The position numbers were made by a program, and so were the translations under genes. A stretch of DNA of 64,000 nt from Candidatus Sumerlaea chitinivorans (lineage in GTDB: Bacteria; Sumerlaeota; Sumerlaeia; Sumerlaeales; Sumerlaeaceae), in NCBI GenBank assembly GCA_003290465.1, contig CP030759.1, positions 1,331,144 through 1,395,143 on the forward strand, in the 5' to 3' direction. Under the pieces are notes generated by a model, which ran no database searches, had not been told where the DNA came from, and worked only from the letters and a program-made list of their open reading frames with translations. This document shows positions 1 through 64,000 of this stretch, one piece after another. Position 1 is the first letter of the stretch; every line of letters begins with the position of its first letter.

Positions 1-261
1 GGCTCTGAAAGAGAAAAGTACGGCGAGGAATACGCGAGCGCGACGCGTAACAGCCCCGCAGCAAGGTATAAGGCAAATACTGCAACTCCGGCGGAAATGA
101 AGCTCGCTCGATGTGTCAGGCGTAAAGACACAGGGTCACTTGTCATGCTGGGGGAAGCATTTGCAAGAGCGAGGAAAGAGCGAACGTCACGGATTCAACC
201 AAGAAAGGGACGTACAACATCGGGGCGAAGGATGCACCCGCACTTCCGGAGGAAAAGCCAA
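1..261. other. Non-coding stretch at left edge
   Basis: I see no supported gene here. Plus-strand reading frames that cross this stretch run antisense into the secreted-protein gene at 335-1018 and have no recognisable product. No tRNA or known structured RNA was recognised. Confidence 0.5.
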
Positions 262-308
262 CAGACAACAAAAGAGAAAGGAGCGCACCGGTGCGCGCGG
301 TGCGCTCC
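262..308 (-). terminator. Rho-independent terminator of the 335-1018 gene
   Basis: An 11-bp perfect stem (GGAGCGCACCG at 280-290 with CGGTGCGCTCC at 298-308) has a 7-nt loop. On the minus strand it is followed by a T-rich run (279 down to 262). It lies 27 bases past the stop codon of the minus-strand gene. Confidence 0.8.
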
Positions 309-334
309 TCCACAGTACAACCTTTCAGCTCAAA

Positions 335-1018
335 TCACTGGTAAACCGACCAATCGCTCACAGCCGAATCTGGCAGAAGGTCTGGCCCACGGCTGGACGA
401 AGTGAACGAAATGTCATCGAGGTAATAGGTGACCGCTCCAGCTGGTGCTCCCTGATACCAGAAGAAGCCGCTAAAGGAGCATGTTGGGTTCAGCGTCCCA
501 TCGCCAACCACCCATGCTACGACCGGGTCCGTCAGGATATTGCGCTCCACGACTTTCCACCCTGTAAAGCTCAGGGTATAATCCGCAGTAAAGCGCTCGT
601 ACGGGGAAGCACCATTTCCAGCAGCATCTTCACCCATGTAGAAGGCCAGCTTGTCACCAGTGCCCGACGCATAAATTGCAAAGCCAATATACGGTTCGCT
701 CGTGTGATTTACGGCGGGCGCGTTGTTGTTCAGACCTGCCGCAGGCTGGATACGCACAAGTCCACCCGACGCACCGGTCCATTCCCATCCCAGCTTGCCG
801 GATTTCACGCCCGATTTTGCCTGCTCATCCGAGTACTGGTAGATCTGAGTGTTCGTGTCGGTGTTGATACCACTCGTAGATCCACTAAAGCCAGGACGCC
901 AGTTGGAGACAAGATTGGTGCCTGTCGTTCCTGCCTCAAAATCTTGCAAAATCGTGTCAGCATATACACTGGTGGACAATGCGACGACTGCAGCTACTGC
1001 CATGAGTGTACTTCGCAT
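335..1018 (-). CDS. Secreted beta-rich protein, possibly carbohydrate-binding
   Basis: This predicts a 227-residue exported protein of unknown function. It starts with a signal peptide (MRSTLMAVAAVVALSTSVYA). The mature part is rich in G, S, T and aromatics, and ends with a YYLDDISF segment. That layout resembles jelly-roll carbohydrate-binding modules, where a late LDDI/F strand is common; the resemblance is by eye only. I chose the ATG at 1018 because AAGGAGG lies about 10 bases upstream and the signal peptide begins there; the frame stays open to 1123 but that extension looks untranslated. The gene sits alone, with its own candidate promoter and a strong terminator, so it is probably expressed separately from the upstream operon. 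No C-terminal sorting or anchor motif was seen. Confidence 0.7.
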   Translation of the reverse strand: MRSTLMAVAAVVALSTSVYADTILQDFEAGTTGTNLVSNWRPGFSGSTSGINTDTNTQIYQYSDEQAKSGVKSGKLGWEWTGASGGLVRIQPAAGLNNNAPAVNHTSEPYIGFAIYASGTGDKLAFYMGEDAAGNGASPYERFTADYTLSFTGWKVVERNILTDPVVAWVVGDGTLNPTCSFSGFFWYQGAPAGAVTYYLDDISFTSSSRGPDLLPDSAVSDWSVYQ

Positions 1019-1094
1019 TTTCCTTAACCCTCCTTCATAAAATGGTAAGATTGTTGAGATCTGCGGAAAGTGCGCACTCTTACCACAGAGCTCA

Positions 1095-1123
1095 AGTTTA
1101 GCGTGTGATACAAAATTCTTCAA
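1095..1123 (-). promoter_or_regulatory. Candidate sigma-70-type promoter for the secreted protein
   Basis: On the minus strand TTGAAG (1123-1118) and TAAACT (1100-1095) are separated by 17 bases. Each matches four of six consensus positions. The boxes lie 77-105 bases upstream of the start codon at 1018. The match is modest. Confidence 0.35.
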
Positions 1124-1131
1124 ATTTCAAC

Positions 1132-1167
1132 GAAAAAAAATGAAAATCTGATCCCACGGTGATTAGA
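1132..1167 (-). terminator. Possible terminator of the lipid-type operon
   Basis: A short stem with one mismatch (1147-1167, 7-nt loop) overlaps the stop codon of the acyltransferase gene. On the minus strand it is followed by TTTTCATTTTTTTT (1146-1133). The stem is weak but the T-run is long. Confidence 0.4.
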
Positions 1168-2062
1168 CCGTTTTACCCCATATCTGGCGCTCAAACTGCT
1201 TCAATGGCAAACTCGTCGGGTTACATTTGGCGTAATTAATATATGACACCGCAATCATGCGAAGAACATCCTCGACCTGGTCTGGGGTACGAATTTCCAA
1301 CGCGGGACCAAACTCAAGGATAAGCTTGTTTTCCTGGATGGACGCTTGACACGGCAAGACGGGAACGCCTGCGAGTCGCGCGACTTGCAAAATTCCAGCC
1401 CGCAGGCGGAACAGACGTCCCTCCACCTCAAACTCGTGAATTCGTTCACCGTAAATGCCGTCTACATAGGCAAAGACATTTTTGCCCGCTCGCAGACGTT
1501 CCAGTAAGGCTTTCAGAATTGCTGCAAAAGGGGTGTCCGGCGTGATAAACAAGGCTTCAGCACCATAGAAGATTAGCTTCTTGTGCAAAGAATGCGTCAC
1601 TGCAGTTTTTTCTGGTCGTCGAAGAGTACAGAAAGGAATGCCGCGGCAAACGGCGTAGGCCGCACAAAGGTGGCTCCAATGACTATGGAGTCCAACGAGA
1701 ACGACCGACCCATACTCCCTTATCGCCTTGGTAACCAAATCGAACCCATTAGGGACCACAAATTGCTCCACGTAGCGGACCGGAGCAAAGGGTAAATAAC
1801 CATGCGCGTAGCGCAGGATTACGTTCTCTACTGCTTGCCTGTGGGCAAGCTTAGAGGGCGAGCGTTTGAGCTTCTCCGCTGTTGCCAACTGTTCTTGCAA
1901 GCGGCGGTAAAATTTCACGCGTTTTCGGAATCGTTTCCGCGAGGAGAGGCGTTCCCAAAAAGCTTGGCATTGCGCGATCGCGGGCAAAAACCACGGCGGG
2001 AGATGGGCCACAACAATTGCAATCACATGAGAAACTCGCCATGACGCTTTATTGGGATTCAT
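1163..2062 (-). CDS. LpxL/HtrB-like lysophospholipid acyltransferase
   Basis: This 299-residue protein resembles the LpxL/LpxM (HtrB) acyltransferases, inner-membrane enzymes that move an acyl chain from ACP to a lipid acceptor. Seen: a hydrophobic N-terminal segment (about 11-30), the core VVLVGLHSHWSHLCAAY around residue 120-136, and the downstream FAYVDG and FRLRAGILQVARLAGVPVLPC segments, which fit the family's later blocks. The usual catalytic motif is H-x4-D/E; here the spacing gives H126-x4-H131, so the acidic partner is missing or shifted. Its ATG overlaps the end of the ligase gene by 4 bases, so translation is probably coupled. With an ACP-bearing enzyme and a ligase beside it, the acceptor may be something other than lipid A. 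The substrate is not readable. Confidence 0.75.
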   Translation of the reverse strand: MNPNKASWRVSHVIAIVVAHLPPWFLPAIAQCQAFWERLSSRKRFRKRVKFYRRLQEQLATAEKLKRSPSKLAHRQAVENVILRYAHGYLPFAPVRYVEQFVVPNGFDLVTKAIREYGSVVLVGLHSHWSHLCAAYAVCRGIPFCTLRRPEKTAVTHSLHKKLIFYGAEALFITPDTPFAAILKALLERLRAGKNVFAYVDGIYGERIHEFEVEGRLFRLRAGILQVARLAGVPVLPCQASIQENKLILEFGPALEIRTPDQVEDVLRMIAVSYINYAKCNPTSLPLKQFERQIWGKTV

Positions 2063-3435
2063 TGAAGTTGTGCCTTTTGGAGCTTCCCCATCGCGTTTCG
2101 AGGTAGAGAGTCCCGGAATTCGATTTTTCGGGGCACCTTGAAAGGTGCAAGCCGAGCGGAGCAGAATTCAATCAACTCAACGGCGGAGACAGCGGGACCA
2201 GCAACGACATAGGCCTTGATCTGTTCAACTCCATCCGGGTCAGGCTCGCCGACAACGGCGGCGTCGCCAACGTTGGGATGCTGAAGCAGTACCTGCTCGA
2301 TTTCAGCAGGGTCTACCTTATGTCCAGCAGCAGCAATCAGCGTTTTGATTCTCCCTCGGAAATACAAAACTCCCTCGCGAAGCTCACCGAGATCCCCCGT
2401 ATAAAAACGGTCTCCCTCAAACCGGCCTCCGCCCTCTACACTCGAGTCATAGCCAAGCGCCACAGCGGGAGATTGGACCATAATCTCGCCGATCAAGATG
2501 GAAGAAGCGTGCTCGTCCTCAGGGAGCGGGCAAAGCGACACCATGACACCCGGACAAAGCTGACCTAAGGCGAGACGCTCACCATCTAGCGTCCCATTGC
2601 GGTTTAGCGCCACGGGACCGCTTTCACTCGTCCCATAGCTCTGCCAGAGCGGGCAGGCAAAGTGCTCAGTAAAGCGCTGCCAAATCCGCGTGGCTAACGC
2701 AGTGCCGACACTGATCCCTGCACGCAGGGGTAAATTGGAAACATTCTCGGGTGCGAAACGCACTAAGAGATCGAAGAAGACCGGCGCGGCGGGCAAGAGG
2801 GTTACGTTATGTGACTGAACCAGCTCAAGCGCTACGCGCGGATGCACCATGGAAGGCAAGATCATTGTGGCGCCCGACAGCATGGTCGCCAACACGACGT
2901 TATGAAAACCATAACTGTGTTCCAAGGGGAGGACAGCGAGAATTCGGTCGGCCGAAGTTAGCCCGACACTCTGAGTATAGATGCGTGCACCCGCCAGAAT
3001 TTGGGAACGACTTCTGAGGACAAGTTTTGGTGTCCCCGTGGAGCCACTGCTGAGAAGCCCAAGCACTGGGGGTTCAGGGAACAGCCGGCTTTCATTCGCC
3101 GAAGGGGGCGCGTGGGGACCCGCAAATTGAGAAACATCATCGTCGCGGACCAGATAAGCTGCGGAGGCGGTTGCGGCGAGTGTCTCCGTCTCTTTTTGGG
3201 GTGTTTGCCATGCGATGGGAATCTGCAGCGCCTCCATCTCAAAGAGGGCAAGTAAGTTCTCGACAGTGGCAAGTGAGTGATTGCAAGCGACAAGCACCCT
3301 TGCACCGCGCGAAATACCACGTGATTGCAAGAACTGCTTGCGACGCGCTACGCGTTCTATGAGGGCATCGTACGAGACTGTTTCACGCTCAGTGATCACG
3401 GCGGGTGTCGGACGCGGCAGGAGCACATCAACCAC
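2059..3435 (-). CDS. AMP-forming acyl-CoA synthetase / acyl-ACP ligase family protein
   Basis: A 458-residue member of the ANL (acyl-adenylate-forming) superfamily. It should activate a carboxylic acid with ATP and pass it to CoA or to a carrier-protein thiol. Seen: the phosphate-binding loop LLSSGSTGTPK (127-137), YGTSESG in the middle, the YTGDLG segment, KVDPAEIEQVL, and a C-terminal PRNAMGKLQ containing the likely catalytic Lys451. It is a little shorter than typical acyl-CoA synthetases (about 500-550), mostly at the N-terminus. It lies 11 bases after the threonine-synthase-ACP gene and overlaps the acyltransferase by 4 bases. The adjacent ACP domain makes a carrier-loading role plausible. 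Substrate unknown. Confidence 0.85.
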   Translation of the reverse strand: MVDVLLPRPTPAVITERETVSYDALIERVARRKQFLQSRGISRGARVLVACNHSLATVENLLALFEMEALQIPIAWQTPQKETETLAATASAAYLVRDDDVSQFAGPHAPPSANESRLFPEPPVLGLLSSGSTGTPKLVLRSRSQILAGARIYTQSVGLTSADRILAVLPLEHSYGFHNVVLATMLSGATMILPSMVHPRVALELVQSHNVTLLPAAPVFFDLLVRFAPENVSNLPLRAGISVGTALATRIWQRFTEHFACPLWQSYGTSESGPVALNRNGTLDGERLALGQLCPGVMVSLCPLPEDEHASSILIGEIMVQSPAVALGYDSSVEGGGRFEGDRFYTGDLGELREGVLYFRGRIKTLIAAAGHKVDPAEIEQVLLQHPNVGDAAVVGEPDPDGVEQIKAYVVAGPAVSAVELIEFCSARLAPFKVPRKIEFRDSLPRNAMGKLQKAQLQ

Positions 3436-3446
3436 GCTTACCCTCC

Positions 3447-4937
3447 CTATGCCGAGATCATCCGGGAGCTAAGCCGAGCTCGGAAATAGTCGGCCACGTG
3501 GCCAATGGTGGCAAAATTATCTGAGCAAATATCAGATGGGGAGATCTTGCAGTCGAACTCTTTCTCAAGCGAAAGGACCAACTCAAGCATCGCCACGCTA
3601 TCGAGGGCGAGTCCGCCACCCATAAGCTTTGTTTCAGTGTCGAGCTCGACATCGGTCGATAGGTTGAGAGCGGTCCGAACAACACGCATCACCCGATTTA
3701 GGCATCCTTCATCCTGCCCCTCGCGATAAGGCGTAACTTCCCAACCATCACGAGCTTTTTCGACAACATAATCCGGGTCAGGGTAAGGAGCATTTTTCCG
3801 ATCGGATCCCGTGATGTTGAGCATAACGACATCATCAGGTTTTAGCCATCCCGCGCGAGCAAGCTTCTGCGCTGCCACAACCGTCATGGTCGCCGTGTAG
3901 CAGGCGTCAATGCCTTCGAGTTCGTAGAGCACTTTGCGCATTTCGCGCATTTCATCCTGCGTGGCAGTTACCATGGTGCCGTTGGTTTTTAGAACGACCG
4001 AACGAATATAGGGATAAGCAAGCGTGGGATCGCCGCGCAAAGTGGACTTGGAGAGCCCCCGCGGGAAAGGAATGATGTGTTCTGGCGTGATCTTCTCGGC
4101 ACCTGCATCCCAAGCACGCACCATGGGATTGCATGTTTCTTCTTGGACGCAAACGAGGCGGGGCATGTAGGGGATTTTTTTGAGCCGCAGATAGTCATAA
4201 GCCCCACGATAAGTCGAGTAAACCCCAAAGCCGCTGCTGACAGCCTGTATGTAAACATCGATTGGCTTTGGGATTTGATCAGTAGCCTCGAGGTAGGCGG
4301 TTTTGAGGCCTTCGCGTTGACCAAAGAAAAATATCCCTCGTGCCGAGGTGATACCCGTTTGCTGTGCATACCACGCTGCAGCCTTGTGAGCATCCACAAA
4401 CGTTCCGTTCTTAAGCCAGTAGACGACCAGATTGGGGGATCCGACCACGTTAATCCGGCTGAGGAATTCGTCGCCGACAAAGAGGTGCATCTTCATGTCA
4501 GGGAAACGGGCCACGATCCGTGCAATGGCTGTTGAGGAGTTCCCTGTGGAGCTTGTCACAAATTCCAACACACCCATTTCGCGGAACACGGCCACCGGCA
4601 GCGCGCCCTGTCGGTCCTTGGTGCTGCCGGTCGGGTTTTTTGTCTCGTCTTTCAGGTAGAGGTTCGAAAGCCCGAAACGCTTTCCCAGCTCTTTGGCATG
4701 GACGCAGGGTGTGTTGCCCTCTCCCCCGTCAATGATTGATTCGCGCTTCATGAGAGGAAGCAGATCAAAGAACCTCTCTCCGGTCGGCCCGCTCGGGGGG
4801 ATATGGACCTTTTCCAAGTTGTACTCAACGTCGAGTAATGCCCCTTCACAGTCCTTACACTGAAGCGTGAACGACCACGGGTATTCGCGGCCACACTTAC
4901 TGCAGACCAATTTCATCTTGTCATTGACCCACCCCAT
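3447..4937 (-). CDS. Threonine-synthase-like PLP enzyme fused to a C-terminal acyl carrier protein
   Basis: A 496-residue two-part protein. Residues 1-35 hold a zinc-ribbon-like knot (C12, C15, C27, C30). Residues about 60-400 form a fold-type II PLP enzyme of the threonine synthase/cysteate synthase group, with the PLP lysine in NPTGSTKDR (K107), a phosphate-binding SSTGNSSTA (129-137) and TGSDR near 377. Residues about 412-490 form an acyl carrier protein with the phosphopantetheine site LALDS (S447). Classical threonine synthase is not expected to carry an ACP, so a beta- or gamma-replacement on a carrier-linked or carrier-destined amino acid is more likely than threonine biosynthesis; this is inference. 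The ATG at 4937 follows AAAGGAAG at good spacing. Next comes the ligase, 11 bases on. Confidence 0.85.
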   Translation of the reverse strand: MGWVNDKMKLVCSKCGREYPWSFTLQCKDCEGALLDVEYNLEKVHIPPSGPTGERFFDLLPLMKRESIIDGGEGNTPCVHAKELGKRFGLSNLYLKDETKNPTGSTKDRQGALPVAVFREMGVLEFVTSSTGNSSTAIARIVARFPDMKMHLFVGDEFLSRINVVGSPNLVVYWLKNGTFVDAHKAAAWYAQQTGITSARGIFFFGQREGLKTAYLEATDQIPKPIDVYIQAVSSGFGVYSTYRGAYDYLRLKKIPYMPRLVCVQEETCNPMVRAWDAGAEKITPEHIIPFPRGLSKSTLRGDPTLAYPYIRSVVLKTNGTMVTATQDEMREMRKVLYELEGIDACYTATMTVVAAQKLARAGWLKPDDVVMLNITGSDRKNAPYPDPDYVVEKARDGWEVTPYREGQDEGCLNRVMRVVRTALNLSTDVELDTETKLMGGGLALDSVAMLELVLSLEKEFDCKISPSDICSDNFATIGHVADYFRARLSSRMISA

Positions 4938-5004
4938 TCTTGTGCACTTCCTTTCCTGAGAACGCGCTTCCCGCGGTCATTTTAATTATCTCAGTTGAAA
5001 TTGG

Positions 5005-6270
5005 TCAGCTCGTCGCAAACAATAAGTTGCCGAGATGAGCGATCACGCCATGAGTGGATTCTACGGTCAACCTGGAAAGTTGGCCTCGTACTTCGTCCGC
5101 CTTAGCGTACTGAAAGCCTAACCGCTCAACTGTGGCAGGAGACAACTCGGTCACCATCACAATTCGGCAATGGCGCCGAATTTGCTCTAGCCAAAGCGCA
5201 TTGTGACCTAAGATAAGAGTGCCGGATGCGATCCGTTCACGCAAGAGGCGGGGATCTTGGACTTCGGTGGCCTGAAGCAGCCATTCAGGGATGCCTTCCG
5301 GACATTCTGCAAAAAAGAAGATCGTTCCTCCGGGGCGGACGGCCTGATAGGTACCGATCAACGCTTTGATTGCTTGAATTCCATTCACGTCATACGGCGC
5401 TCCGCCGGCGCTCAAGATCATCCAGTCGTAGGGTGATTCCACGTGCACCCGGTCGAATTGCTCGACGATTCGTACAGCTGCACGGTGAGAAGTTTCGAGT
5501 TCTCCTCCAAAGGCGTGGGTAATCTGGTGCGAAGTATTTAGAACGGTGTTCAGCGAAAAGTCCGGGGGTACAAAGCGCGCTGCTTCGAGCATATCCTCAT
5601 GGATGGGGTTCCCGTCGAGGACCCCGGGGGCCGTGGCGGGATTTAGTCTGACTTCTGGGTGATAAAGCACGGCCATACTGTGGTTCCGTCGGACCGTTGT
5701 CTTGCGACTGACGCCGGGCAAGACGGCCTTGCGGCCACCACTGAATCCCGCAAAGTAGTGGTAGGTCACGCGTCCAGTTGCTATGCGAAGATCGGCATCT
5801 AAGTACCGCTTGCTCAGCCAGACTTCGGTGCCACGCGAAGTGGTTCCTACACACGCGTGTTTCTCGGGGGTATCGCAATCGTGCCCTTCAAAGCCCACAC
5901 GTCCCACGAGCTCGCGTCCCAACAGTAGCTCCGCGTCTTGTTCCCGGAAATTGTCGTGGGTCCCCGTAGCGGTGATCACTGTTATCCGTTCTTCGGGAAT
6001 GCCTGCCTCCACAAGACGACGGACGATCTGCTTGAGGTAGCGATCCGACCCCGTGCGTCGGGTTCGACACGCAATAAGAATGACTGCATTGCGCTTGCCA
6101 CGCGCCAACTCTTGTAGCGGCGGCGAGGCGAGAGGGCGATCCAGCGCCTCCTCCAAAAGCTCGTCTTCACTTACGCATGGCGCCTGACTGTTCGGGGCAA
6201 TGGACTCAGTTGCCTCGGGTACTTCCAACGCAATGCTCCCACTTCCGTACGCTATCGCTACTGTTTTCAC
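5005..6270 (-). CDS. LarA-family nickel-dependent 2-hydroxyacid racemase
   Basis: A 421-residue LarA-family protein (DUF2088 N-terminal domain). LarA interconverts lactate enantiomers using a nickel-pincer nucleotide covalently bound to a lysine. The residues known to matter in LarA can be aligned here: H105 in ATGTHD, H171 and K181 in the segment TYHYFAGFSGGRK, and H197 in NHSM. That supports a functional cofactor site. Many LarA relatives act on other 2-hydroxyacids, so lactate is not assured. The cofactor makers LarB, LarC and LarE are not in this window. It overlaps the small membrane protein by 4 bases and is followed after 67 bases by the threonine-synthase-ACP gene, so it probably belongs to the same transcript and may supply a hydroxyacid stereoisomer. 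Confidence 0.85.
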   Translation of the reverse strand: MKTVAIAYGSGSIALEVPEATESIAPNSQAPCVSEDELLEEALDRPLASPPLQELARGKRNAVILIACRTRRTGSDRYLKQIVRRLVEAGIPEERITVITATGTHDNFREQDAELLLGRELVGRVGFEGHDCDTPEKHACVGTTSRGTEVWLSKRYLDADLRIATGRVTYHYFAGFSGGRKAVLPGVSRKTTVRRNHSMAVLYHPEVRLNPATAPGVLDGNPIHEDMLEAARFVPPDFSLNTVLNTSHQITHAFGGELETSHRAAVRIVEQFDRVHVESPYDWMILSAGGAPYDVNGIQAIKALIGTYQAVRPGGTIFFFAECPEGIPEWLLQATEVQDPRLLRERIASGTLILGHNALWLEQIRRHCRIVMVTELSPATVERLGFQYAKADEVRGQLSRLTVESTHGVIAHLGNLLFATS

Positions 6271-6524
6271 GGCTTGGATCCCTCCTCCTCGGATGGAATG
6301 GCCTTTTCAGAGTCCGTCGGCTGCATACTTTCTGCGGCCGTTTTCGCGCGTTGCTGCAGTGCAAGCTGCGTTTCCAATTCTGCGATGCGAGCCGACAACC
6401 TTGCTGCACGAATCGCAAAAAGCAGCACCGCTCCGCTTAGCAAAACCAACGCGACAGCCAACCATACGACAAGGGTCGCTAAATCGCCAACCAATGGTAA
6501 GCGTGCAACGTAGAACTCGTTCAT
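6267..6524 (-). CDS. Small single-pass membrane protein with C-terminal helix
   Basis: An 85-residue protein of unknown function. Residues about 12-44 form one long hydrophobic segment (LVVWLAVALVLLSGAVLLF), followed by a helical stretch rich in A, L, E and R that could form a coiled coil, and then a charged tail. It overlaps yicC upstream and larA downstream by 4 bases each, which argues that it is really translated. The form is like small LapA-type membrane proteins, but I cannot assign it. Confidence 0.65.
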   Translation of the reverse strand: MNEFYVARLPLVGDLATLVVWLAVALVLLSGAVLLFAIRAARLSARIAELETQLALQQRAKTAAESMQPTDSEKAIPSEEEGSKP

Positions 6525-7405
6525 TCTATATTTTGCACCTGCTCGCGAATCTTTTCCAATTCGTTCTTTGCTTCGATGACCGCTTGAACCACCGTGATTC
6601 CTCGGACCTTACTGCCGATCGTGTTGACTTCCCGGCCAAGCTCCTGAGTGAGGAAATCCATTTTTTTTCCGAGAGCCTCTGCAGTGGAGTTGGGAAGAAG
6701 TGCTTCGAAGGCATCTAAATGCGAACGCAAGCGCACCAACTCTTCAGTAATATCCAATTTGTCCGCCAAAAGACCAAGCTCCATCTCGAGTCGGGCGGGA
6801 TCCACTTCAATCCCGGAGGTCGCGGCAAGGGTTCGCATGCGTTCGGCAAGTTTGTCACGAATCTGTGACTCAAGAGCGTCCTTCTCGCGGGCAATTGCAT
6901 CCGCACATTCTCGCACTCGTTGCAAGTGTTGGCGAATGGCCTCACAGAGCGCCTGGCCCTCGCCACAACGGCTTGCATCCCACGCTGCAAGTGCTTGAGT
7001 GACCACTTCTATGGCACCCGCCATTAGCCCTTCGGTTTCCGAGGCAAGTTCGGTTGGATTCACAACGCCGGGCAGCTGAAGGAGGGAGCCAAGATCGAGA
7101 GCGATCCCATTGGTCACCGTCAACTCGCGTAACTCGTTTAGATAGTGCTGAAGAAGTGGGCGGTTGATTTCATAGAAGGGCGGAGCTGTGGGAGCTGGCG
7201 TCCAACGAAAAAAGACGTCGACTTTGCCGCGGTGGACGTGTTTACGCACCAAGGAACGTATGGAGGGTTCAAGAAAACCCAGCTCACGCGCAACCCGCAC
7301 CGTAAGGTCTAAATGACGATTGTTTACCGAGCGGATCTCGGCAGCAAAATCTCCTGTGGCGTTCGTCAGGCGCGCCGATCCATATCCAGTCATGCTGCGA
7401 ATCAT
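6521..7405 (-). CDS. yicC: YicC/YloC family endoribonuclease-type protein
   Basis: A 294-residue YicC-family protein, matching the usual length. The family starts with MIRSMTGYG, seen here from the ATG at 7405; an in-frame ATG at 7447 would add 14 residues not typical of the family. Other hallmarks are EIRSVNNRHLD near the N-terminus, RGKVDV, and the C-terminal LTQELGREVNTIGSK block followed by AKNELEKIREQVQNIE. YicC proteins have been linked to small-RNA turnover and RNase activity. In many bacteria gmk and rpoZ follow; here the next genes are a small membrane protein and larA, joined by 4-base overlaps. Confidence 0.9.
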   Translation of the reverse strand: MIRSMTGYGSARLTNATGDFAAEIRSVNNRHLDLTVRVARELGFLEPSIRSLVRKHVHRGKVDVFFRWTPAPTAPPFYEINRPLLQHYLNELRELTVTNGIALDLGSLLQLPGVVNPTELASETEGLMAGAIEVVTQALAAWDASRCGEGQALCEAIRQHLQRVRECADAIAREKDALESQIRDKLAERMRTLAATSGIEVDPARLEMELGLLADKLDITEELVRLRSHLDAFEALLPNSTAEALGKKMDFLTQELGREVNTIGSKVRGITVVQAVIEAKNELEKIREQVQNIE

Positions 7406-7547
7406 AGCGTGAGCATGGAACACGGCGCTCCGAAAAAAGCTATTCAAAAATTGGCGGGGCGGGCGGCGTTACAAAGAGTAAGGCCAACCGCGGGGATTCG
7501 CTTCGCCACAAAGTAAAACCGACAATCGTTGCGGAACTTGCCCAATC

Positions 7548-8132
7548 TCAACCGGCGTTCTGCTGCCGAGCTCGCCACTCGTGCTCAAGGATTCCCATCA
7601 CATAGAAATCGCAATACTTGCCGTTGTGCATCATGGCTTCGCGGAGAAGTCCCTCGCGCACAAATCCAGCTTTCTCATAAGCTCGAATTCCCCGTTGGTT
7701 CTCGCACCACACATGAAGCTGCACGCGGTGGAGATTCAAAATATCGAAGGCGTAGTGCAGCATGAGGCGGGTGACTTCGCTCCCATAGCCCTTCCCCCAC
7801 TGTGAGGCATCGCAAATGCGAATTGAATAGACCGCAGCGTGGCTTACGAGATCCACACGATGCAAAGCGGTGATGCCGATTCCGCGGTCATCATTTCCCT
7901 CCAGCGGCACAATAACGAAGGGGATATAATCAGCTCCGGGCGTGTAGAGCGTTTCCGCGTGTTTGCGCTGTTGGTAAAGATTTGTCGGGGTGTGTGTAAA
8001 GAAGGACACTCGAACTTCTGGATCGTTGTTACAGGCGGCAAGGATGTCGGCGTCTTCTGGTTCTACCGGCCGCAAATAAACCTTCTCACCGATCAAAAAT
8101 GGGTTTTTCATGCTGGAATTGGAAATCTTCAT
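7548..8132 (-). CDS. GNAT N-acetyltransferase, RimJ/RimL-like
   Basis: A 194-residue GNAT-fold acetyltransferase of the RimJ/RimL type, which transfers acetyl from acetyl-CoA to an amine such as a protein N-terminus or small molecule. Seen: VYLRPVEPEDAD at the start, the acetyl-CoA pyrophosphate-binding part ASQWGKGYGSE, LNLHRVQLHVWCENQRGIRAYEKAGF and the closing GKYCDFYVMGILEHEW. The start could be 8132 or the ATG at 8111 (MKNPFLIGEKVYLRP); no clear Shine-Dalgarno settles it. It precedes yicC by about 140 bases on the same strand. Substrate unknown. Confidence 0.85.
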   Translation of the reverse strand: MKISNSSMKNPFLIGEKVYLRPVEPEDADILAACNNDPEVRVSFFTHTPTNLYQQRKHAETLYTPGADYIPFVIVPLEGNDDRGIGITALHRVDLVSHAAVYSIRICDASQWGKGYGSEVTRLMLHYAFDILNLHRVQLHVWCENQRGIRAYEKAGFVREGLLREAMMHNGKYCDFYVMGILEHEWRARQQNAG

Positions 8133-8242
8133 ATGAAGTAAACATCAAGTGGAATCCTAGCCCTGTGGCTTATCTCACGCCACAATACAGGAGGTTGAAT
8201 AACCAAGGCGTGGGCAAAATAGGATTGTGCGGCAGGGTCAGC

Positions 8243-8337
<95 letters not shown>

Positions 8338-8580
8338 ACCTTTGGGGGATGCCAGATGTTCCCAAGCTCGCACCTCGCCACCTTAATGTATGAATCAGGC
8401 CAGCAGTGTCCCCACTAAAAGAGGAACTGCGACTTGGCGCAGCTTTTCGAGGCAAAATGCTCCGTCGCGCTTGAGCTTGACAATGGATGGCATTGCTAAC
8501 TCTTAGATAATTGAACAACACAAGATTATCATGAATCCTTATGCTGTCCGGTCTCGGATGGCAGGAAGGGGTGTGAGTAC

Positions 8581-9603
8581 GTGCCACATCGGTCTTCGTC
8601 TTCAGGAACGAATATTGGCGAGTTATTGCTTCGCGAGGGACTGATCACCAACGCGCAGCTGGATATTGCTCTTGCGCGACAAAAGGAAACAGACCTGCCA
8701 CTCATGCGGGTGCTCATTGAGTCGGGGTTCATTGATGAGACGCGACGGTTGAATTTTCTGAAGCGGCATTTTGGGATTCCACTGATTTCGCTCGAGTCTG
8801 TGAAACTGGATCCAATTCTTTATACTTATATTCCAGCTCACATCGCTCGGCGGCATCACCTTGTGCCCGTCAAACTCGATCGCGACGGGCTTGTGGTCGC
8901 AATGGAGGATCCTTCGGACCTCGTCGTGATTGATAACCTGAAGGAGCTGGTTGGACTTCGCATCAAACCCGTTGTCGCACCGTCGGCCGAGATCCAAGAA
9001 GCTCTTGCAGGCTATCCCGAAGAAGAGGCTCCTAAACCCCTCGAGAAACCGGAAAAGTTCGACGCCGCCGTTCGTTTTTTTGGTTGGTTCTTTTTGCCCA
9101 TTATGTCCATCGCATTTCTTGCGGCAATTTTTGGGCTTCTTTGGTGGAACACAGACTTTCAAAAATGGCTGCAAGCGCAATTTTCTGATAACGTCACACG
9201 CAGTTCCCAAGTGTTTACCCTGTTTTTATACTTCTTCCTAACGTGGGGTGTGTGGACGATTATCATGTATGAAGTGCGAGGCATAGTCTTTGACGATCTC
9301 TCGTGGAAAGAGGCAGACGATTTAGGGCCGCTGCGCAAGAAGGGAAAGGCCCGTCTATTTGCACTCTTTTTAGGCTGGTTGGGCGTGGATCGCTTTTACC
9401 TCGGTTACAAGGGAATGGGGATACTAAAATTATTCTCCGTCGTCGCAGCAATAGCTACGGGTCTACTTGCATGGTTCGGTTATCCTTTGGCCCTGACCTT
9501 TGCAGTCCCTTTTGCAGTTCTCACAGTTTTGTGGTGGCTGCTGGACTTCTTTCTTCTCCTTGGGGGAAATGTGCCCGACGCTGCAGGGCGACCTCTTGAA
9601 TAA
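8581..9603 (+). CDS. MshEN (GspE N-terminal) domain fused to a TM2-type membrane domain
   Basis: A 340-residue protein with an unusual join. Residues about 10-150 look like the MshEN/T2SSE N-terminal domain (IGELLLREGLITNAQLDIAL, and the second half DGLVVAMEDPSDLVVIDNLK), which in MshE binds cyclic di-GMP. Residues about 170-245 contain two hydrophobic segments, and residues about 255-330 form a TM2 domain with FLGWLGVDRFYLGYKGMGIL and two helices. No ATPase part is present, so it is not a secretion motor. It may be a membrane-bound second-messenger receptor. The start is a GTG at 8581 behind AGGAAGGGG. The SGNH gene follows after 9 bases, probably on the same transcript. Confidence 0.8.
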   Translation: MPHRSSSSGTNIGELLLREGLITNAQLDIALARQKETDLPLMRVLIESGFIDETRRLNFLKRHFGIPLISLESVKLDPILYTYIPAHIARRHHLVPVKLDRDGLVVAMEDPSDLVVIDNLKELVGLRIKPVVAPSAEIQEALAGYPEEEAPKPLEKPEKFDAAVRFFGWFFLPIMSIAFLAAIFGLLWWNTDFQKWLQAQFSDNVTRSSQVFTLFLYFFLTWGVWTIIMYEVRGIVFDDLSWKEADDLGPLRKKGKARLFALFLGWLGVDRFYLGYKGMGILKLFSVVAAIATGLLAWFGYPLALTFAVPFAVLTVLWWLLDFFLLLGGNVPDAAGRPLE

Positions 9604-9612
9604 CGAACTGCA

Positions 9613-10839
9613 GTGACGTACCCACCGCAAAACGAAGATGTGACGACAGTATATTTAAAAGTGCGTCCCTCCCGCCGCCGCGAACGCTGCTTTCGCCTTG
9701 CAAGCGCCGCACTGGGGGTTTTGATTGCGCTGTTCATTTTGGAGGTGGCAAGCCGGATATTCCTCTATCGCTACGCCCAGTTTATCGACCGCCTGAATGA
9801 AGAGGTTGCGCGCCAATGGGGTGGCCCACTCACGCTACGGGATGTCGCGCGTACTTCTTCCAACCCAGCACGCGTTTATGAGCTCTGGCCGGGCGCACGC
9901 GGAACCTTTGCCGGCCAGCCGCTTGAGATCAATAGTGGTGGGTTTCGCGATCGGGAGTGGGCCGTCGAGAAATCCCCCTCGACAGTTCGGATCGCTATCC
10001 TTGGCGACAGTGTTGCCTTTGGCTGGGGCGTCCCCGTGGAGAAACGCTACTCAAATGTACTCGAACAGCTATTGACGCACGATCCCCCCACAACGGGCGT
10101 CGCGTATGAATGCCTGAATTTCGCAGTCCCCGGCTACAACACAGTGCAGGAATTAGCGACCCTACGCGAAGTGGTTCTGCGCTATTCGCCGGATGTGGTC
10201 ATAGTGAACCTCGTAGATAACGATGATGAAGTCCCGAACTTTATCCGCCTGCGCCCGCAATGGTGGAGCCTGCGCCAAAGTTTCTTAGTCGAGGCCATCC
10301 GTGATCGCTTGGTTGGGCGGCCGCTCGGCGATACGGCGCGACTGCTATTTGGGGGGATCGTGCAAGCGGGTGGGCGCGGCCATGGCGAACACGTCCGCGG
10401 GTTCCGCCCTGAGTTGGTGCCACCTGAGTACCGGTTCTTAGTAGGGTGGGAGAATATGGTTCAAGCACTTCATGGAATCCACGATGAATGCACATCGCGC
10501 GGTATCGCAGCGGTCTGCGTGATTCATTACACCGACTTGTCGCCTCTTCTGGCTGCGGAGCGGCCTACCGCCGCTGAGAACAACCCGATGGCCGCATGGA
10601 AGAAAGCTGCAGAGGATGCTGGCTTCGTGGTTTGCGATCCGGCCGAGGTCCTGATCCGCTACCTTCGACAGAATGGTGCGGGAGCCAAGGCGCTCTGGCT
10701 CTCGGAAAAGGACCCACATCCAAATGAAGTTGGGCATCGGCTGATCGCACAAGCCTTGGCGCAGACACTAAAACCCCTTCTCGCACCAACAAATTCCGTA
10801 CGGGTGTCTTCTAACGGGGGGAATGCGGCTTCCCACTGA
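9613..10839 (+). CDS. Membrane-anchored SGNH/GDSL-type hydrolase
   Basis: A 408-residue protein with one N-terminal transmembrane helix (about 30-50) and an SGNH-hydrolase domain outside. The catalytic serine block is AILGDSVAFGWG (S133). A glycine block follows in NFAVPGYNTVQE, an asparagine-bearing block in VNLVDNDDE, and the Asp/His block as DPHPNEVGH near the C-terminus. The family removes acyl or acetyl groups from polysaccharides, lipids and peptidoglycan. The start is GTG at 9613, 9 bases after the MshEN-TM2 gene. The target is unknown. Confidence 0.8.
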   Translation: MTYPPQNEDVTTVYLKVRPSRRRERCFRLASAALGVLIALFILEVASRIFLYRYAQFIDRLNEEVARQWGGPLTLRDVARTSSNPARVYELWPGARGTFAGQPLEINSGGFRDREWAVEKSPSTVRIAILGDSVAFGWGVPVEKRYSNVLEQLLTHDPPTTGVAYECLNFAVPGYNTVQELATLREVVLRYSPDVVIVNLVDNDDEVPNFIRLRPQWWSLRQSFLVEAIRDRLVGRPLGDTARLLFGGIVQAGGRGHGEHVRGFRPELVPPEYRFLVGWENMVQALHGIHDECTSRGIAAVCVIHYTDLSPLLAAERPTAAENNPMAAWKKAAEDAGFVVCDPAEVLIRYLRQNGAGAKALWLSEKDPHPNEVGHRLIAQALAQTLKPLLAPTNSVRVSSNGGNAASH

Positions 10840-11147
10840 ATTACCGGCCTACTTTCAATAACCGCCCAAGAGCCTGATTCAGAGTCCACGCAGTAGGCCA
10901 CGAGCTGGTAAGGAATCCTTCACGCGACAACACCGAAACGAAAGCACGGGAGCATGAGGCTCAGCACTCAGCCGGGGAATTTCCGCAGTTACCCAGCACA
11001 AAGTCGCTGCTACTCACAGATTGCTGAATTGTTGGTGGTGCCTTACCGAAATTTCATGTTGCAATTTTTAAATTTCGACTCACGATTCAAAGCCTAATAA
11101 GGCGTAATGGCGTCTTAAGATATCATTCCCAAGGGAGGTACCCGCTG
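10840..11147. other. Intergenic region before the pilin-like gene
   Basis: No gene is seen. An 8-bp inverted repeat (CGAAATTT at 11047-11054, AAATTTCG at 11070-11077, 15-base spacer) lies 71 bases before the next start codon, and a smaller one (GCCT-AATA-AGGC, 11092-11103) follows. These could be operator or leader elements. A clear GGGAGG ribosome-binding site precedes the start at 11148. Confidence 0.45.
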
Positions 11148-11762
11148 ATGAAAAGGGGTTTCACACTTATCGAGCTATTGATCGTGGTGGCGATCATCGC
11201 GATTCTCGCGGCAATCGCTGTACCCAATTTCCTCGAAGCGCAGACTCGGTCAAAGGTCTCGCGTGTAAAGGCTGACCTACGTTCACTTGCCACAGCGATC
11301 GAAGCGTACGCAGTGGACAACAACAAGGTTCCGCGCGAGTGGAACACTGGTTGGTACGGGGATCCACAGGATTCGCAAGGGAACCCAATTGCTGGCGTGC
11401 TGTGGTGGGGACTTTCAACCCCGGTGGCTTACATCACTAATCCTTTGATGTACGACGTCTTCCAAGACAAGAACCTTGTGTCGCCGTTCGACGAGCGCGT
11501 CTTCACGTACCACGATATGCGCACCCGTGCTACCATTTGGTACACCAGCTCGACCTTCTGGCCGCCGGCCTATGAATTTTACGGAGCGTGGCGCTTGGGT
11601 TCTGTGGGCCCGGACCGGAGCTACACGCACACGGGCTGCACCAACTCCGCGCAGCTTCTTTATGACCCAACGAATGGAACGATCTCCCCGGGTAATATCT
11701 GGCGTTCGCAGAAACAGTCGGATGGCGGACAGCCGGGCGCACCGCTTCTAATTTGTCCGTAA
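11148..11762 (+). CDS. Type IV pilin-like / pseudopilin protein (prepilin signal)
   Basis: A 204-residue prepilin-like protein. The class III signal is short and typical: MKRG followed by FTLIELLIVVAIIAILAAI, so cleavage and N-methylation should occur before Phe5, with Glu at +5. A long helix then leads to a 150-residue globular part rich in W, Y and G. The KADLRSLATAIEAYAVDNN segment is the common stem seen in pseudopilin-like proteins of Planctomycetes-type bacteria, where such proteins are numerous and often stand alone. No other secretion or pilus genes are nearby. A strong terminator follows directly, so it is a single-gene unit. Confidence 0.85.
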   Translation: MKRGFTLIELLIVVAIIAILAAIAVPNFLEAQTRSKVSRVKADLRSLATAIEAYAVDNNKVPREWNTGWYGDPQDSQGNPIAGVLWWGLSTPVAYITNPLMYDVFQDKNLVSPFDERVFTYHDMRTRATIWYTSSTFWPPAYEFYGAWRLGSVGPDRSYTHTGCTNSAQLLYDPTNGTISPGNIWRSQKQSDGGQPGAPLLICP

Positions 11763-11788
11763 TTCACTCCACAAGAGTTGGTCTTGGC

Positions 11789-11824
11789 GGAGCCGGTCAG
11801 GATGAGACCGGCTCCTATTTTATT
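11789..11824 (+). terminator. Rho-independent terminator of the pilin-like gene
   Basis: A perfect 10-bp stem (GGAGCCGGTC at 11789-11798, GACCGGCTCC at 11806-11815) with a 7-nt loop is followed by TATTTTATT. It begins 27 bases after the stop codon. Confidence 0.9.
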
Positions 11825-11909
11825 CGACTAACGTTGTGCGGGATTTGTGTGTACCTATCCCTCAAGAATCCCCCAAACCCTGTTGCAACGGCTCCGAGAT
11901 TAATGGAGC

Positions 11910-12581
11910 TCACCTTGCAGGCGCAGTGGACACCGTATCAGAAAGCGAAGTCTGACTTTCTTCTTCTGCGGTAACTTTAGGCTGTGCTGTGCCCATCGTT
12001 TCAGCGGCAGGGGGAATTGCTGGTGGCGGGGAAAGAGGTGCCGAGGCGGGGCGCACAAAATCCGCGAATTCGGCAGCTGCGTTGAAAATCAGCCTTCGCA
12101 GAGATTGCTGAAGAGACGAGAGCGGCGGTACAGCACGGAAATCGGCGGTCAGGAAAAACACAACTGAGGCGGCCGCGACAAAGAGAGATATCGCAACCGT
12201 CATGGGAGTAGGAGCACGCAGGTGCCCCGTGGACGGCGCCATTTCCTCATCATCCTCAAGAGGGGCAAAGGGTTGCATCATTTGTTCGCGTTCGCGCGCC
12301 ACTTCCGAGAGAATACGCGCCCGCAGATCGGCAGGCGGCTGAAGGCGGGGAATTCGAGTCAGGTTCTCGATCAGAAGCTCTTCCGCTTCAAGGATCTGCC
12401 GGCACTCTTCACAAATCTCCAAGTGCTCAAATAGCTCATCACGTTCGTTCGCCGAAAGCTCAGCATCCAAATGCCTCTCTAAGAGCGTTTCGTAATATAT
12501 GTGATCGTGCGCCAGAGGAGTCGTCGGCTCGCGCGACTTCGCATGCTCTGCTTTATGATGATCTGGGCGGCTCACCACCAA
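11910..12581 (-). CDS. Anti-sigma factor with N-terminal zinc-finger (ZAS) domain
   Basis: A 223-residue protein with a zinc-binding anti-sigma motif H-x3-C-x2-C (H53, C57, C60) inside a helical N-terminal domain, one transmembrane helix (about 129-150) and a Pro/Ala-rich extracytoplasmic tail. This is the layout of membrane-bound anti-sigma factors that hold an ECF sigma factor until a signal triggers release. It follows the sigma factor gene on the same strand but after a 188-base gap, wider than usual. The C-terminal part has no recognised sensor domain. Confidence 0.8.
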   Translation of the reverse strand: MVVSRPDHHKAEHAKSREPTTPLAHDHIYYETLLERHLDAELSANERDELFEHLEICEECRQILEAEELLIENLTRIPRLQPPADLRARILSEVAREREQMMQPFAPLEDDEEMAPSTGHLRAPTPMTVAISLFVAAASVVFFLTADFRAVPPLSSLQQSLRRLIFNAAAEFADFVRPASAPLSPPPAIPPAAETMGTAQPKVTAEEESQTSLSDTVSTAPAR

Positions 12582-12769
12582 TCTATCGAGAACTTCAAGT
12601 GGTTGGAAGTTGCAAGCATAAGCTGCGCGGGCACGAGTTCTACGCCGAAGTACTCATTTGGTCCAATGCGAGCGCGCGCCACAAAATCAGATAACAAATC
12701 TTTTGAGAAGATGCGCAAAGAACCTCTCCCCCCATCCAATCGAAGCTGTGTCCCATGCGCGAAAGAGGC

Positions 12770-13411
12770 TTAGAGGTAATCCTTCATTAACTTTCGCAGC
12801 TCGTTGCGGGCCCGGTGGATACGCGATTTGACAGTCCCCAAAGAGACACGCAAAATTCCCGCAATTTCCTCATAAGAGAGGTCCTCAAGGTAGCGCAAGA
12901 CTAACACTTCACGGAATTCTTCTGGCAGTTGTTGCAAGTGCTGCTCTATGAGCGCGCTGAATTCATGGTCGGAAGCAATTTCGCTTGGGGATGGCTGCGT
13001 AGAGGCAAATTCCGGTTTAGGTTTACCGTCGTCCGCGCCTTCGGGATTCTCGAGAGATTGAGCCTTGTCGAGCCCTCGTGACTGCTGGTATTTCCACCGG
13101 TTTTTGACCATGTTGACCGTGATCCGGTAGAGCCAGGTGGCCAGCGAGGAATCGCCTTTGAAGGTGCCGATTTTTCGGAAGCAGTTCAGAAATACTTCCT
13201 GCGTGAGGTCGAGTGCCTCATCGTAATTGCCAAGCAGGCGGTAGGCAATATTGAACACCCGCTCCTGATGAGTGGCAATCAGCTCATCGAAGGCAAGGCG
13301 ATCCCCCGCCTTACAACGCGCAACTAACGAAGCTTCGTCGTTCCGTGAGGACGACGTCGCGTCTAAGGCGCCATAAAAGGGCTTTCCAGCAGCGTCCGCC
13401 AGCCCAGCCAC
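12770..13411 (-). CDS. ECF-type RNA polymerase sigma factor (RpoE-like)
   Basis: A 213-residue sigma-70-family ECF factor. Region 2 is seen as FDELIATHQERVFNIAYRLL followed by DALDLTQEVFL-type residues (EALDLTQEVFLN) and TWLYRITVNMVKN. Region 4 is VLVLRYLEDLSYEEIAGILRVSLGTVKSRIHRARNELRK, the helix-turn-helix that binds the -35 element. A variable acidic linker of about 40 residues lies between them. Start is GTG at 13411. The anti-sigma gene follows, so the pair most likely responds to an envelope signal. The regulon cannot be read here. Confidence 0.92.
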   Translation of the reverse strand: MAGLADAAGKPFYGALDATSSSRNDEASLVARCKAGDRLAFDELIATHQERVFNIAYRLLGNYDEALDLTQEVFLNCFRKIGTFKGDSSLATWLYRITVNMVKNRWKYQQSRGLDKAQSLENPEGADDGKPKPEFASTQPSPSEIASDHEFSALIEQHLQQLPEEFREVLVLRYLEDLSYEEIAGILRVSLGTVKSRIHRARNELRKLMKDYL

Positions 13412-13933
13412 GCTTTACCTAACCTCACATTCCAAAAATCTCGCGCCTCCTCTTCCCGAGCGCGTCCATTCCTTCTACTCACTCTGCTACCCCGCTTTTT
13501 ACAGGGCAACATTCTGTTGGGCCTAACCTCTACTCGGTTTAAAGTACACCGCAAGCCGCCTAAGTATGTAAAGCGAATTCAGCCTCTCGCACCACAAAAT
13601 TCGCAAATCATTGTAATAGCTCGGGTTACGAACAATAGGTTCATGTACTTTCGCATGAAGCTTCGTGAGGAGATGGCTTCAAAAATTCGCAAGAAAGGGC
13701 CCGCACCTCTTTTCGGATTCTCTTTTTCCGGTTCTCGGAAATCACGATTTTTCTGTGCAGAAAGCTGAATCTTCGGCATTGAATTTTGTTTTCACGTACG
13801 GCTTTCCGCTTTGTGAATCAAGCGAAGCGGACGTTTTTCTGCGTGTGTTTTATCCTGCCGAAGCATCACACCGCGTTGGGAGAGATGCTTGGTCGGGATC
13901 AAACAAAACTCTGCAAGGAAGGAAGACGAACGA
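13412..13933. other. Divergent intergenic region between sigma factor and tsf
   Basis: About 520 bases without a supported gene. It must hold the promoters for the sigma factor (minus) and tsf (plus), but no box pair stands out. An inverted repeat AAGCATC (13861-13867) / GATGCTT (13884-13890) lies 44 bases before the tsf start codon and may fold in its leader. Notably rpsB, the usual partner just upstream of tsf, is not here. Confidence 0.5.
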
Positions 13934-14833
13934 ATGGCAGAAATCACTGCGCAAATGGTGAAAGAGCTTCGCGAGAAAAGCGGAGCGGGGATGATGGACT
14001 GTAAAAAGGCTCTGGCGGAGAGTGGTGGGGACATGGAGAAGGCGATGCTTTTGCTGCGCGAGCGTGGTGCGGCAATCGCAAGCAAACGCTCCTCGCGTGT
14101 CGCCAAAGAAGGGGTTATTGCTGCCAGCATTACCCCCGACCGCAAAAAAGGTGCATTGGTGGAATTGAACTGCGAAAGTGATTTCGTCGCTCGCAACGAG
14201 GAATTCCGTAATCTTGTCGAAGAGCTTGCCCGCCATGCCCTCACGTTGACCGATCCGGCCCAAATGCTCGAATCCCGCATGAGCAGTGGGGACACGGTAG
14301 CGGAACGAGTCCAGCAGATCATCGGCAAAATCGGTGAGAACATCGTCCTGAGTCGTTGGGAAGTGCTGAATTGCTCGGAGAAAGGCTATTGCTTTAGCTA
14401 CATTCATCCCCCTGGGAAGATTGGGGTCCTTGTCGAGGTTGAAGCGCCCCAAGATGGGTTAGCCGACAATCCCGAATTCCGCGAGTTTGCCCGCGACATC
14501 GCAATGCACATTGCTGCGACCGCTCCCACTTGTGTCCGACGAGAAGAAGTTCCTCAGGACGTCTTAGATCAGGAGCGCGAGCTTTATCGTAAGCAGGCAC
14601 TCAACGAGGGTAAACCTGAGAAAGTGGTGGACAAGATCGTTGAAGGCCGAATCCAAAAATTCTACGCGGAGGTCGTGCTCCTTGAACAGCCCTTCGCGAA
14701 GAATCCTGACCAAAAAGTCAGCGAGTATGTGAAGCAAAATGCTGCGAAGTTTGGAGAGGGCCTGAACGTCAAGCGTTTCCTGCGTTGGAAATTGGGGGAG
14801 AAAGCAGAAGCTGCCGCTCAGCAGGAAGGCTGA
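13934..14833 (+). CDS. tsf: Translation elongation factor Ts
   Basis: EF-Ts, the guanine-nucleotide exchange factor for EF-Tu. The 299-residue protein starts at the ATG 13934, where MAEITAQMVKELREKSGAGMM matches the family; AAGGAAGGAAG lies just upstream, so an in-frame extension to 13889 is not needed. Seen: the UBA-like N-terminal domain with MMDCKKAL, the exchange core with SDFVARNEEFR and the C-terminal NPDQKVSEYVKQN-type region. Length is in the usual bacterial range. It is not preceded by rpsB, and a strong terminator follows, so it is transcribed alone. Confidence 0.97.
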   Translation: MAEITAQMVKELREKSGAGMMDCKKALAESGGDMEKAMLLLRERGAAIASKRSSRVAKEGVIAASITPDRKKGALVELNCESDFVARNEEFRNLVEELARHALTLTDPAQMLESRMSSGDTVAERVQQIIGKIGENIVLSRWEVLNCSEKGYCFSYIHPPGKIGVLVEVEAPQDGLADNPEFREFARDIAMHIAATAPTCVRREEVPQDVLDQERELYRKQALNEGKPEKVVDKIVEGRIQKFYAEVVLLEQPFAKNPDQKVSEYVKQNAAKFGEGLNVKRFLRWKLGEKAEAAAQQEG

Positions 14834-14887
14834 TTGCGCGCTGATAGCGTAAGTCTACCAGAACAACAGACTTCTCCAGTGAAGTTG

Positions 14888-14925
14888 AGCCGGTGACTCC
14901 TCCGGGTCACCGGCTTTCCTTTTGC
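14888..14925 (+). terminator. Rho-independent terminator of tsf
   Basis: A 10-bp perfect stem (AGCCGGTGAC at 14888-14897, GTCACCGGCT at 14906-14915) with an 8-nt loop is followed by TTTCCTTTT. It begins 55 bases after the tsf stop. Confidence 0.9.
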
Positions 14926-15168
14926 TGTCGGATCGAGGAGTTTTTCCCGTTCGTTCTTGGGAGAGTCACCTCCTTCTGGCAAAAACAAACCCGCAGCCTT
15001 TGTTCTCTTTTTCGATCGACGAACAAGGATGCGGGACGTTCAGTTCATTTCTTGTTTGCGGCGTTCGCGGCGGAGTAGGTCAAGTCGCCTTCGCTCAGAG
15101 ATACGACGCATACACTCTTGCGGCCTGTGACGGCCATCGTTCAGCACAAGAGTGCTGATACTTTACCC
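14926..15168. other. Intergenic region between tsf and rplK, with inverted repeat
   Basis: No gene is supported between the convergent tsf and rplK genes. An 8-bp inverted repeat (CACTCTTG at 15113-15120, CAAGAGTG at 15147-15154) encloses a smaller GGCC/GGCC pair. It lies 14 bases past the rplK stop and could end the minus-strand transcript, but no T-run follows it. The rplA gene, which normally follows rplK, is absent. Confidence 0.5.
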
Positions 15169-15594
15169 TTAATCCACAACTTCAATTCCCATGGAGCGGG
15201 CCGTACCTTTAATCATCGAAACGGCAGCCTCAAGGCTTGCGGCGTTGAGATCGGGCATCTTCAACTTCGCAATCTCTTCGACCTGAGCGCGAGTGATTTT
15301 CGCGACCTTAACCTTGTTGGGCTGGGGACTCCCCTTCTCGATTTTGGCAGCCTTCTTTAGGAGCACCGCCGCCGGCGGAGTCTTCGTGATAAACGTGAAG
15401 GAACGGTCCGCATAAATCGTGATAATGCATGGAATGATTAGGCCCGGCGTATCCTTCGTCCGCGCATTGAACTGCTTGCAGAACTCCATGATGTTCACGC
15501 CGTGCTGACCCAATGCTGGCCCAACGGGCGGCGCCGGGTTGGCCTGCCCACCGGGAACCTGCAATTTGACCTGTGCAACTACCTTTTTTGCCAT
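15169..15594 (-). CDS. rplK: 50S ribosomal protein L11
   Basis: Ribosomal protein L11 of the GTPase-associated centre. The 141 residues show the classic start [35 protein letters not shown], the [13 protein letters not shown] loop and the C-terminal TARSMGIEV that binds 23S rRNA near the thiostrepton site. It lies 36 bases after nusG on the same strand. In most bacteria rplA is next; here transcription meets tsf instead. Confidence 0.98.
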
Positions 15595-15630
15595 GGTTGT
15601 TCGCCTATCTCCGACTCAAATCTTCGAGTT

Positions 15631-16194
15631 TTAAACCGCCTCAACCTGAGTTACATCCAGCTCGACCGACGTTTCGCGGCCGAAAATACTCACTGCAACC
15701 TTCAAGCGGCCACGCTCTTCGTCGATTTGCTCGATTGTGGCCACGAAGTTCTGGAACGGTCCTTCGACTACTTTCACCTGATCCCCAACATGGAAGTTGA
15801 TGGCAGCCTTTGGACGTTCTCCGCGCTCTTCCCCAAGCTCGAGAATGCTCTGGATCTCATTGAGCGGAATTGCTGTAGGTTTTCCATCCTCGCCAAGAAA
15901 CGTACTTACACCCTGTATTTTCTGTACAAGCGCAAAGACTTCCTCATCCGGCTCCATCAAGATGAACACATAGCCGGGCATCACGTTGCGCATGAGTTCG
16001 CGTTTTTTTCCGCCCTTAGTGTCGATGTAACGCTTCTGTGGGATGTAAACCCGCCCGAGTTTGTGGGCAAGCCCCTCCCTTAGCAGCACGTGTTCGATAT
16101 TGGTTTTCACCCGGTTTTCCCAGCCGGTGAATGTTTGAACAACGTACCACTTCAGATCGGATGCGCTTTCGTCCTTTTTCTCTTTCTCGGCCAT
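15631..16194 (-). CDS. nusG: Transcription termination/antitermination factor NusG
   Basis: NusG binds RNA polymerase and links it to Rho or to the ribosome. The 187-residue protein has the N-terminal NGN domain (WYVVQTFTGWENRVK; MPGYVFILM) and the C-terminal KOW domain (FHVGDQVKVVEGPF). A short charged leader of about 14 residues comes first. It follows secE by 25 bases and precedes rplK by 36, the standard order. Confidence 0.97.
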   Translation of the reverse strand: MAEKEKKDESASDLKWYVVQTFTGWENRVKTNIEHVLLREGLAHKLGRVYIPQKRYIDTKGGKKRELMRNVMPGYVFILMEPDEEVFALVQKIQGVSTFLGEDGKPTAIPLNEIQSILELGEERGERPKAAINFHVGDQVKVVEGPFQNFVATIEQIDEERGRLKVAVSIFGRETSVELDVTQVEAV

Positions 16195-16219
16195 TGTTGG
16201 CTGGTTTTACTCCTGGTGG

Positions 16220-16432
16220 CTATACGCCGAATGAAATGAGCACCTTCATCAAGAAGCCGAGGATGCTATCCAAAACACCGATGCCGACCGTCAATAGAAT
16301 GGCGACGGTAATGACCACTGCGGAGGCGCCGTACAGCTCGCGACGCGTCGGCCACGTTACCTTCCTGAGTTCTGCACGCACTTCTTCGAGGAATGTGCGC
16401 ACTCGGCCCTCTGGTTTCTCATTTTCCAGCAT
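16220..16432 (-). CDS. secE: Preprotein translocase subunit SecE
   Basis: A 70-residue single-pass SecE, part of the SecYEG channel. Seen: the amphipathic EVRAELRKVTWPTRREL motif on the cytoplasmic side and one transmembrane helix (about 40-62). This is the short one-helix form found in most bacteria. It sits between tRNA-Trp and nusG, as is common. Confidence 0.95.
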   Translation of the reverse strand: MLENEKPEGRVRTFLEEVRAELRKVTWPTRRELYGASAVVITVAILLTVGIGVLDSILGFLMKVLISFGV

Positions 16433-16500
16433 TCGTCTTACACTTTCTTTTTTCGCCGGTTGGGAGATCCAACTTTTCTCACTGACTTTTGCAAAAAAGG

Positions 16501-16577
16501 TGGCAGACCAGGAGGGACTCGAACCCCCAACCTGCGGTTTTGGAGACCGCTGCTCTAACCAATTGAGCTACTGGTCT
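16501..16577 (-). tRNA. tRNA-Trp (CCA)
   Basis: Tryptophan tRNA. The acceptor arms AGACCAG (16577-16571) and CTGGTCT (16511-16505) pair fully, the anticodon loop is CTCCAAA with CCA at 16543-16541, and the 3' CCA is encoded (16503-16501). Its place between rpmG and secE is a conserved arrangement. Confidence 0.97.
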
Positions 16578-16618
16578 GCAGCCTTCTGCCCCACCACCGC
16601 ATGCGCCAAGGAAACACT

Positions 16619-16768
16619 CTACTTGGTTTCCTTGTGGAGCGTATGCTTGCGGCAATGCCGGCAATATTTTTTCAGCTCTAACTTGTTCTGCTGCTTCTTC
16701 TTATTGCGCGTGGTCGAGTAGTTGCGTCGATCGCACTCCGAACACGCCAACGTGATAATATCGCGCAT
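16619..16768 (-). CDS. rpmG: 50S ribosomal protein L33 (zinc-binding type)
   Basis: A short 49-residue gene read directly on the minus strand. The protein begins [20 protein letters not shown] and ends [10 protein letters not shown], which is L33. Four cysteines (C9, C12, C36, C39) show the zinc-binding C+ form. It heads the cluster rpmG, tRNA-Trp, secE, nusG, rplK. The tuf gene that often precedes it is not present; the divergent secreted-protein gene lies there instead. Confidence 0.95.
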
Positions 16769-17000
16769 TTGCGTTTACTCCACAGCCTTCTGGCTTATTC
16801 TCTTCGGGACGTATTGAAACAATGCGAGCGAAAAAACCAAGTCGCTTATATCGAGGCGTTCAAGAAAAATTCACTTGCGACTGTAAAGCAAGGCGATGGG
16901 ACTCGGAGCGTACCGGTTCTTTTTCTCTTGATTCCCCCCACCCGATTTGGAGACGGTCATTTTAATAAGCCCTTCCAGATTAGAAAGGACAATCCCAACA

Positions 17001-20000
17001 ATGCTCCGCAATGAGAGAAGAAACCGGCCCATAAATTTGGATCGTTCCAAATATTGCAACGAGCTCGCACTGCCTCTCGCCGCTCTTGGCGCACTATGGA
17101 TCGCTGCAGTCATGCAAACAAGCAGTGCCCATGGGATCACCATTGGACAGGGACCTGTGCTCGGAACCGATTCCGCGGGCAATACCTATTACGAAGAGTT
17201 CATGGACTGGGCCGCTGCCGATTTGCGCGCTCTTGACACCGTGGGGCCTACAAGCGGCCGATACAATTTCAATGATACGTATGACGATAGCCGCGACCTC
17301 GTGGCCTTCTACTCCCACGAAGACCCCTCCCCCAGCGCCAACTACTATTTCCGTGTAGATTTTTATGACCTCAAGTTGGGAGCAGAAGTTGGGAACCTCG
17401 ATGTTTACGTGGCCATCGACACCCAAAGCACGACTGCCCCACAGACGCCGTGGCTACCCGATTGGACGGATGTTCAGGTGGATCCAGCGCACCAGTGGGA
17501 GCTGTGCATCGCACTCTACGACACGACCAACTTTAACCTCTACAAGGGAGACTTCACGACTCTACCGAGTTCCAACTTTGTCGGCGCTTATTTCCATTCC
17601 GAACTCGATAGCGTTGAGTTTGGGATCAAGAAGTCGGCTCTCTATGCAGCTGGTTGGAATGGCGTTTCTCCGCTCTATTTTACGGTAGTGACTACGAAGG
17701 ATGGGACCAATAACGGCGCCGGCGAAATCTGTACGAGTGGGAATGGCCCGGGGTGTGGCGACACTTCTAAGAGTGACGTTGCGGACGCTTTCATTGACAA
17801 GGACCGGGGGTTCAGCGACGGAGTGATCAATGGGGTGATCGCCTCGACCGCCCAAACGGGTCGTGCCAAATACGCCTCGATCGCCCACGGCAACCAGAGC
17901 GTAAACAAAGCCAGCGACATTACTTGGCACATCTACGATCCCTCTAATTCGTACAAAACGGGATTCGTCCGTACGCTTGACACACACGAGATTTTCCGGG
18001 TGCCGCTCAACATCCACTTAAGCGGCTCGCTAATTACGGCAGCTCTGTGGGCCGAGCAGCCGGGAGGCTCAAGCGACCTCTCCGATGGGCCTTCGTTCAT
18101 TGCACGCATCAAACGTAACCTCGATCCCAACCAAACCAGCGTGCCGATGTCGCTACTCGGGGGTGTCGAAGCTGAACACATCATGCCCTACTTTGAGGGA
18201 GCTGTGAACCAGGTCTCGATGGCTCGGTTTGAAGAGAAATGTCAGGCGGTGTTTGGCCTCAGTGCAGCCCAAATGAAGGTCATGCACGTTCCGGAACGCG
18301 TCATTCGCAGCTATTCCACGGGCTACACTCCGCTCAACGGATTTACCTTTGCGGACATTCTCGCAGGTGGCTACAGCGCCACGGTGCTTGACGAGGTGAC
18401 GCACTACCATTGGTGGTTCGATAGTTCGAACACTCAGTGGAGCGGTGAGGGCGGCACGGCGGATAAGCCTGCTGACCACAAGATCCACCGCATCAACGGG
18501 GTTTACTGCTTCCTGATTAACGACCGGGAGGATCAGGCCAAGTTCGGAAACTGGGATGGTGGAATGCTCATGGACACTCGCTACACGCTTCTTGATAAGG
18601 CCCGCCAATCCGACCAAGCCCAGATCACTGTGGTTTTCGATGACTGGGAGGCTTTAGCGGGGAAATCGTTCAATCCCGGCTCCGGTCTGCCGGAAGCCAA
18701 CAACAATCAAATGCAATATCAGCGGACGATTCGTTGGGCTGCGAACCACCAGTGGATTGAGATCGTGAACTTGAAAGATATTCTCGACCGCGCAACAAAT
18801 CCGGCGAATCCACAGTACGACCCGAATTGGGTCATTGATCACGGCACGCAAACAAACCTTTCCATGCAGACCTATGAGTGGCTCAAGCATGCATGCGAAG
18901 GGTCTTACGATTTCTGGTACTACAACCAGTTCAACTCCACGACAGGCAACGAACAGGATTTCTACAACCTCGTGCCGGTCCTTACTGGTCTACAGGGAGA
19001 TTATCGGTATCGGGGACTGACAATCACAAGCGATGCACAGGCCAACTCTGTGGACGGGCCAAAGCTTCCCAGTGGCAAAAAAATGGGCGACATGAACTCC
19101 GTGGGGACCATCATCCGCGATGCGTGGGATTATCTGGCCAGTGCACCTAACAATACGCTCAAGAAGCTGGGCGAGTATCAGTACGTGACCATGATTTACG
19201 AAACCGCCTGGCACGAGGAAGACAACGGCGACTACCACTCCCACAATTACCAGAACCCATTCACAAATCCAGACACGTCGTGGGATGGTCTGGTGACCTG
19301 GGTACTTCGTCTCAATAATCACGTGCGCGACACTGGCTTTCTTGCTTACGCAGCGCGATGGGCTGAGGAAGTTGCAATGGCAACTCAAGGGCCCGTGACC
19401 GTGGTCGGATCGCTGGACTTGGATCAGGATGGGCAGGATGAGTACGTGTTGCGGAACAACAAGGTGCTTGCCATATTCGATCGTCACGGTGGGCGCATGC
19501 TTTACGCTTTCCACTATCATCCCACGGCTGGCCCCATCTCTATTATCGGAGCGCCGACGGCAAATCCCTCCGCCCCAGGAGAAGAAGAGTACACGGGACC
19601 TCAGGCCAACCGCTGTTCTGGGTTGAAGGACATGAACGACGGCATTTATGCGGACGCTGTGTATTCCGTGCAACTGAATGTGCCGGACTTGAAAAGTATT
19701 CGCTTTACCTCACCGGACGGCAAAATCGTAAAAACCGTGCGCTTGCCCGACAACACCGCTCGTTTCGATGTCACCTACAACGAAACCGTGAGTGGCGCAT
19801 TGTATGTCCGGATTGGAGCAAGTCCGAACCACTTGGATCTGCTAACAAGTGGTCGTTCGCATCTGAGCTCTACCAACGCCGGCAGTTATTACATGGTCGG
19901 AAACAGTTCCGGAGGTGCGGTGGTCGTCTCCTTACCCTCGGGTGTGAGCTACAACCCAACGCCGATGTATGCGGGCTACCAAAACCGCAATCTTGCGCTC

Positions 20001-20102
20001 ACAGAAGAAATCGAGATAAGCGGAGACGGCACATTCAGCTTTGCGATTGCGGCTGACATCGGTGCGCTCCCCGCGACAGTTTCGGCATTCGAAGTGTACT
20101 AA
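17001..20102 (+). CDS. Large secreted protein, possible GH57-like glycoside hydrolase
   Basis: A 1033-residue exported protein. The start is taken at the ATG 17001 (AAAGGA upstream); a TTG at 16947 is possible but adds residues without a ribosome-binding site. A basic start and hydrophobic stretch ending TSSAHG form the signal peptide. Residues about 50-250 look like a beta-sandwich of the DOMON/glucodextranase-C type. The middle holds MHVPERVIRS, LDEVTHYHWWF and VVFDDWEALAG, which by eye recall the PER- and D/E-bearing motifs of GH57 amylases. Near residue 820 lies LDLDQDGQDEYVL, a calcium-loop pattern, and ILAIFDRHGGRM-like text typical of GH57 C-terminal domains. Function as an alpha-glucan hydrolase is a guess. 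Confidence 0.5.
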   Translation: MLRNERRNRPINLDRSKYCNELALPLAALGALWIAAVMQTSSAHGITIGQGPVLGTDSAGNTYYEEFMDWAAADLRALDTVGPTSGRYNFNDTYDDSRDLVAFYSHEDPSPSANYYFRVDFYDLKLGAEVGNLDVYVAIDTQSTTAPQTPWLPDWTDVQVDPAHQWELCIALYDTTNFNLYKGDFTTLPSSNFVGAYFHSELDSVEFGIKKSALYAAGWNGVSPLYFTVVTTKDGTNNGAGEICTSGNGPGCGDTSKSDVADAFIDKDRGFSDGVINGVIASTAQTGRAKYASIAHGNQSVNKASDITWHIYDPSNSYKTGFVRTLDTHEIFRVPLNIHLSGSLITAALWAEQPGGSSDLSDGPSFIARIKRNLDPNQTSVPMSLLGGVEAEHIMPYFEGAVNQVSMARFEEKCQAVFGLSAAQMKVMHVPERVIRSYSTGYTPLNGFTFADILAGGYSATVLDEVTHYHWWFDSSNTQWSGEGGTADKPADHKIHRINGVYCFLINDREDQAKFGNWDGGMLMDTRYTLLDKARQSDQAQITVVFDDWEALAGKSFNPGSGLPEANNNQMQYQRTIRWAANHQWIEIVNLKDILDRATNPANPQYDPNWVIDHGTQTNLSMQTYEWLKHACEGSYDFWYYNQFNSTTGNEQDFYNLVPVLTGLQGDYRYRGLTITSDAQANSVDGPKLPSGKKMGDMNSVGTIIRDAWDYLASAPNNTLKKLGEYQYVTMIYETAWHEEDNGDYHSHNYQNPFTNPDTSWDGLVTWVLRLNNHVRDTGFLAYAARWAEEVAMATQGPVTVVGSLDLDQDGQDEYVLRNNKVLAIFDRHGGRMLYAFHYHPTAGPISIIGAPTANPSAPGEEEYTGPQANRCSGLKDMNDGIYADAVYSVQLNVPDLKSIRFTSPDGKIVKTVRLPDNTARFDVTYNETVSGALYVRIGASPNHLDLLTSGRSHLSSTNAGSYYMVGNSSGGAVVVSLPSGVSYNPTPMYAGYQNRNLALTEEIEISGDGTFSFAIAADIGALPATVSAFEVY

Positions 20103-20287
20103 TAGCAGCTACTAAAGCACGTCCTCATGGGCAGCGCGGGACTCCCACGCGTTCGGGAAAGTTTCGAGCAAAAGCAAGGGCGCCTTGCGTCGTGCACGCT
20201 TCCCAAGACCTTCAATCACGGCCGTCGTCGCCTTGGAGTAGACGCGAGTTCATGCGGTAAAAGTCACGAACTTAACGAGGCGGCGGG

Positions 20288-20365
20288 TGGTCGGGGCGGG
20301 CGGATTTGAACCGCCGACCTCCTGCTCCCAAGGCAGGCACGCTAACCAGGCTGCGCTACGCCCCG
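20288..20365 (-). tRNA. tRNA-Pro (TGG)
   Basis: Proline tRNA. Acceptor arms CGGGGCG (20365-20359) and CGCCCCG (20298-20292) pair, the anticodon loop CTTGGGA carries TGG (20330-20328), and CCA is encoded at 20290-20288. It lies in the gap between the large secreted protein and the RDD gene. Confidence 0.97.
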
Positions 20366-20411
20366 CACACGGACTTGTTTGCAAGAGGCTTTTACGGTCT
20401 GCCGTTGCGGA

Positions 20412-21197
20412 CTATTCACCCAAACTTGAAGATGGGGGGGCTGGAAGATTGCGTCCAGTCTCGTGCAGAAAAAGGCGGAATAGATATTCCTGATAATCGC
20501 CTCGCTTGTAGGCAGCGTCTGCGTAGGCATCCGGCGCTGAATAGCGCTTGTAGAAGTAACGTCCTAATGCTTTTGCCATGGGCGGCTTGGTCTGCTCATC
20601 GAAAAGATCGAACCGCAGACAGAAACTTTCGAGCAAATACGCGTCTGCGGACGTGCTGTAGACTTGCTCGCCAATACTCGCCCGAAGCAGTCGGTCCTTG
20701 AGGGGGAAAGCGTAAATGACAATTGTATTTGCGGCCAAGTCGCCCCAGCGCAGGGCAAGGGGACTTGCAAGAGCGCGGGCAAACCCCACAAGATATAAGG
20801 CAGGCAACCAATCTAAGGCGCGCATGGCGTTTCGAATGAGAAACTGACGTGCTGAGGCGCGTGCCCCACTTCGTGAAACAACCCGGAGGTCAAAAACGTT
20901 CTTCCCTGGAGTTTGTCCGCCAGTCAGCCACTCAAAAAATAGCGAATAGAAGATCTCCACCCCCAAAACAATCAGGAAGCCCAGCCCGAAAGCCCCCAGC
21001 GACGAGTTCCCCCGCTGGAAGAAGAACATGAGTAAGGCAACCTGCAGCACAGCCTTGAGCAGTTGGTCGTAGAGACCAGCGAGCACGCGCGCTCCCACGC
21101 CAGCGATCTGGTAGCTCCGGACGTTCCCCCCTTCGGAGATATTGAGAACATGCGTAAAAGTGTCCACCTGCAAGATTGAGCTTGGGTGTTGCTCCAT
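20412..21197 (-). CDS. RDD family membrane protein
   Basis: A 261-residue membrane protein with the RDD domain: three hydrophobic segments, GARVLAGLYDQLLK at the first, GGQTPGKNVFDLRVV after the second and IRNAMRALDWLPALYLVGF at the third. RDD proteins are thought to move small molecules or cations but most are unstudied. A soluble C-terminal part of about 90 residues (FCLRFDLFDEQTK to the end) follows. The start at 21197 is preferred because the in-frame ATG at 21290 would leave only 2 bases to the divergent dprA start. No clear ribosome-binding site supports either. Confidence 0.8.
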   Translation of the reverse strand: MEQHPSSILQVDTFTHVLNISEGGNVRSYQIAGVGARVLAGLYDQLLKAVLQVALLMFFFQRGNSSLGAFGLGFLIVLGVEIFYSLFFEWLTGGQTPGKNVFDLRVVSRSGARASARQFLIRNAMRALDWLPALYLVGFARALASPLALRWGDLAANTIVIYAFPLKDRLLRASIGEQVYSTSADAYLLESFCLRFDLFDEQTKPPMAKALGRYFYKRYSAPDAYADAAYKRGDYQEYLFRLFLHETGRNLPAPPSSSLGE

Positions 21198-21292
21198 GGT
21201 TGTTGAAATGACTTCGAATGCGATGCCGACGCAACTGAATTTCTCTCGGCGGCAGGTAACGTGCCTATTTTTCAGAACGGTAGTGACCACTG

Positions 21293-22210
21293 ATGAACGA
21301 GATCGTCACTCTCGGTAGCTGGATTGAGCTTCATCGTCGGCTCGGTGATCGGCAACTGATGACAGAGCTTGCACGGGCGCGAGCAGAAGTCGAGAATTCC
21401 GCGACGTGTTTGCAATGGCTCATTGCGCGTTTTGCGGTGCAGGTAAGTTCCGTGTCACTCGAGCTGGCGTCCGCTTTGGTTGCCTCAGGAGGGTGCGAAG
21501 TCGTTCCGTGGGTAGATCCACGCTATCCAATGCGGATTCACCGTGCTTTGGGGATAGACGCCCCACCTGTTCTATACTGCCGCGGCGCTCTTTCGCTTTT
21601 TGAGACGCGAAGTTTTGCGATTATTGGAACACGTCGGCCATGTGCTGCCGGGCGACGGTGCGCAGAGGCATATGCCCGAGAAGTTGTTCGCCATGGCTGG
21701 AGTGTTGTGAGTGGCAACGCCAGAGGGATCGACGCCGCCGCGCATGAAGCTGCTCTCGCGAACGATGGCCTGACGCTTGTATTTCCCCCTTCCCCGCTGG
21801 ACCAATTTGTCCCCACGTTTCGCGTTAGGGATCCCGCCCACATGTTGGTGGCAACACGCTTTGTACCGGGAAGCGAGATTACGCCTTGGAACTTCGTGGC
21901 GCGCAATGAACTGGTCGCTGCTCACTGCGTCGGCGCGCTCATCGCTGAGACGGGCACGCGTGGTGGCACACTGAATACCCTTGGGCACCTGTTACGCCTG
22001 CGACGCCCCGTATTTGTGGCAGACCTTGGACCCAATGTCCCTCATGTGGCAGGGTTCAAGTTAGTACGAGCAAGCGGCGCTCACGTCGTCCCTGCCCAAC
22101 CCGAACATGATACGATCGTGCAGATACAAGCGGTCCTCGCAGACGCGGAAGCAGCAGCCGGCATAGATTTGACACAGGAGGATTTGTTTCGGCAAAGGAA
22201 TGGCGAATGA
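21293..22210 (+). CDS. dprA: DNA-processing protein DprA/Smf
   Basis: DprA binds incoming single-stranded DNA and loads RecA during transformation. The 304-residue protein has the Rossmann-like core: FAIIGTRRPCAAGRR, GWSVVSGNARGIDAAAHEAAL, FPPSPLDQFVP and the closing GALIAETGTRGGTLNT. The SAM-like N-terminal and winged C-terminal extras are short or absent. It overlaps the methyltransferase gene by 4 bases (ATGA). Confidence 0.92.
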   Translation: MNEIVTLGSWIELHRRLGDRQLMTELARARAEVENSATCLQWLIARFAVQVSSVSLELASALVASGGCEVVPWVDPRYPMRIHRALGIDAPPVLYCRGALSLFETRSFAIIGTRRPCAAGRRCAEAYAREVVRHGWSVVSGNARGIDAAAHEAALANDGLTLVFPPSPLDQFVPTFRVRDPAHMLVATRFVPGSEITPWNFVARNELVAAHCVGALIAETGTRGGTLNTLGHLLRLRRPVFVADLGPNVPHVAGFKLVRASGAHVVPAQPEHDTIVQIQAVLADAEAAAGIDLTQEDLFRQRNGE

Positions 22211-22950
22211 CTGAGTGGTTTCGAGAAACTTTTGAAGAAGAGTATCTGGAGCTCTACGCACATCGAGACGAGGAGGAGGCGGAGAGAACGGTCGGTTGGC
22301 TATGCACTGAACTTGAACTCCAACAGGGGAAGAACGTTCTAGATTCTCCCTGTGGAGGCGGTCGGCATTCCAGAGCATTTGCAAGACGTGGTTTTCTCAC
22401 CGTTGGAATCGATCTCAGTCGCGATTTGCTTTATCACGCACGAATTGCGCACGGACCACGTGATCGGTTGCTTTATGTGCGTGGGGACCTGCGAGCCCTT
22501 CCGGTCGCAAGCAACGCATTTGATTTGGTAACGAACCTCTTCTCAAGTTTCGGCTACTTCGAACCCGAGGAAGAAAACATGTTGGCATTGAGTGAGCTGG
22601 TTCGCGCAACACGTCGAGGCGGATGGCTCGTCATCGATTTCATGAATGAACCCCATGTGCGCGCAAACCTCGTTGAGAGAACGGAGCGCGTGACTCCCGA
22701 CGGATGGGAAGTGACCGAAGAGCGGCGCATTACCGGGCAGCCGCCGCGGATAGAAAAACACGGGAGGATCCGCTTTCCCTCGGGCAAGATGCGCCGGTTT
22801 TATGAGTCCGTGCGCTTGTACACACCTGAGGAACTCTCTAACGCCATGCGGCGCATGGGGCTGGTCAACGTTCGATTGTACGGTGACTATGCTGGAACAC
22901 CTTATTCGAACACGGCGCCACGGGCAATCTTTATGGGGCAAAAGCCATGA
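22207..22950 (+). CDS. Class I SAM-dependent methyltransferase
   Basis: A 247-residue class I methyltransferase. Motif I is VLDSPCGGGRHS (44-55), followed by GIDLSRDLL, then DLRALPVASNAFDLVTNLFSSFGYF. The C-terminal part has a beta-rich insert (RRITGQPPRIEKHGRI). The target is unknown. It is coupled by 4-base overlaps to dprA before and to the exported protein after, so the three are one unit. Confidence 0.85.
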   Translation: MTEWFRETFEEEYLELYAHRDEEEAERTVGWLCTELELQQGKNVLDSPCGGGRHSRAFARRGFLTVGIDLSRDLLYHARIAHGPRDRLLYVRGDLRALPVASNAFDLVTNLFSSFGYFEPEEENMLALSELVRATRRGGWLVIDFMNEPHVRANLVERTERVTPDGWEVTEERRITGQPPRIEKHGRIRFPSGKMRRFYESVRLYTPEELSNAMRRMGLVNVRLYGDYAGTPYSNTAPRAIFMGQKP

Positions 22951-24179
22951 GATTCCGACAGCACAAGAGAGCGGCCCTGATCCTATTCATGATTTTGGCT
23001 ACAGCACAATTGGCTACAGCCCAGTTGGCCGTCAAACGAAGCACAGTCGATGCCCGGTATTTTGCTTTCCGTAGGGATCCCGAGGTATTGATCGGTGCGG
23101 CTGCGGACATGCGGGATCTATTTTTGCGAGCCAAGCCTCGCCAGAGGGAAACGACAACGGTTCAACGGGCGAGGGAACTCCGTCCGAATGCTGCTTCCCT
23201 GAAGCTCGAGACGTATGTCGAGGAACTTCCGATGACCGAGCGAGGGAATTACGCTGCCTCGGCTTCCGAGTTCTGGCGCCGAGTTCGGAATTTCGTCGGT
23301 GAAGGAGGACCATTTGATCTTGCTGCAGAGTTACGCATAAGTGCAGGAACACTCCGCGAATTTGGGTGGCCTACCTCTGGCCTGTGGCATGAGAAGTTGG
23401 TTTCCGCATTAGAAAGTGCTCTGCACAACGCGTCGGCGCCCTTGGTCACGATCGATGGAGACGTGGCGCCTGAAGACGCCCGCGTGTTCCGTGATGCGCT
23501 CCACGCCCGTCGCCTCAATTGGCTTGTGGGCATGACGTTGGGTCGAAGTAGCACTGAACACGACTTGAGCGGTTTTGATTACGTCGTTGTGCCCCAAAAT
23601 GTAGTTGCGTGGCCCTATAGCGACCAAGCTCTTATTGGGCGCATTCGGGCTCTTGCAGGAGACGTTCCTATCATTTTGCGCCAGACGTCTCCCGAGCTCT
23701 GGCCAGAGCTTTTTTGGCTTACAACAGGGGCAGCCGCTGTGTTTTATGAGCCAATGGACGAGACCGTCTTGCGTGACAAGCCGGAGGTTTTTTCGAGTTT
23801 GCGTGCGGTCTCGTCACTGATGCGAGCTGCGGGCTATTCGCCTCCTACGATGATTCCTACAATGGGGCGTTCCGTCGAAGCGGGGTGGCGAGGCGGGGGC
23901 ACCTTGGGATTTTACTTGCTTCAAGCGGGCTGTAAGCAGGCGATCGTCCGTGTTCCCATGCATACAAATGACGAGGTGAATCTGCATGCGTTCTGGTATG
24001 ATGTTGGCACGGACGTACATTTGATTCTCCCGCCCCTACCCCGCTACCGTGGCCAAGAGCTTGAACTCACTCCTCCAAGTCGCGACCGGCGCTGGATCTA
24101 CGGAGCATGGTTGGTCCCAGCATCTGCAGATAGGCAGACAACCTACGGCCCGATTGTCCCACTCGATGGAGAAGAGTAA
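22947..24179 (+). CDS. Exported protein of unknown function
   Basis: A 410-residue protein with a signal peptide whose tail contains a doubled ATAQLATAQLA, the result of a short tandem DNA repeat. I do not recognise the family. The middle (about 100-330) has repeated patterns such as LVTIDGDVAPEDARVFRDAL, FDYVVVPQNVVAWP and AVFYEPMDE, which would fit an alternating beta/alpha fold, perhaps a barrel. The C-terminus is beta-rich. It overlaps the methyltransferase by 4 bases, the only clue to its role. Confidence 0.7.
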   Translation: MRFRQHKRAALILFMILATAQLATAQLAVKRSTVDARYFAFRRDPEVLIGAAADMRDLFLRAKPRQRETTTVQRARELRPNAASLKLETYVEELPMTERGNYAASASEFWRRVRNFVGEGGPFDLAAELRISAGTLREFGWPTSGLWHEKLVSALESALHNASAPLVTIDGDVAPEDARVFRDALHARRLNWLVGMTLGRSSTEHDLSGFDYVVVPQNVVAWPYSDQALIGRIRALAGDVPIILRQTSPELWPELFWLTTGAAAVFYEPMDETVLRDKPEVFSSLRAVSSLMRAAGYSPPTMIPTMGRSVEAGWRGGGTLGFYLLQAGCKQAIVRVPMHTNDEVNLHAFWYDVGTDVHLILPPLPRYRGQELELTPPSRDRRWIYGAWLVPASADRQTTYGPIVPLDGEE

Positions 24180-24240
24180 GCTCTAGTGATTTTGTGGAAT
24201 TCCACCAACGTATAACACAGCGAGGAACGAAGGATCGAGA

Positions 24241-25311
24241 ATGGCTCGGCGCTCAATTAAATGGAATCGGTGGTTCACCATAGCGGCGGAAGTCGCCGGG
24301 TTGGCGATTTCCTTTTATCTCTTGTTGATTTCGATGCGTGTTCTTTACCCCGAGCAGGTTCCCTGCCCACGGAGCAAATGGTTCCATTGCCAGTCCGTGC
24401 TGCGAGGTGAATGGAGTCACGTGGGCCCTTTCCCGGTAGCCGGCTTGGGCGTTGTTTACTTTCTAATTCAGCTGGCGCTGAGCATCGCTCTCAATAAATT
24501 CCGCAGAGGATGGGCATGGTTGAAGCTTTTGGTCGTTTTTTGCGGCCTCCTCTTTGTGGCGTGGCTACGTGCAGTGGAGTTTGTTTGGCTCAAGGGTATC
24601 TGCCCTTGGTGCTGGGCAGTGGCAGGCTGCGTGCTCATGGAAGCCATCTTCGTCTATCCATTGGGTGTTCCTCCTTTTCCGAAACTTCGCTTGCCTGGAC
24701 GCATTGGGGCCGTGGTGGGAGTTGTTGTCGTGCTCATCGCGATTTGTACCGGCGGGGCTTGGTGGCTTCTTCAGCGAGAAAAAGAGGCGTTGCGGCGTGA
24801 ACTTGCGGTCGCTCAAGCTACTCCCTCCCCCACCCCGACACCTCAGCGCACACCAAAGATCGAGAATCCACGAGAAAGGCCTTCTCCCACTCCACGCCCA
24901 AATCCCTCACGGTCGAATCCCCCTCAGCAGGGCTCTGTGGAAGACGGAGTCCTCCCCACTCAAGAAGTAAAACTTTTGGCGAAGCATGGGTGGACGGTCG
25001 TAGCCTCCACGGAGTCAGTGGACAATTACTTGGGGAAAGAGGAGCCCGTGCTGCTACTGGTATTCGATCCGCAATGTGAGGAATGTCAGGCTTTTATTCG
25101 TGGAGGACTGGAGACCGACGAATTGGCCAAGCTGCCGGTGAGACTGATTGCAGTCGAACAGTCGAGTTTTTATGGCCCCTTATCCCGTGAGGTGAAAAAC
25201 GTGCCGACCCTCATGCTCGTAGATCAAGATCGGAAAATCCGTTTTAAACATGAGGGACGGATGAGCACGAGTGCGCTTTTGCGCGAAATTGAGAAAGCAC
25301 TTGGAAGCTAA
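24241..25311 (+). CDS. VKOR-thioredoxin fusion (disulfide-bond oxidoreductase)
   Basis: A 356-residue membrane protein joining a vitamin K epoxide reductase-like domain to a periplasmic thioredoxin-like domain. VKOR homologues re-oxidise disulfide-making enzymes with quinone, like DsbB. Seen: four hydrophobic segments in residues 1-170, loop cysteines C42 and C50, active pair C121-P-W-C124, a Pro/Thr-rich linker (about 193-230) and a thioredoxin-like CEEC pair (C279, C282) followed by the cis-proline NVPTLML. It likely makes disulfides in exported proteins. A 61-base gap separates it from the exported protein. Confidence 0.85.
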   Translation: MARRSIKWNRWFTIAAEVAGLAISFYLLLISMRVLYPEQVPCPRSKWFHCQSVLRGEWSHVGPFPVAGLGVVYFLIQLALSIALNKFRRGWAWLKLLVVFCGLLFVAWLRAVEFVWLKGICPWCWAVAGCVLMEAIFVYPLGVPPFPKLRLPGRIGAVVGVVVVLIAICTGGAWWLLQREKEALRRELAVAQATPSPTPTPQRTPKIENPRERPSPTPRPNPSRSNPPQQGSVEDGVLPTQEVKLLAKHGWTVVASTESVDNYLGKEEPVLLLVFDPQCEECQAFIRGGLETDELAKLPVRLIAVEQSSFYGPLSREVKNVPTLMLVDQDRKIRFKHEGRMSTSALLREIEKALGS

Positions 25312-25402
25312 GTTTCGGGCTAAGCCACACGCGCGTACGCCCCTTGCCCACGCTGACCTGAATTCGAGAACAAGCCTGCAGTGGAAGGAGTAACCTTCGG
25401 AA

Positions 25403-26266
25403 TCAGGTATTGCACGGGTCGTTGTTGGTGGCAGCTCTGGCGGATGCTTGGCGGCGCCAATAGATTGCGAATGCGCCTGCGAGTGCGAACAAACTTAGCC
25501 ACTGAGAAGTCGACAAAGCCCCAAAGAAACCGCGAATTTGGTCGCCTCGCAGGAACTCCAAGAGAAAGCGGGCGACGGAATATGCCATCACGTAGACCAG
25601 CGCAATGTGGCCATCAAAGCGGCGCCGGCGCCACAGCCACAAGAGGGCGGCTGCTAAGCCAAGATTAAAAAGCGCCTCTAAAATAGGTGTAGCATAGACC
25701 GGCAGCGAATAGGCATCGGCCGTCGTAACCCATCCTTGCTCAAGGTGATCGAGGTAAGGCCACGAACCCGTAATGGCTCCATCTGGCCCCGTGAGACGCG
25801 GGTAACGGATCGCGATGAGATGACCGAGCCAGCCGTGGGCCGGGGCACCATAACAGCACCCGGCAAACAGGCATCCGATCCTGCCAAAGCAGTGCGCAAG
25901 TGCGACGGCTGGTGCGAAGACGTCCGCAACTAAAGCAAAAGGCACTTTCTTGAATCGGCAGTACGCGTACAGGGCAGCGAGTCCGCAGAAAAATCCCCCC
26001 AAAAAAACCATGCCACCGGAATTGAAGAGGGCGGCTACCGGATCGCGGAGCGTAGCGCGCCACTCAATTGCCATATAAGTGAGACGACCGCCGGCAAGCC
26101 CCGCAAGAACGACATAAAAGACCGCATCAAGCGCAAATCCCTCTGGCAACTGGGCGCGACGAGCAAGACGAGTGGCAAGCCACGTCCCCACAAGAATCCC
26201 TGTGGCCACGAACATACCGTAGGTTGGCAGGTGAAAGAGTCCCAAAACGGAAAGATACGGTTTCAT
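25403..26266 (-). CDS. lgt: Prolipoprotein diacylglyceryl transferase Lgt
   Basis: Lgt adds a diacylglyceryl group to the lipobox cysteine of prolipoproteins. The 287-residue multi-pass protein has the signature region AHCFGRIGCLFAGCCYG and the C-terminal YSVARFLLEFLRGD. Length is normal. It is transcribed alone on the minus strand, with htrA diverging from the other side. Confidence 0.93.
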   Translation of the reverse strand: MKPYLSVLGLFHLPTYGMFVATGILVGTWLATRLARRAQLPEGFALDAVFYVVLAGLAGGRLTYMAIEWRATLRDPVAALFNSGGMVFLGGFFCGLAALYAYCRFKKVPFALVADVFAPAVALAHCFGRIGCLFAGCCYGAPAHGWLGHLIAIRYPRLTGPDGAITGSWPYLDHLEQGWVTTADAYSLPVYATPILEALFNLGLAAALLWLWRRRRFDGHIALVYVMAYSVARFLLEFLRGDQIRGFFGALSTSQWLSLFALAGAFAIYWRRQASARAATNNDPCNT

Positions 26267-26422
26267 CGCTCAAAACAATGCAACTTGGAAGGGCAAGAAA
26301 TTCGATTCTGTCCTTGCAACACTGCGCCAAAATGGCACAGGATTACTCGTAGAGGCAGGTGGGTCCGCTCAGATCCGGGGCGGGTGATTAAAGAAAACCC
26401 AAGGACTCCCTACCTTTAGGCG

Positions 26423-26437
26423 TGGCACCCGACTTGC
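26423..26437 (+). promoter_or_regulatory. Sigma-54 promoter of htrA
   Basis: TGGCAC-CCGAC-TTGC matches the sigma-54 (RpoN) consensus TGGCAC-N5-TTGC exactly, with GG at 26424-26425 and GC at 26436-26437 ten bases apart. The start site would fall near 26449, giving a leader of about 40 bases before the ATG at 26491. It lies in the intergenic region on the right strand for htrA. Activation would need an enhancer-binding ATPase, not seen here. Confidence 0.75.
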
Positions 26438-26490
26438 TAACATTTGCATACCGAAAAGGCGCGAAACGCGCTTGTTGGAGGAAGAATCGT

Positions 26491-27954
26491 ATGTTTATGA
26501 GAAAAGACGGACTTAGGCTATGCGTCTTTGCCACACTACTCGTGGCTCTGAGCGGTTTTGTGCGCGCAGACCAAGTCATAACGCGTGAGACTTTTCGCAA
26601 CGTAGCTCGGAAAGTCTCGCCGGCGGTGGTAAATGTTAAGGTTCGAAGTAACATCCAATTCTCAGCCTCGGCGCCGAGTAAACTGATCCTGCCACCGGGC
26701 TTGGGGCTGGATGAAGGACTGCGAGAGGAATTGGAACGCCTCCACGAGCAGTTCTCCCCCTATATGACCCCGCGCGATGAAGAAGAGTTTAAGTATGCGC
26801 GGTCAGCCTCAGGGGTGATCATTCGACCCGAGGGTTACATTGTGACAAGCAACCACGTGATCGAGGACGTGGACCCAGCCAGTCTTGAAGTCTCGCTGCC
26901 AGATGGGCGAACCTTCACGAATGTCGAGTTGGTAGGCACGGACAAACTGACGGATTTGGCCGTTCTCAAAATTGACGGCAAGGATCTGCCCAGCGCCACA
27001 TGGGGTGACTCCGACAAGCTGGAAGTCGGCGATATGGTTGTTGCCATCGGGAACCCCCTCGATTTCACGAATAGTGTCTCAGAGGGTATCATCAGCGCAA
27101 AGCATCGCGTGATCCGCAAAGCGCCGATCGAGGATTTACTGCAAACTACCGCAATGATTAATCCCGGCAACTCGGGTGGTGCATTGGTGAACTTGGATGG
27201 CGAAGTTGTGGGCATCAATATGGCCATCGCTACGAGTACGGGGATGTGGTCGGGACTTGGTTTCGCAATCCCGAGCAAAACAGCTCGTGACGTCACAGAT
27301 CAGATCATTGCGAAAGGTCGCGTATCGCGGGGCTACCTTGGGATTGAAATGGATCCTTTGCGCAACGCCTTGGCCCGCCAACTTAACTACGATGGGAAAT
27401 ATGGGATTGTTGTGAAGAACGTCAACAAGGGCACCCCCGCGGAGCAGGCGGGGCTCCAGCGCTATGACATCATTGCCAAGGTCAACGGCGTGGAGATTAA
27501 AGACATTGATGACATGCACCGGAACATCGGAACGCGAGCTCCCGGCGATACCGTGGAACTCGAGGTGTGGCGCGACGAAGGCGGAAGTAAGCCCGTGAAA
27601 AAAATCATTCGCGTGCAGTTGGGCGAGCGGCCCACGGAGAAAGAACTTGCAGCGCGCAATCGGGCAATTGAGCAGCCCCTGCCCGGGAAAAAGGTTTCGC
27701 CTGAGCTTCTGGGGCTGGTTGTCTCGGTAGCGCCAGACAAACGCGGATTGATTATTGACGACGTCGAGAGTGGGAGTCCAGCGGCGCGTGGCGGCCTTGC
27801 GAAAGGTGACCGTATCCTGCAGGTCAACAAACAAGACGTCAACAGCGTGGAAGAACTGCGTGGCGCACTTCGAAAAAGTTCTGGAGAAGGACATTTGTTT
27901 TTCATTGAACGTGACGGATCGTCTGCTATGGTAACGATCAGTGAAAAGCCATAA
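26491..27954 (+). CDS. htrA: HtrA/DegP-family periplasmic serine protease
   Basis: A 487-residue Do-type protease that degrades or refolds misfolded envelope proteins. The start is the ATG 26491, after GGAGGAAG; a signal peptide (ends about ALSGFVRA) follows. The trypsin-like triad is H122 (SNHVIED), D155 (DLAVLK) and S228 (NPGNSGGALV). Two PDZ domains follow (GYLGIEMDPL; LLGLVVSVAPDKRG to the end), matching family length. It sits behind a sigma-54-type promoter, so stress or signal-dependent expression is likely. Confidence 0.93.
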   Translation: MFMRKDGLRLCVFATLLVALSGFVRADQVITRETFRNVARKVSPAVVNVKVRSNIQFSASAPSKLILPPGLGLDEGLREELERLHEQFSPYMTPRDEEEFKYARSASGVIIRPEGYIVTSNHVIEDVDPASLEVSLPDGRTFTNVELVGTDKLTDLAVLKIDGKDLPSATWGDSDKLEVGDMVVAIGNPLDFTNSVSEGIISAKHRVIRKAPIEDLLQTTAMINPGNSGGALVNLDGEVVGINMAIATSTGMWSGLGFAIPSKTARDVTDQIIAKGRVSRGYLGIEMDPLRNALARQLNYDGKYGIVVKNVNKGTPAEQAGLQRYDIIAKVNGVEIKDIDDMHRNIGTRAPGDTVELEVWRDEGGSKPVKKIIRVQLGERPTEKELAARNRAIEQPLPGKKVSPELLGLVVSVAPDKRGLIIDDVESGSPAARGGLAKGDRILQVNKQDVNSVEELRGALRKSSGEGHLFFIERDGSSAMVTISEKP

Positions 27955-27966
27955 GCGGCCGAGAAT

Positions 27967-28032
27967 CTTGGCGGCTTGCGGTGGATGCCTCCCTCCTCCC
28001 CCCCCTGCCCCGGCACCACCCAAGCCGCCAAG
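27967..28032. repeat. Long hairpin between htrA and moxR
   Basis: A 12-bp perfect inverted repeat (CTTGGCGGCTTG at 27967-27978, CAAGCCGCCAAG at 28021-28032) is extended inward by GGTGG/CCACC with one bulged base, about 17 bp in all, around a C-rich loop. No T-run follows, so it is not a standard terminator. It may end the htrA transcript, protect its 3' end or control moxR. Confidence 0.65.
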
Positions 28033-28114
28033 CACTTTCCCTCCCACCTTGGAATACTCAACACCGTGGGAAAGCCACGAACACTGAACTTACAGATGCT
28101 AAAGTGGAGGAATT

Positions 28115-29149
28115 ATGAATTCGGACATTCAAGCCATTACCGAACGAGTAAAGGGCGAACACCCAAGCATCGAGCGGGTGCTGGCTGAGATCGGCAAAGT
28201 CATCGTGGGTCAAAAGCCGATGATCGAACGCTTGCTCATCGGTCTTCTCACGAACGGTCACGTGCTGCTCGAAGGTGTACCGGGTTTGGCAAAGACGCTC
28301 GCGGTGAGAACGCTGGCTCGTACTATTCGGGCACATTTCCAGCGCATTCAGTTTACTCCGGATCTTTTACCGGCTGATCTTATTGGGACACTCATTTATA
28401 ATCAGAAGGACGGTACTTTTACTCCCAGAAAAGGCCCGATTTTTGCCAATCTCATCCTTGCTGACGAAGTCAACCGGGCTCCAGCAAAGGTCCAAAGTGC
28501 GCTGCTTGAAGCCATGCAGGAGCACCAAGTGACGATTGGCGATACCACGTATTCGCTGCCCGAACCTTTCCTCGTGTTAGCAACCCAGAACCCAATTGAA
28601 CAAGAAGGTACCTACCCGTTGCCCGAGGCTCAGGTTGACCGCTTCATGCTCAAACTGCGGATTTTCTACCCCAACAAGAGTGAAGAGAAACGGATACTGG
28701 ATCGCATGACGGAGGGGGATGGAACCCTCGCGGGAGGCGGCGAGAAAATGCTCGCCGATCCGTTGCAAGAGTTCAACGTCGAACCTGTCGTTAGCACCGA
28801 AGATATCATGCGGATGCGCGGAGTCGTCCGGCAAATCTACGTTGATGAAAAGGTGAAGAATTACATCCTCGACGTGATTTTTGCGACTCGTCAGCCAGCT
28901 GAGTACAAGCTCGACATTGCTCCGTATATAAAGTACGGAGCAAGCCCGCGAGCGACCATCGCCCTCACCATGGCAGCAAAGGCTTACGCCTTTTTGCGCG
29001 GACGCGGACATGTGACACCCGACGATGTAAAAACGGTAGCAGCGGACGTGCTGCGTCATCGAATTATTCTCACCTACGAAGCTGAGGCAGAAGACGTAAC
29101 CAGCGAAGCAATCATCCGGGCAATCTTCGAACAAGTGCCCGTGCCGTGA
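28115..29149 (+). CDS. MoxR-type AAA+ ATPase
   Basis: A 344-residue MoxR ATPase, first gene of the Bat operon. MoxR proteins act as chaperones that pair with von Willebrand factor A proteins. Walker A is GVPGLAKT (54-61), Walker B LADEVNRAP, with sensor 1 ATQNPIEQEGTYPLPEAQVDRF. GTGGAGG stands before the ATG at 28115. It is followed after 19 bases by the DUF58 gene. Confidence 0.93.
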   Translation: MNSDIQAITERVKGEHPSIERVLAEIGKVIVGQKPMIERLLIGLLTNGHVLLEGVPGLAKTLAVRTLARTIRAHFQRIQFTPDLLPADLIGTLIYNQKDGTFTPRKGPIFANLILADEVNRAPAKVQSALLEAMQEHQVTIGDTTYSLPEPFLVLATQNPIEQEGTYPLPEAQVDRFMLKLRIFYPNKSEEKRILDRMTEGDGTLAGGGEKMLADPLQEFNVEPVVSTEDIMRMRGVVRQIYVDEKVKNYILDVIFATRQPAEYKLDIAPYIKYGASPRATIALTMAAKAYAFLRGRGHVTPDDVKTVAADVLRHRIILTYEAEAEDVTSEAIIRAIFEQVPVP

Positions 29150-29168
29150 CCAAGGGGGATCAGATCGC

Positions 29169-30083
29169 ATGGTGACGACGGGACCATCTGAACATCGCGC
29201 GGCAAGAGGACTCCCCCGTGATCTTTTGGCCAAGATCCGGCGCCTCGAGATTGTGACGCGTCGAATGGTCAATGAAGTCGTTGCGGGTCGCTACCACAGC
29301 GTTTTCAAGGGGCGCGGGATGGAGTTTGCGGAGGTCCGCGAGTACACCATTGGCGATGACGTGCGCACTATTGACTGGAATGTTACAGCACGCACGGGAG
29401 CGCCCCACGTTAAGACGTTTGTGGAAGAACGTGAGCTCAGCGTGATGTTGCTGGTGGACCTCAGTGGCTCGACGGATTTCGGCACAGCGGGAAGGCTCAA
29501 GTCGGAAATCGCCGCAGAACTTTGTGCGCTGTTGGCGTTCAGCGCGATCAAGAATAATGACCGGGTCGGGCTACTGATCTTCACAGACCACGTGGAAAAG
29601 ATTATTCCGCCGCGTAAGGGACGAAATCACGTGCTACGGGTGATTCGTGAGGTTCTGACCTTCCAACCTCAATCCCGCGGGACGAACTTTCCGGAAGCGG
29701 TCAATCGCACGCTCCGACTCTTAAAACGGAAAAGCGTTGTATTCGTGATTAGCGATTTTTGGGCGGGCCAGCTTCGCCGACCTCTGGCGCTCTTGAACAA
29801 AAAACATGACTTGATCGCCCTCGTAGTCCGCGACCCCCGGGAGTTTTCGCTACCACCTGTGGGAATCCTGACTTTGGAAGATCCTGAGACACGAGAAGTG
29901 CTGACCGTGGACACTTTTGATCCCTATTTCCGGCGCCGATATGAGGAACTTGTGCGGCAGCGTCATCAGGAACTCGAAACCATGTTTCGGCGGATGCAAG
30001 TCGATTTCGCCCTTATTGAGACCGATAAGCCTTACGTCGAGCGGATCGTAAGAATCTTTGAGAAACGAGCGATGAGGTACTGA
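29169..30083 (+). CDS. DUF58-family protein
   Basis: A 304-residue DUF58 protein, nearly always next to moxR. Seen: the DUF58 core VFKGRGMEFAEVREYTIGDDVRTIDWNVTAR, then a VWA-like part MLLVDLSGSTDFG and a C-terminal RRYEELVRQRHQEL tail. It probably works with MoxR on an envelope client. The next gene starts 3 bases after its stop. Confidence 0.92.
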   Translation: MVTTGPSEHRAARGLPRDLLAKIRRLEIVTRRMVNEVVAGRYHSVFKGRGMEFAEVREYTIGDDVRTIDWNVTARTGAPHVKTFVEERELSVMLLVDLSGSTDFGTAGRLKSEIAAELCALLAFSAIKNNDRVGLLIFTDHVEKIIPPRKGRNHVLRVIREVLTFQPQSRGTNFPEAVNRTLRLLKRKSVVFVISDFWAGQLRRPLALLNKKHDLIALVVRDPREFSLPPVGILTLEDPETREVLTVDTFDPYFRRRYEELVRQRHQELETMFRRMQVDFALIETDKPYVERIVRIFEKRAMRY

Positions 30084-30086
30084 AGA

Positions 30087-31499
30087 ATGAGGAGAAGAAA
30101 ACTTCGCGCTGAACAACCGGAGGAGGAACAGGCGGGAGCGCCCCCCAGACTTCGGGCAGGACTGTATTGGACTCTCCTTGCCGTGTTGGTGGTTGTCGCC
30201 GTGTGGAGCTACGATCGAAGGGAGCTGAAAGAGGCCCGCGCACACATGGAACAAGCCACACGCTACGAGCAGCAGTCCGATTACCTGAACGCGCTTAAGG
30301 AATATCGTGCTGCAATGGAGAATCCGCGCGTAAGTCGTCGCCAGAAGGCGGAACTTGCCATCAAAATGGCAGAGATTTATCAGGACCAACTGCGCGACGA
30401 CGAACTCGCCCTTGTTTATTTCAAGCGAGCGCAACGGTGGTATCCCCGAAGCATCGCTTCCGCAGAGATCAAATCGCGCATTACAGAGGCTCAGAAGCGA
30501 CTTCAGTCCGGGCAAAAAGACGAAGCAGGTGCGCCCGTCGAGTCGGCATCTGAGGAGCTGACTTTAGCGGAGGCGCCGAGTGAGCCCCTTGTTCCTGCAC
30601 CGGAAAGCGACCGGGAAGGCCCCGTCGTTGCGCGGATTGGATACGACGAGATTCATGCGGCGGCGCTGGCGCGCTTGCTATTACGCCAAAGCGATGCCGA
30701 GTGGCTTCTCCAGCATCCCGACGATCCGAAGCTCGATAAGTTTTTTGACACACAATTGGAGCGGGAGCTTTTGTTCCGGGGCGCTATAGCTGAAGGCTAC
30801 CATCGGTTGCAAGCTGTCCATGAGCGCCTGTACGATTATCAGCGGACACTTCTCTCGCAGCAATATGCCAAAGAGGTGGAAGAAAAGGCCAAGGTGGTGA
30901 CCGACGAAGAAGTTCGTCGGTTCTGGGAGGAAAACAAGAAGCGCTTCTCGTCGCCTGAACGCCTTGTCGTTGGCATCATCCGCCATACAACGGAAAGTGT
31001 CGTTCTCCAGGCAAAAGAGCGCCTTGCGCGGGGCGAAGACTGGGCAAAAGTTGCCGAAGCAGTCATGGGTCCCGAATCAGAAATCTCCAAGGGAATCGCT
31101 GGGACCATGTCCGCCGACGACGATGTTGTTCCGCTCATCGGAAAAGCGCCAGATCTCGCAAAAGCTCTTCGCGAAAGTAAGGAGGGAGAGGTCCTTGGAC
31201 CTATTCAACGCGACGGGACCTATGTGCTGATTAGCATTCGCGGGAGAATCCCGCGGAAAGAATCCACGCTCGACGAAGTGCGTGGACAGATTGAGGTCAT
31301 GCTGCGCTCCCGAAAGCTTTCGGAAGGGAACAAGACGTTCTTCGAGCAACTGAAGAAGAAACTCGGCTTCGAGGTGGATGCGCGAGCAAAAGCACTCGTG
31401 GTGGGCTACGCTAAAAAACTCAAGGCAGAGCAAGAGGGGACAACGGTCACCGCGACCAACGACGCCCCCAAAACGGAGGAGACCCCTGCACAGCCGTGA
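30087..31499 (+). CDS. TPR-like protein with C-terminal parvulin-type prolyl isomerase domain
   Basis: A 470-residue membrane-anchored protein. One transmembrane helix (about 25-43) is followed by a helical TPR-like part (about 46-140: YEQQSDYLNALKEYRAAME, LALVYFKRAQRWYPRS). The C-terminal half resembles SurA/PpiC: a helical lead-in, TDEEVRRFWEENKKRFSSPE, and a parvulin-like core (about 270-395). It should assist folding of periplasmic proteins. Standard Bat operons lack such a gene at this place. It sits between DUF58 and the DUF4381-like gene, overlapping the latter by 4 bases. Confidence 0.75.
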   Translation: MRRRKLRAEQPEEEQAGAPPRLRAGLYWTLLAVLVVVAVWSYDRRELKEARAHMEQATRYEQQSDYLNALKEYRAAMENPRVSRRQKAELAIKMAEIYQDQLRDDELALVYFKRAQRWYPRSIASAEIKSRITEAQKRLQSGQKDEAGAPVESASEELTLAEAPSEPLVPAPESDREGPVVARIGYDEIHAAALARLLLRQSDAEWLLQHPDDPKLDKFFDTQLERELLFRGAIAEGYHRLQAVHERLYDYQRTLLSQQYAKEVEEKAKVVTDEEVRRFWEENKKRFSSPERLVVGIIRHTTESVVLQAKERLARGEDWAKVAEAVMGPESEISKGIAGTMSADDDVVPLIGKAPDLAKALRESKEGEVLGPIQRDGTYVLISIRGRIPRKESTLDEVRGQIEVMLRSRKLSEGNKTFFEQLKKKLGFEVDARAKALVVGYAKKLKAEQEGTTVTATNDAPKTEETPAQP

Positions 31500-32473
31500 G
31501 TGGTAGGTTTCTACACGTTCAGACTGTCCTCGCTGCTGCAGTCACGGTTATGTTGTTGCTCGTCGTTGCCACGTGCGCAAGCGCGTCCGTCAAGCTCACC
31601 GACTATACAGTTGCCCCCGCGGAGGGACGAGTTGGCGATGTCTTCACGCTAAGCCTTCAGCTCGATGGCATGACGACCCAGATCCGTGAGATTCGAGCAC
31701 TGATCGACGAAAACGACGTGCTTTCCAGTTGGACGCAGATTGGACGGCCAGAAGTGCGCGTGCGAGATGAGGGCAGAAAAACTGCTGAAGCCATCCTCCG
31801 ACTTCAAGCTTTGCAGCCGGGCCGGCTCCACTTGCCGCCGGTAGAAATTACCGCCGATAGTGGAGCCACAACTTTCACTGTGTTCACGCTCGATGCAGAG
31901 ATTCCAGTTAGCTCGACCCTCACCGCTGCTGATGAGGAAGTAACAAGTGCGCGGATCGCTCTTCTGGAGGTCATCCCACGCTGGGTCTTCTGGTTACTTT
32001 ACGGACTGGTAGGGGCGATCGTGGGTGGCCTCGCGGCAGCCATAGCTTTTGCTCTTGTTCGCTGGTGGCGCCGCACTCATGCACCGCAACCGAAAACTTT
32101 GGACGAATGGGCGCTCGACCAGCTTCAAGCGTTGGAAACGGCCGACCTTCTTGAGCGCAAGCGTTTCAAGGAATTCTACACAAGCCTTTCTGACGTTATC
32201 CGGGAATACATGGGACGCTTGTTCGAGTTCGATGCGATGGAGCTGACGAGCAGTGAATTGCTGGACCGTGTGGCGGACAAGCCTCTCGACGACGAGGTGC
32301 GAACCGACCTGACCAAGCTGCTTGAGGAGAGTGACTTGGTCAAGTTTGCCAAGTACGTTCCTGAGATCGCCGAGTGCCGACGCTCACTCGATCGGGCACG
32401 CCGAATCATTCGCCGTACCGCACCATTGCTGAAGCCACCGGAAGGTGAAAATTCACGGCGGGAGGAAGCGTAA
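31496..32473 (+). CDS. DUF4381-like membrane protein of the Bat operon
   Basis: A 325-residue protein with a signal peptide, an N-terminal beta-rich periplasmic domain (about 30-140), one transmembrane helix (about 160-190) and a cytoplasmic helical tail containing FYTSLSDVIREYMGRLF and AMELTSSELLDR. That tail resembles DUF4381 proteins and the C-terminus of BatD. Start is GTG at 31496, overlapping the previous stop (GTGA). Probably a scaffold for the VWA proteins. Confidence 0.7.
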   Translation: MSGRFLHVQTVLAAAVTVMLLLVVATCASASVKLTDYTVAPAEGRVGDVFTLSLQLDGMTTQIREIRALIDENDVLSSWTQIGRPEVRVRDEGRKTAEAILRLQALQPGRLHLPPVEITADSGATTFTVFTLDAEIPVSSTLTAADEEVTSARIALLEVIPRWVFWLLYGLVGAIVGGLAAAIAFALVRWWRRTHAPQPKTLDEWALDQLQALETADLLERKRFKEFYTSLSDVIREYMGRLFEFDAMELTSSELLDRVADKPLDDEVRTDLTKLLEESDLVKFAKYVPEIAECRRSLDRARRIIRRTAPLLKPPEGENSRREEA

Positions 32474-33495
32474 TGAAACCGGCATGGCTTACGCTTTTTG
32501 CTCCTGCGACTGAAGGGGATTATTTCCGCTTTGCCACGCCGCAGTACCTTTGGGGGCTTCTGGCCATTCCGGTGCTCTGGCTTTTATTTGAGTATTTGGA
32601 TCGCCACCCACGCGTCACGCTGCGTTTCGCCACAATCCAGATCCTGAAAATGGCGCGACCGAGTAGCGGGCGCTGGCAATCGCGCACAGTGCGTTTCTTT
32701 CGAATTCTCAGTATCGCGCTATGCGTGCTCGCCCTTGCACGGCCACAATATGGACGCGTCGAACGGAAAAGCTTTAGCGAGGGCATTGACATCATGCTTG
32801 TGCTCGATGTGTCAGGCTCGATGCGCTCGCAGGACTTTGTGCCGAACCGGTTAGAAGCCGCCAAAGAGGTGCTCAAAGAATTCGTCGCGAATCGGCAAGG
32901 CGATCGAATTGGATTGGTCATCTTTGCCGCTACCGCTGCAAGCCTTGTACCCCTGACATTGGATCATGTGGTGGTGCAACAGTTTATTGAGCGGGTACGC
33001 TTCGGCTTATTGGATGAGAACAGCACCGCAATTGGCCTTGGGATCATGACGGGACTGAAAAAGCTCGAGCGCAGCGACGCCAAAAGCAAAATCATGATCT
33101 TACTGACGGATGGGCAGAACAACGCGGGCAATGTAGACCCGCTCACTGCGGCGGAAGCAGCGCGGGCAATGAAGGTACGTATCTATACCATTGGGGTGGG
33201 GACCGAAAACGTTCCAGCAGGTCTGTTTGGGTTTACCGCTCCGGACGCAGGACTGGACGAAAAAACGCTGAAAGAAATCGCAAGCAAGACAGGGGGGCTC
33301 TACTTTCACGCTACGGATAACGCTAAGCTTCGTGGGATTTACGAGCAGATCGACAAGCTTGAGAAAACCAGGATCGAGTCTACGCAGTTCGACAATTTCA
33401 ACGAACTGGCCCCGTGGTTCCTGGCCGGGGCCCTCGCGGTGCTGATACTGGAAATCCTCTTTGCAACGACACGAGGAATGAGGTTGCCGCTGTGA
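32473..33495 (+). CDS. batA: VWA-domain membrane protein BatA
   Basis: A 340-residue aerotolerance-type protein: two N-terminal transmembrane helices, a VWA domain with the metal-binding MIDAS motif DVSGS (D112, S114, S116) and a C-terminal transmembrane helix. The N-terminal YFRFATPQYLWGLLAIPVL is the family start. Its ATG shares one base with the previous stop (TAATG). Confidence 0.9.
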   Translation: MKPAWLTLFAPATEGDYFRFATPQYLWGLLAIPVLWLLFEYLDRHPRVTLRFATIQILKMARPSSGRWQSRTVRFFRILSIALCVLALARPQYGRVERKSFSEGIDIMLVLDVSGSMRSQDFVPNRLEAAKEVLKEFVANRQGDRIGLVIFAATAASLVPLTLDHVVVQQFIERVRFGLLDENSTAIGLGIMTGLKKLERSDAKSKIMILLTDGQNNAGNVDPLTAAEAARAMKVRIYTIGVGTENVPAGLFGFTAPDAGLDEKTLKEIASKTGGLYFHATDNAKLRGIYEQIDKLEKTRIESTQFDNFNELAPWFLAGALAVLILEILFATTRGMRLPL

Positions 33496-34510
33496 GATTC
33501 GCAAACCCACATTTCCTTTGGTTGCTTTTTGCGCTACCTGCTCTTATGGGATTGATGGCTTTGCGCGGATGGCGCCGCCGCCGGTTGTTGGCCCGCTTCG
33601 CGGATTCATCCCTCCACCCCTATCTCGCGCCGAACTTTTCGCCACATCTCTACCGAATTAAGCAAATGCTTCTGGTTGCAGCTGCAGCTCTGCTCATCAT
33701 CGGGGGCGCACGGCCTCAATGGGGATACGAAGAGCGGCGTATCGTTAGCCGCGGCATCGATTTGTTGATCGCCGTGGATGTGTCGCAGAGCATGCTTGCT
33801 CAGGACTATAAGCCAAACCGCTTGGCCCGCGCAAAGGACCTTCTTCAGAATATCCTATGGGAGTTGAAAGGCGACCGGGTTGGCATCATCGCTTTTGCAG
33901 GGGAGGCTGTGATTCAGTGCCCTCTTACGATTGACTACGGTATGGCGAAGGCCGCCCTTGATACACTGGACACGAATGCGGTGGCCACTCCGGGAACCCA
34001 TATCGGCGCCGCGATTGATGCTGCGATTCGTGCGTTCGATACAGCGGCAAGTGGCGAACGAGTCCTAATTCTCCTCACCGACGGCGAAGACAATGAGGGG
34101 CAGGGCGTTACGATGGCAGAGAAGGCCAAAGCCCACAAAATCCGGATCCACACGATCGGGATCGGAACAAGTGAGGGCATGCCCATCCCGGTCGAGGGGG
34201 GAAGTTACAAACAAGACAAAGAAGGCCGACTTGTTGCGACAAAGCTCGACTTCGCCACGCTTTCGAAAATCGCAGAGATCACCGGAGGACAAGCTATAAA
34301 AGCCAACCCAGAAGGCATTGCGGAGCTGGTGCCTATTCTCAGCGACATAGAAAAGACAGTAAAGACCCAACAACAGGACACTGTGTTCCGCGTGTACACA
34401 GAACGATTCGCGTGGTTTGTGATTCCGGCACTTCTTTTGCTTTGTATCGAGGCGCTCATGCAGTGCTACGTTCGCCGTGAAATTCCTTGGCGGGGAAGTG
34501 TGCTCGAGCA

Positions 34511-34514
<4 letters not shown>
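33492..34514 (+). CDS. batB: VWA-domain membrane protein BatB
   Basis: A 340-residue paralogue of BatA. I start it at the GTG 33492 (overlapping the BatA stop as GTGA), because the protein then begins RFANPHFLWLLFALP, the family start; an upstream in-frame ATG at 33414 lies inside batA. The MIDAS motif is DVSQS (D96, S98, S100) and a closing transmembrane helix (FVIPALLLLCIEALM) is present. Confidence 0.9.
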
Positions 34515-35592
<1,078 letters not shown>

Positions 35593-35596
<4 letters not shown>

Positions 35597-37566
35597 GAAT
35601 GATGGTAGCGAGACTGCGAAACATGTATCCTCGTCTCTGGGGATGCCTTGTGATTCTCATTTGCGGAATTACATTCAGTGTAGCGGCGCAAGATTGCACC
35701 CTCAGTGCGTTTGTTGAGCCATCAAATGCCGTGGTTGGGCAATCGATCCTCTACATTTTGAAGCTCGAGTGCGCCGAAAAACCGGATGGCCCACCTGATT
35801 TGCCCCTCATTGATTCCGACTTGGGATTCAGTGATTTTCGTTCAGCAGGGACAAGTTCACAGCTTCAGATCGTGAACGGGCGGGTGTCGCAAACTTTTGA
35901 GTATCGCTACAGCTTTAGCGTCAGTCGGAAGGGGCGCTTCAAGATACCGCCTGCAAGGATCGTGGTTGGAGAACGCGAACTCAAAAGTAACGAAGTCGAG
36001 ATCGTGATTGGCGACACGCCGTCTGCGCCCGCTGCAAATCTCCCGGAGGAACTCCGGGGACGGATTGCCCCACCTCAAGTTCAGGGCAATCCACGCCTCC
36101 AGAATGCCCTGTTTGGCAAGATCTTCGTGCTGGCTGTGCCAGAAACAACGAGCCCCGTGGCTGGTCAACAGTTTCTGCTGAGCTATTATCTCGGTATCGA
36201 GCAAGAGGCCCTCCAGCGGGCTGGATTCGACGTCAGTCGATTTCGGGGCGGAGGCGTAGAGGTTCCGGACTTCCAAGGTTTTGTAAAGGACGAGATTTTT
36301 CCTCTCCCCCAGCGCCTGAGTTTCCGCGAGCAAATGATTGAGGGGCGACGCTATGTTTTTGCGCCTTTATACCAAGTGGCGATTACCCCAACCCGTACAG
36401 GCAAGCTCACAATTGAACCGTTTCAGCTGAGTTTATCTTTCCCCTACCGGGGAGCAAGGCCACGACCGCTCACCGGTGGCCCATTTTTTGACGACTTCTT
36501 TGATTTTGACTTTGGTCTACTGGATTCTATCCCGATCACCGTTTCCTCAATTCCGGTCACCATCGATGTTCAGGCTCTACCGAGACCGGCGGACGGAACA
36601 AACTTTTCTGGTGCGGTGGGTGCCTTCTCGCTAAAAGCTGAACTCGACAAATCGCGCGCGAAAGCAAACGAGGATGTTGTCCGACTGCGTGTCGTTCTGG
36701 AAGGAGAGGGAAACGCCAGTGCGGCTTCGCCTCCCGTTCTTCCTCAGATCGAAGGAGTTAGCCTGCTCGAAGAACCCAAAAGCTCAAGCGAGCGACGCAT
36801 TGAGAACGATAAGCTGATTTCACGCAAATCGTTCGACTACTTGCTTCGCCCTGTGAAAGAAGGCGAAGTGAGTATTCCATCGCTTGAACTCACGGTATAC
36901 AACGTAAAGTCTGGACAGTATGAGACGCTGAGAACTGAGCCACTCAATCTTTTGGTCGCTCCGGGGATTGCACGACCTGCACTGGTCGCGCCGTTAGCGT
37001 CGGCGACATCCACCACGACTTCGTCCGGTGGGCTCAGCAGCGTCACTCCGCGAACGGATCTTCGTTACATCCACGACCGACCACTTCGCGTTGATAAGGG
37101 TAGGTGGATCGTCCTGCGTCGGCCTTGGATCTATGGGTCAGTGGGTCTGCCCGCGTTGTTGGTCGCCATGGCGTTTGTCTTCGGAAAACGCCGGGAGCGA
37201 ATTCTGGCGGATTTGCAAGGCTACCGTCGTTCGAGGGCACGAAGTCGTGCGGAGGACGCACTTGCTTCGGCAAAACGCCGTGCTGAGAAGGCGCCCGTGG
37301 ATGCCTTTGCGGCAATCGGCGATGCCTTGCGAACGTATTTTGCGGACAAACTGGGACGCGAGAGCGCGGGAGCGCTGACAGCTGAAGAGATTTTGACGCT
37401 CTTAGAGGAGCGCGGAGTAAGCCCAGAGACGCGAGCTCAACTGCGGTCCGCGTTGGAGCAGTGCGACTCCGTGCGGTACGCACCTGCTAGTGCCACAGCG
37501 GCCGATGCTAAAGCCCTCGCCCATCAGGTGGCCCAGCTCTTGGAGGAAGTGGACCAATGCTTGTGA
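35593..37566 (+). CDS. batD: BatD-family protein
   Basis: A 657-residue BatD (oxygen-tolerance) protein. A signal peptide (ends TFSVAAQ) is followed by beta-sandwich repeats with the family text VGQSILYILKLE, FRSAGTSSQLQIVNGRVSQTFEYRY and RPVKEGEVSIPSL. One transmembrane helix (about 515-535) and a helical tail with FAAIGDALRTYFADKLG and LTAEEILTLLEE end it. Start GTG 35593 overlaps the previous stop as GTGA. Confidence 0.9.
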
Positions 37567-38342
37567 GACGATGGCTTGCCCATGTCGTGATTTGTCTAAC
37601 TCTCGTTTTCGGTATTGCCTCCGGCGCCAGCGGTGAGCCGGAACAAAGCAACTTGCAAACGACCGCATCCGTCGAACAGACGTTTCGGGAGGCAAACCAA
37701 GCATATCGAGAAAAACGTTTCTTAGAGGCGCAGCAGCTCTACGAACAGTTAGTCGAGCAAGGCATCGTTTCGGCGGACCTATTTTATAATCTTGGCACCA
37801 CCTATGCGCAACTGGGAGACAGTGGACGAGCTGTGCTCTACCTTGAAAAGGCACGGCGGCTTGCGCCGAGGGACCGCGATATACAAGCCAATCTACGATT
37901 GCTCGAACCGCCGATGAACCGGGCGCACGAACGCTTGTGGCACCAACTCATGCTGAGCCTCACCTTCGATGAGTGGCTGTCGGTCTTCTTCATCGTTTAC
38001 GTCGTTTGTGCCTTGTCATGGGCAGCATGGTTTTGGAGGCCGCGTGCTCAAAGGAGCCGCCTCCTCAAGGCCAGCGCCATCACCTTATCAGTAGCGGCCA
38101 TCGTAGTGGGAACGTGCGCGGGAGTTAGCTATTACTACACACAAGCCACACGGTATGGCGTTGTGCTCACGCCGGGGGCGATTGTGCGTAGCGGCCCAGC
38201 CGAGCGCTTCAGTGAGCTCATCCGGGCACCAGAAGGATTGAAGCTCGGAGTTGAGACTTACCAGGACCCAGATTGGAAAGTAGTGTATTTTCCTGATGGA
38301 CAGCTGGGTTACATTCGTTCGACCGATATTCAGGAGATTTAG
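37557..38342 (+). CDS. batE: BatE-family TPR/SH3 protein
   Basis: A 261-residue last gene of the Bat operon. A signal peptide, TPR repeats (FREANQAYREKRFLEAQQLYEQL, DLFYNLGTTYAQLGDSGRAVLYLEKARRL), two transmembrane helices (about 135-155 and 170-190) and a C-terminal bacterial SH3-like domain (VVLTPGAIVRSGPAERFSEL to the end). It overlaps batD by 10 bases. Confidence 0.88.
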   Translation: MLVRRWLAHVVICLTLVFGIASGASGEPEQSNLQTTASVEQTFREANQAYREKRFLEAQQLYEQLVEQGIVSADLFYNLGTTYAQLGDSGRAVLYLEKARRLAPRDRDIQANLRLLEPPMNRAHERLWHQLMLSLTFDEWLSVFFIVYVVCALSWAAWFWRPRAQRSRLLKASAITLSVAAIVVGTCAGVSYYYTQATRYGVVLTPGAIVRSGPAERFSELIRAPEGLKLGVETYQDPDWKVVYFPDGQLGYIRSTDIQEI

Positions 38343-38496
38343 CCTCGCCGGCTGTGCCTGTTCGAGCGTTGCTACGGTTGTTGACAACGAGGTGACAAAC
38401 ACTTTCGCATCGCTCTGAGTTCGAAGAAATCCTTGCTTCGAGTGGTGAATAATTTCGGAAGTTTGCCCAGTGACTTCCAGAAGAAGAGTGTTTGAT

Positions 38497-39255
38497 ATGG
38501 GCATTAACCGAAGTATCCTCGTTGTCGAAGACGAACCCGCAATCAGTCAGCTTGTGGCCTTCCACCTTGAGGAGCACGGCTACGAGCCCATCGTAGTGGC
38601 GGAAGGGCTCCGGGCTTTAGCGCTACTCGAGAAATCGCTTCCAGCGCTCATGATTTTGGACCTCATGCTCCCCGATATTGATGGGATAGAGATTTTGCGC
38701 CGAGTGCGATCGGATCCGAAGAAAGCGAAGCTCCCCGTCATCATCCTCACGGCAAAGGGTGATGAGCCTGATCGAGTACGAGGATTAGAAATTGGGGCGG
38801 ATGACTACGTGCCGAAGCCGTTTTCTCCGCGCGAACTTATGTTGAGACTGGAGAAGATACTCTCGGTGCGTGAGGGGGTCGAAAAATCAAAATTACCGGA
38901 GCGGTTTGGCTGCTTAGAGGTTGATGAGGATCGGTTCCGCGTCACCGTGGAAGGAAAAACCATCGAGATCTCGGCCACTGAAATGCGTTTGCTCACAGAG
39001 CTGCTGCGAAATCGTGGCAAGGTGTTGAGCCGGCAAATCCTCCTTCAAAATGCGTGGGGGTTCATGCCGAACGTCACTCCACGCACAATCGATACCCACA
39101 TCAAACGACTGCGGCAAAAACTGGGCGCGGCGGCGGCTTACATTGAGACTATACGTGGTGTGGGATATCGCTGGGTAGAGACGCCCCCTGAGGAGAGCGC
39201 CGAGTCCCAAGCTGGCAAAGCTCAACGCACAGTGCGCCGAGGAGGGAAACAGTGA
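38497..39255 (+). CDS. PhoB/OmpR-type response regulator
   Basis: A 252-residue two-component regulator. The receiver domain has the acidic pocket EDE (11-13), the phosphoacceptor D55 in ILDLMLPD and KPFSPREL. A winged-helix DNA-binding domain follows (ISATEMRLLTELLRNRGKVLSRQ, TPRTIDTHIKRLRQKLG, IRGVGYRW). The ATG at 38497 fits the receiver start; an in-frame GTG at 38470 is possible. It is coupled to the kinase by a GTGA overlap and lies 154 bases after batE. Confidence 0.93.
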   Translation: MGINRSILVVEDEPAISQLVAFHLEEHGYEPIVVAEGLRALALLEKSLPALMILDLMLPDIDGIEILRRVRSDPKKAKLPVIILTAKGDEPDRVRGLEIGADDYVPKPFSPRELMLRLEKILSVREGVEKSKLPERFGCLEVDEDRFRVTVEGKTIEISATEMRLLTELLRNRGKVLSRQILLQNAWGFMPNVTPRTIDTHIKRLRQKLGAAAAYIETIRGVGYRWVETPPEESAESQAGKAQRTVRRGGKQ

Positions 39256-40340
39256 AGCGCATTCCCCCGATTTTGCTCGCTGTGCTGGACGCTCTCCCGG
39301 AAAGCGTTTGTTTGTATTGCCCCAAGTCCAAACAATTGAAACCCAATCGGCGCTGGCGGGAGACGGTGGGGGACGTGAGCGAGCTGGAAGATCTCAGCCG
39401 GGTGGGGCTGACTCCCGATTTGGTTCGCGAGAGCTGCAAAAAGGCGATTGACAAAAAGGGGGAAACGGTTGCGCTTGCTCTCGATAAAGAAGGCACGCGA
39501 CGCCTCGAAATCACACCCGTGGAGGGCGAAAAACAGCTGTATCTGATAGTTCTGCGTGACCACGCCGAGTTGCGACGTGTGGAAGAGTTGCGACGTGACT
39601 TCATCGCAAATGTCTCGCATGAACTGAGAACTCCCCTTACAGCGGTGCGGGGCTATGTGGAAACGCTCCTGGACCCCAAGTTTCTCACCATGGAACGCGT
39701 GAAAGAGTTTTTGCCTATCATCTTTGAGCATACAGAGCGCCTGCACAATTTGATGTTAGATTTGCTAAGTCTTTCTCGGCTTGAGAATCCTAACACGAAA
39801 ATCACCGTCTCGCCGTTGTGCCTTGCCGACGAGTTGCAGGAAGCTGTTGAAGCCACTGCTCCACTCGCCCGCCTGAAGAATATCTCCATTAAACTTCGCA
39901 GTCCACGAAGTTCATTGAAGGTCTTGGCAAACACCGAGCATCTGCAGCGGATTTTGGTGAACCTGCTCGACAATGCGATTAAGTATAGTCCGCCGGGCGG
40001 CGTGGTGAGCTTGTGGACTGAAATCCATGGAGATTTTGTCTGGACCCACGTGAAGGACCGAGGACAGGGAATCCCGCCAGAGGAACTGCCCCGAGTTTTC
40101 GAGCGGTTCTACCGCACCAAAGGAGCCTTAGGCGGACGCGAACGTGGAAGCGGGCTGGGCCTCGCTATCGTAAAACATATCGTGCAGCAACTCGGCGGGG
40201 AGATCACCGCAGCGAGCATTGTGGGACAAGGTTCAGACTTCTCATTTAGCCTTCGCCTTGCCCAAGCGCACGACGGTCCGCAGGAGATCGCACCGCGCAG
40301 CGTTACCGAACTTGTGGCTCCCCCCTCGCCCCAAAGTTGA
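39252..40340 (+). CDS. PhoR-like sensor histidine kinase without membrane segments
   Basis: A 362-residue kinase with a short N-terminal PAS-like part (about 8-105), the dimerisation/phosphorylation helix NVSHELRTPLTA (H123) and a full ATPase domain (NLLDNAIKYSPPGG, DRGQGIPPEELPRVFERFYR, GSGLGLAIVKHIV). No transmembrane helix is seen, unlike typical PhoR, so it senses something in the cytoplasm or through a partner. No pst or phoU genes are near, so a phosphate role is unproven. Confidence 0.9.
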   Translation: MKRIPPILLAVLDALPESVCLYCPKSKQLKPNRRWRETVGDVSELEDLSRVGLTPDLVRESCKKAIDKKGETVALALDKEGTRRLEITPVEGEKQLYLIVLRDHAELRRVEELRRDFIANVSHELRTPLTAVRGYVETLLDPKFLTMERVKEFLPIIFEHTERLHNLMLDLLSLSRLENPNTKITVSPLCLADELQEAVEATAPLARLKNISIKLRSPRSSLKVLANTEHLQRILVNLLDNAIKYSPPGGVVSLWTEIHGDFVWTHVKDRGQGIPPEELPRVFERFYRTKGALGGRERGSGLGLAIVKHIVQQLGGEITAASIVGQGSDFSFSLRLAQAHDGPQEIAPRSVTELVAPPSPQS

Positions 40341-40422
40341 ATTGGGCTTCTGAGGAAAAGTCGATTGCTCCGCTCTGACAGCCGTGGCCAGTACGTGGAC
40401 TTTGTCCCTGTCCTACCCTTTT

Positions 40423-40462
40423 CAAAAAACAAAAAAAACAGCCTCCGGTTTAGAAGCAGGCT
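40423..40462 (-). terminator. Terminator of the cation exchanger gene
   Basis: On the minus strand a 5-bp stem (AGCCT at 40462-40458, AGGCT at 40444-40440) is followed by TGTTTTTTTTGTTTTTTG. The stem is short but the T-run is long. It lies about 80 bases past the stop at 40543 and between convergent genes. Confidence 0.6.
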
Positions 40463-40542
40463 CCGATAGATACGTTGCGTTCTGCTGGTTGCGATCGATA
40501 GGCAAAGAAAACTGCACAAAGATGGGATGTAAGTTGGTGATC

Positions 40543-41811
40543 CTAATCTCTGGGTGGGGTGGGCGAAGTGGGCACTTCCCCACCGCGACGGGTGACTTCA
40601 AGGTTGGCACCGAATCGAAGTGTCCAGAGGGCACGATACTGACGCACCATTATGAGAATTGCCAGTACGACGTAGATGACCGAAAAGAGGTGGTGCACGT
40701 GGCCAGTCGATTGCAGCGCGGTAGCCCCCGTCGAAACTGCCATGGATAAAACAAGCTGTGAGGCAAAAAGGATAAAAAGTACGCCACCTTGAACCACATC
40801 AAACCGTAATTTTGCGAGAATCGCCACCCCGAAGAGCGACTGAGCCGCTGTCAGGAGTATCTCTTGCAACTGTAACGACGACATCGGAATCGGAGGGGTT
40901 AGCGAACCGTAGGCCACCGCGTACACCCACGGGATCATCCCAACTAAGAGGGTCCACTGGTTCAACTTCGAAGAAAGCAGGGTTGCCATCGAAAGTTCCG
41001 GGCGTCCACGCAGGGCAAAGATTACAGCAACGATGAACTCCGGTGTTTCCGATGCAATTGGTGCAAGCCACTGCACGAGAAAGAACTCATTGATGTGGAG
41101 CATTCTGCCCGTCTGGAGTAACCCCTCGCAGAAAGGCTCGGAACATGCAAAGATAGCCATGCCTGCGACGAGGAAGAAAACCGCGCTCGTTAGGCGGCGA
41201 TAGACAGCAGGTAAATGGAGTAGGAACTCCACGGGACCTCCCTCCTCAACCTCTTCAACGGGCTTCTGCGAGGCAAGAACAATGTACCACACATACAGGC
41301 CGATCAGCACAAGTCCGTCGTACCATTCGATCGACTGCTTCATGGGAACAACAAATGCATAAAGTGTCGCGAGCCCCAAAAAGAGAACTTCCGTGCGTTG
41401 ATTGGGTTCAAGAGTGACAGGACGTCGCATTCGCCACCAACTCACAAAACAAATAAATGCCCACCCAAGACCGAGCAAAAGGCGATTTGCGCCCGTCATG
41501 TTTGCCACAGCATAGGAAGCGTACTGCCCTTCCGGATGCCTCCCCGCCTGCCAAGTAAAGTACATGTCCACGGCGTACTCGGGTAAAACCGCAATCAGTG
41601 CAAGAATGGCGAGCGACAGGGACCGACTCATATCCGGCTGAACGGCGTCACAAGCCCAAGTTAGCAGAAATGCTGCGCAAAGGATAGAAAGTCCACCTGT
41701 GAGCGCTGCCGTAGGGGGACTCAGGTGGATACCCGAAACTCTCAGGACGATGCCAACAGATGCTCCCACAAGAACAAGGCTGATCCATTTCAGCGTACTT
41801 TTAGCATTCAT
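40543..41811 (-). CDS. Sodium/calcium exchanger-like (CaCA) membrane protein
   Basis: A 422-residue protein with about ten to twelve hydrophobic segments and two inverted repeats like the alpha repeats of cation/Ca2+ exchangers: VLPEYAVDMYFTW with ANMTGANRLLLGLGW, and IASETPEFIVAVIFALRG with ATLLSSKLNQWTLLVG. The acidic residue in each first half and polar G/N in the second fit ion-binding sites. Ion and direction are unknown. It is a lone minus-strand gene. Confidence 0.75.
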   Translation of the reverse strand: MNAKSTLKWISLVLVGASVGIVLRVSGIHLSPPTAALTGGLSILCAAFLLTWACDAVQPDMSRSLSLAILALIAVLPEYAVDMYFTWQAGRHPEGQYASYAVANMTGANRLLLGLGWAFICFVSWWRMRRPVTLEPNQRTEVLFLGLATLYAFVVPMKQSIEWYDGLVLIGLYVWYIVLASQKPVEEVEEGGPVEFLLHLPAVYRRLTSAVFFLVAGMAIFACSEPFCEGLLQTGRMLHINEFFLVQWLAPIASETPEFIVAVIFALRGRPELSMATLLSSKLNQWTLLVGMIPWVYAVAYGSLTPPIPMSSLQLQEILLTAAQSLFGVAILAKLRFDVVQGGVLFILFASQLVLSMAVSTGATALQSTGHVHHLFSVIYVVLAILIMVRQYRALWTLRFGANLEVTRRGGEVPTSPTPPRD

Positions 41812-42269
41812 GAATTCACTCAGCCTGTTATCCGCACGTCATGTTAGGAAAGCTAAAACCGAATTACGTGTGGTACCAGCAGCGTGCAATCAGTTCCTTG
41901 CGCGCCACCGCACGCAACTAATAAACAGTTGAACGTTTGCGATAAAGTGGGATGTCAAGCTAAAAATACGTAGCCGAGAGCTGTCTGGCATGCACTGGTG
42001 TGAGAAGGTAGCAATGCGCCCACACCGTGATTATGCGAGAATCTCAGTATTGCGCTATTCCAGTTTACCGGCAGTGCCGAATGCGACATGGCCGCTCGGC
42101 GCTCCGTCACTCCGGTGTTTAGTTATGCTCACCGAAACAGATTGCTCTGTACCTAAACCCGCTTCCCCACTCCGTGGGCTCTCGCAGATTCACCCCCCAC
42201 AAATAGATGGGGGGATTCGGATCCATCGCAATGGGCATAGGTTTCCTAAAGAGTAGAGTTAAAAGATAA
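41812..42269. other. Intergenic region between LysM gene and exchanger
   Basis: No gene is supported. A hairpin CCCCCCA (42193-42199) / TGGGGGG (42208-42214), 8-nt loop, lies 56 bases past the end of the LysM gene and may stop its transcript, although no T-run follows. The exchanger promoter should be near 41850-41950 but no clear boxes were found. Confidence 0.4.
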
Positions 42270-42734
42270 TTAATTCCGGAAAACGCCAGCGCCCTGTACT
42301 CGATGAGAATAAGGCATGGGAGTCAGCCGCCCTGTTTCTTTACTTTCTCGGTTTTCGGATTCGGCGGTTGAGGTGTCGCGAGGATGCCAGAGGCGAGTTT
42401 CCTTGATGAGGGAACTGGCGTTTTGCTTCGCGCGTAGCCACGATTCACGAAGCAAGGAAGCCGGAACCAGTCGCGGCGGCATTCGCAATTCGGTTCCCGG
42501 TGGGGGTGTTTCCAGAGAGCTCAACCGATTATACGTGGCAAGCTCAAGGGGAGTGGTACCGAATTCGTCGGCAATTTGCTCCAACGTTTCTCCCTCTTGA
42601 ACTTCGTGAACGGCACTGACACGGTAGGTTTGGGCTTCCCGATGGCTGCGATTGAGCGGCAACCACACACAGCCAGAGTACATTAGGAGGGAAAGGCAGA
42701 GAAAAAAGAATTGCGCGCTCCTTTTCCCTCTCAT
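42270..42734 (-). CDS. LysM-domain probable lipoprotein
   Basis: A 154-residue protein. From the ATG at 42734 it starts MRGKRSAQFFFLCLSLLMYSGC, which looks like a lipoprotein signal, though Y at -3 is not standard. A single LysM domain follows (YRVSAVHEVQEGETLEQIADEFGTTPLELATYNRL), which usually binds peptidoglycan. The C-terminal 70 residues are disordered-looking. The frame is open much further upstream (to 42995), but that text has no family signal. No ribosome-binding site settles the start. Confidence 0.65.
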   Translation of the reverse strand: MRGKRSAQFFFLCLSLLMYSGCVWLPLNRSHREAQTYRVSAVHEVQEGETLEQIADEFGTTPLELATYNRLSSLETPPPGTELRMPPRLVPASLLRESWLRAKQNASSLIKETRLWHPRDTSTAESENRESKETGRLTPMPYSHRVQGAGVFRN

Positions 42735-43075
42735 TCGCTTCAGAACGCGAATTCCTCCATCGCACGTGTGGCCCAACGGAATGTGGAAATGCCTGGTCCC
42801 GTGTCGGTTCCGTCCTCGAGCCGCAATCCCCCGAAACAGCTGGATCAGCCAAGAGCCACTCAATGATCTACCGGCCATAGAAATCCTCATAGGGCACCTG
42901 TTTGGTGGAAAGGCAATCAGGAACGCTTGCAGACCGCATCGCAATACACCTCTCCTCCACGTAATACTTATACAAATTGAAGTAGCAGCGGGCACGGCTG
43001 TTATTATATCTGAGTTGTGTTGTATTTAGCTGCTGGTTTGCCTAACATATCGAAAGTGTGTGCGGGTCGGGATCC
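42735..43075. promoter_or_regulatory. Divergent region with candidate dacB promoter
   Basis: About 340 bases with no gene. A possible plus-strand promoter has TTGAAG (42977-42982) and TATTAT (43002-43007) with 19 bases between, or TTATTA with 18. It would start transcription about 60 bases before dacB. No minus-strand promoter was clear. Confidence 0.35.
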
Positions 43076-44737
43076 ATGAATTGGCGCAAGTTCCGGTTGG
43101 CGGTTCAACATTGGGTAATTGCCGTCGTGTGCGCCGTGAGCGTGAGTGTTCATGGCGGTGATCTTGAAAAGGAAGCTCTTCAAAAATCGCTTGATGCGCT
43201 CTTCGATGCACCCCAATGGAGTAATAGCTACTGGGGTGTCCAGGTACTCGATCTCGACACGAGCGAGGTTTTGTACGAACGCCTTGCGACAAAGAACTTC
43301 ACGCCCGCGTCCAATTTGAAGCTGTACACCACTGCAGCGGCTCTGAAGCTGCTGGGGCCAGAATACCGGTTCGAGACACCCATTTACGCCAACGGGCCAG
43401 TGCGCTCGCGCATTCTCTATGGGGATTTGGTGGTGGTTGGGTGCGGCGACCCTTCGATCTCGGGGCGCTACAATCCGGACCAACCCACGACTGCAATTCT
43501 TCAGCAGTGGGTGGGAAGTGTCAAAGCTGCAGGGATCCGAGAAATTCGTGGTGCTGTGATTGGCGATGATGATTGTTTCGATGATCAAGCACGCGCCGGG
43601 TCATGGCAGCTTGACTATTATCAGGAATGGTACGCTGCGGAAAGCAGCGGCTTAGCCATTAACGAGAACTGTTGGGATGTGACGGTGCGCCCCGGTAAAA
43701 AGCCCGGGCAACGGGCAGTCCTTGAGCCGAGCTTACCCTCTCGTTACGTTACCTTCAAAAATGAGATTATCACCACAGCGCCGACCGACAAGCCCGACGA
43801 GGATCCCCCAATTGAGATCATCCGGCCGTTGGATTCCAACGTTGTAACGTTGCGTGGGTTTATACCCGTAAATCTCCCCTCCTACAAGATGTGGGGAAGT
43901 GTTCACAACGGAACGTTGTGGAGCACGACGCTTTTTGTGGAGGCTTTGGAACGTGCGGGGATCCGGGTGCATGGGGGCGCCATGGATGTGGACGACCTAC
44001 CGAACAAAGAACGGCGCCTGCGGCGAGAGTCCTGGCGCCTGATCCACAAACATGTCTCTCCCCCACTCAAACAGATTATCGCCATCGTCAACAAGCCATC
44101 TCAGAACTTTTACGCCGATCAGCTGCTGAAGGTGCTGGGGCGACATCGGTCGGGCGTTGGGAGCTTCGCTGCTGGCGAGAAGGCAGTTAAAGAATTTTTG
44201 CAGCAGGCGGGAATTGATGCAACGAGTCTCCGGATGCTGGACGGCTCCGGTCTATCCCGTCAGAATGTCGTCCAACCGCGCATGACAGTTTCTCTCCTGG
44301 CATACATGGCGTGGCAACCTGAGTTTAAGGCGTTTTATGAGTCCTTGCCGATAGCGGGTGTGGATGGAACGTTAAAGAAACGGATGCGAAACACGCCGGC
44401 CGAGAACAATGTTCACGCGAAAACAGGATACATTGGGCGAGTGCGTTGTCTGAGCGGTTATGCAACTACGCGTGATCAACACCGTGTGGCGTTCTCCATG
44501 ATGGCGAATCAATATACTGTGGATACTCGGTTGGCAAACGACACGCAGGATAGTGCAACGCTTCTACTGGTAAACTACTCAGCAGGCCTGGCGCTCCCTG
44601 AGCAGAGCGAGAATCTGACAACGGCAACTGCATCTCCTGAGATCACGAGAACCGATTATACCATCGAACAGAGTGCACGGGGTCTGCGTTTCGAAAGTGA
44701 ACCCGGGGGGCGGGAACTACCGCAGGAATTACCATAG
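43076..44737 (+). CDS. dacB: D-alanyl-D-alanine carboxypeptidase/endopeptidase (PBP4/DacB)
   Basis: A 553-residue S13-family penicillin-binding protein that trims peptidoglycan. A signal peptide precedes the active-site motif FTPASNLKLY (S79, K82). DGSGLSRQN gives the second motif and HAKTGYIG the KTG triad, with the family's extra domains between. I prefer the ATG 43076 to a GTG at 43058 because the signal peptide begins there. Length fits PBP4 with a longer tail of about 50 residues of low complexity. Confidence 0.92.
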   Translation: MNWRKFRLAVQHWVIAVVCAVSVSVHGGDLEKEALQKSLDALFDAPQWSNSYWGVQVLDLDTSEVLYERLATKNFTPASNLKLYTTAAALKLLGPEYRFETPIYANGPVRSRILYGDLVVVGCGDPSISGRYNPDQPTTAILQQWVGSVKAAGIREIRGAVIGDDDCFDDQARAGSWQLDYYQEWYAAESSGLAINENCWDVTVRPGKKPGQRAVLEPSLPSRYVTFKNEIITTAPTDKPDEDPPIEIIRPLDSNVVTLRGFIPVNLPSYKMWGSVHNGTLWSTTLFVEALERAGIRVHGGAMDVDDLPNKERRLRRESWRLIHKHVSPPLKQIIAIVNKPSQNFYADQLLKVLGRHRSGVGSFAAGEKAVKEFLQQAGIDATSLRMLDGSGLSRQNVVQPRMTVSLLAYMAWQPEFKAFYESLPIAGVDGTLKKRMRNTPAENNVHAKTGYIGRVRCLSGYATTRDQHRVAFSMMANQYTVDTRLANDTQDSATLLLVNYSAGLALPEQSENLTTATASPEITRTDYTIEQSARGLRFESEPGGRELPQELP

Positions 44738-44823
44738 GGGCACTCCGGAGCGCAATGTTGGGTCAGAAGCTCCTCGTTGGGACCTTTTTTAGTTCGCACA
44801 AAAAGTATCGTTGATTTCTTTTC

Positions 44824-46719
44824 TTGAGCAGTCCGAATCCTCTACGAACTGACGTGAAAGAAGACCCTCAACCTATCAGCCATAGCGATCTCATGCGCGT
44901 GTGGCGCATTGTGAGTTGGGCCGGGCTTTTGGGTAGCCTTTACGGCCTGCTCTGCATTTTGGGTGCGCCGCGGGTGAAATGGCTCACCGAACTGGGGGCA
45001 ACTGCGTTTGATTTTGGTCTAATTGCGGCCGCGGGAGCACTCGCATTAGCGTTCCAGATTGTTGGGGCTTTCCTGACCAATCGTGTTCGCCGTCGCAAGC
45101 TTCCATGGATGATCATCACGATTCTACATCGGGTGCTCTACAGCGCAATTGTCGTTGCTCCCTTCCTGTTCGCAGACGAGCGACTCCGCATGTGGTGGAT
45201 CGTCGCGTTTGTTCTTATTCACGACGCGCTCGCACACACTGGCGCCCCACTCTGGTTTTCGTGGATGGCTGACCTCTTGCCTCGGGACTCAATGAATCTT
45301 TTCTGGGCACGCCGCCAACGGTTCATCACGGCTTTGACGACTGTTGGTATGGTCGCAATGGCCCTCGGTTTCGAATGGTTTGAGCGTCGCGGGCTGGTAT
45401 CGCTGGGCTACACCCTGATTGCTTCGGTCGGCATCATCTTGGGCGTCATTGATATTCTCATGTTCCACTGGGTTCCAGAGCCCCCCCACGAACCATTACG
45501 AGAACAGGAGTTTCTGCGTCATTTGCTTGAGCCAATGCGGGACCGTCGCTTCCGCAGCTTTGTGATTTTCATGGCATATTGGAACTTTGCGATCTTCATC
45601 GCAGCGCCCTTTTTCAACCCTTTCATGATCGAAGATCTTAAGATGAGTGCTCTGACCGTACAGCTACTGGGCGTTGCTTCCTCGGTGGGGATGGTGGTAG
45701 GCTCGAACTTTTGGGGACTACTTTGTGACACGTACGGTTTCCGGCCCGCCCTACAAGTGCTTGCGGTGGGAAAGATTTTTGCCCCGCTCTATTTCATAAT
45801 GCTCCCTGCAGACTCCCGACTGCTTTTGCCGTGTTTAGTTGTGTTTATGGTTATTGATGGCTTTTTGAACGCGGGAACAACACTGGCACCGCAAGGAGTG
45901 CTTTTGAAGGCGACGCCACGTCGCAACCGCACAATGTACATCGCTGTAGTAAACTTCCTGTCGATTGGACTGGGAGCAACCGTCGCCTCGCTGCTTGCCG
46001 GGAAGCTCATTGATTGGCTAAACACATGGGCGATCGTTGAAACGCACGGGTATCGGCTGCGCGGCTATCACTGGGCATTCCTTTTGAGTATCGTTTTACG
46101 GGCCGCGGCGATCCCCTTAGCAAATCGCTTCGAGGAAGATCGTCACACGTCTCTGAGCAATTTTCTCCGCGTCATGTTGTCGTGGAGGTCAGTCGCTGCA
46201 ACGGTGCTGGTGGGCATCCTCCATAGTGCGCAGAACGAGGCTCGCAGAGTATGGGCCGCAACGCGCCTTGCAGGTCTTCGCAGTCCGCTTGCGATCATAC
46301 CCCTAATCATGGCTTTGCAGGATAGAAGCCTGACAGTGCGTCGAGCCGCCGCTGACGCGTTGGGAAAGATCGGCACAGATGCTGCGGCTGAAGCCCTCGC
46401 ACAGGCGCTGTTCGATCCAAAATCACGCATCCATGCGCGCGCAGCCCTTGCGCTTGGACAGATCGGGGGGCCGGAGTCGCTGCGCGCCCTTCTTCAGGCG
46501 CTCCGCACAAGCGACCCACGCGTCCTACGCGCCACAATTGCTTCGCTTGGGCGCTTACGCGACACCGCAGCGCTCGTCCCCCTGATTTGCCTTTACCATG
46601 ACCTCGACGATGAGGCGCTAAAGGAACGCATCGCGCATGCTCTAAAGCGGATAGCTGCGCTTGAGTCGCTTCAAGAAGTGTATAGCGCGCTGGGCAGCCC
46701 TGCGATCGAAAAGCGATGA
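44824..46719 (+). CDS. MFS transporter with C-terminal HEAT-repeat domain
   Basis: A 631-residue protein. Residues about 30-450 hold roughly twelve hydrophobic helices of a major facilitator type transporter, with a loop motif LTNRVRRRKLPWM between helices 2 and 3. Residues about 480-625 form HEAT-like repeats (PLIMALQDRSLTVRRAAADALGKIG, ALFDPKSRIHARAALALGQIGG, ALRTSDPRVLRATIASLGRL). The cytoplasmic HEAT part suggests a partner or regulator. Start is TTG at 44824; an ATG at 44893 (MRVWRIVSW) is an alternative. Neither has a clear ribosome-binding site. Substrate unknown. Confidence 0.8.
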   Translation: MSSPNPLRTDVKEDPQPISHSDLMRVWRIVSWAGLLGSLYGLLCILGAPRVKWLTELGATAFDFGLIAAAGALALAFQIVGAFLTNRVRRRKLPWMIITILHRVLYSAIVVAPFLFADERLRMWWIVAFVLIHDALAHTGAPLWFSWMADLLPRDSMNLFWARRQRFITALTTVGMVAMALGFEWFERRGLVSLGYTLIASVGIILGVIDILMFHWVPEPPHEPLREQEFLRHLLEPMRDRRFRSFVIFMAYWNFAIFIAAPFFNPFMIEDLKMSALTVQLLGVASSVGMVVGSNFWGLLCDTYGFRPALQVLAVGKIFAPLYFIMLPADSRLLLPCLVVFMVIDGFLNAGTTLAPQGVLLKATPRRNRTMYIAVVNFLSIGLGATVASLLAGKLIDWLNTWAIVETHGYRLRGYHWAFLLSIVLRAAAIPLANRFEEDRHTSLSNFLRVMLSWRSVAATVLVGILHSAQNEARRVWAATRLAGLRSPLAIIPLIMALQDRSLTVRRAAADALGKIGTDAAAEALAQALFDPKSRIHARAALALGQIGGPESLRALLQALRTSDPRVLRATIASLGRLRDTAALVPLICLYHDLDDEALKERIAHALKRIAALESLQEVYSALGSPAIEKR

Positions 46720-46740
46720 GCGCGACTGGCAAGTCTCGCT

Positions 46741-47388
46741 TCAGCTCTCGACCTTTGCGCTGGCCACAACCGAAAAGGCCTTATCGCGCAGGAGAAAATT
46801 GTCGGGAGGCCATGCCTCAATCCAAAAAATGGCAGCATTGGGCGGAACGGTTGTCTCCAGCTCATCAAGGCTTTTCCTTGCACAGATGCTTTCGATGACC
46901 TGCATGACGCCGCCGTGAGTCACAACGAGAACGTTCTCTCCCAGATGGCGATTCACAATTTCCCGGAGCGCCGCTTCGACACGCGTACGAACTTCGCTTA
47001 ATGGCTCTCCCAGAGGGGGCCGCCACGCTTCCCGCGAGCCGCCCACGTCCTTGTAGCGGGTGTTCGGATAAAGCCGATCAAGCTCCTCTGCGGTGCGACC
47101 TTCATAAGCGCCATAGTTCCGTTCGCGGAGCCGTCGATCGAGACGCAAAGGGACACGGCAACCTTCCAGCAGGATTTCCGCTGTGTGAATGGCCCGCCCA
47201 ACGTCGCTGGCATAGGCCGCAGCAAGTTCAATCCCCGACAAGGCGGCTTGCGCGTCGCGTGCTTGCGCTTTCCCCTCTTCAGTCAAAGGACTGTCGAGCC
47301 ACCCTTGCCAACGTTTCTGGACATTCCATTGGGTTTGTCCGTGGCGGACAACATAGAGTGTGCACTTTCGGAACTCGTTCTTCATCAA
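46741..47388 (-). CDS. Histidine phosphatase family protein (phosphoglycerate mutase-like)
   Basis: A 215-residue histidine phosphatase. The phospho-histidine motif is VVRHGQTQWNVQKRWQG near residue 13-30, with the acid-base RERNYGAYEG and the second histidine in VVTHGGVMQ. Relatives include alpha-ribazole phosphatase and cofactor-dependent phosphoglycerate mutase; the substrate is open. It converges with the MFS-HEAT gene with only 21 bases between. Confidence 0.88.
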   Translation of the reverse strand: MMKNEFRKCTLYVVRHGQTQWNVQKRWQGWLDSPLTEEGKAQARDAQAALSGIELAAAYASDVGRAIHTAEILLEGCRVPLRLDRRLRERNYGAYEGRTAEELDRLYPNTRYKDVGGSREAWRPPLGEPLSEVRTRVEAALREIVNRHLGENVLVVTHGGVMQVIESICARKSLDELETTVPPNAAIFWIEAWPPDNFLLRDKAFSVVASAKVES

Positions 47389-47480
47389 TGCCCGAAAATC
47401 ACTGTACCGGAAACATATTCATTGCGAAGCGAACGAAGTCACTTCATGGTAATGGTGTGGCTGAATTGGAGGGCATCCAA

Positions 47481-47999
47481 ATGGAGCGTCCGATGGGAAC
47501 AGTCCTTTATCGAGAAGAACAGTATTTTGCGCCGTGGGTTCGGTGGGGCTTTCCAATCGCGATAGGGGGATGTGCTTTTGCCGTCCTGGCGGAGGCGTGG
47601 CTCTCGAAAAAGATTTTCTCCACTGAAGTTTTAGTTACAGTTGTCGGGCTCGGTGTTGTGGCCTATGCGCTTGCTCACGGGTTTCGGTTAGAAACTGAAG
47701 TGCGCGCGAACAACGTGCGGGTGCGGCTTCGTCCGTTTCCGTGGGTCCCAATACGACGTGAAAATGTAGTCGCCATCCGGGCCGTGCAGTATCGGCCCGT
47801 CCTCGACTATGGAGGGTGGGGAATACGCATCGGTTACAAACGAAGGGCTTACAATGCGCGCGGGAATCTCGGTGTCCGGATTGACTATGCGGATGGCAGT
47901 CATATCCTCATCGGGAGTCAATCCCCGCAACGCCTTGCGGAGGCTATCGCACAAACCTTCGGAGTCACACCGATTTTCGAAGTCCCGCAGCAACCATAG
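47481..47999 (+). CDS. Small membrane protein with PH-like C-terminal domain
   Basis: A 172-residue protein. Two hydrophobic segments (about 22-40 and 48-66) are followed by a beta-rich domain (RLETEVRANNVRVRLRPFPW, YGGWGIRIGYKRRAYNARG, VRIDYADGSHILIGSQSPQRLAEAI) resembling bacterial PH domains. The ATG at 47481 follows TTGGAGGG with good spacing; the frame is open far upstream but antisense to the phosphatase gene. Function unknown. Confidence 0.75.
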   Translation: MERPMGTVLYREEQYFAPWVRWGFPIAIGGCAFAVLAEAWLSKKIFSTEVLVTVVGLGVVAYALAHGFRLETEVRANNVRVRLRPFPWVPIRRENVVAIRAVQYRPVLDYGGWGIRIGYKRRAYNARGNLGVRIDYADGSHILIGSQSPQRLAEAIAQTFGVTPIFEVPQQP

Positions 48000-48068
48000 G
48001 CCATCCTCTCCCCCCGCATCGGGAAGGTCTCACGCTGGGCAGTCCCTCGTTTGAGTGAGGCTGATTGG

Positions 48069-49121
48069 CTATACCCGAGCTCGGAATTGACTCAAGAAGC
48101 GAATGTCATTCTCGTAGAAACATCGGATATTCGGTATCCCATAGCGGAGCATTGCAAAACGCTCAACTCCTAAGCCGAACGCAAAACCGCTGACTTCGCG
48201 CGGATTCAATCCGACGTTCTCGAGGACATTCGGATGAACCATGCCGGAGCCAAGCACTTCAATCCACCCAGTGCCTTTGCAAATCCGACATTCAGACGAT
48301 TTCCCGCGGCAAATGAAGCATTGGACGTCTACTTCCGCACTCGGCTCCGTGAAAGGGAAGTAACTCGGTCGGAAGCGGGTAGCGAGATCTCGGCCAAACA
48401 TTGCATGGAGGAATTCGGTGAGGGTCCCTTTGAGATGGGCAAAGGAAACATGCTTATCCACTAAGAGTCCCTCTACTTGATGGAACACCGGTGAATGCGT
48501 CGCGTCCACGTCATCCACGCGGTAGACGCGCCCCGGCGCAATAATCGCGATCGGGGGACGATGCGATTTCATGTAGCGGATCTGAACAGGCGATGTGTGG
48601 GTACGCAGGATGACACCCGGCGCCAGAAAGAAGGTATCATGCATGTCGCGCGCTGGATGGTCGGGCAAAATATTCAAAGCGTCAAAGTTGTGATATTCGG
48701 TTTCGATATCCGGACCGGTAGCAACCTCGTAGCCCATCGAAACAAAAATCCGCACAATCTCATTGAGAGTAAGCGTCAAAGGGTGAAGGGAACCAGCACA
48801 GCGATGCGGAGGAGGAAGTGTCACATCCACTTTCTCTAAGGCAAGGCGTCGCTCGAGCTCTTGATCACGAAGAAGCGTCAGCCGACTTTCGAAGCGTTGT
48901 TCCACTTCGGCAACTGCTTCGTTGATGAGTGCGCCAGCCGCCGGACGTTCCTCCGCGCTAAGATCTTTGAGTAACCGCATGAGCTGGCGCAAAGGGCTTT
49001 TCTTGCCAAGCACATCTGGCTTGAGTTGTTCCAGCTGCGTTACATTCGAAGCATTCTCAATTGCGGTGAGCGCGGCCTCTTTCGCCGCTGCAACTTGCTG
49101 TTGAATCTCTTCCATCGCCAT
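48069..49121 (-). CDS. pheS: Phenylalanine-tRNA ligase alpha subunit
   Basis: A 350-residue PheS, the catalytic subunit. N-terminal coiled coil (about 1-90) then class II aminoacyl-tRNA synthetase motifs: HPLTLTLNEIVRIFVSMGYE, motif 2 near TSPVQIRYM and FHQVEGLLVD, motif 3 GFAFGLGVERFAMLRYG. Start is the ATG 49121 or 49115. The beta-subunit gene is not adjacent but lies about 5.5 kb away (54647-57037) on the same strand. Partner of PheT in an alpha2-beta2 enzyme. Confidence 0.97.
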   Translation of the reverse strand: MAMEEIQQQVAAAKEAALTAIENASNVTQLEQLKPDVLGKKSPLRQLMRLLKDLSAEERPAAGALINEAVAEVEQRFESRLTLLRDQELERRLALEKVDVTLPPPHRCAGSLHPLTLTLNEIVRIFVSMGYEVATGPDIETEYHNFDALNILPDHPARDMHDTFFLAPGVILRTHTSPVQIRYMKSHRPPIAIIAPGRVYRVDDVDATHSPVFHQVEGLLVDKHVSFAHLKGTLTEFLHAMFGRDLATRFRPSYFPFTEPSAEVDVQCFICRGKSSECRICKGTGWIEVLGSGMVHPNVLENVGLNPREVSGFAFGLGVERFAMLRYGIPNIRCFYENDIRFLSQFRARV

Positions 49122-49159
49122 GATGGTTGCTATCTACGCGTCGGCATGGATGACTTTTC

Positions 49160-49220
49160 AAGAGCGAATCAAGAGGACTTACCGGAGAACGGGTTCTGCA
49201 AAAAATGAGGATTCGCTCTT
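49160..49220. repeat. Inverted repeat in the pheS/accD divergent region
   Basis: An 11-bp perfect inverted repeat (AAGAGCGAATC at 49160-49170, GATTCGCTCTT at 49210-49220) encloses 39 bases that hold a small AGAA-CGGG-TTCT hairpin. A T-run (TTTTTTATT) follows on the plus strand. It lies in the leader of pheS and upstream of accD. Confidence 0.6.
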
Positions 49221-49343
49221 TTTTATTGTAGGAATGCCGTGGCTCGCAATTCAATGCGCTCGAACTGGTAAGGCTGAGTCGACTTAATTGCTTTTGGCGC
49301 CGGGCTCGGGCGAATCCAATCAACCAAGAGGGATGCGAGAAAA

Positions 49344-50261
49344 ATGGCGTGGTTCAAAAAAGAAAAGTACACAACCCTCAAACCCCCGGTGATGAAGGAC
49401 CGGATTCCTGAGGGGCTCTGGACGAAGTGTGAGCAGTGCTTCACGATGGTGCTCACCAGCGAATTCGAGCAGAACCTGAAAGTGTGTCACAAGTGTGGGC
49501 ATCATCACAGGCTGAGCGCGCGAGAACGAATCGCGATGCTTGCCGATGAAGGTACCTTTCAAGAACTTTTTAAAAACGTTCAGCCCACCGATCCACTTGG
49601 TTTCGTCGACTCGAAGCCGTATCCCGATAGAATCAAGTCTGCCCAAAAATCCAGTGGGTTCGACGAAGCGGTGGTCGTAGGAACCTGCCGATTGGACGGG
49701 CACGAAATCGCGCTTGGTGTGATGGTATTCGAATTCATTGGCGGCTCGATGGGAAGCGTGGTTGGCGAGCGCATTACCCGGCTCATTGAGTATGCCATCG
49801 AGCACACACTGCCGGTGGTGATCGTGAGTGCGTCGGGCGGCGCGCGCATGCAGGAGGGAATTCTTTCACTCATGCAAATGGCAAAGACGAGCGCAGCTCT
49901 CGCGCGGTTGGCGGAGAAGAAAATCCCTTACATCAGCGTCCTCACGGACCCCAGCACGGCAGGTGTCATGGCAAGCTACGCAAGTTTGGGCGACGTGATT
50001 ATCGCCGAGCCCAATGCCCTGATTGGATTCGCAGGACCTCGTGTCATTCAGCAAACCATTAACCAAATCCTGCCAAAGGGGTTCCAACGGAGCGAGTTTG
50101 TACTCGAACACGGGTTCCTTGATGCGGTGGTGGAGCGAAAAGACCTCAAAGCCACACTGTCGCTCCTCTTGTACTACTTCACGGGTAAACAGGCGGAGAA
50201 ATTTGCCGCACCACTTCCCGCGTCACAAAATGCCACAGCGGGTGCAGCTCCGGTTGCCTGA
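49344..50261 (+). CDS. accD: Acetyl-CoA carboxylase carboxyltransferase subunit beta
   Basis: AccD makes malonyl-CoA for fatty-acid synthesis with AccA, BccP and AccC. The 305-residue protein has the zinc ribbon C29, C32, C48, C51, then the crotonase-like core with GGSMGSVVGERI and SASGGARMQEGILSLMQMAK, FAGPRVIQQTI and the closing EHGFLDAVV. The other subunits are not in the window. The gene diverges from pheS; folC, often next, is replaced by dut. Confidence 0.97.
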   Translation: MAWFKKEKYTTLKPPVMKDRIPEGLWTKCEQCFTMVLTSEFEQNLKVCHKCGHHHRLSARERIAMLADEGTFQELFKNVQPTDPLGFVDSKPYPDRIKSAQKSSGFDEAVVVGTCRLDGHEIALGVMVFEFIGGSMGSVVGERITRLIEYAIEHTLPVVIVSASGGARMQEGILSLMQMAKTSAALARLAEKKIPYISVLTDPSTAGVMASYASLGDVIIAEPNALIGFAGPRVIQQTINQILPKGFQRSEFVLEHGFLDAVVERKDLKATLSLLLYYFTGKQAEKFAAPLPASQNATAGAAPVA

Positions 50262-50382
50262 TCTAATTTTCTGAAAGCGCGTAACGCCTGCCCTTTTCAT
50301 CCACCGCTTTTCGAGCGGTGGGCGTAGAACCTATGTGACGGGCTGAATACTTTTGGACGAAATCGAGTGAAGCGACCCTGTC

Positions 50383-50847
50383 ATGAGCGAACAGCCGTGT
50401 GAACTCGTGGTGAAGGTATTTGTTGAACCGGAAGCAGAGGGGCTTCCCCTGCCGTCGTATATGACGGCAGGCGCCGCCGCAGCCGACTTGCGTGCAGCTG
50501 TTACTGAGCCCGTTACCATTCAGCCGGGCGAATGGGCACGAATTTCGACTGGGCTCCGCTTGGAAATCCCACCCGGATTTGAAGGGCAAGTACGCCCCCG
50601 CAGCGGATTGGCTGCCCAGTATGGCGTAACACTCCTCAACTCACCGGGTACGATTGACTCGGATTATCGCGGAATTGTGCAGGTTATCCTCGTAAATTTA
50701 GGGCAGGCGCCTTTTACCGTCCAGCGTGGAGATCGGATTGCGCAGTTAGTAATTGCACCTGTGCACGCCGCTCGCTTTGTCCGTGTTGATCAGGTCAATC
50801 CCACCACTCGCAATGATGGCGGATTTGGGCATACCGGCTTCCAGTGA
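50383..50847 (+). CDS. dut: dUTP diphosphatase
   Basis: A 154-residue trimeric dUTPase that keeps dUTP low and makes dUMP. All five motifs can be seen: AGAAAADLRAA (1), RPRSGLA (2), GTIDSDYRGIVQV (3), GDRIAQLVIAP (4) and RNDGGFGHTG (5). It lies 121 bases after accD on the same strand. A GGAAC-GCCG-GTTCC hairpin follows at about 50870 without a T-run. Confidence 0.96.
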   Translation: MSEQPCELVVKVFVEPEAEGLPLPSYMTAGAAAADLRAAVTEPVTIQPGEWARISTGLRLEIPPGFEGQVRPRSGLAAQYGVTLLNSPGTIDSDYRGIVQVILVNLGQAPFTVQRGDRIAQLVIAPVHAARFVRVDQVNPTTRNDGGFGHTGFQ

Positions 50848-51061
50848 CCGGTGGCTCATATTCACGTTGGAACGCCGGTTCCTGTAGGTAGAGTGCTACA
50901 ACGCACAGGAGAAAATAGGCATACCGTCGCAGCGCAGGGGGACATGAAACGCCTTTACTCTTAGTCGCATACACCATGACGCCTGTGCCAAGACGCCAGC
51001 CGCCCGTCGCAATCTTTAGGCATGTTACTTGCGACCTGCTCTCAAGAAACAAACCGGACAA

Positions 51062-52798
51062 TTAACCTGTCTGCTTGAGCAATTCGGCAAGCCGTTGGTA
51101 GTCGGCAAGGTAGAGCTTCATCCGCTGTGCCTCTGTCTCCTTGGAGGGGAACGGCCCCAAAAATGCTTCTACCTTGTGGCGAATCTCTGCTGAGAGATCG
51201 CGGGACAATTTTAGGTACTTCAGGTAAAGTTTCTCTTTTTCATCGTCCACTGAGTCGGGTTTTACGAGAGTGTCCGCGAGATGACTATAGGAACTGGCTG
51301 CTACCGTGCGTCCCATGGCCCAGATTCTGCGGTTTCGGATCGAATCGCGCATGGTTCGCGAGAGCGGAATCTGGCGTTTAATGACGCCAATCAGATCGGC
51401 AGTTTCGATATCATTCTTCACCCCATAAACGTCAAAGAGGGCCTCCACGATTACCTGCTCAATTTCAGCACCCGAGAAGCCCTCAGTCAGTGCAGCAAGA
51501 ACGTCGAGATCAAAGGCATCCGGATTGCGGTGGCGTTTCGCGAGGTGGATTCGGAAAATCTCCTTCCGTTCTTCTTTTTCGGGAAGGTCTACGAAGAAAA
51601 TTTCATCAAACCGCCCCTTCCGAAGAATTTCTGCAGGCAGGTCTTCTATCTCGTTTGCGGTTGCGACTACAAACACGGGGCTCTGCTTCTCCTGCAGCCA
51701 TGTGATGATTGTCCCAAAGACGCGCGCAGTGGTGCCAGCATCGCTTGCCGCAGAGCTTTTCACACCGCTCAGGCCTTTTTCAATTTCGTCAATCCACAAG
51801 ACCACCGGCGCGACCGTTTCAGCTATTGCAATGGCGCGACGGATATTGAGCTCGGTCTCTCCAACCATTTTGCTGAAAAGCCGTCCCACATCTAAGCGCA
51901 GCAACGGAAACTTCAGCTCATTTGCGATCGCCTTCGCCGCAAGGCTCTTGCCGCAGCCTTGGACGCCAGCCAGCAGGACGCCCTTGGGCGAGGGAAGCCC
52001 AAACTCACGAGCTCCCGGCGCCATAGCCTTTCGGCGCTTCACGATCCATTCTTTTAGAACATCCAACCCACCGATTGAGGACAACGTTTCGGCTGTTTCG
52101 ATGTACTCGAGGATGCCACTCTTGCGGATGATTTGTTTCTTCTCGCTGTAAACGAGTGGAGCTTCGGCTGCACTGAGGCGCTTGGCGAGCACAAGCGTTT
52201 TCGCAAAAACGTTCTCGGCTTCCTTGAGCGTCAATCCGATCGCTGCGTCTACGATCGCCTCACGGGATTCCGGCGAAAGATCAATGCTCAAGTTTGGATT
52301 GTTGCCAATATCCGCAGCGATGTTCTCGAGTAACCGCTCGATCTCCTCCCGTCCCGGCAGGGGCAGATCCACGATGGCGAGTTCTTTTTCCAGCTCCTCA
52401 GGGATCTTCAGGACGGGCGCAAGCAGGATCACGGTGGTTAGCGAGGTCCGCAAAGCGTGGGCAAGATCTCTCAGCAGCCGCTTGACGGTAGGGTCTGAGA
52501 TGAAATTGTGGAAGTCGCGGAAAACAAAGATCGCCGGTTCCGTAATCTCAAAGACCTCGCGGAGGGCAACAATAGGGTCCTTGGTCCCCTTCTTTCCTTC
52601 CACAATTGTGCCAACAAGATTGCGGTACCGCGTGATGCCCTGAACAATCGTCCAATCGTAGACTTTTTTCCCAAGAACCCCGGCCACTTGGGAGATCTCG
52701 TTTAGAGCACGATCCTCTTCCCAAGTGACCACATACAGCAACGGATAACGCGCCCGTATTAGAACCTCAACTTGTGACGAATTTTCGAACTTCTGCAT
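51062..52798 (-). CDS. Ycf46-type AAA+ ATPase
   Basis: A 578-residue AAA family ATPase like cyanobacterial and chloroplast Ycf46. The N-terminal half (about 1-230) is a degenerate ATPase-like domain with VEVLIRARYPLLYVVTWEE at its start. The second half has Walker A GVQGCGKS (278-285), Walker B VVLWIDEIEKG, and the RKGRFDEIFFVDLPEKEER region. The start is set at the ATG 52798 with GGAG 6 bases before; ATGs at 52813 and 52888 are possible. Ycf46 proteins have been linked to carbon metabolism in cyanobacteria, but the role here is unknown. Confidence 0.85.
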   Translation of the reverse strand: MQKFENSSQVEVLIRARYPLLYVVTWEEDRALNEISQVAGVLGKKVYDWTIVQGITRYRNLVGTIVEGKKGTKDPIVALREVFEITEPAIFVFRDFHNFISDPTVKRLLRDLAHALRTSLTTVILLAPVLKIPEELEKELAIVDLPLPGREEIERLLENIAADIGNNPNLSIDLSPESREAIVDAAIGLTLKEAENVFAKTLVLAKRLSAAEAPLVYSEKKQIIRKSGILEYIETAETLSSIGGLDVLKEWIVKRRKAMAPGAREFGLPSPKGVLLAGVQGCGKSLAAKAIANELKFPLLRLDVGRLFSKMVGETELNIRRAIAIAETVAPVVLWIDEIEKGLSGVKSSAASDAGTTARVFGTIITWLQEKQSPVFVVATANEIEDLPAEILRKGRFDEIFFVDLPEKEERKEIFRIHLAKRHRNPDAFDLDVLAALTEGFSGAEIEQVIVEALFDVYGVKNDIETADLIGVIKRQIPLSRTMRDSIRNRRIWAMGRTVAASSYSHLADTLVKPDSVDDEKEKLYLKYLKLSRDLSAEIRHKVEAFLGPFPSKETEAQRMKLYLADYQRLAELLKQTG

Positions 52799-53115
52799 GG
52801 AGGTCTCCGGCATGACTCCCAATCCCGTTCTCTCTTGCTTTCGCAAACCTACTGGCAATGACGAGGGCAAGTCGAGCACCAAACGCAAGCACTGCCACCT
52901 CTCTTTGCTCAGGGGGTGGGAAAATTAAGCTATGTCAAACGCTCCGCTTGCTTTCTGCCGCTGCAAGGCTCGACCGACAAGCTTCAAGCCCATCGAGCGC
53001 AGAGCAGCTTCCCCCAAAAATTTCGCTTTATTTACGTTTATGTGCGTGGGACGAAATTCTGCCGAGTGGCATCTTGGACTTACGCCGCAGACTCAAGTTG
53101 TGGGAGGCATAAGGG
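52799..53115. other. Divergent region between the AAA ATPase and DUF5009 genes
   Basis: About 317 bases with no gene. It should carry promoters for both genes. A GGGAGG ribosome-binding site is seen before the ATG at 53116, but no convincing box pairs. Confidence 0.4.
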
Positions 53116-54528
53116 ATGAGTTCCGATGCAGCGGTGCAGCCATCTGCACCAAAAAAAATGGAGCGATTAGTATCGCTCGATGTGTTCCGTGGACTAACGA
53201 TTGCTGGCATGATCCTTGTGAACAACCCGGGATCGTGGAAGGCGGGGCACATCTACCCACCTTTAGAACATGCACCTTGGGACGGCTGGACACCGACCGA
53301 CTGGGTTTTCCCGTTCTTCTTATTCATGGTAGGCGTGGCCATGACGTTCTCTTTTGATCGGCGTCTTGCCAGTGGCGCGAATCGTGCTTTGCTAATGGCC
53401 CACGTTTTTTGCCGGTCGGCTGTTCTCATTTTGCTGGGGCTCGTCCTAACAGGTTTCCCCAATTTCCGTCTGATCACTCCGTACATCTTGGCTATTATCG
53501 GTTTAGAGATTTTGCTGGAGAAACCTTCCCGAAAAGTCGGCGAGCCACTTGGCCCAGCACGCTGGGTGGCGTGGATTTCGCTGGTCGCTGCCGTGATATG
53601 GTTCATCGTCGATTTTCGCTATTTCAATGGGCCGACATCGCGAGGTTCGTGGAAAGACTTTTTTCCGCTCGCGAATGACCCAAATGGGTCCGTCATTCGA
53701 GTACCCGGTGTACTTCAGCGGATTGGCGTGTGCTACCTGTTCACCGCTCTCATCCTACTTTTCACCCGAGACGCGCGTGGCCGCTTGGCATGGGTGTTCG
53801 TATTACTGGCAGCGTACTGGCTTGTGATGGTTTTTGTGCAGCCTCCTGCCGGATACCAATTCGGCGGCGGGGTTGTCCCACTCGAGAAAATAACCATTGG
53901 GGCCACACCAAATGCGCCATTCCCGGGGCTACTGAACGATTGGCTGGATGTCAAATTGCTGGGCGCCCACCTATATAAGGAGCGCCCCGACCCCGAGGGG
54001 ATTCTCAGCACAATTCCTGCCATCGCCACTACCCTGCTGGGGGTTTTGGCCGGCATGCTTCTGAAATCAGACAGATCGAAGTATGAGAAATGCACGGAAA
54101 TGCTGGTATGGGGGGTGGCGTGTTTAGCGCTCGGTAGCATTCTTGATATTTTCTTCCCCATCAACAAGAAGATCTGGTCACCGTCGTACGTGGTGTTTAT
54201 GAACGGCTGGGCCCTGCTTATCTTGGGCCTTTGCTACTATGTGGTGGATATTCATGGCTGGAAAAGTTGGGCGACGCCGTTTTTGGTTCTCGGGACAAAT
54301 GCCATTACCGCGTTTTTCGCTTCAAGCCTGATGGCACGTATCGTCACACTTTTCAAAGTGCACGATGGCAATGAGCTGATAACTCTAAAGGAATTTCTCT
54401 TCCGCGGACTTTTGGCCCAATTTGATTCGCCGCGGAATGCCTCTCTTGCCTACGCCCTGTGCTATGTCGTGCTGTGGATTCTGCTGCTTGCGCCGCTCTA
54501 CCGTCGCAAGATCTTCATCCGTGTTTAG
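53116..54528 (+). CDS. DUF5009 / HGSNAT-like membrane acyltransferase
   Basis: A 470-residue multi-pass protein of the family related to human heparan-alpha-glucosaminide N-acetyltransferase. Seen: RLVSLDVFRGLTIAGMILVNNPG at the first helix, TDWVFPFFLFMVGVAMTFS, RVPGVLQRIGVCYL and about ten more hydrophobic segments. The family moves acetyl groups across membranes onto sugars. A strong terminator follows. Substrate unknown. Confidence 0.85.
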   Translation: MSSDAAVQPSAPKKMERLVSLDVFRGLTIAGMILVNNPGSWKAGHIYPPLEHAPWDGWTPTDWVFPFFLFMVGVAMTFSFDRRLASGANRALLMAHVFCRSAVLILLGLVLTGFPNFRLITPYILAIIGLEILLEKPSRKVGEPLGPARWVAWISLVAAVIWFIVDFRYFNGPTSRGSWKDFFPLANDPNGSVIRVPGVLQRIGVCYLFTALILLFTRDARGRLAWVFVLLAAYWLVMVFVQPPAGYQFGGGVVPLEKITIGATPNAPFPGLLNDWLDVKLLGAHLYKERPDPEGILSTIPAIATTLLGVLAGMLLKSDRSKYEKCTEMLVWGVACLALGSILDIFFPINKKIWSPSYVVFMNGWALLILGLCYYVVDIHGWKSWATPFLVLGTNAITAFFASSLMARIVTLFKVHDGNELITLKEFLFRGLLAQFDSPRNASLAYALCYVVLWILLLAPLYRRKIFIRV

Positions 54529-54562
54529 GGGGGCCAGCGGAAAGGTTGCTTGGAAACAACTG

Positions 54563-54612
54563 GCGGACTTGGCCCCCACCAGGGGGACCAAGTCCGCTTA
54601 CTTCTTTATTTA
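54563..54612. terminator. Bidirectional terminator between DUF5009 and pheT
   Basis: A near-perfect stem: GCGGACTTGG (54563-54572) with CCAAGTCCGC (54588-54597), and inside it CCCCC/GGGGG around ACCA. Plus strand: TTACTTCTTTATTT follows. It separates two convergent genes. Confidence 0.9.
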
Positions 54613-54646
54613 TGCGCAGGACAACATTTGAGGCAGCCGGCAATGC

Positions 54647-57037
54647 TCAGGTACGGAGTTCTACACCAAGCTTTGCTTTGAGATCACTCACGATCTTTTG
54701 GACAAGCTGATTCACTTCTTCGTCGGTAAGGGTACGATCGGGCGCTGAGAACCGCAACTGATAGGCAAGACTACGTTTCCCCGCTGGGATTCGTTCGCCT
54801 TCGTAGACGTCGAACAGGAGGCACGAGGCGAGGAGGGACTTTGCCCGCTTGCGAATTGTCTCCTCAATAGCAGACGCGGGCACGTCGCGGTCGGCGACCA
54901 GCGCAAGATCGCGAGCCACTAGAGGGAACGCTGGAATATCCCGAAATTTGGGCACGTTTTCCAGGAAGGTAAGCAAGGGCTCGAAATCAGCAATTACGAA
55001 GATGGGCTCACGTTTCAGTTCCCAAGCGACCCGAATCCGTGGGTGAAGTTGGCCAACGATTAGCAACGGCGTACCGTTGCGTGAAAGCACCGCCGACTTC
55101 CCGGCATGCAGGTAAGGACTATCAGTCAGGGGCTGCGCTTCGACGTCGTCAACGCACAGGCGACTCAAAATTGCCACCGCGAGCGACTTCCCATCAAAGA
55201 AATCAGCCGGCCGAGGCCCAGACCGCCAAGAGCGCGCCATTTTGCTTCCCGACAAGACTGCAGCGAATTGCCAGTGCTCGGTGAAGCCCGTTTCGCTCGT
55301 TGCGTCGCGGTGGAATACCTTTCCTATTTCAAACAGATGAACATCCGGGGCTTGGTGGTTCTGGTTGAACAACACAGTTTCCAAAAGGCCGGGAACGAGG
55401 CTTGGCCGAAGCAAGGCATATTCGGCAGAAAGTGGATTGCAGAGTGGGACTGCTACATCCGGATCGAAACCGGCACGCCGAATGGCCTCCGCGGAAAGGA
55501 AACTATAGTTCATCACCTCGGCCAAGCCATGTTCTACGCACACATCGCGGAGAATCGCGGCGAGTTGGTCCTCAGGCGCAGGTTTGGAAGCAACACTTGG
55601 AACATACGGCAACACCGTCGGCACGTTGTCATAGCCGACAATTCGAACAATCTCCTCGACCAAGTCTGCCTCGCGTTGAACGTCATGCCGAATGGCGGGG
55701 GGCACCGCGCGTAGAGTTTGCGCGTCCACAATCTCTACGGTGAATCCAAGATCTTGAAGCGGCTTTGCAGCCTGCTCCATGGTGAGAGATAATCCCGAGT
55801 GGGCAGTGCAACGTGGGAGCGACAACTCAATTGGCTGAGGCGGTTGGACACCCGGCCCAACGTCAAAGCGTCCCACGCAGATTTCTCCCCCTGCGACCTC
55901 GGCAATGAGGGCTGCGGCGCGATCCACGATCGCGTCGAGCGCCGACCAGTCGGTGCCACGTTCAAATCGGTAACTCGACTCGGTGACTTTCACCAATCGC
56001 TTCGAAGTGCGGCGAATGACGGGTGGATGGAAATAAGCGCACTCAAGGAAGACGTTGCGCGTGCCCTGGTGGATTTCGGTGTTTCCACACCCCATGATTC
56101 CGGCAAGCGCGATTGGCTTTTCCGGGTCAGCAATGAGCAAGTCGCTGGGCAGAAGGGAATGTTCCTGTCCATCAAGCGTGCGGACGCTTTCGCCTTCGTG
56201 GGCATAGCGGACAATGATCTTCCCCTCACGAACAAGGTCGAGATCGAACGCGTGAAGGGGGTGCCCTAACTCGGCGAGAATGTAATTCGTGACATCCACC
56301 ACGTTGTTGATAGAGCGCATGCCGGCGGACTCCACAGCGCGAGCGAGCCAAAGCGGGCTTGGTCCAATCGTAACACCGCGAATCACCCGCCCCGTATAGC
56401 GTGGGCAACCATCGGGCGCGTCAATGCGCACGCTGGCAAAGTCCGACGCAGGTTGCGTTCCTTCTTTCAGCGACCTCGGCGAGAGACGTGGCGCCGGCAG
56501 CGAAAGCGCCGCGGCTAAGTCGCGTGCAACCCCCAATACGCTTAGGCAATCCGCACGGTTTGGGGTCACCTTGATATCAAGGAGTGCATCAAATGGCTGT
56601 CCAACTTGGTACACCCAGTCGGGGGGAAGAATGAGAAGGCCCGAGGCGTCTTCGCTCCATCCAAGCTCACGGGCGCTGCACATCATACCCTCGGACGTTT
56701 CGCCACGAATCTTCGACCGTTTGATTGTCACGCCACATGGTAATTCGGCGCCTTCCACTGCAAGCGGAACGAGATCGCCCTCCTTCATGTTTTTCGCCCC
56801 ACAGACAATGCGCAGTGGCTCAGTACGGCCTGCATCAACGCGGCAAAGCACAAGCTGATCCGCGTTGGGGTGAGGAGCAATCTCCAGGATACGCGCCACA
56901 AGGATTTTGCCGGAAACCACGCCTAAGTCGTGGAGAGCCTCGATCTCGAGGCCACTCATTGTAAGCCGATCAATGAGTTGGTGAATGGGCAATTCCTGCC
57001 CCAACACAGAGGTCAACCAGCGATAACTAACGATCAT
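54647..57037 (-). CDS. pheT: Phenylalanine-tRNA ligase beta subunit
   Basis: A 796-residue full-length PheT. Seen: the tRNA-binding OB domain (VVSGKILVARILEIAPHPNADQLVLCRVD), B3/B4 editing domain, B5, the catalytic-like core, and the C-terminal ferredoxin-like anticodon domain (FRDIPAFPLVARDLALVADRDVPAS ... RLRFSAPDRTLTDEEVNQL-type). It sits upstream in transcription order from nothing related: pheS is about 5.5 kb away. Confidence 0.97.
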   Translation of the reverse strand: MIVSYRWLTSVLGQELPIHQLIDRLTMSGLEIEALHDLGVVSGKILVARILEIAPHPNADQLVLCRVDAGRTEPLRIVCGAKNMKEGDLVPLAVEGAELPCGVTIKRSKIRGETSEGMMCSARELGWSEDASGLLILPPDWVYQVGQPFDALLDIKVTPNRADCLSVLGVARDLAAALSLPAPRLSPRSLKEGTQPASDFASVRIDAPDGCPRYTGRVIRGVTIGPSPLWLARAVESAGMRSINNVVDVTNYILAELGHPLHAFDLDLVREGKIIVRYAHEGESVRTLDGQEHSLLPSDLLIADPEKPIALAGIMGCGNTEIHQGTRNVFLECAYFHPPVIRRTSKRLVKVTESSYRFERGTDWSALDAIVDRAAALIAEVAGGEICVGRFDVGPGVQPPQPIELSLPRCTAHSGLSLTMEQAAKPLQDLGFTVEIVDAQTLRAVPPAIRHDVQREADLVEEIVRIVGYDNVPTVLPYVPSVASKPAPEDQLAAILRDVCVEHGLAEVMNYSFLSAEAIRRAGFDPDVAVPLCNPLSAEYALLRPSLVPGLLETVLFNQNHQAPDVHLFEIGKVFHRDATSETGFTEHWQFAAVLSGSKMARSWRSGPRPADFFDGKSLAVAILSRLCVDDVEAQPLTDSPYLHAGKSAVLSRNGTPLLIVGQLHPRIRVAWELKREPIFVIADFEPLLTFLENVPKFRDIPAFPLVARDLALVADRDVPASAIEETIRKRAKSLLASCLLFDVYEGERIPAGKRSLAYQLRFSAPDRTLTDEEVNQLVQKIVSDLKAKLGVELRT

Positions 57038-57478
57038 AATTTTTTCCGAAATCTCTCCAAACCGAGTTGTAGCACCGAGTGGTAAGTGGACGGGGAACGA
57101 GATGCAACGTCAATGACGGAATCCGCAATTTGGAGAAATCTTAGACAGCCAGCTTTCTGCAATCACGTTGCCCTCTGACCACAAAGAAGCACAAATGATG
57201 TTTTTGGGTCGAATAAGTAGCCTCTCCGGTGGTTTACGCAGGTTGAAAAACAGGCAGGGTAAGTATGCCTGTGTGAGAAGAAGAGCGTTGTCTCTCACCT
57301 TTCTGCCGGCGTGAAAGCTGCGCGTGAAGGGTTCATGAATCAAGGGCGCCAGTATGGGCGGCCCATGCGAGTATCCGGGTTTTAGTGGAACAGAGTTCCG
57401 CAAGCCGGAGGAGAGAACTGCGCTCTTCTCCGGCTTGTTTGCATTTGAAGCATTTTAGCGAAAAGGAGGAACAGGCTT
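57038..57478 (+). promoter_or_regulatory. Structured leader of infC-rpmI-rplT
   Basis: About 440 bases without a gene between the divergent pheT and infC. Hairpins occur one after the other: ACAGGCA/TGCCTGT (57250-57256, 57266-57272), GTGAGA/TCTCAC (57273-57278, 57293-57298) and the terminator-like stem at 57401-57437. An 8-base long-range match CAGCTTTC (57150-57157) / GAAAGCTG (57313-57320) could pair too. In Bacillus and E. coli this operon is feedback-controlled by L20, so a similar role is plausible; no L20 site was identified. Confidence 0.5.
57401..57446 (+). terminator. Terminator-like hairpin (possible attenuator) before infC
   Basis: A 15-bp stem with one G-T pair (57401-57415 with 57423-57437, 7-nt loop) followed by TTTGCATTT. 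It lies 33 bases before the infC start, and no other plus-strand gene upstream needs terminating. This fits leader attenuation. Confidence 0.65.
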
Positions 57479-57988
57479 ATTCGGGAGAATACGCGAATCA
57501 ACGAACAGATCCGCGCCCGCGAGGTGCGTCTCATTAATCAGGACAACCAGCAGGTGGGCGTGGTACCGCTCCAAGAAGCGCTTCGTCTCGCTCGGGAGGC
57601 AGAGCTGGACCTTGTAGAAGTCGCGCCAGACGCGAAACCCCCGGTCTGTAAGATCGTGGATTATCGCAAGGTGCTCTACGAGCAGAAAAAGCGAGCACGT
57701 GAATCGCGGAAACGCCAAAAGGTCATCGAGGTCAAGGAAGTGAAAATGCGCCCCTCGATCGATCAGCACGACTATGAGACCAAAGTGAAACACATCCGCG
57801 AATTCCTGGAAGAGGGGCAAAAAGTAAAGGTCACCTTCTTCTACCGGGGTCGGGAGCGAGCGTTTCAGGATCGCGCAAAAGCCTTGTTGGATAAGCTGGC
57901 TGCAGATCTGCAGGACATCGGGATGTTGGAGAATGAAATCCGGACACAGGGAACACTGAACGGCGCAATCTTCACCAAGAAGCGGTAG
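57479..57988 (+). CDS. infC: Translation initiation factor IF-3, AUU start codon
   Basis: IF-3 checks start-codon choice and keeps ribosomal subunits apart. The 169-residue protein is read from ATT at 57479, which follows AAAAGGAGGA with 8 bases between. From there the text RENTRINEQIRAREVRLI is the conserved IF-3 N-terminus; starting at the GTG 57524 would cut it off. AUU is the classic infC start that lets IF-3 repress its own translation. Seen further: N domain NQQVGVVPLQEALRLAREAELDLVEV, KPPVCKIVDYRK, and C domain RPSIDQHDYETKVKHIREFL. rpmI and rplT follow. Confidence 0.95.
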   Translation: MRENTRINEQIRAREVRLINQDNQQVGVVPLQEALRLAREAELDLVEVAPDAKPPVCKIVDYRKVLYEQKKRARESRKRQKVIEVKEVKMRPSIDQHDYETKVKHIREFLEEGQKVKVTFFYRGRERAFQDRAKALLDKLAADLQDIGMLENEIRTQGTLNGAIFTKKR

Positions 57989-58077
57989 CTGGCGCTGGGG
58001 TTGGCCGAACGAGTTGAAATATAGAATCGCGCGGGGAGTTCATGCGCCTGCGCGCCAGTAAGGAGTAGAGAAAACCC

Positions 58078-58275
58078 ATGCCAAAGCTGAAAACAAAGCA
58101 GAGTGCGGCAAAACGTTTTAAAGTCACGGCGACAGGCAAGATCAAACGCAAGAAGGCTTACCTGAGCCACATTCTGACGTCAAAGACGCGTAAGCGGAAA
58201 CGGAAACTGCGCCACGCGACGTTCGTCTCGGCGGCGGATAAGCGTAACGTCAAGAAGCTTATCCCCTACAAGTGA
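58078..58275 (+). CDS. rpmI: 50S ribosomal protein L35
   Basis: A 65-residue basic protein starting [21 protein letters not shown], with the KRKKAYLSH and [10 protein letters not shown] blocks of L35. AAGGAG precedes the ATG. Second gene of the infC-rpmI-rplT operon. Confidence 0.97.
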
Positions 58276-58341
58276 TCTCGCGTAGACGAGCGTAGCAACA
58301 ATTCGACCCAGATTGGACCGGAGTAGAGAGGAGTTAGAACC

Positions 58342-58713
58342 ATGCCAAGAGCAACCAACAATCCAGCGTCCCGACGACGCCGGAAAAAGATTCTGAAACG
58401 GGCGGAAGGCTACTACAGTGGCCGGCGTAAGCTTTTTCAGAATGCTAAGGAAACCGTTAAGCGCGCACTACGGTACGCTTATCGCGATCGCCGGCAGCGC
58501 AAGCGCGACTTCCGCAAACTCTGGATCGCCCGCATCAATGCCGCAGTTCGTGCAGAGGAACTGCCGTACAGCCGCTTCATGGAAGGGCTCCGGGCGGCAG
58601 GCGTTGAGGTGAATCGAAAGATGCTTGCCGACCTGGCAGTGAAAGATCCTGCTGCGTTCTCGGAATACGTGAAGGTAGCCCGCGAGGCGCTCGCTGCAAA
58701 GGCATCCGCCTAA
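58342..58713 (+). CDS. rplT: 50S ribosomal protein L20
   Basis: A 123-residue L20, needed early in 50S assembly. Seen: [31 protein letters not shown], then [23 protein letters not shown] and the globular C-terminus. GAGGAG precedes the ATG. In other bacteria L20 represses this operon by binding its leader. A strong terminator follows. Confidence 0.98.
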
Positions 58714-58754
58714 CCGAAGATTGGCGCAACGACAGCCTACGGAGATTTCCGAAA

Positions 58755-58811
58755 ATTCGGCCGCTGGAGCATCCGCAACGGACGCATCCAGCGGCCGAAT
58801 CGTTTTCTCTT
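58755..58811. terminator. Bidirectional terminator between rplT and leuS
   Basis: A 14-bp perfect stem (58755-58768 with 58787-58800, ATTCGGCCGCTGGA and its complement) with an 18-base loop is followed by CGTTTTCTCTT on the plus strand. On the minus strand a TTTTCGGAAA run is present. The two genes converge here. Confidence 0.9.
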
Positions 58812-58859
58812 CCTTACCCCAGCCAACGCAGTCCCCAGAGGGAGTGAGGCTGCTTACTC

Positions 58860-61526
58860 CTACCCAACCACGTTCACCAGCTTGCCCGGCACATAGATGA
58901 CCTTTTTCGGTTCGCGACCAGCAAGCGACGAGCGAATCTTCTCATCCGCAAGCGCTGCTTTTCGCACATCTTCTTCCGTCGCTGAAGCTGAGATCGTCAA
59001 ACGCGAGCGAATCTTTCCATTGTGCTGGAGAACAATTTCGACTTCGTCCCGCACTAGAGCAGCCGGATCGTAAGTGGGGAACGGCTCGCTATCCAGATCC
59101 GAACCAAACCCAGCGCGCTCCCACAGCTCGCTGGTAATATGGGGGGCAAATGGGAAAAGGAGCAAAATTAGCATGCGCAGACCGAAGCCGAGTAAGGCAC
59201 GGCTGACCTCGGGGTTGCTTGCGGCGGCTTGCAGTGCGTTCTGCAACTCCATCGCTGCGGCGATGGCTGTATTGAAGTGGTGCCGCTCTTCGATCTCAGT
59301 CTGAACCCGCTGGATCGCCCAGTGAATGGCGTAATTCAGTTCGCGCTCGGCCCGGGTCGTCGGACTGCATTTTCCATTGAGCCTGTTCGCCTCAGCACAG
59401 GCATCAAGGTTCGATAAGACGAGGCGCCACACCCTGTTCAGGAATCGGTAACAACCTTCGACGCCGCGGTCGCTCCACTCGAGTTCTTTTTCGGCAGGAG
59501 CGGCAAAGAGGATAAAGAGGCGGGCTGTATCAGCACCAAACTTATCTACGATTTCGAGCGGATCCACACCGTTGCCGAGCGATTTCGACATCTTCGCATA
59601 CTTCGGGCGGCCATGCTCGTCCACGGCAAGCTTGCCCGTCTGCTTGTCGATGTAGGTATTCGTCACCATCCCCTGAGTTAGTAAGCGCGTGAAAGGTTCG
59701 CTCACCCGCACAAGACCAAGATCCCGCAAGGCTTTGACGAAGAACCGTGAGTACAGGAGGTGAAGAATTGCGTGCTCAATGCCACCGATGTATTGGTCCA
59801 CGGGCATCCATTTTGAGGCCTGCTCAATGTCAAATGGGGCTGAAGAATTTTGGGGATCGCAATACCGCAAGAAGTACCACGATGAGTCGACAAAGGTGTC
59901 CATCGTATCGGTTTCTCGGCGGGCAGGACCACTGCACTTCGGGCACGAAGTATTCACAAACTCCGGCACTGAGGCCAGCGGGTTGCCGACACCCGTGAAC
60001 TTTGCATTCTCGGGCAGCACCACCGGCAATTGGTCTTCCGGCACTGGGACGATCCCACATCGATCGCAGTAAACAATGGGGATAGGCGTGCCCCAGAATC
60101 GCTGCCGCGAGATCAGCCAGTCGCGCAACTTGTACTGGACGCAACGCTTGCCGTAGCCACGCTCTTCGAGAAACTCGACAATCTTCGCTTTTGCTATCTC
60201 ACTGTCGAGGCCATCAAACTGTGCGCTGTGCACCATGATCCCCGGCTCGACATACGCTGCTTGGAGTTGCGAACCATCGAGAGCCGAGGGATCGCCCGCG
60301 CGATCCGGCGGCGCGATGACCATTTTGATCGGCACGCCGTATTTGCGGGCAAACTCAAAGTCTCGTTGGTCATGAGCCGGCACTGCCATGATGGTACCCG
60401 TGCCGTACTCCATGAGCACAAAATTCGCGATGAAGATTGGTACGACATCGCCATTAAGCTGATTAACGGCGTAGCGCCCAAGGAAAATGCCCTCCTTTTC
60501 GCGGTCCGCGGCAGTACGCAGGAAACGATCTTCCACCACGGTCCGATCGACGAACTCGCGGACTCTTGCCCCGATATTAGCTAATTCGGGATCACGCTTC
60601 TCAGCAGGCAGCGCCTCCAGCTCGGCGACAAGTTCAGCAACTCGCGGATGTTCCGGAGCAAACACCATGAAAGTGACCCCGAACAGCGTGTCTGGGCGAG
60701 TCGTAAAGATCTCGATGTCGGGAAGTGCCGCAAGCTGATCGGGCGAGAGCGGACACTTGTCGCCAGCACGTAGAGGGGTATCCGCGGGCAAGAGCTTGAA
60801 CTTCACCAAAGCGCCTTCGCTGCGTCCAATCCAGTTGCGCTGCATGATTTTTACGCTCTCAGGCCAATCTTCGAGCGCATCGAGATCGGCGAGCAATTGT
60901 TCGGCATAGTCCGTAATGCGAAGCCACCATTGCTCAAGGTTACGAACCGTGACCGGATTGTGGCAACGCCAACAGCACCCCTGTTCCACCTGCTCGTTGG
61001 CGAGCACTGTCTGACAAGTCTCGCACCAGTTGATGGCTGCGGCTTTGCGGTAGGCTAGGCCCCGCTCAAAAAATTTCAGGAAGAACCACTGATTCCAACG
61101 ATAATACTCGGGCCGGCATGTGATCACTTCGCGATCCCAATCCAAGCTGTAGCCCATGAGGCGGAATTGATCCTTCATGTCGGCAATGCATCGCTCGGTC
61201 CAGACAGCAGGATGGATCTGATGTTTGATGGCCGCATTTTCAGCCGGCAGGCCGAATGCGTCAAATCCCATGGGATGCAAGACTTTCTTCCCACGCATGC
61301 GCAGGAAACGCGCTAAAGCGTCACCGATGGTGTAGACGCGGCAGTGCCCCATGTGCAGCCGGCCGGACGGATAGGGAAACATTTCCAGAACGTAGTACTT
61401 GTCTGCCCCCGGCTGCTCAGGTGTGCGGAAAGGTTTTCGTTCTTCCCAGACCTTCTGCCAACGCGCCTCGACTTCTTTGTGAGGATACACGCCTTCGTTC
61501 GTCACAACGTCTTGCTTTTCGGACAT
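58860..61526 (-). CDS. leuS: Leucine-tRNA ligase
   Basis: An 888-residue class I LeuRS. The start is the ATG 61526, with GAGAGGG before it; an in-frame ATG at 61559 lacks a ribosome-binding site. Seen: [12 protein letters not shown] (HIGH at 58-61), CP1 editing domain with the TTRPDTLFG region, [12 protein letters not shown] zinc part, [10 protein letters not shown] (KMSKS) and the anticodon domain. Editing residues look complete. Convergent with rplT. Confidence 0.98.
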
Positions 61527-61722
61527 GAAAGACCCTCTCGCAATCAGCGGTTTTTGCATTAGTTTTTCTGGCTTTACTTACTGCGCAAGTAGAATATCGG
61601 AAACAACGATAAGAATTTGGGTTCACACAAACGAAAGTTTGCGGGCGTCGCTTTTTTGTGGCACTCCCTTGGATGAGATCCATAATCGCCAATTGTAAGA
61701 GCTCAGTGAGGAGAAAACACTT

Positions 61723-62109
61723 ATGGTCGGTCCGGAAGATTTGGGTGATGTGATTATCAATGACAATGTGATCGCCCTTTACGCGAGCATTGCACTAACA
61801 GAAGTGGAGGGCGTGGTCACCCTGAGCGGAAAAAGCAGCTTTAGCGATTACGTTGGGGCGAAAAGCAAAGACGCTGAAAAAGGAATCACGGTGACCATCG
61901 ACAAAGCCACGAACATGTGCACGGTCAACGTGGAAGTGTACCTGTACTACGGGTACAACGTGTACGATGTGGCCCGTAAAATACAGCGCCACGTCAAGAA
62001 TGCGATTGAGTCGTTTACGGGAATCACTGTCGAGCGAGTGAACGTCACCATCAAGGATGTGATTGTGGCCGAACAAGTCCCACCCACCGGCAAAGCCAAA
62101 AATAACTGA
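61723..62109 (+). CDS. Asp23/Gls24 family protein
   Basis: A 128-residue Asp23/Gls24 (DUF322) protein: DVIINDNVIALYASIALTEVEGVVTLSG, ITVTIDKATNMCTVNVEVYLYYGYNV and IQRHVKNAIESFTGITVERVNVTI. The family links to envelope stress and alkaline shock in Gram-positives. It is followed 12 bases later by its membrane-anchor partner. Confidence 0.9.
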   Translation: MVGPEDLGDVIINDNVIALYASIALTEVEGVVTLSGKSSFSDYVGAKSKDAEKGITVTIDKATNMCTVNVEVYLYYGYNVYDVARKIQRHVKNAIESFTGITVERVNVTIKDVIVAEQVPPTGKAKNN

Positions 62110-62121
62110 GGCGAACGAGCC

Positions 62122-63030
62122 ATGAAATTCATTCGCAACTTACTATTCACAATTTTGATGCTCACGCTTCTGGTAGCGAGCGTCGTGGAAATGCTTGTGC
62201 TTTTCCCGATCGACAGCGTGTTCGTAGCACCGCTGCGGGGGCTTGGCGAATGGGTTGTGCGCCACACAGTGCCCACCCCAGCCATGAAATTCTGGTTTTG
62301 GTTCGGCCTGTTCTGGTGCACCCTCGGCCTAAGTTGCTTGTCGTGGGCACTGCGGCGTAAAACCGCAGGTGTCGAAGTAAAAATGGAAGCCGGCAAGGTG
62401 GTGATTCTTGAGTCGGCGATCCGCAAGTATCTTCGCAACAGCCTCGCGAATTTCCCAGCAGTAACTCTTCAGAAGATTGACATTTACCGGCAACGAAACG
62501 GTTTGCACGTCGATCTCTACGCACAGGTGCGGGCACAGGCAAATCTGCCAGAGTTGGAGAATCAGCTGATTGAAGAAGTGAAGAGAGCTCTTCGGGAGAA
62601 TTTGGGAATCGAGGAACTTGCTTCTGTGCGCTTCTTCGTCCGAGATTTCCACGTCGGCATCGAGCCTCCGCTTGTTGCACCACGTACCCCAGCAGAAACG
62701 GAGACAAGTCTGGCTTCCACGCCGTCTCCGCCTCAAGAGCCAGAACGAGAAATGCCATACGAAATTGCAGCGGCATGGAGCCGCGAAGAACCGGAAGCGC
62801 AACCGGTCGAGACCTCTGCTGCTGAGGAACCGGCCTCGGAAAAAGGGGAAGAGATCGCGACGACCGTCTCGAACCAAAGTCGCAGCGGATTCTTCGGCTT
62901 CTGGCGAAAGAAGAAAGAACAAGCGGACGCTGCTGGAGAGACCTCGACAGCAGAAGCTACGCCGGCGGAGTCCCCCCAGGAAGAGAAAGACAAGCAACCG
63001 ACCCCATCCGACGAGACTAAAAGCTCCTGA
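62122..63030 (+). CDS. AmaP-like alkaline-shock membrane anchor protein
   Basis: A 302-residue protein with two N-terminal transmembrane helices (about 5-25 and 55-78), a short Asp23-like beta-alpha part (VVILESAIRKYLRNSLANF; LHVDLYAQVRAQANLPEL), then a long E/A/S/P-rich disordered tail from about residue 195. This is the AmaP layout, which anchors Asp23 to the membrane. Here the tail is unusually long. Confidence 0.85.
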   Translation: MKFIRNLLFTILMLTLLVASVVEMLVLFPIDSVFVAPLRGLGEWVVRHTVPTPAMKFWFWFGLFWCTLGLSCLSWALRRKTAGVEVKMEAGKVVILESAIRKYLRNSLANFPAVTLQKIDIYRQRNGLHVDLYAQVRAQANLPELENQLIEEVKRALRENLGIEELASVRFFVRDFHVGIEPPLVAPRTPAETETSLASTPSPPQEPEREMPYEIAAAWSREEPEAQPVETSAAEEPASEKGEEIATTVSNQSRSGFFGFWRKKKEQADAAGETSTAEATPAESPQEEKDKQPTPSDETKSS

Positions 63031-63137
63031 GCGATGTTTGCTATGGGGCTTTCGGTAGAGATCGCACAGTCTCATTAGCGTTCGCTAAGTTACGGTATAG
63101 ATAAACAACAGACCAAACCTACTGAAGGAACGGCACA

Positions 63138-63653
63138 GTGAAGTATAGCAAGGAGAGTCACGTGGAAGGCGTTTTGAGCTGGGAGGAAGCTCGCGACCGT
63201 ATAGCCGAACTGCAGGCGCAAGACAAAAAAGTTGTGTTTACCAACGGGGTGTTTGATCTCATCCATCCCGGACACATCTGCTACCTGCGTGAAGCTCGGG
63301 CATTGGGGGACGCCCTCATTGTTGCACTCAATAGTGATGAATCTGTGCAAAGAATTAAAGGGTCCCTTCGCCCCATCCTGCCACTTGTTGAGCGAGCCCG
63401 CCTGATTGGCGCCCTCGAGATGGTGGACATGGTGACTGCCTTCGACGAGGACACGCCGCTGGAGGTCATTCGCGCACTGCAGCCCGACATACTGGTCAAG
63501 GGGGGTGATTATAGCCCTGATCAGGTGGTAGGAAAAGACTTCGTTGAGTCTTACGGTGGGAAGTGTTTAACGCTTTCGCTTGTGGAAGGCGTCAGCACCA
63601 CCACGATCATTCAGCGCATCTTGCGGTCGGCTCAAATCGCGAAGTCGAAATAA
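63138..63653 (+). CDS. D-glycero-beta-D-manno-heptose 1-phosphate adenylyltransferase (RfaE2/HldC type)
   Basis: A 171-residue nucleotidyltransferase that makes ADP-heptose for lipopolysaccharide. Seen: VVFTNGVFDLIHPGHICYLREAR (HxGH motif), NSDESVQRIKG, ILPLVERARLIGAL and ILVKGGDYSPDQVVG. It is the stand-alone domain rather than the bifunctional HldE. GTG start at 63138 with AAGGAA upstream. Confidence 0.92.
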   Translation: MKYSKESHVEGVLSWEEARDRIAELQAQDKKVVFTNGVFDLIHPGHICYLREARALGDALIVALNSDESVQRIKGSLRPILPLVERARLIGALEMVDMVTAFDEDTPLEVIRALQPDILVKGGDYSPDQVVGKDFVESYGGKCLTLSLVEGVSTTTIIQRILRSAQIAKSK

Positions 63654-63674
63654 CAACACGAAAGAGGTGATTCC

Positions 63675-63923
63675 ATGGAACAACTTCAAATCGCTGTGGG
63701 TGACAAAGTGGAGCACGCCACATTTGGAAAAGGAACGGTCACTGCAGTATGGGGCGAAGGGGAACAGACCAAGGTCACTGTCAAATTTGCCAAAGAAGTG
63801 GGCGAGAAAAAACTTTTAGTGCGCATGGCTAACTTAAAAATTTTGAGTGATCGCACACAACTCCTCCCTGACGAAGAAAACGACGACGCTCAAGCAGAGG
63901 AGCTGTCAAAGAGCGATGAGTAA
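63675..63923 (+). CDS. Small Tudor-like protein related to the UvrD/PcrA C-terminal domain
   Basis: An 82-residue protein. Residues 8-55 (VGDKVEHATFGKGTVTAVWGEG, VTVKFAKEVGEKKLLVRMANLKIL) match the Tudor-like domain at the end of UvrD/PcrA helicases. An acidic tail follows. GAAAGAGGTG precedes the ATG. It overlaps gatC by 8 bases. Confidence 0.85.
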   Translation: MEQLQIAVGDKVEHATFGKGTVTAVWGEGEQTKVTVKFAKEVGEKKLLVRMANLKILSDRTQLLPDEENDDAQAEELSKSDE

Positions 63924-64000
63924 ACTGGACATCGAAGCCGTCAAACATGTGGCGCTTCTCGCTCGGTTGGAGCTGAGTGAAGAAGAAATTGAGCATTTTG
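63916..64000 (+). CDS. gatC: GatC, aspartyl/glutamyl-tRNA amidotransferase subunit C (partial)
   Basis: The first 28 codons are in the window; the gene runs off the right edge. MSKLDIEAVKHVALLARLELSEEEI is the GatC N-terminus. The GatCAB enzyme makes Gln-tRNA or Asn-tRNA from misacylated forms. The ATG at 63916 lies inside the end of the previous gene, so the two are coupled. Confidence 0.9.
   Translation, partial: MSKLDIEAVKHVALLARLELSEEEIEHF

Follow-up and report, generated by a model that had tools for sequence, protein, structure and literature searches.

The ligase-carrier systems AlmEFG and Dlt carry out, respectively, the Gram-negative lipid A glycylation of Vibrio cholerae and the D-alanylation of teichoic acids, and the substrates of their ligases AlmE and DltA are amino acids (glycine for AlmE). 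In the AsbC-AsbD pair of petrobactin biosynthesis, an acid ligase loads a stand-alone carrier. About half of the LarA superfamily has no assigned reaction. Free hydroxy acids are the substrates in the LarA-family reactions known so far (PMC7583248, PMC11770544), and AlmEFG provides the precedent for a ligase, a carrier and an LPLAT transferase that together deliver a small acyl group to a membrane lipid (PMC4790380, PMC12930378, PMC3783018). AlmEFG and Dlt, neither of which was mentioned in an earlier note on this DNA, are the closest working analogues of the operon described here.

The operon is located on the minus strand of the window, the whole 64,000-nucleotide stretch of Candidatus Sumerlaea chitinivorans DNA that was analysed, and comprises the following features:

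5005..6270, minus: larA-like gene, 421 amino acids, GTG start (Pfam Lar_N, NCBIfam, residue table and tree)
3447..4937, minus: PLP-enzyme/ACP fusion gene, 496 amino acids, ATG start (PALP and PP-binding in a single ORF)
3792..4937, minus: PLP-enzyme domain of the fusion, residues 1-382 (invariant columns; nearest solved structure 9k3c)
3468..3710, minus: ACP domain of the fusion, residues ~410-490 (PP-binding; invariant D446-S447-V448)
2059..3435, minus: ANL superfamily acyl-adenylating ligase, 458 amino acids, GTG start (AMP-binding and AMP-binding_C; apparently of small-carboxylic-acid type)
1163..2062, minus: LpxL/PatA-fold (LPLAT) acyltransferase-like protein, 299 amino acids, ATG start (PF03279 in orthologues, AlphaFold model)

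The earlier note had described one strand, 4-base overlaps and gaps of 67 and 11 bases. The strand, the coordinates and both gaps (4938-5004 between larA and the fusion, 3436-3446 between the fusion and the ligase) stand, while the overlaps within the four-gene set come down to one, the 4 bases shared by the ANL ligase and LpxL-like genes (2059-2062). Upstream, a small membrane ORF (6267-6524) shares 4 bases with larA (6267-6270) and 4 with yicC (6521-6524). The proposed families (LarA, PLP fold-type II, ACP, ANL and LpxL) hold by Pfam, LpxL weakly for the window protein alone and firmly with its orthologues and model.

A search of related genomes for the same gene order, which that note had suggested, recovered the four-gene set in five further genomes of the Sumerlaeaceae, an uncultured family (in one of them split across two contigs), thus six with the window. 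All four frames are open and the order is kept at loci L024-L027, where the fusion is full-length, and at L028 and L029 as far as the contigs reach. The fusion protein is 55-73% identical across the six genomes, and the flanks, common to only the closest three, are unrelated in three of the Sumerlaeaceae genomes. A LarA-PLP-ACP triad is also present in two genomes of another phylum (G136 and G386; loci L059 and L078), the ACP having there a gene of its own, next after that of the PLP enzyme, and the run continues beyond the triad with AsnB-like amidotransferases, a DltB-like MBOAT (43.6 bits), a further ACP and two ANL ligases. In the trees, the operon LarAs form one clade spanning both phyla (support 99/99), and so do the operon PLP enzymes (100/99). 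Because the order recurs in six genomes and the triad in another phylum, the four-gene set is, judged by comparative sequence evidence, a functional unit. A plasmid search with the fusion returned ordinary threonine synthases alone (26-31% identity), a viral-contig scan gave no match, and 400 genomes of the phylum of G369 gave only a different family of PLP-enzyme/response-regulator fusions. Literature searches for the LarA/PLP/ACP/ligase/LPLAT gene combination found no paper, and no matching named pathway emerged from them or from the family libraries, in line with the earlier remark that no named system has this set.

The larA product matches Lar_N (PF09861, 187.1 bits in Pfam) and is encoded by the only Lar_N gene that genome searches, the source of all genome-wide counts given here, recovered from the host; LarB and LarC genes, both above cut-offs, lie side by side in the same genome. 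No named LarA equivalog cut-off of NCBIfam is reached (LarAH5/6 malate racemase, LarAH10, lactate racemase): the best match, LarAH6, scores 314.6 bits, under its cut-off of 500, and the LarA at L059 in the second phylum scores 377 bits against a cut-off of 540. According to the residue table, the operon clade keeps, like the superfamily at large, R75, the catalytic H108 and H174, the NPN lysine K184, the nickel-binding H200, Q295 and K298. It differs in having Ile or Met for Tyr294 and in the cofactor-ribose residue Asp72, which is Cys in the six Sumerlaeaceae and Gly in G136 and G386, while all 16 of the other homologues compared have Asp. The operon LarA belongs to a divergent subgroup of the nickel-pincer-nucleotide (NPN) 2-hydroxyacid racemase/epimerase superfamily; because its Asp contact to the ribose of the cofactor is lost, we can only infer that it uses the NPN cofactor. 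The four selectivity positions, as defined in PMC11770544, are Y, F, H and N in the operon clade, a set that matches no published LAR, MAR, HGR or GntE pattern exactly and comes nearest to that of HGR (Y/F/H-or-Q/T; PMC11770544). Malate racemase was considered as an identity and rejected, since the Lys that binds malate (LarA1 position 359) is replaced by Asn.

The fusion ORF matches PALP (PF00291, 130.4 bits) and PP-binding (PF00550, 28.8 bits; cut-off 20.8) in Pfam. Alignments reveal a zinc-ribbon-type N-terminus with invariant C12, C15, C27 and C30, a conserved PLP lysine (K107, codon 4617-4619) and, within the invariant D446-S447-V448, the phosphopantetheine serine S447 (codon 3597-3599). 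The earlier designation as a threonine-synthase-ACP fusion was right as to a PLP fold-type II enzyme and an ACP in one frame; among solved relatives, however, cysteate synthase comes ahead of threonine synthase. The nearest structure is the cysteate synthase CapA2 of Alistipes finegoldii (9k3c), both by sequence (107.8 bits, ~23% identity) and by fold (E 1.2e-20). In NCBIfam the threonine synthase family scores 145.9 bits, under the curated cut-off of 303, and the cysteate synthase family 121.8 bits, far under 324.9; in the tree, the operon enzyme falls outside the clade of the host's other threonine-synthase-like genes. The AlphaFold model of the fusion is of moderate quality, with a mean pLDDT of 70.8 and low values across the ACP, and we therefore draw no conclusion on how the domains are arranged. 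The ACP domain scores 29.8 bits against AsbD, far below the family cut-off of 100 bits. The likeness to petrobactin AsbC-AsbD lies in the acid ligase and the carrier type; the difference is that no aryl acid genes were recognised near the operon. An NCBIfam match to ACP_for_OlsHI brought up the ornithine-lipid OlsHI system, of which OlsH is GH3-like and OlsI an alpha/beta hydrolase (PMC12493201); it was rejected, neither type being present in the operon.

The ligase matches AMP-binding (PF00501, 151.4 bits) and AMP-binding_C (67.3 bits) in Pfam, and its nearest solved relatives are oxalate, feruloyl, benzoate, succinylbenzoate and malonyl-CoA ligases. Its A4 region reads PLEHSYGF and is without the alpha-amino-binding Asp, the Asp of the NRPS FDxS motif aligning to a gap. 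It thus looks like a carboxylic-acid ligase and, because both its nearest relatives and its A4 region point this way, a hydroxy acid or some other acid without an amino group is a likelier load for the carrier than an amino acid. Of the earlier proposal that a hydroxy or amino acid is held on the ACP, the carrier-bound acyl transfer is reasonable and the hydroxy acid the likelier load, while the same two lines of evidence make the amino acid less likely; a fatty acid could be an alternative load.

Taken alone, the last protein of the operon scores 14.4 bits against PF03279, under the Pfam cut-off of 22.3. All six orthologues match this family (best E 1e-13), the AlphaFold model (pLDDT 85) finds PatA (6.5e-10) and LpxM (6.8e-8) in a Foldseek search of the PDB, and PatA is also matched by profile search. 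By orthologue profile and modelled fold, then, the protein belongs to the LpxL/LpxM/PatA family. His126 (codon 1685-1687) and Asp201 are invariant in the orthologue alignment. The HX4D/E acid is absent from the six orthologues, where the fifth residue after H126 is H, H, G, A, G and H, and from the Sumerlaeaceae paralogues; its loss weakens a simple LpxL reading and makes the predicted acyltransferase activity uncertain.

Set beside AlmEFG, the operon likewise encodes a ligase, a carrier and an LPLAT-fold transferase together, as one operon in six genomes (AlmG is likened by description). AlmEFG, however, has neither a LarA nor a PLP enzyme, AlmF is a separate protein, and AlmE activates glycine, whereas the operon ligase lacks the A4 Asp and appears to be of non-amino-acid type. 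The ligase, carrier and membrane acyltransferase logic of DltABCD is shared as well, and the MBOAT of the second-phylum cluster is DltB-like; by contrast, the window operon has no DltB/MBOAT or DltD, its building-block enzymes are additional, and its ligase and carrier are not DltA and DltC by family score. Because the ligase seems to be a carboxylic-acid enzyme and the HX4D/E acid is missing from the acyltransferase, the operon is not, on these sequence features, a member of the AlmEFG or Dlt families.

The reading that we favour, tentatively and as somewhat short of an even chance, is a carrier-protein-dependent acyl-transfer pathway analogous to AlmEFG and Dlt but equipped to supply an unusual building block itself. 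Encoded side by side, a predicted nickel-dependent racemase, a carrier, a ligase of apparent small-acid type and an acyltransferase of lipid type suggest that an unusual small acid is made, held on the carrier and probably attached to a lipid. In the proposed scheme, LarA would use its nickel-pincer cofactor to fix the stereochemistry at C2 of a small, polar 2-hydroxy acid, and the ANL ligase would adenylate this acid and attach it to Ser447 of the ACP domain through a thioester bond. The ACP-tethered PLP domain would act on an amino acid by a beta-replacement or elimination-type reaction, providing or further modifying the amino-acid portion of the product beside the carrier, and the LpxL/PatA-like enzyme would move the group from the carrier onto a membrane lipid or the lipid-like product. 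The reaction steps, substrate, loading partner and acceptor are all those that we infer. The lipid A synthesis gene LpxC is present in the host genome, so the host makes lipid A. Such a pathway would bring a new building block into the AlmEFG/Dlt scheme, in phyla with hardly any cultured members, and would predict a new membrane component. The link between the host's only LarA and a carrier protein offers a concrete, testable context for an unassigned LarA group.

An aminolipid or sulfonolipid-like pathway, unlikely but worth serious consideration, would give these enzymes other roles: the PLP domain would make an amino acid (for example cysteate from O-phosphoserine), the ligase would load a fatty acid on the ACP, the LpxL-like protein would N-acylate to an N-acyl amino acid lipid, and LarA would supply or recycle a side-chain or hydroxy-acid component. 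The closeness of the PLP domain, in sequence and fold, to CapA2 of a sulfonolipid producer argues for this, as do the LPLAT fold, typical for lipid acylation, and the long-chain-fatty-acid ligase models among the top NCBIfam matches of the ligase. The low CapA2 identity and cysteate synthase score argue against it, most of the ligase's solved relatives act on small acids, and LarA has no clear role although it is part of the most conserved triad. CapA2 has no ACP fusion, and the capnine pathway is kept as no more than a rival, since its downstream enzymes, cysteate fatty-acyltransferase and ketocapnine reductase, are absent from the operon.

Decidedly unlikely is a small soluble natural product, for which LarA-PLP-ACP would be a starter- or extender-unit module and the LpxL-like protein would merely release the product from the carrier. 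The AsnB-like enzymes, second ACP and two ANL ligases beside the G136/G386 triad fit such a product, and the ACPs are similar to stand-alone carriers of the AmcB and AsbD types; yet nothing recognisable as a PKS, NRPS condensation domain, exporter or regulator lies beside the Sumerlaeaceae operons (most flanking ORFs being judged by reading alone), the operon is kept in most family members like a housekeeping envelope component, and its last gene has a membrane-acyltransferase fold. That independent genes with no shared pathway lie side by side by chance is extremely improbable. Each enzyme family is common by itself, and 4-base overlaps join the operon to yicC and the small membrane ORF in the window, but chance is rejected because the order is conserved at the observed fusion identity while the flanks change; a LarA-PLP-ACP core with matching clades in another phylum likewise speaks against it.

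Alongside the favoured acyl-transfer pathway, LarA, the PLP fold-type II enzyme and the carrier may form an undescribed building-block module, in which a remodelled NPN enzyme would make a stereo-defined acid for lineage-specific envelope transferases (LpxL-like or MBOAT); we consider this possible, if on the unlikely side. We know of no NPN enzyme in a carrier-protein pathway, and such a module would hold the first one and imply a novel type of lipid or of envelope decoration. The acceptor in the second phylum may differ from that in Sumerlaeaceae, because there the MBOAT and amidotransferases stand in for the LpxL-like gene. With PLP enzyme and ACP fused in one phylum and encoded apart in the other, the two lineages form a natural pair for asking which enzyme acts on the carrier.

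Examination of the host genome (3.29 Mb, one contig; family Sumerlaeaceae, phylum Sumerlaeota, judging by its named relatives) confirmed a four-gene operon in the window:

1163-2062, minus strand, LpxL-like acyltransferase gene (PF03279 in six orthologues; AlphaFold model compared with PatA and LpxM)
2059-3435, minus strand, ANL ligase gene (Pfam and NCBIfam)
3447-4937, minus strand, PLP-enzyme/ACP fusion gene (Pfam and NCBIfam)
5005-6270, minus strand, LarA gene (Pfam and NCBIfam)

The ORF coordinates agree exactly with the spacing claimed in the earlier note (gaps of 67 and 11 bases, plus a 4-base overlap), and Pfam and NCBIfam back its families for LarA, the fusion and the ligase. Comparison with related genomes, which that note had suggested, revealed an identical four-gene order in four Sumerlaeaceae loci (L024, L025, L026 and L027), and an order matching up to the contig ends in a fifth genome carrying the operon in two pieces (L028 and L029). 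The operon is present in six of the eight Sumerlaeaceae genomes examined; of the other two, one is 92% complete and lacks it, and one is just 66% complete. It is absent from the remaining genomes of Sumerlaeota, and among 84,980 species scanned only Sumerlaeota records yielded relatives of the fusion protein. The yicC, GNAT and secreted-protein genes flanking the window operon are shared only with L024 and L029, and the neighbours in L025, L026 and L027 are other genes, which argues that the four-gene block is kept independently of its surroundings. The four-gene operon is a real unit.

Upstream of larA, an 85-amino acid ORF resembling a single membrane span overlaps both larA and yicC by 4 bases (window 6267-7405 for this ORF and yicC together), an arrangement confined to the closest relatives. 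Directly downstream of the operon, window 335-1027 encodes a secreted-looking protein with no match in Pfam or NCBIfam and 73% identity to its counterpart at the equivalent place in L024. Sequence reading also identified, in L026 alone, a gene for a FabF-like ketoacyl synthase, immediately upstream of the operon and in the same orientation (L026:5221-6504).

Part of the operon is found in another phylum, represented by four genomes. In a profile search of 386 genomes, one relative stood far above all the rest, that in G136, at 422 bits vs 175 bits for the next outside Sumerlaeaceae; G386, of the same genus, also has this relative. Both carry it in a cluster of eleven genes:

L059:644-11070 (G136:C130) and L078:761-12605 (G386:C22)
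Genes 1-6: LarA, PLP enzyme, ACP, AsnB-like amidotransferase, DltB-like MBOAT, second ACP
Genes 7-11: ANL ligase, DUF2889 protein, second AsnB-like protein, second ANL ligase, membrane-type protein (362 amino acids, no Pfam match)

Here the PLP enzyme is a stand-alone gene (45% identity to the window PLP domain) and the first ACP is a separate gene starting 4 bases past it; the adjacent pair is therefore the counterpart of the Sumerlaeaceae fusion. In trees, the operon LarAs form one clade (support 99/99), as do the operon PLP enzymes (100/99), apart from same-genome paralogues, indicating that the pair has stayed together.

LarA is the only Lar_N gene of the host genome, which also encodes LarB and LarC in adjoining genes away from the operon, both scoring above their cut-offs (285 bits against 175 for LarB); the nickel-pincer pathway thus probably serves the operon. 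In LarA1 numbering, taken from alignment to 2YJG, the clade comprising the Sumerlaeaceae and second-phylum operon LarAs retains H108, H174, K184, H200, R75, Q295 and K298, with Ile or Met at 294. Its selectivity positions (175, 176, 358, 359) are Tyr, Phe, His and Asn, an exact fit to none of the patterns of lactate racemases (F,F,W,E/Q), malate racemases (H/Q then K at the last two) or hydroxyglutarate racemases (Y,F,H/Q,T) (PMC11770544). At position 72, where 16 of 16 other homologues compared have Asp, the Sumerlaeaceae proteins carry Cys and those of G136 and G386 carry Gly; in solved structures of LarA-like proteins this Asp touches the ribose of the cofactor (PMC12611868). We read the operon LarA as a distinct subgroup, predicted from these residues to act on a small polar hydroxy acid.

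The ANL ligase has the conserved adenylation motifs; its A4 region (PLEHSYGF) lacks the alpha-amino-binding Asp. The solved structures closest to the ligase are of enzymes that act on oxalate, ferulate, benzoate, succinylbenzoate or malonate. The window LpxL-like protein alone falls below the family threshold, PF03279 being matched by all six orthologues, and its AlphaFold model (pLDDT 85) matches PatA and LpxM. H126 and Asp201 are invariant and the acid of the HX4D/E motif is missing; Sumerlaeaceae paralogues outside the operon (L148, L150, L151, L152) share this loss, which is thus a lineage trait rather than decay of the operon gene. The only other LpxL-like gene of the host (L146:3597-4622; G000:C1:812737-813564) is broken by an in-frame stop, its orthologues being intact in related genomes (L150, L151, L152).

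Gene content, conservation and residues are what the analysis shows; the carrier-dependent acyl-transfer pathway proposed here is inferred at every step. LarA would set the stereochemistry of a small hydroxy acid, which the ligase would load onto the ACP; the PLP domain tethered to this ACP would supply or elaborate an amino-acid portion, and transfer of the carrier-bound group to a lipid would fall to the LpxL-like enzyme. AlmEFG combines a ligase and a carrier with an LPLAT-type transferase, so that glycine is loaded on the carrier and passed on to lipid A (PMC4790380, PMC12930378); the Dlt system uses a comparable carrier-based transfer with an MBOAT as transferase (PMC3783018). The proposal draws on the match of the operon to the three AlmEFG parts, on the DltB-like MBOAT of the second-phylum cluster, and on LpxC in the host genome, which makes lipid A available as acceptor. 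The operon would work like either system but is a member of neither, since its ligase does not belong to the amino-acid type. The open-licence PMC literature and the family libraries yielded no described pathway with this gene set, and the LarA-PLP enzyme-ACP core module appears undescribed.

The main rival to this acyl-transfer proposal is an aminolipid pathway: the PLP domain would make an amino acid resembling cysteate, and a fatty acid would occupy the carrier. CapA2 (Alistipes finegoldii cysteate synthase) is the solved structure closest to the PLP domain, both by sequence and by fold (from a model of moderate quality); the domain scores far under the family cut-offs for both cysteate synthase and threonine synthase, and the host carries further threonine-synthase-like genes. 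The PLP lysine K107 and an N-terminal four-cysteine motif are invariant in the fusion-protein alignment, and the carrier serine S447 lies within an invariant DSV of the ACP domain. A separate family (L060:7467-9104, L156, L158, L162; Pfam check on the L060 member only) fuses a threonine-synthase-like PLP enzyme to a response-regulator receiver domain. Such fusions are common in the phylum of genome G369; the L060 member adjoins signalling genes, and the protein appears to be a sensor or an enzyme subject to regulation.

Follow-up and report, generated by a model that had tools for sequence, protein, structure and literature searches.

The window, the whole 64,000-nucleotide stretch of DNA analysed here, carries an htrA gene that is divergent from lgt and is followed by moxR, a DUF58 gene, a gene for a PPIC-type peptidyl-prolyl isomerase and a run of Bat-type genes. 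The genes from htrA onwards all run in one direction, and the PPIC-type isomerase is presumably an envelope foldase. Positions of these genes, of the control elements described below and of the candidate activator gene are collected in Table 1.

Table 1. Features of the htrA locus (window coordinates) and the candidate activator gene (genome coordinates).
Feature	Position	Strand	Basis or remark
lgt	25403-26266	-	Divergent from htrA
Enhancer palindrome TGCGCCAAAATGGCACA, proposed activator binding site	26323-26339	.	Kept in 6/6 testable family loci
Sigma-54 -24/-12 promoter TGGCACCCGACTTGCT	26423-26438	+	Exact match; kept in 7/7 family loci
htrA: signal sequence, trypsin-like domain, two PDZ domains	26491-27954	+	Pfam
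Hairpin with C-rich loop, htrA-moxR gap	27967-28032	+	Fold z -4.2; 6/7 family loci
moxR (AAA)	28115-29149	+	Pfam; synteny in 7/7 family loci
DUF58 protein	29169-30083	+	Pfam
PPIC-type peptidyl-prolyl isomerase	30087-31499	+	Pfam
Bat-type genes: BatD-like, two vWA/BatA, TPR, BatD, TPR	31496-38342	+	Open reading frames, Pfam
L006 response regulator	G000:C1:1028196-1029581	-	Receiver, AAA with GAFTGA, Fis-type HTH

The initial annotation had placed a full match to the sigma-54 consensus TGGCAC-N5-TTGC in front of htrA, intergenic, on the correct strand and about 54 bases before the start codon. This description holds: TGGCACCCGACTTGC (26423-26437, + strand) is the sole exact TGGCAC-N5-TTGC in the window, it lies in the gap between the divergent lgt and htrA genes with GG and GC ten bases apart, and its GC is 53 nt from the htrA ATG (26491), which is itself preceded by a GGAGG ribosome site. 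The sigma-54 consensus continues with G after TGGCAC, whereas the following base in this site is C. By the convention that a sigma-54 start site lies 12 nt after the C of the -12 element, the htrA transcript is predicted to begin near 26449. A scan of the + strand for sigma-70-type promoters, from 26250 to the htrA ATG, gave no promoter-like site, and when the 150 nt ahead of the htrA start were shuffled 2000 times, no equally good sigma-54 site arose.

An exact match is by itself only modest evidence, since TGGCACN5TTGCW occurs nine times in the whole genome (3,289,105 bases in a single contig) compared with four times for the reversed control pattern. In the window, matches with up to two mismatches number 77 against a chance mean of 73.7, indicating no excess. 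One of the nine exact genome matches lies in an apparent CRISPR array and at least three lie within long reading frames. The match in the array (L055, G000:C1:2835258-2835273) is inside a spacer and is a chance match. Another (L050, G000:C1:1060910-1060925) lies a short distance ahead of a pseudopilin-like gene of type II secretion. The window also contains an ECF-type sigma-factor region (PF08281) at 12797-12952 on the - strand; PF08281 sigma-factor regions in the genome number five.

The family comprises eight genomes; the search threshold for htrA was reached in seven of them, and not in G032, which is 66% complete. A -24/-12 element precedes the htrA start at every one of the seven loci (TGGCACCCGACTTGCT, TGGCATAGAAGTTGCT, TGGCATGTTAGTTGCT, TGGCACGCTCTTCGCC, TGGCACGATTGTCGCC, CGGCACACTCTTCGCA and TGGCACGATGTTCGCT), with GC-to-start distances of 53, 49, 34, 50, 59, 45 and 60 nt; the distance of 34 (L020) would be 49 with the third in-frame ATG as the start. 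Equally good elements arose in shuffled sequence at a frequency of 0 to 0.017 per locus, and control windows gave 0, 3 and 14 hits in 376 at 1, 2 and 3 mismatches, respectively. Mean information per column over the seven loci was 1.84 bits in the element, with GG and GC imposed by the search, versus 0.39 in flanks that are otherwise unrelated. Invariance in the family extends to bases that were not imposed, namely the C and A that follow GG and the T that opens TTGC. Since lgt was found upstream of htrA only in our genome, whereas moxR follows htrA at all seven loci, the promoter travels with htrA.

A second conserved element, first spotted by eye, is a 17-bp palindrome (TGYGNCA-N3-TGNCRCA) whose centre lies 92 bp before the promoter at 26423. 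At the six family loci that could be counted, the distances to the promoter are 92, 101, 92, 111, 114 and 82 bp; L023 was left out of the count because a contig end cuts the locus. At L021 the palindrome departs from the pattern in two positions, as does another candidate there, at 92. When scored with a leave-one-out matrix, the palindrome was the best site in the -150 to -50 region at all six loci, and between 5 and 15 of 2205 null windows scored as well, a rate that also held when both same-genus loci were left out together. The conserved palindrome thus constitutes a predicted upstream activator site.

Palindrome-like places with 0-1 mismatch number 33 in our genome versus 25 in the control, and none of the 33 except that at htrA has a sigma-54 site (up to two mismatches) 70-120 bp downstream. 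The other exact copy of the palindrome in our genome (L058) was rejected, there being no sigma-54 site nearby. A joint pattern, consisting of the palindrome core, a spacing of 78-108 nt and TGGC-N7-TYGC, occurs once in our genome, at htrA, compared with 0 in the control, and a mis-spaced, off-register version of the pattern did not hit htrA. The joint pattern recovered htrA in five of the seven family genomes searched; it missed G031 because the spacing there is shorter than allowed, and G035 because of a contig cut. Among the matches listed for the seven genomes there were 26, of which 21 lie away from htrA, mostly in G034 and G035.

Outside the family but within the phylum Sumerlaeota, 29 htrA loci were scanned from 26 genomes, of which three contribute two copies each; G010, with a contig that reaches only about 480 nt upstream, was excluded. 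Training of the palindrome matrix used the family of our genome alone, and a pair was scored when a palindrome of at least 14 bits was followed, 60-230 bp downstream, by TGGYAY-N5-TTGH with one mismatch allowed. The pair precedes htrA at 14 of the 29 loci versus 3 of 862 overlapping control windows, a count to which G013, G016, G007 and G009 contribute no independent evidence as regards the promoter, since its relaxed form was framed after their intergenic regions had been read. The 14 positive loci represent 13 genomes and eight families (f2-f6, f8, f10 and f11). Raising the palindrome threshold to 16 bits left 12 of 29 loci versus 3 of 862 control windows. Perfect relaxed promoters were found at 8/29 loci compared with 1/308 controls, and relaxed promoters with YGG at 15/29 compared with 3/308; the relaxed -12 forms, GT and GA, were those adopted after reading the four loci. 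A first scan of the other families, in which GC was demanded at -12, was nearly negative, an outcome that the relaxed form reverses.

The same matrix scan found no strong palindrome at the htrA loci of G012, G008 and families f7, f9, f12, f13 and f14. Five loci in f12 and f13 (L223, L226, L233, L234 and L236) have CGGTAT or CGGTAC-N5-TTG[AT] before htrA together with a weak palindrome or none, and these elements may be the same promoter answering to a different activator. At the htrA locus of G039 (L045 / L231), a genome from another class, a full sigma-54 promoter, TGGCACATTACTTGCT, precedes htrA and the palindrome is absent. With the promoter kept at 7/7 family loci, the palindrome at 6/6 testable ones and the pair present at 14/29 outside loci, the comparison provides good support for the RpoN control of htrA that the initial annotation had put forward, as a prediction drawn from sequence. 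The rpoN gene, on whose presence that proposal had been made to depend, is found in the genome, and the enhancer-binding protein that was to be sought has nine counterparts, all genuine activators as judged by domain score, with GAFTGA activators among them. Three weaker activator matches (L011-L013), one of which is the moxR product, were set aside. Excluding activators by their GAFTGA variants was dropped because, in the part of PMC4641369 available to us, GAFTHA, GAFTDA and GSFTGA activators are reported as competent.

Among the nine activators, L006 has the domains of an NtrC-type two-component activator (Table 1) and a partner, a histidine kinase gene that precedes it at a distance of 5 bp. 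Hydrophobic segments of the kinase at about 11-43 and 198-227 flank some 155 residues that are predicted to be periplasmic. Of five further family members inspected, four have the kinase beside the L006-type activator, and none was seen at the G035 locus. L006-type proteins carry GAFTGA or GSFTGA, and the recognition helix LGISRRTL is common to the nine L006-type C-termini compared. An activator gene lies directly upstream of htrA, on the same strand, at 5 of 33 loci (G013, G016, G007, G009 and G019), although for several of the 33 the sequence available upstream was shorter than 2 kb. In a tree of 77 activators, the genes from G013, G016, G007 and G009 group with the L006 group of the family (100/99), so that in four other families the palindrome and promoter lie between an L006-type activator gene and htrA. 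The gene order in G013 is kinase, membrane-protein gene, activator, htrA. The membrane-protein gene, about 2.6 to 1.9 kb before htrA in locus L212, encodes 237 residues, and its product is a possible accessory sensor. No L006-type gene was found in G034, although the htrA gene of G034 has both promoter and palindrome.

Auto-regulation of the activator was considered and rejected: no palindrome precedes the L006 gene, and no matrix match of at least 11 bits was found upstream of the activator reading frames, except in G029, where it is 901 nt off. A gene beside L007 that had been guessed to encode a periplasmic foldase actually encodes a subtilase, and for L007 orthologs such a neighbour was seen in just the two genomes of a single related genus.

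We think it likely that htrA has a working sigma-54 promoter that is fired via an activator bound at the palindrome, most likely L006 with its kinase, and that this raises HtrA and probably the MoxR-Bat proteins. An envelope signal would act on the histidine kinase beside L006, which would phosphorylate L006. Phosphorylated L006 would then sit on the palindrome at 26323-26339, and a DNA loop would bring it to RpoN polymerase waiting at 26423-26438, where ATP-driven opening would lead to the production of HtrA and probably of the MoxR-Bat proteins too.

Co-regulation of moxR and the genes behind it with htrA is likely, by transcription that would continue past the hairpin. The hairpin, with a loop of roughly 20 nt, lies in the 160-nt htrA-moxR gap (27955-28114), is present in a single copy in the genome and gave no Rfam match above threshold. 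It may adjust or limit the co-regulation of moxR-Bat, raising the possibility of an RNA-level control or brake. Alternatively, the promoter serves htrA alone, in which case the transcript would be terminated or processed at the hairpin and moxR-Bat would be driven from a separate promoter. A strong, single-copy hairpin that is kept in this gap at six of seven family loci speaks for such an arrangement, but the hairpin lacks a T run behind it and is absent from the output of the terminator scan, and in G033 the gap is 30 nt long and without a hairpin. We regard a promoter for htrA alone as possible though the less probable case; it concerns extent only and is compatible with activation of htrA through the palindrome, so that the weight given to it overlaps with that given to the other readings.

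Less probable still is that the same sigma-54 promoter and enhancer answer to another activator, namely L004, L005, L007 or L010, or a shared one in f12. Each of these four has reciprocal best hits in 6/6 relatives compared with 5/6 for L006, and the htrA-adjacent activator of G019 groups with L004 in the tree of 77. However, four of the five htrA-adjacent activators are of the L006 type, and L007 and L004 occur widely across the phylum, including where the palindrome is missing; we consider this rival improbable. A chance site, with htrA transcribed from a sigma-70 or ECF promoter that went unseen, is very improbable: near matches in the window are at chance expectation, the exact genome matches number nine against four for the reversed control and PF08281 regions do occur in the genome, but the element and palindrome are kept throughout the family loci, the pair recurs in other families, and nothing sigma-70-like was found upstream of htrA on the + strand.

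Returning to activation by L006 and its kinase, we lean slightly towards a wider proposal, in which most of Sumerlaeota would have one dedicated kinase/sigma-54 activator/promoter circuit directed at what is essentially one operon, htrA-moxR-Bat, as an ancestral stand-in for sigma-E and Cpx, the activator gene still being beside htrA in several families. Sumerlaeota is an uncultivated phylum from which, to our knowledge, no pure culture has been reported. A conserved RpoN circuit in place of sigma-E and Cpx would provide it with a promoter under regulation and with a kinase as candidate sensor, would show that an all-or-none, ATP-driven promoter can govern envelope protein quality control, and would connect HtrA with the MoxR-Bat genes, which are poorly understood.

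In E. coli, degP/htrA is controlled by sigma-E and CpxA/CpxR, and HtrA induction is a textbook output. The circuit proposed here would resemble these systems in that an envelope signal raises HtrA; it would differ in using RpoN and an ATP-driven activator, whereas they use an ECF sigma factor or an OmpR-type regulator with sigma-70-family polymerase. The phage-shock response is also a sigma-54 envelope response with few targets, but its activator, PspF, has one component, is held by PspA and acts on psp genes, whereas the candidate here is two-component and its target would be htrA.

An incomplete literature search, with sources available in part, did not turn up a paper that places htrA or degP under a sigma-54 promoter. 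PMC3162934, which names neither gene in its main text, argues for broad links between sigma-54 and the cell exterior. Possible near-precedents come from Bradyrhizobium, where the available part of PMC13207237 has htrA among genes detected only in the double rpoN mutant data set, and from a paper on Nla28, the main article of which has HtrA in its reference list only (PMC9765219, available in part). The nearest published arrangements, as far as the accessible parts of the sources go, are the envelope-stress activators of Desulfovibrio vulgaris and QseE/QseF (GlrK/GlrR) of E. coli. DVU1419 and DVU3381 are, as here, response-regulator activators of sigma-54 promoters and are annotated with envelope stress response, but their listed targets are other operons, and htrA and degP are absent from the main text (PMC4641369). 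QseE/QseF, which acts on glmY and rpoE P2, shares with the proposed circuit a two-component sigma-54 activator, upstream palindromic sites and an output in envelope homeostasis (PMC6075780). With a different palindrome and a different gene, the htrA locus falls outside the QseE/QseF regulon: the QseE/QseF site is TGT-N12-ACA, compared with TGYGNCA-N3-TGNCRCA here, and its targets are the regulators rpoE and glmY, whereas the circuit in Sumerlaeota would act on htrA directly (PMC6075780).
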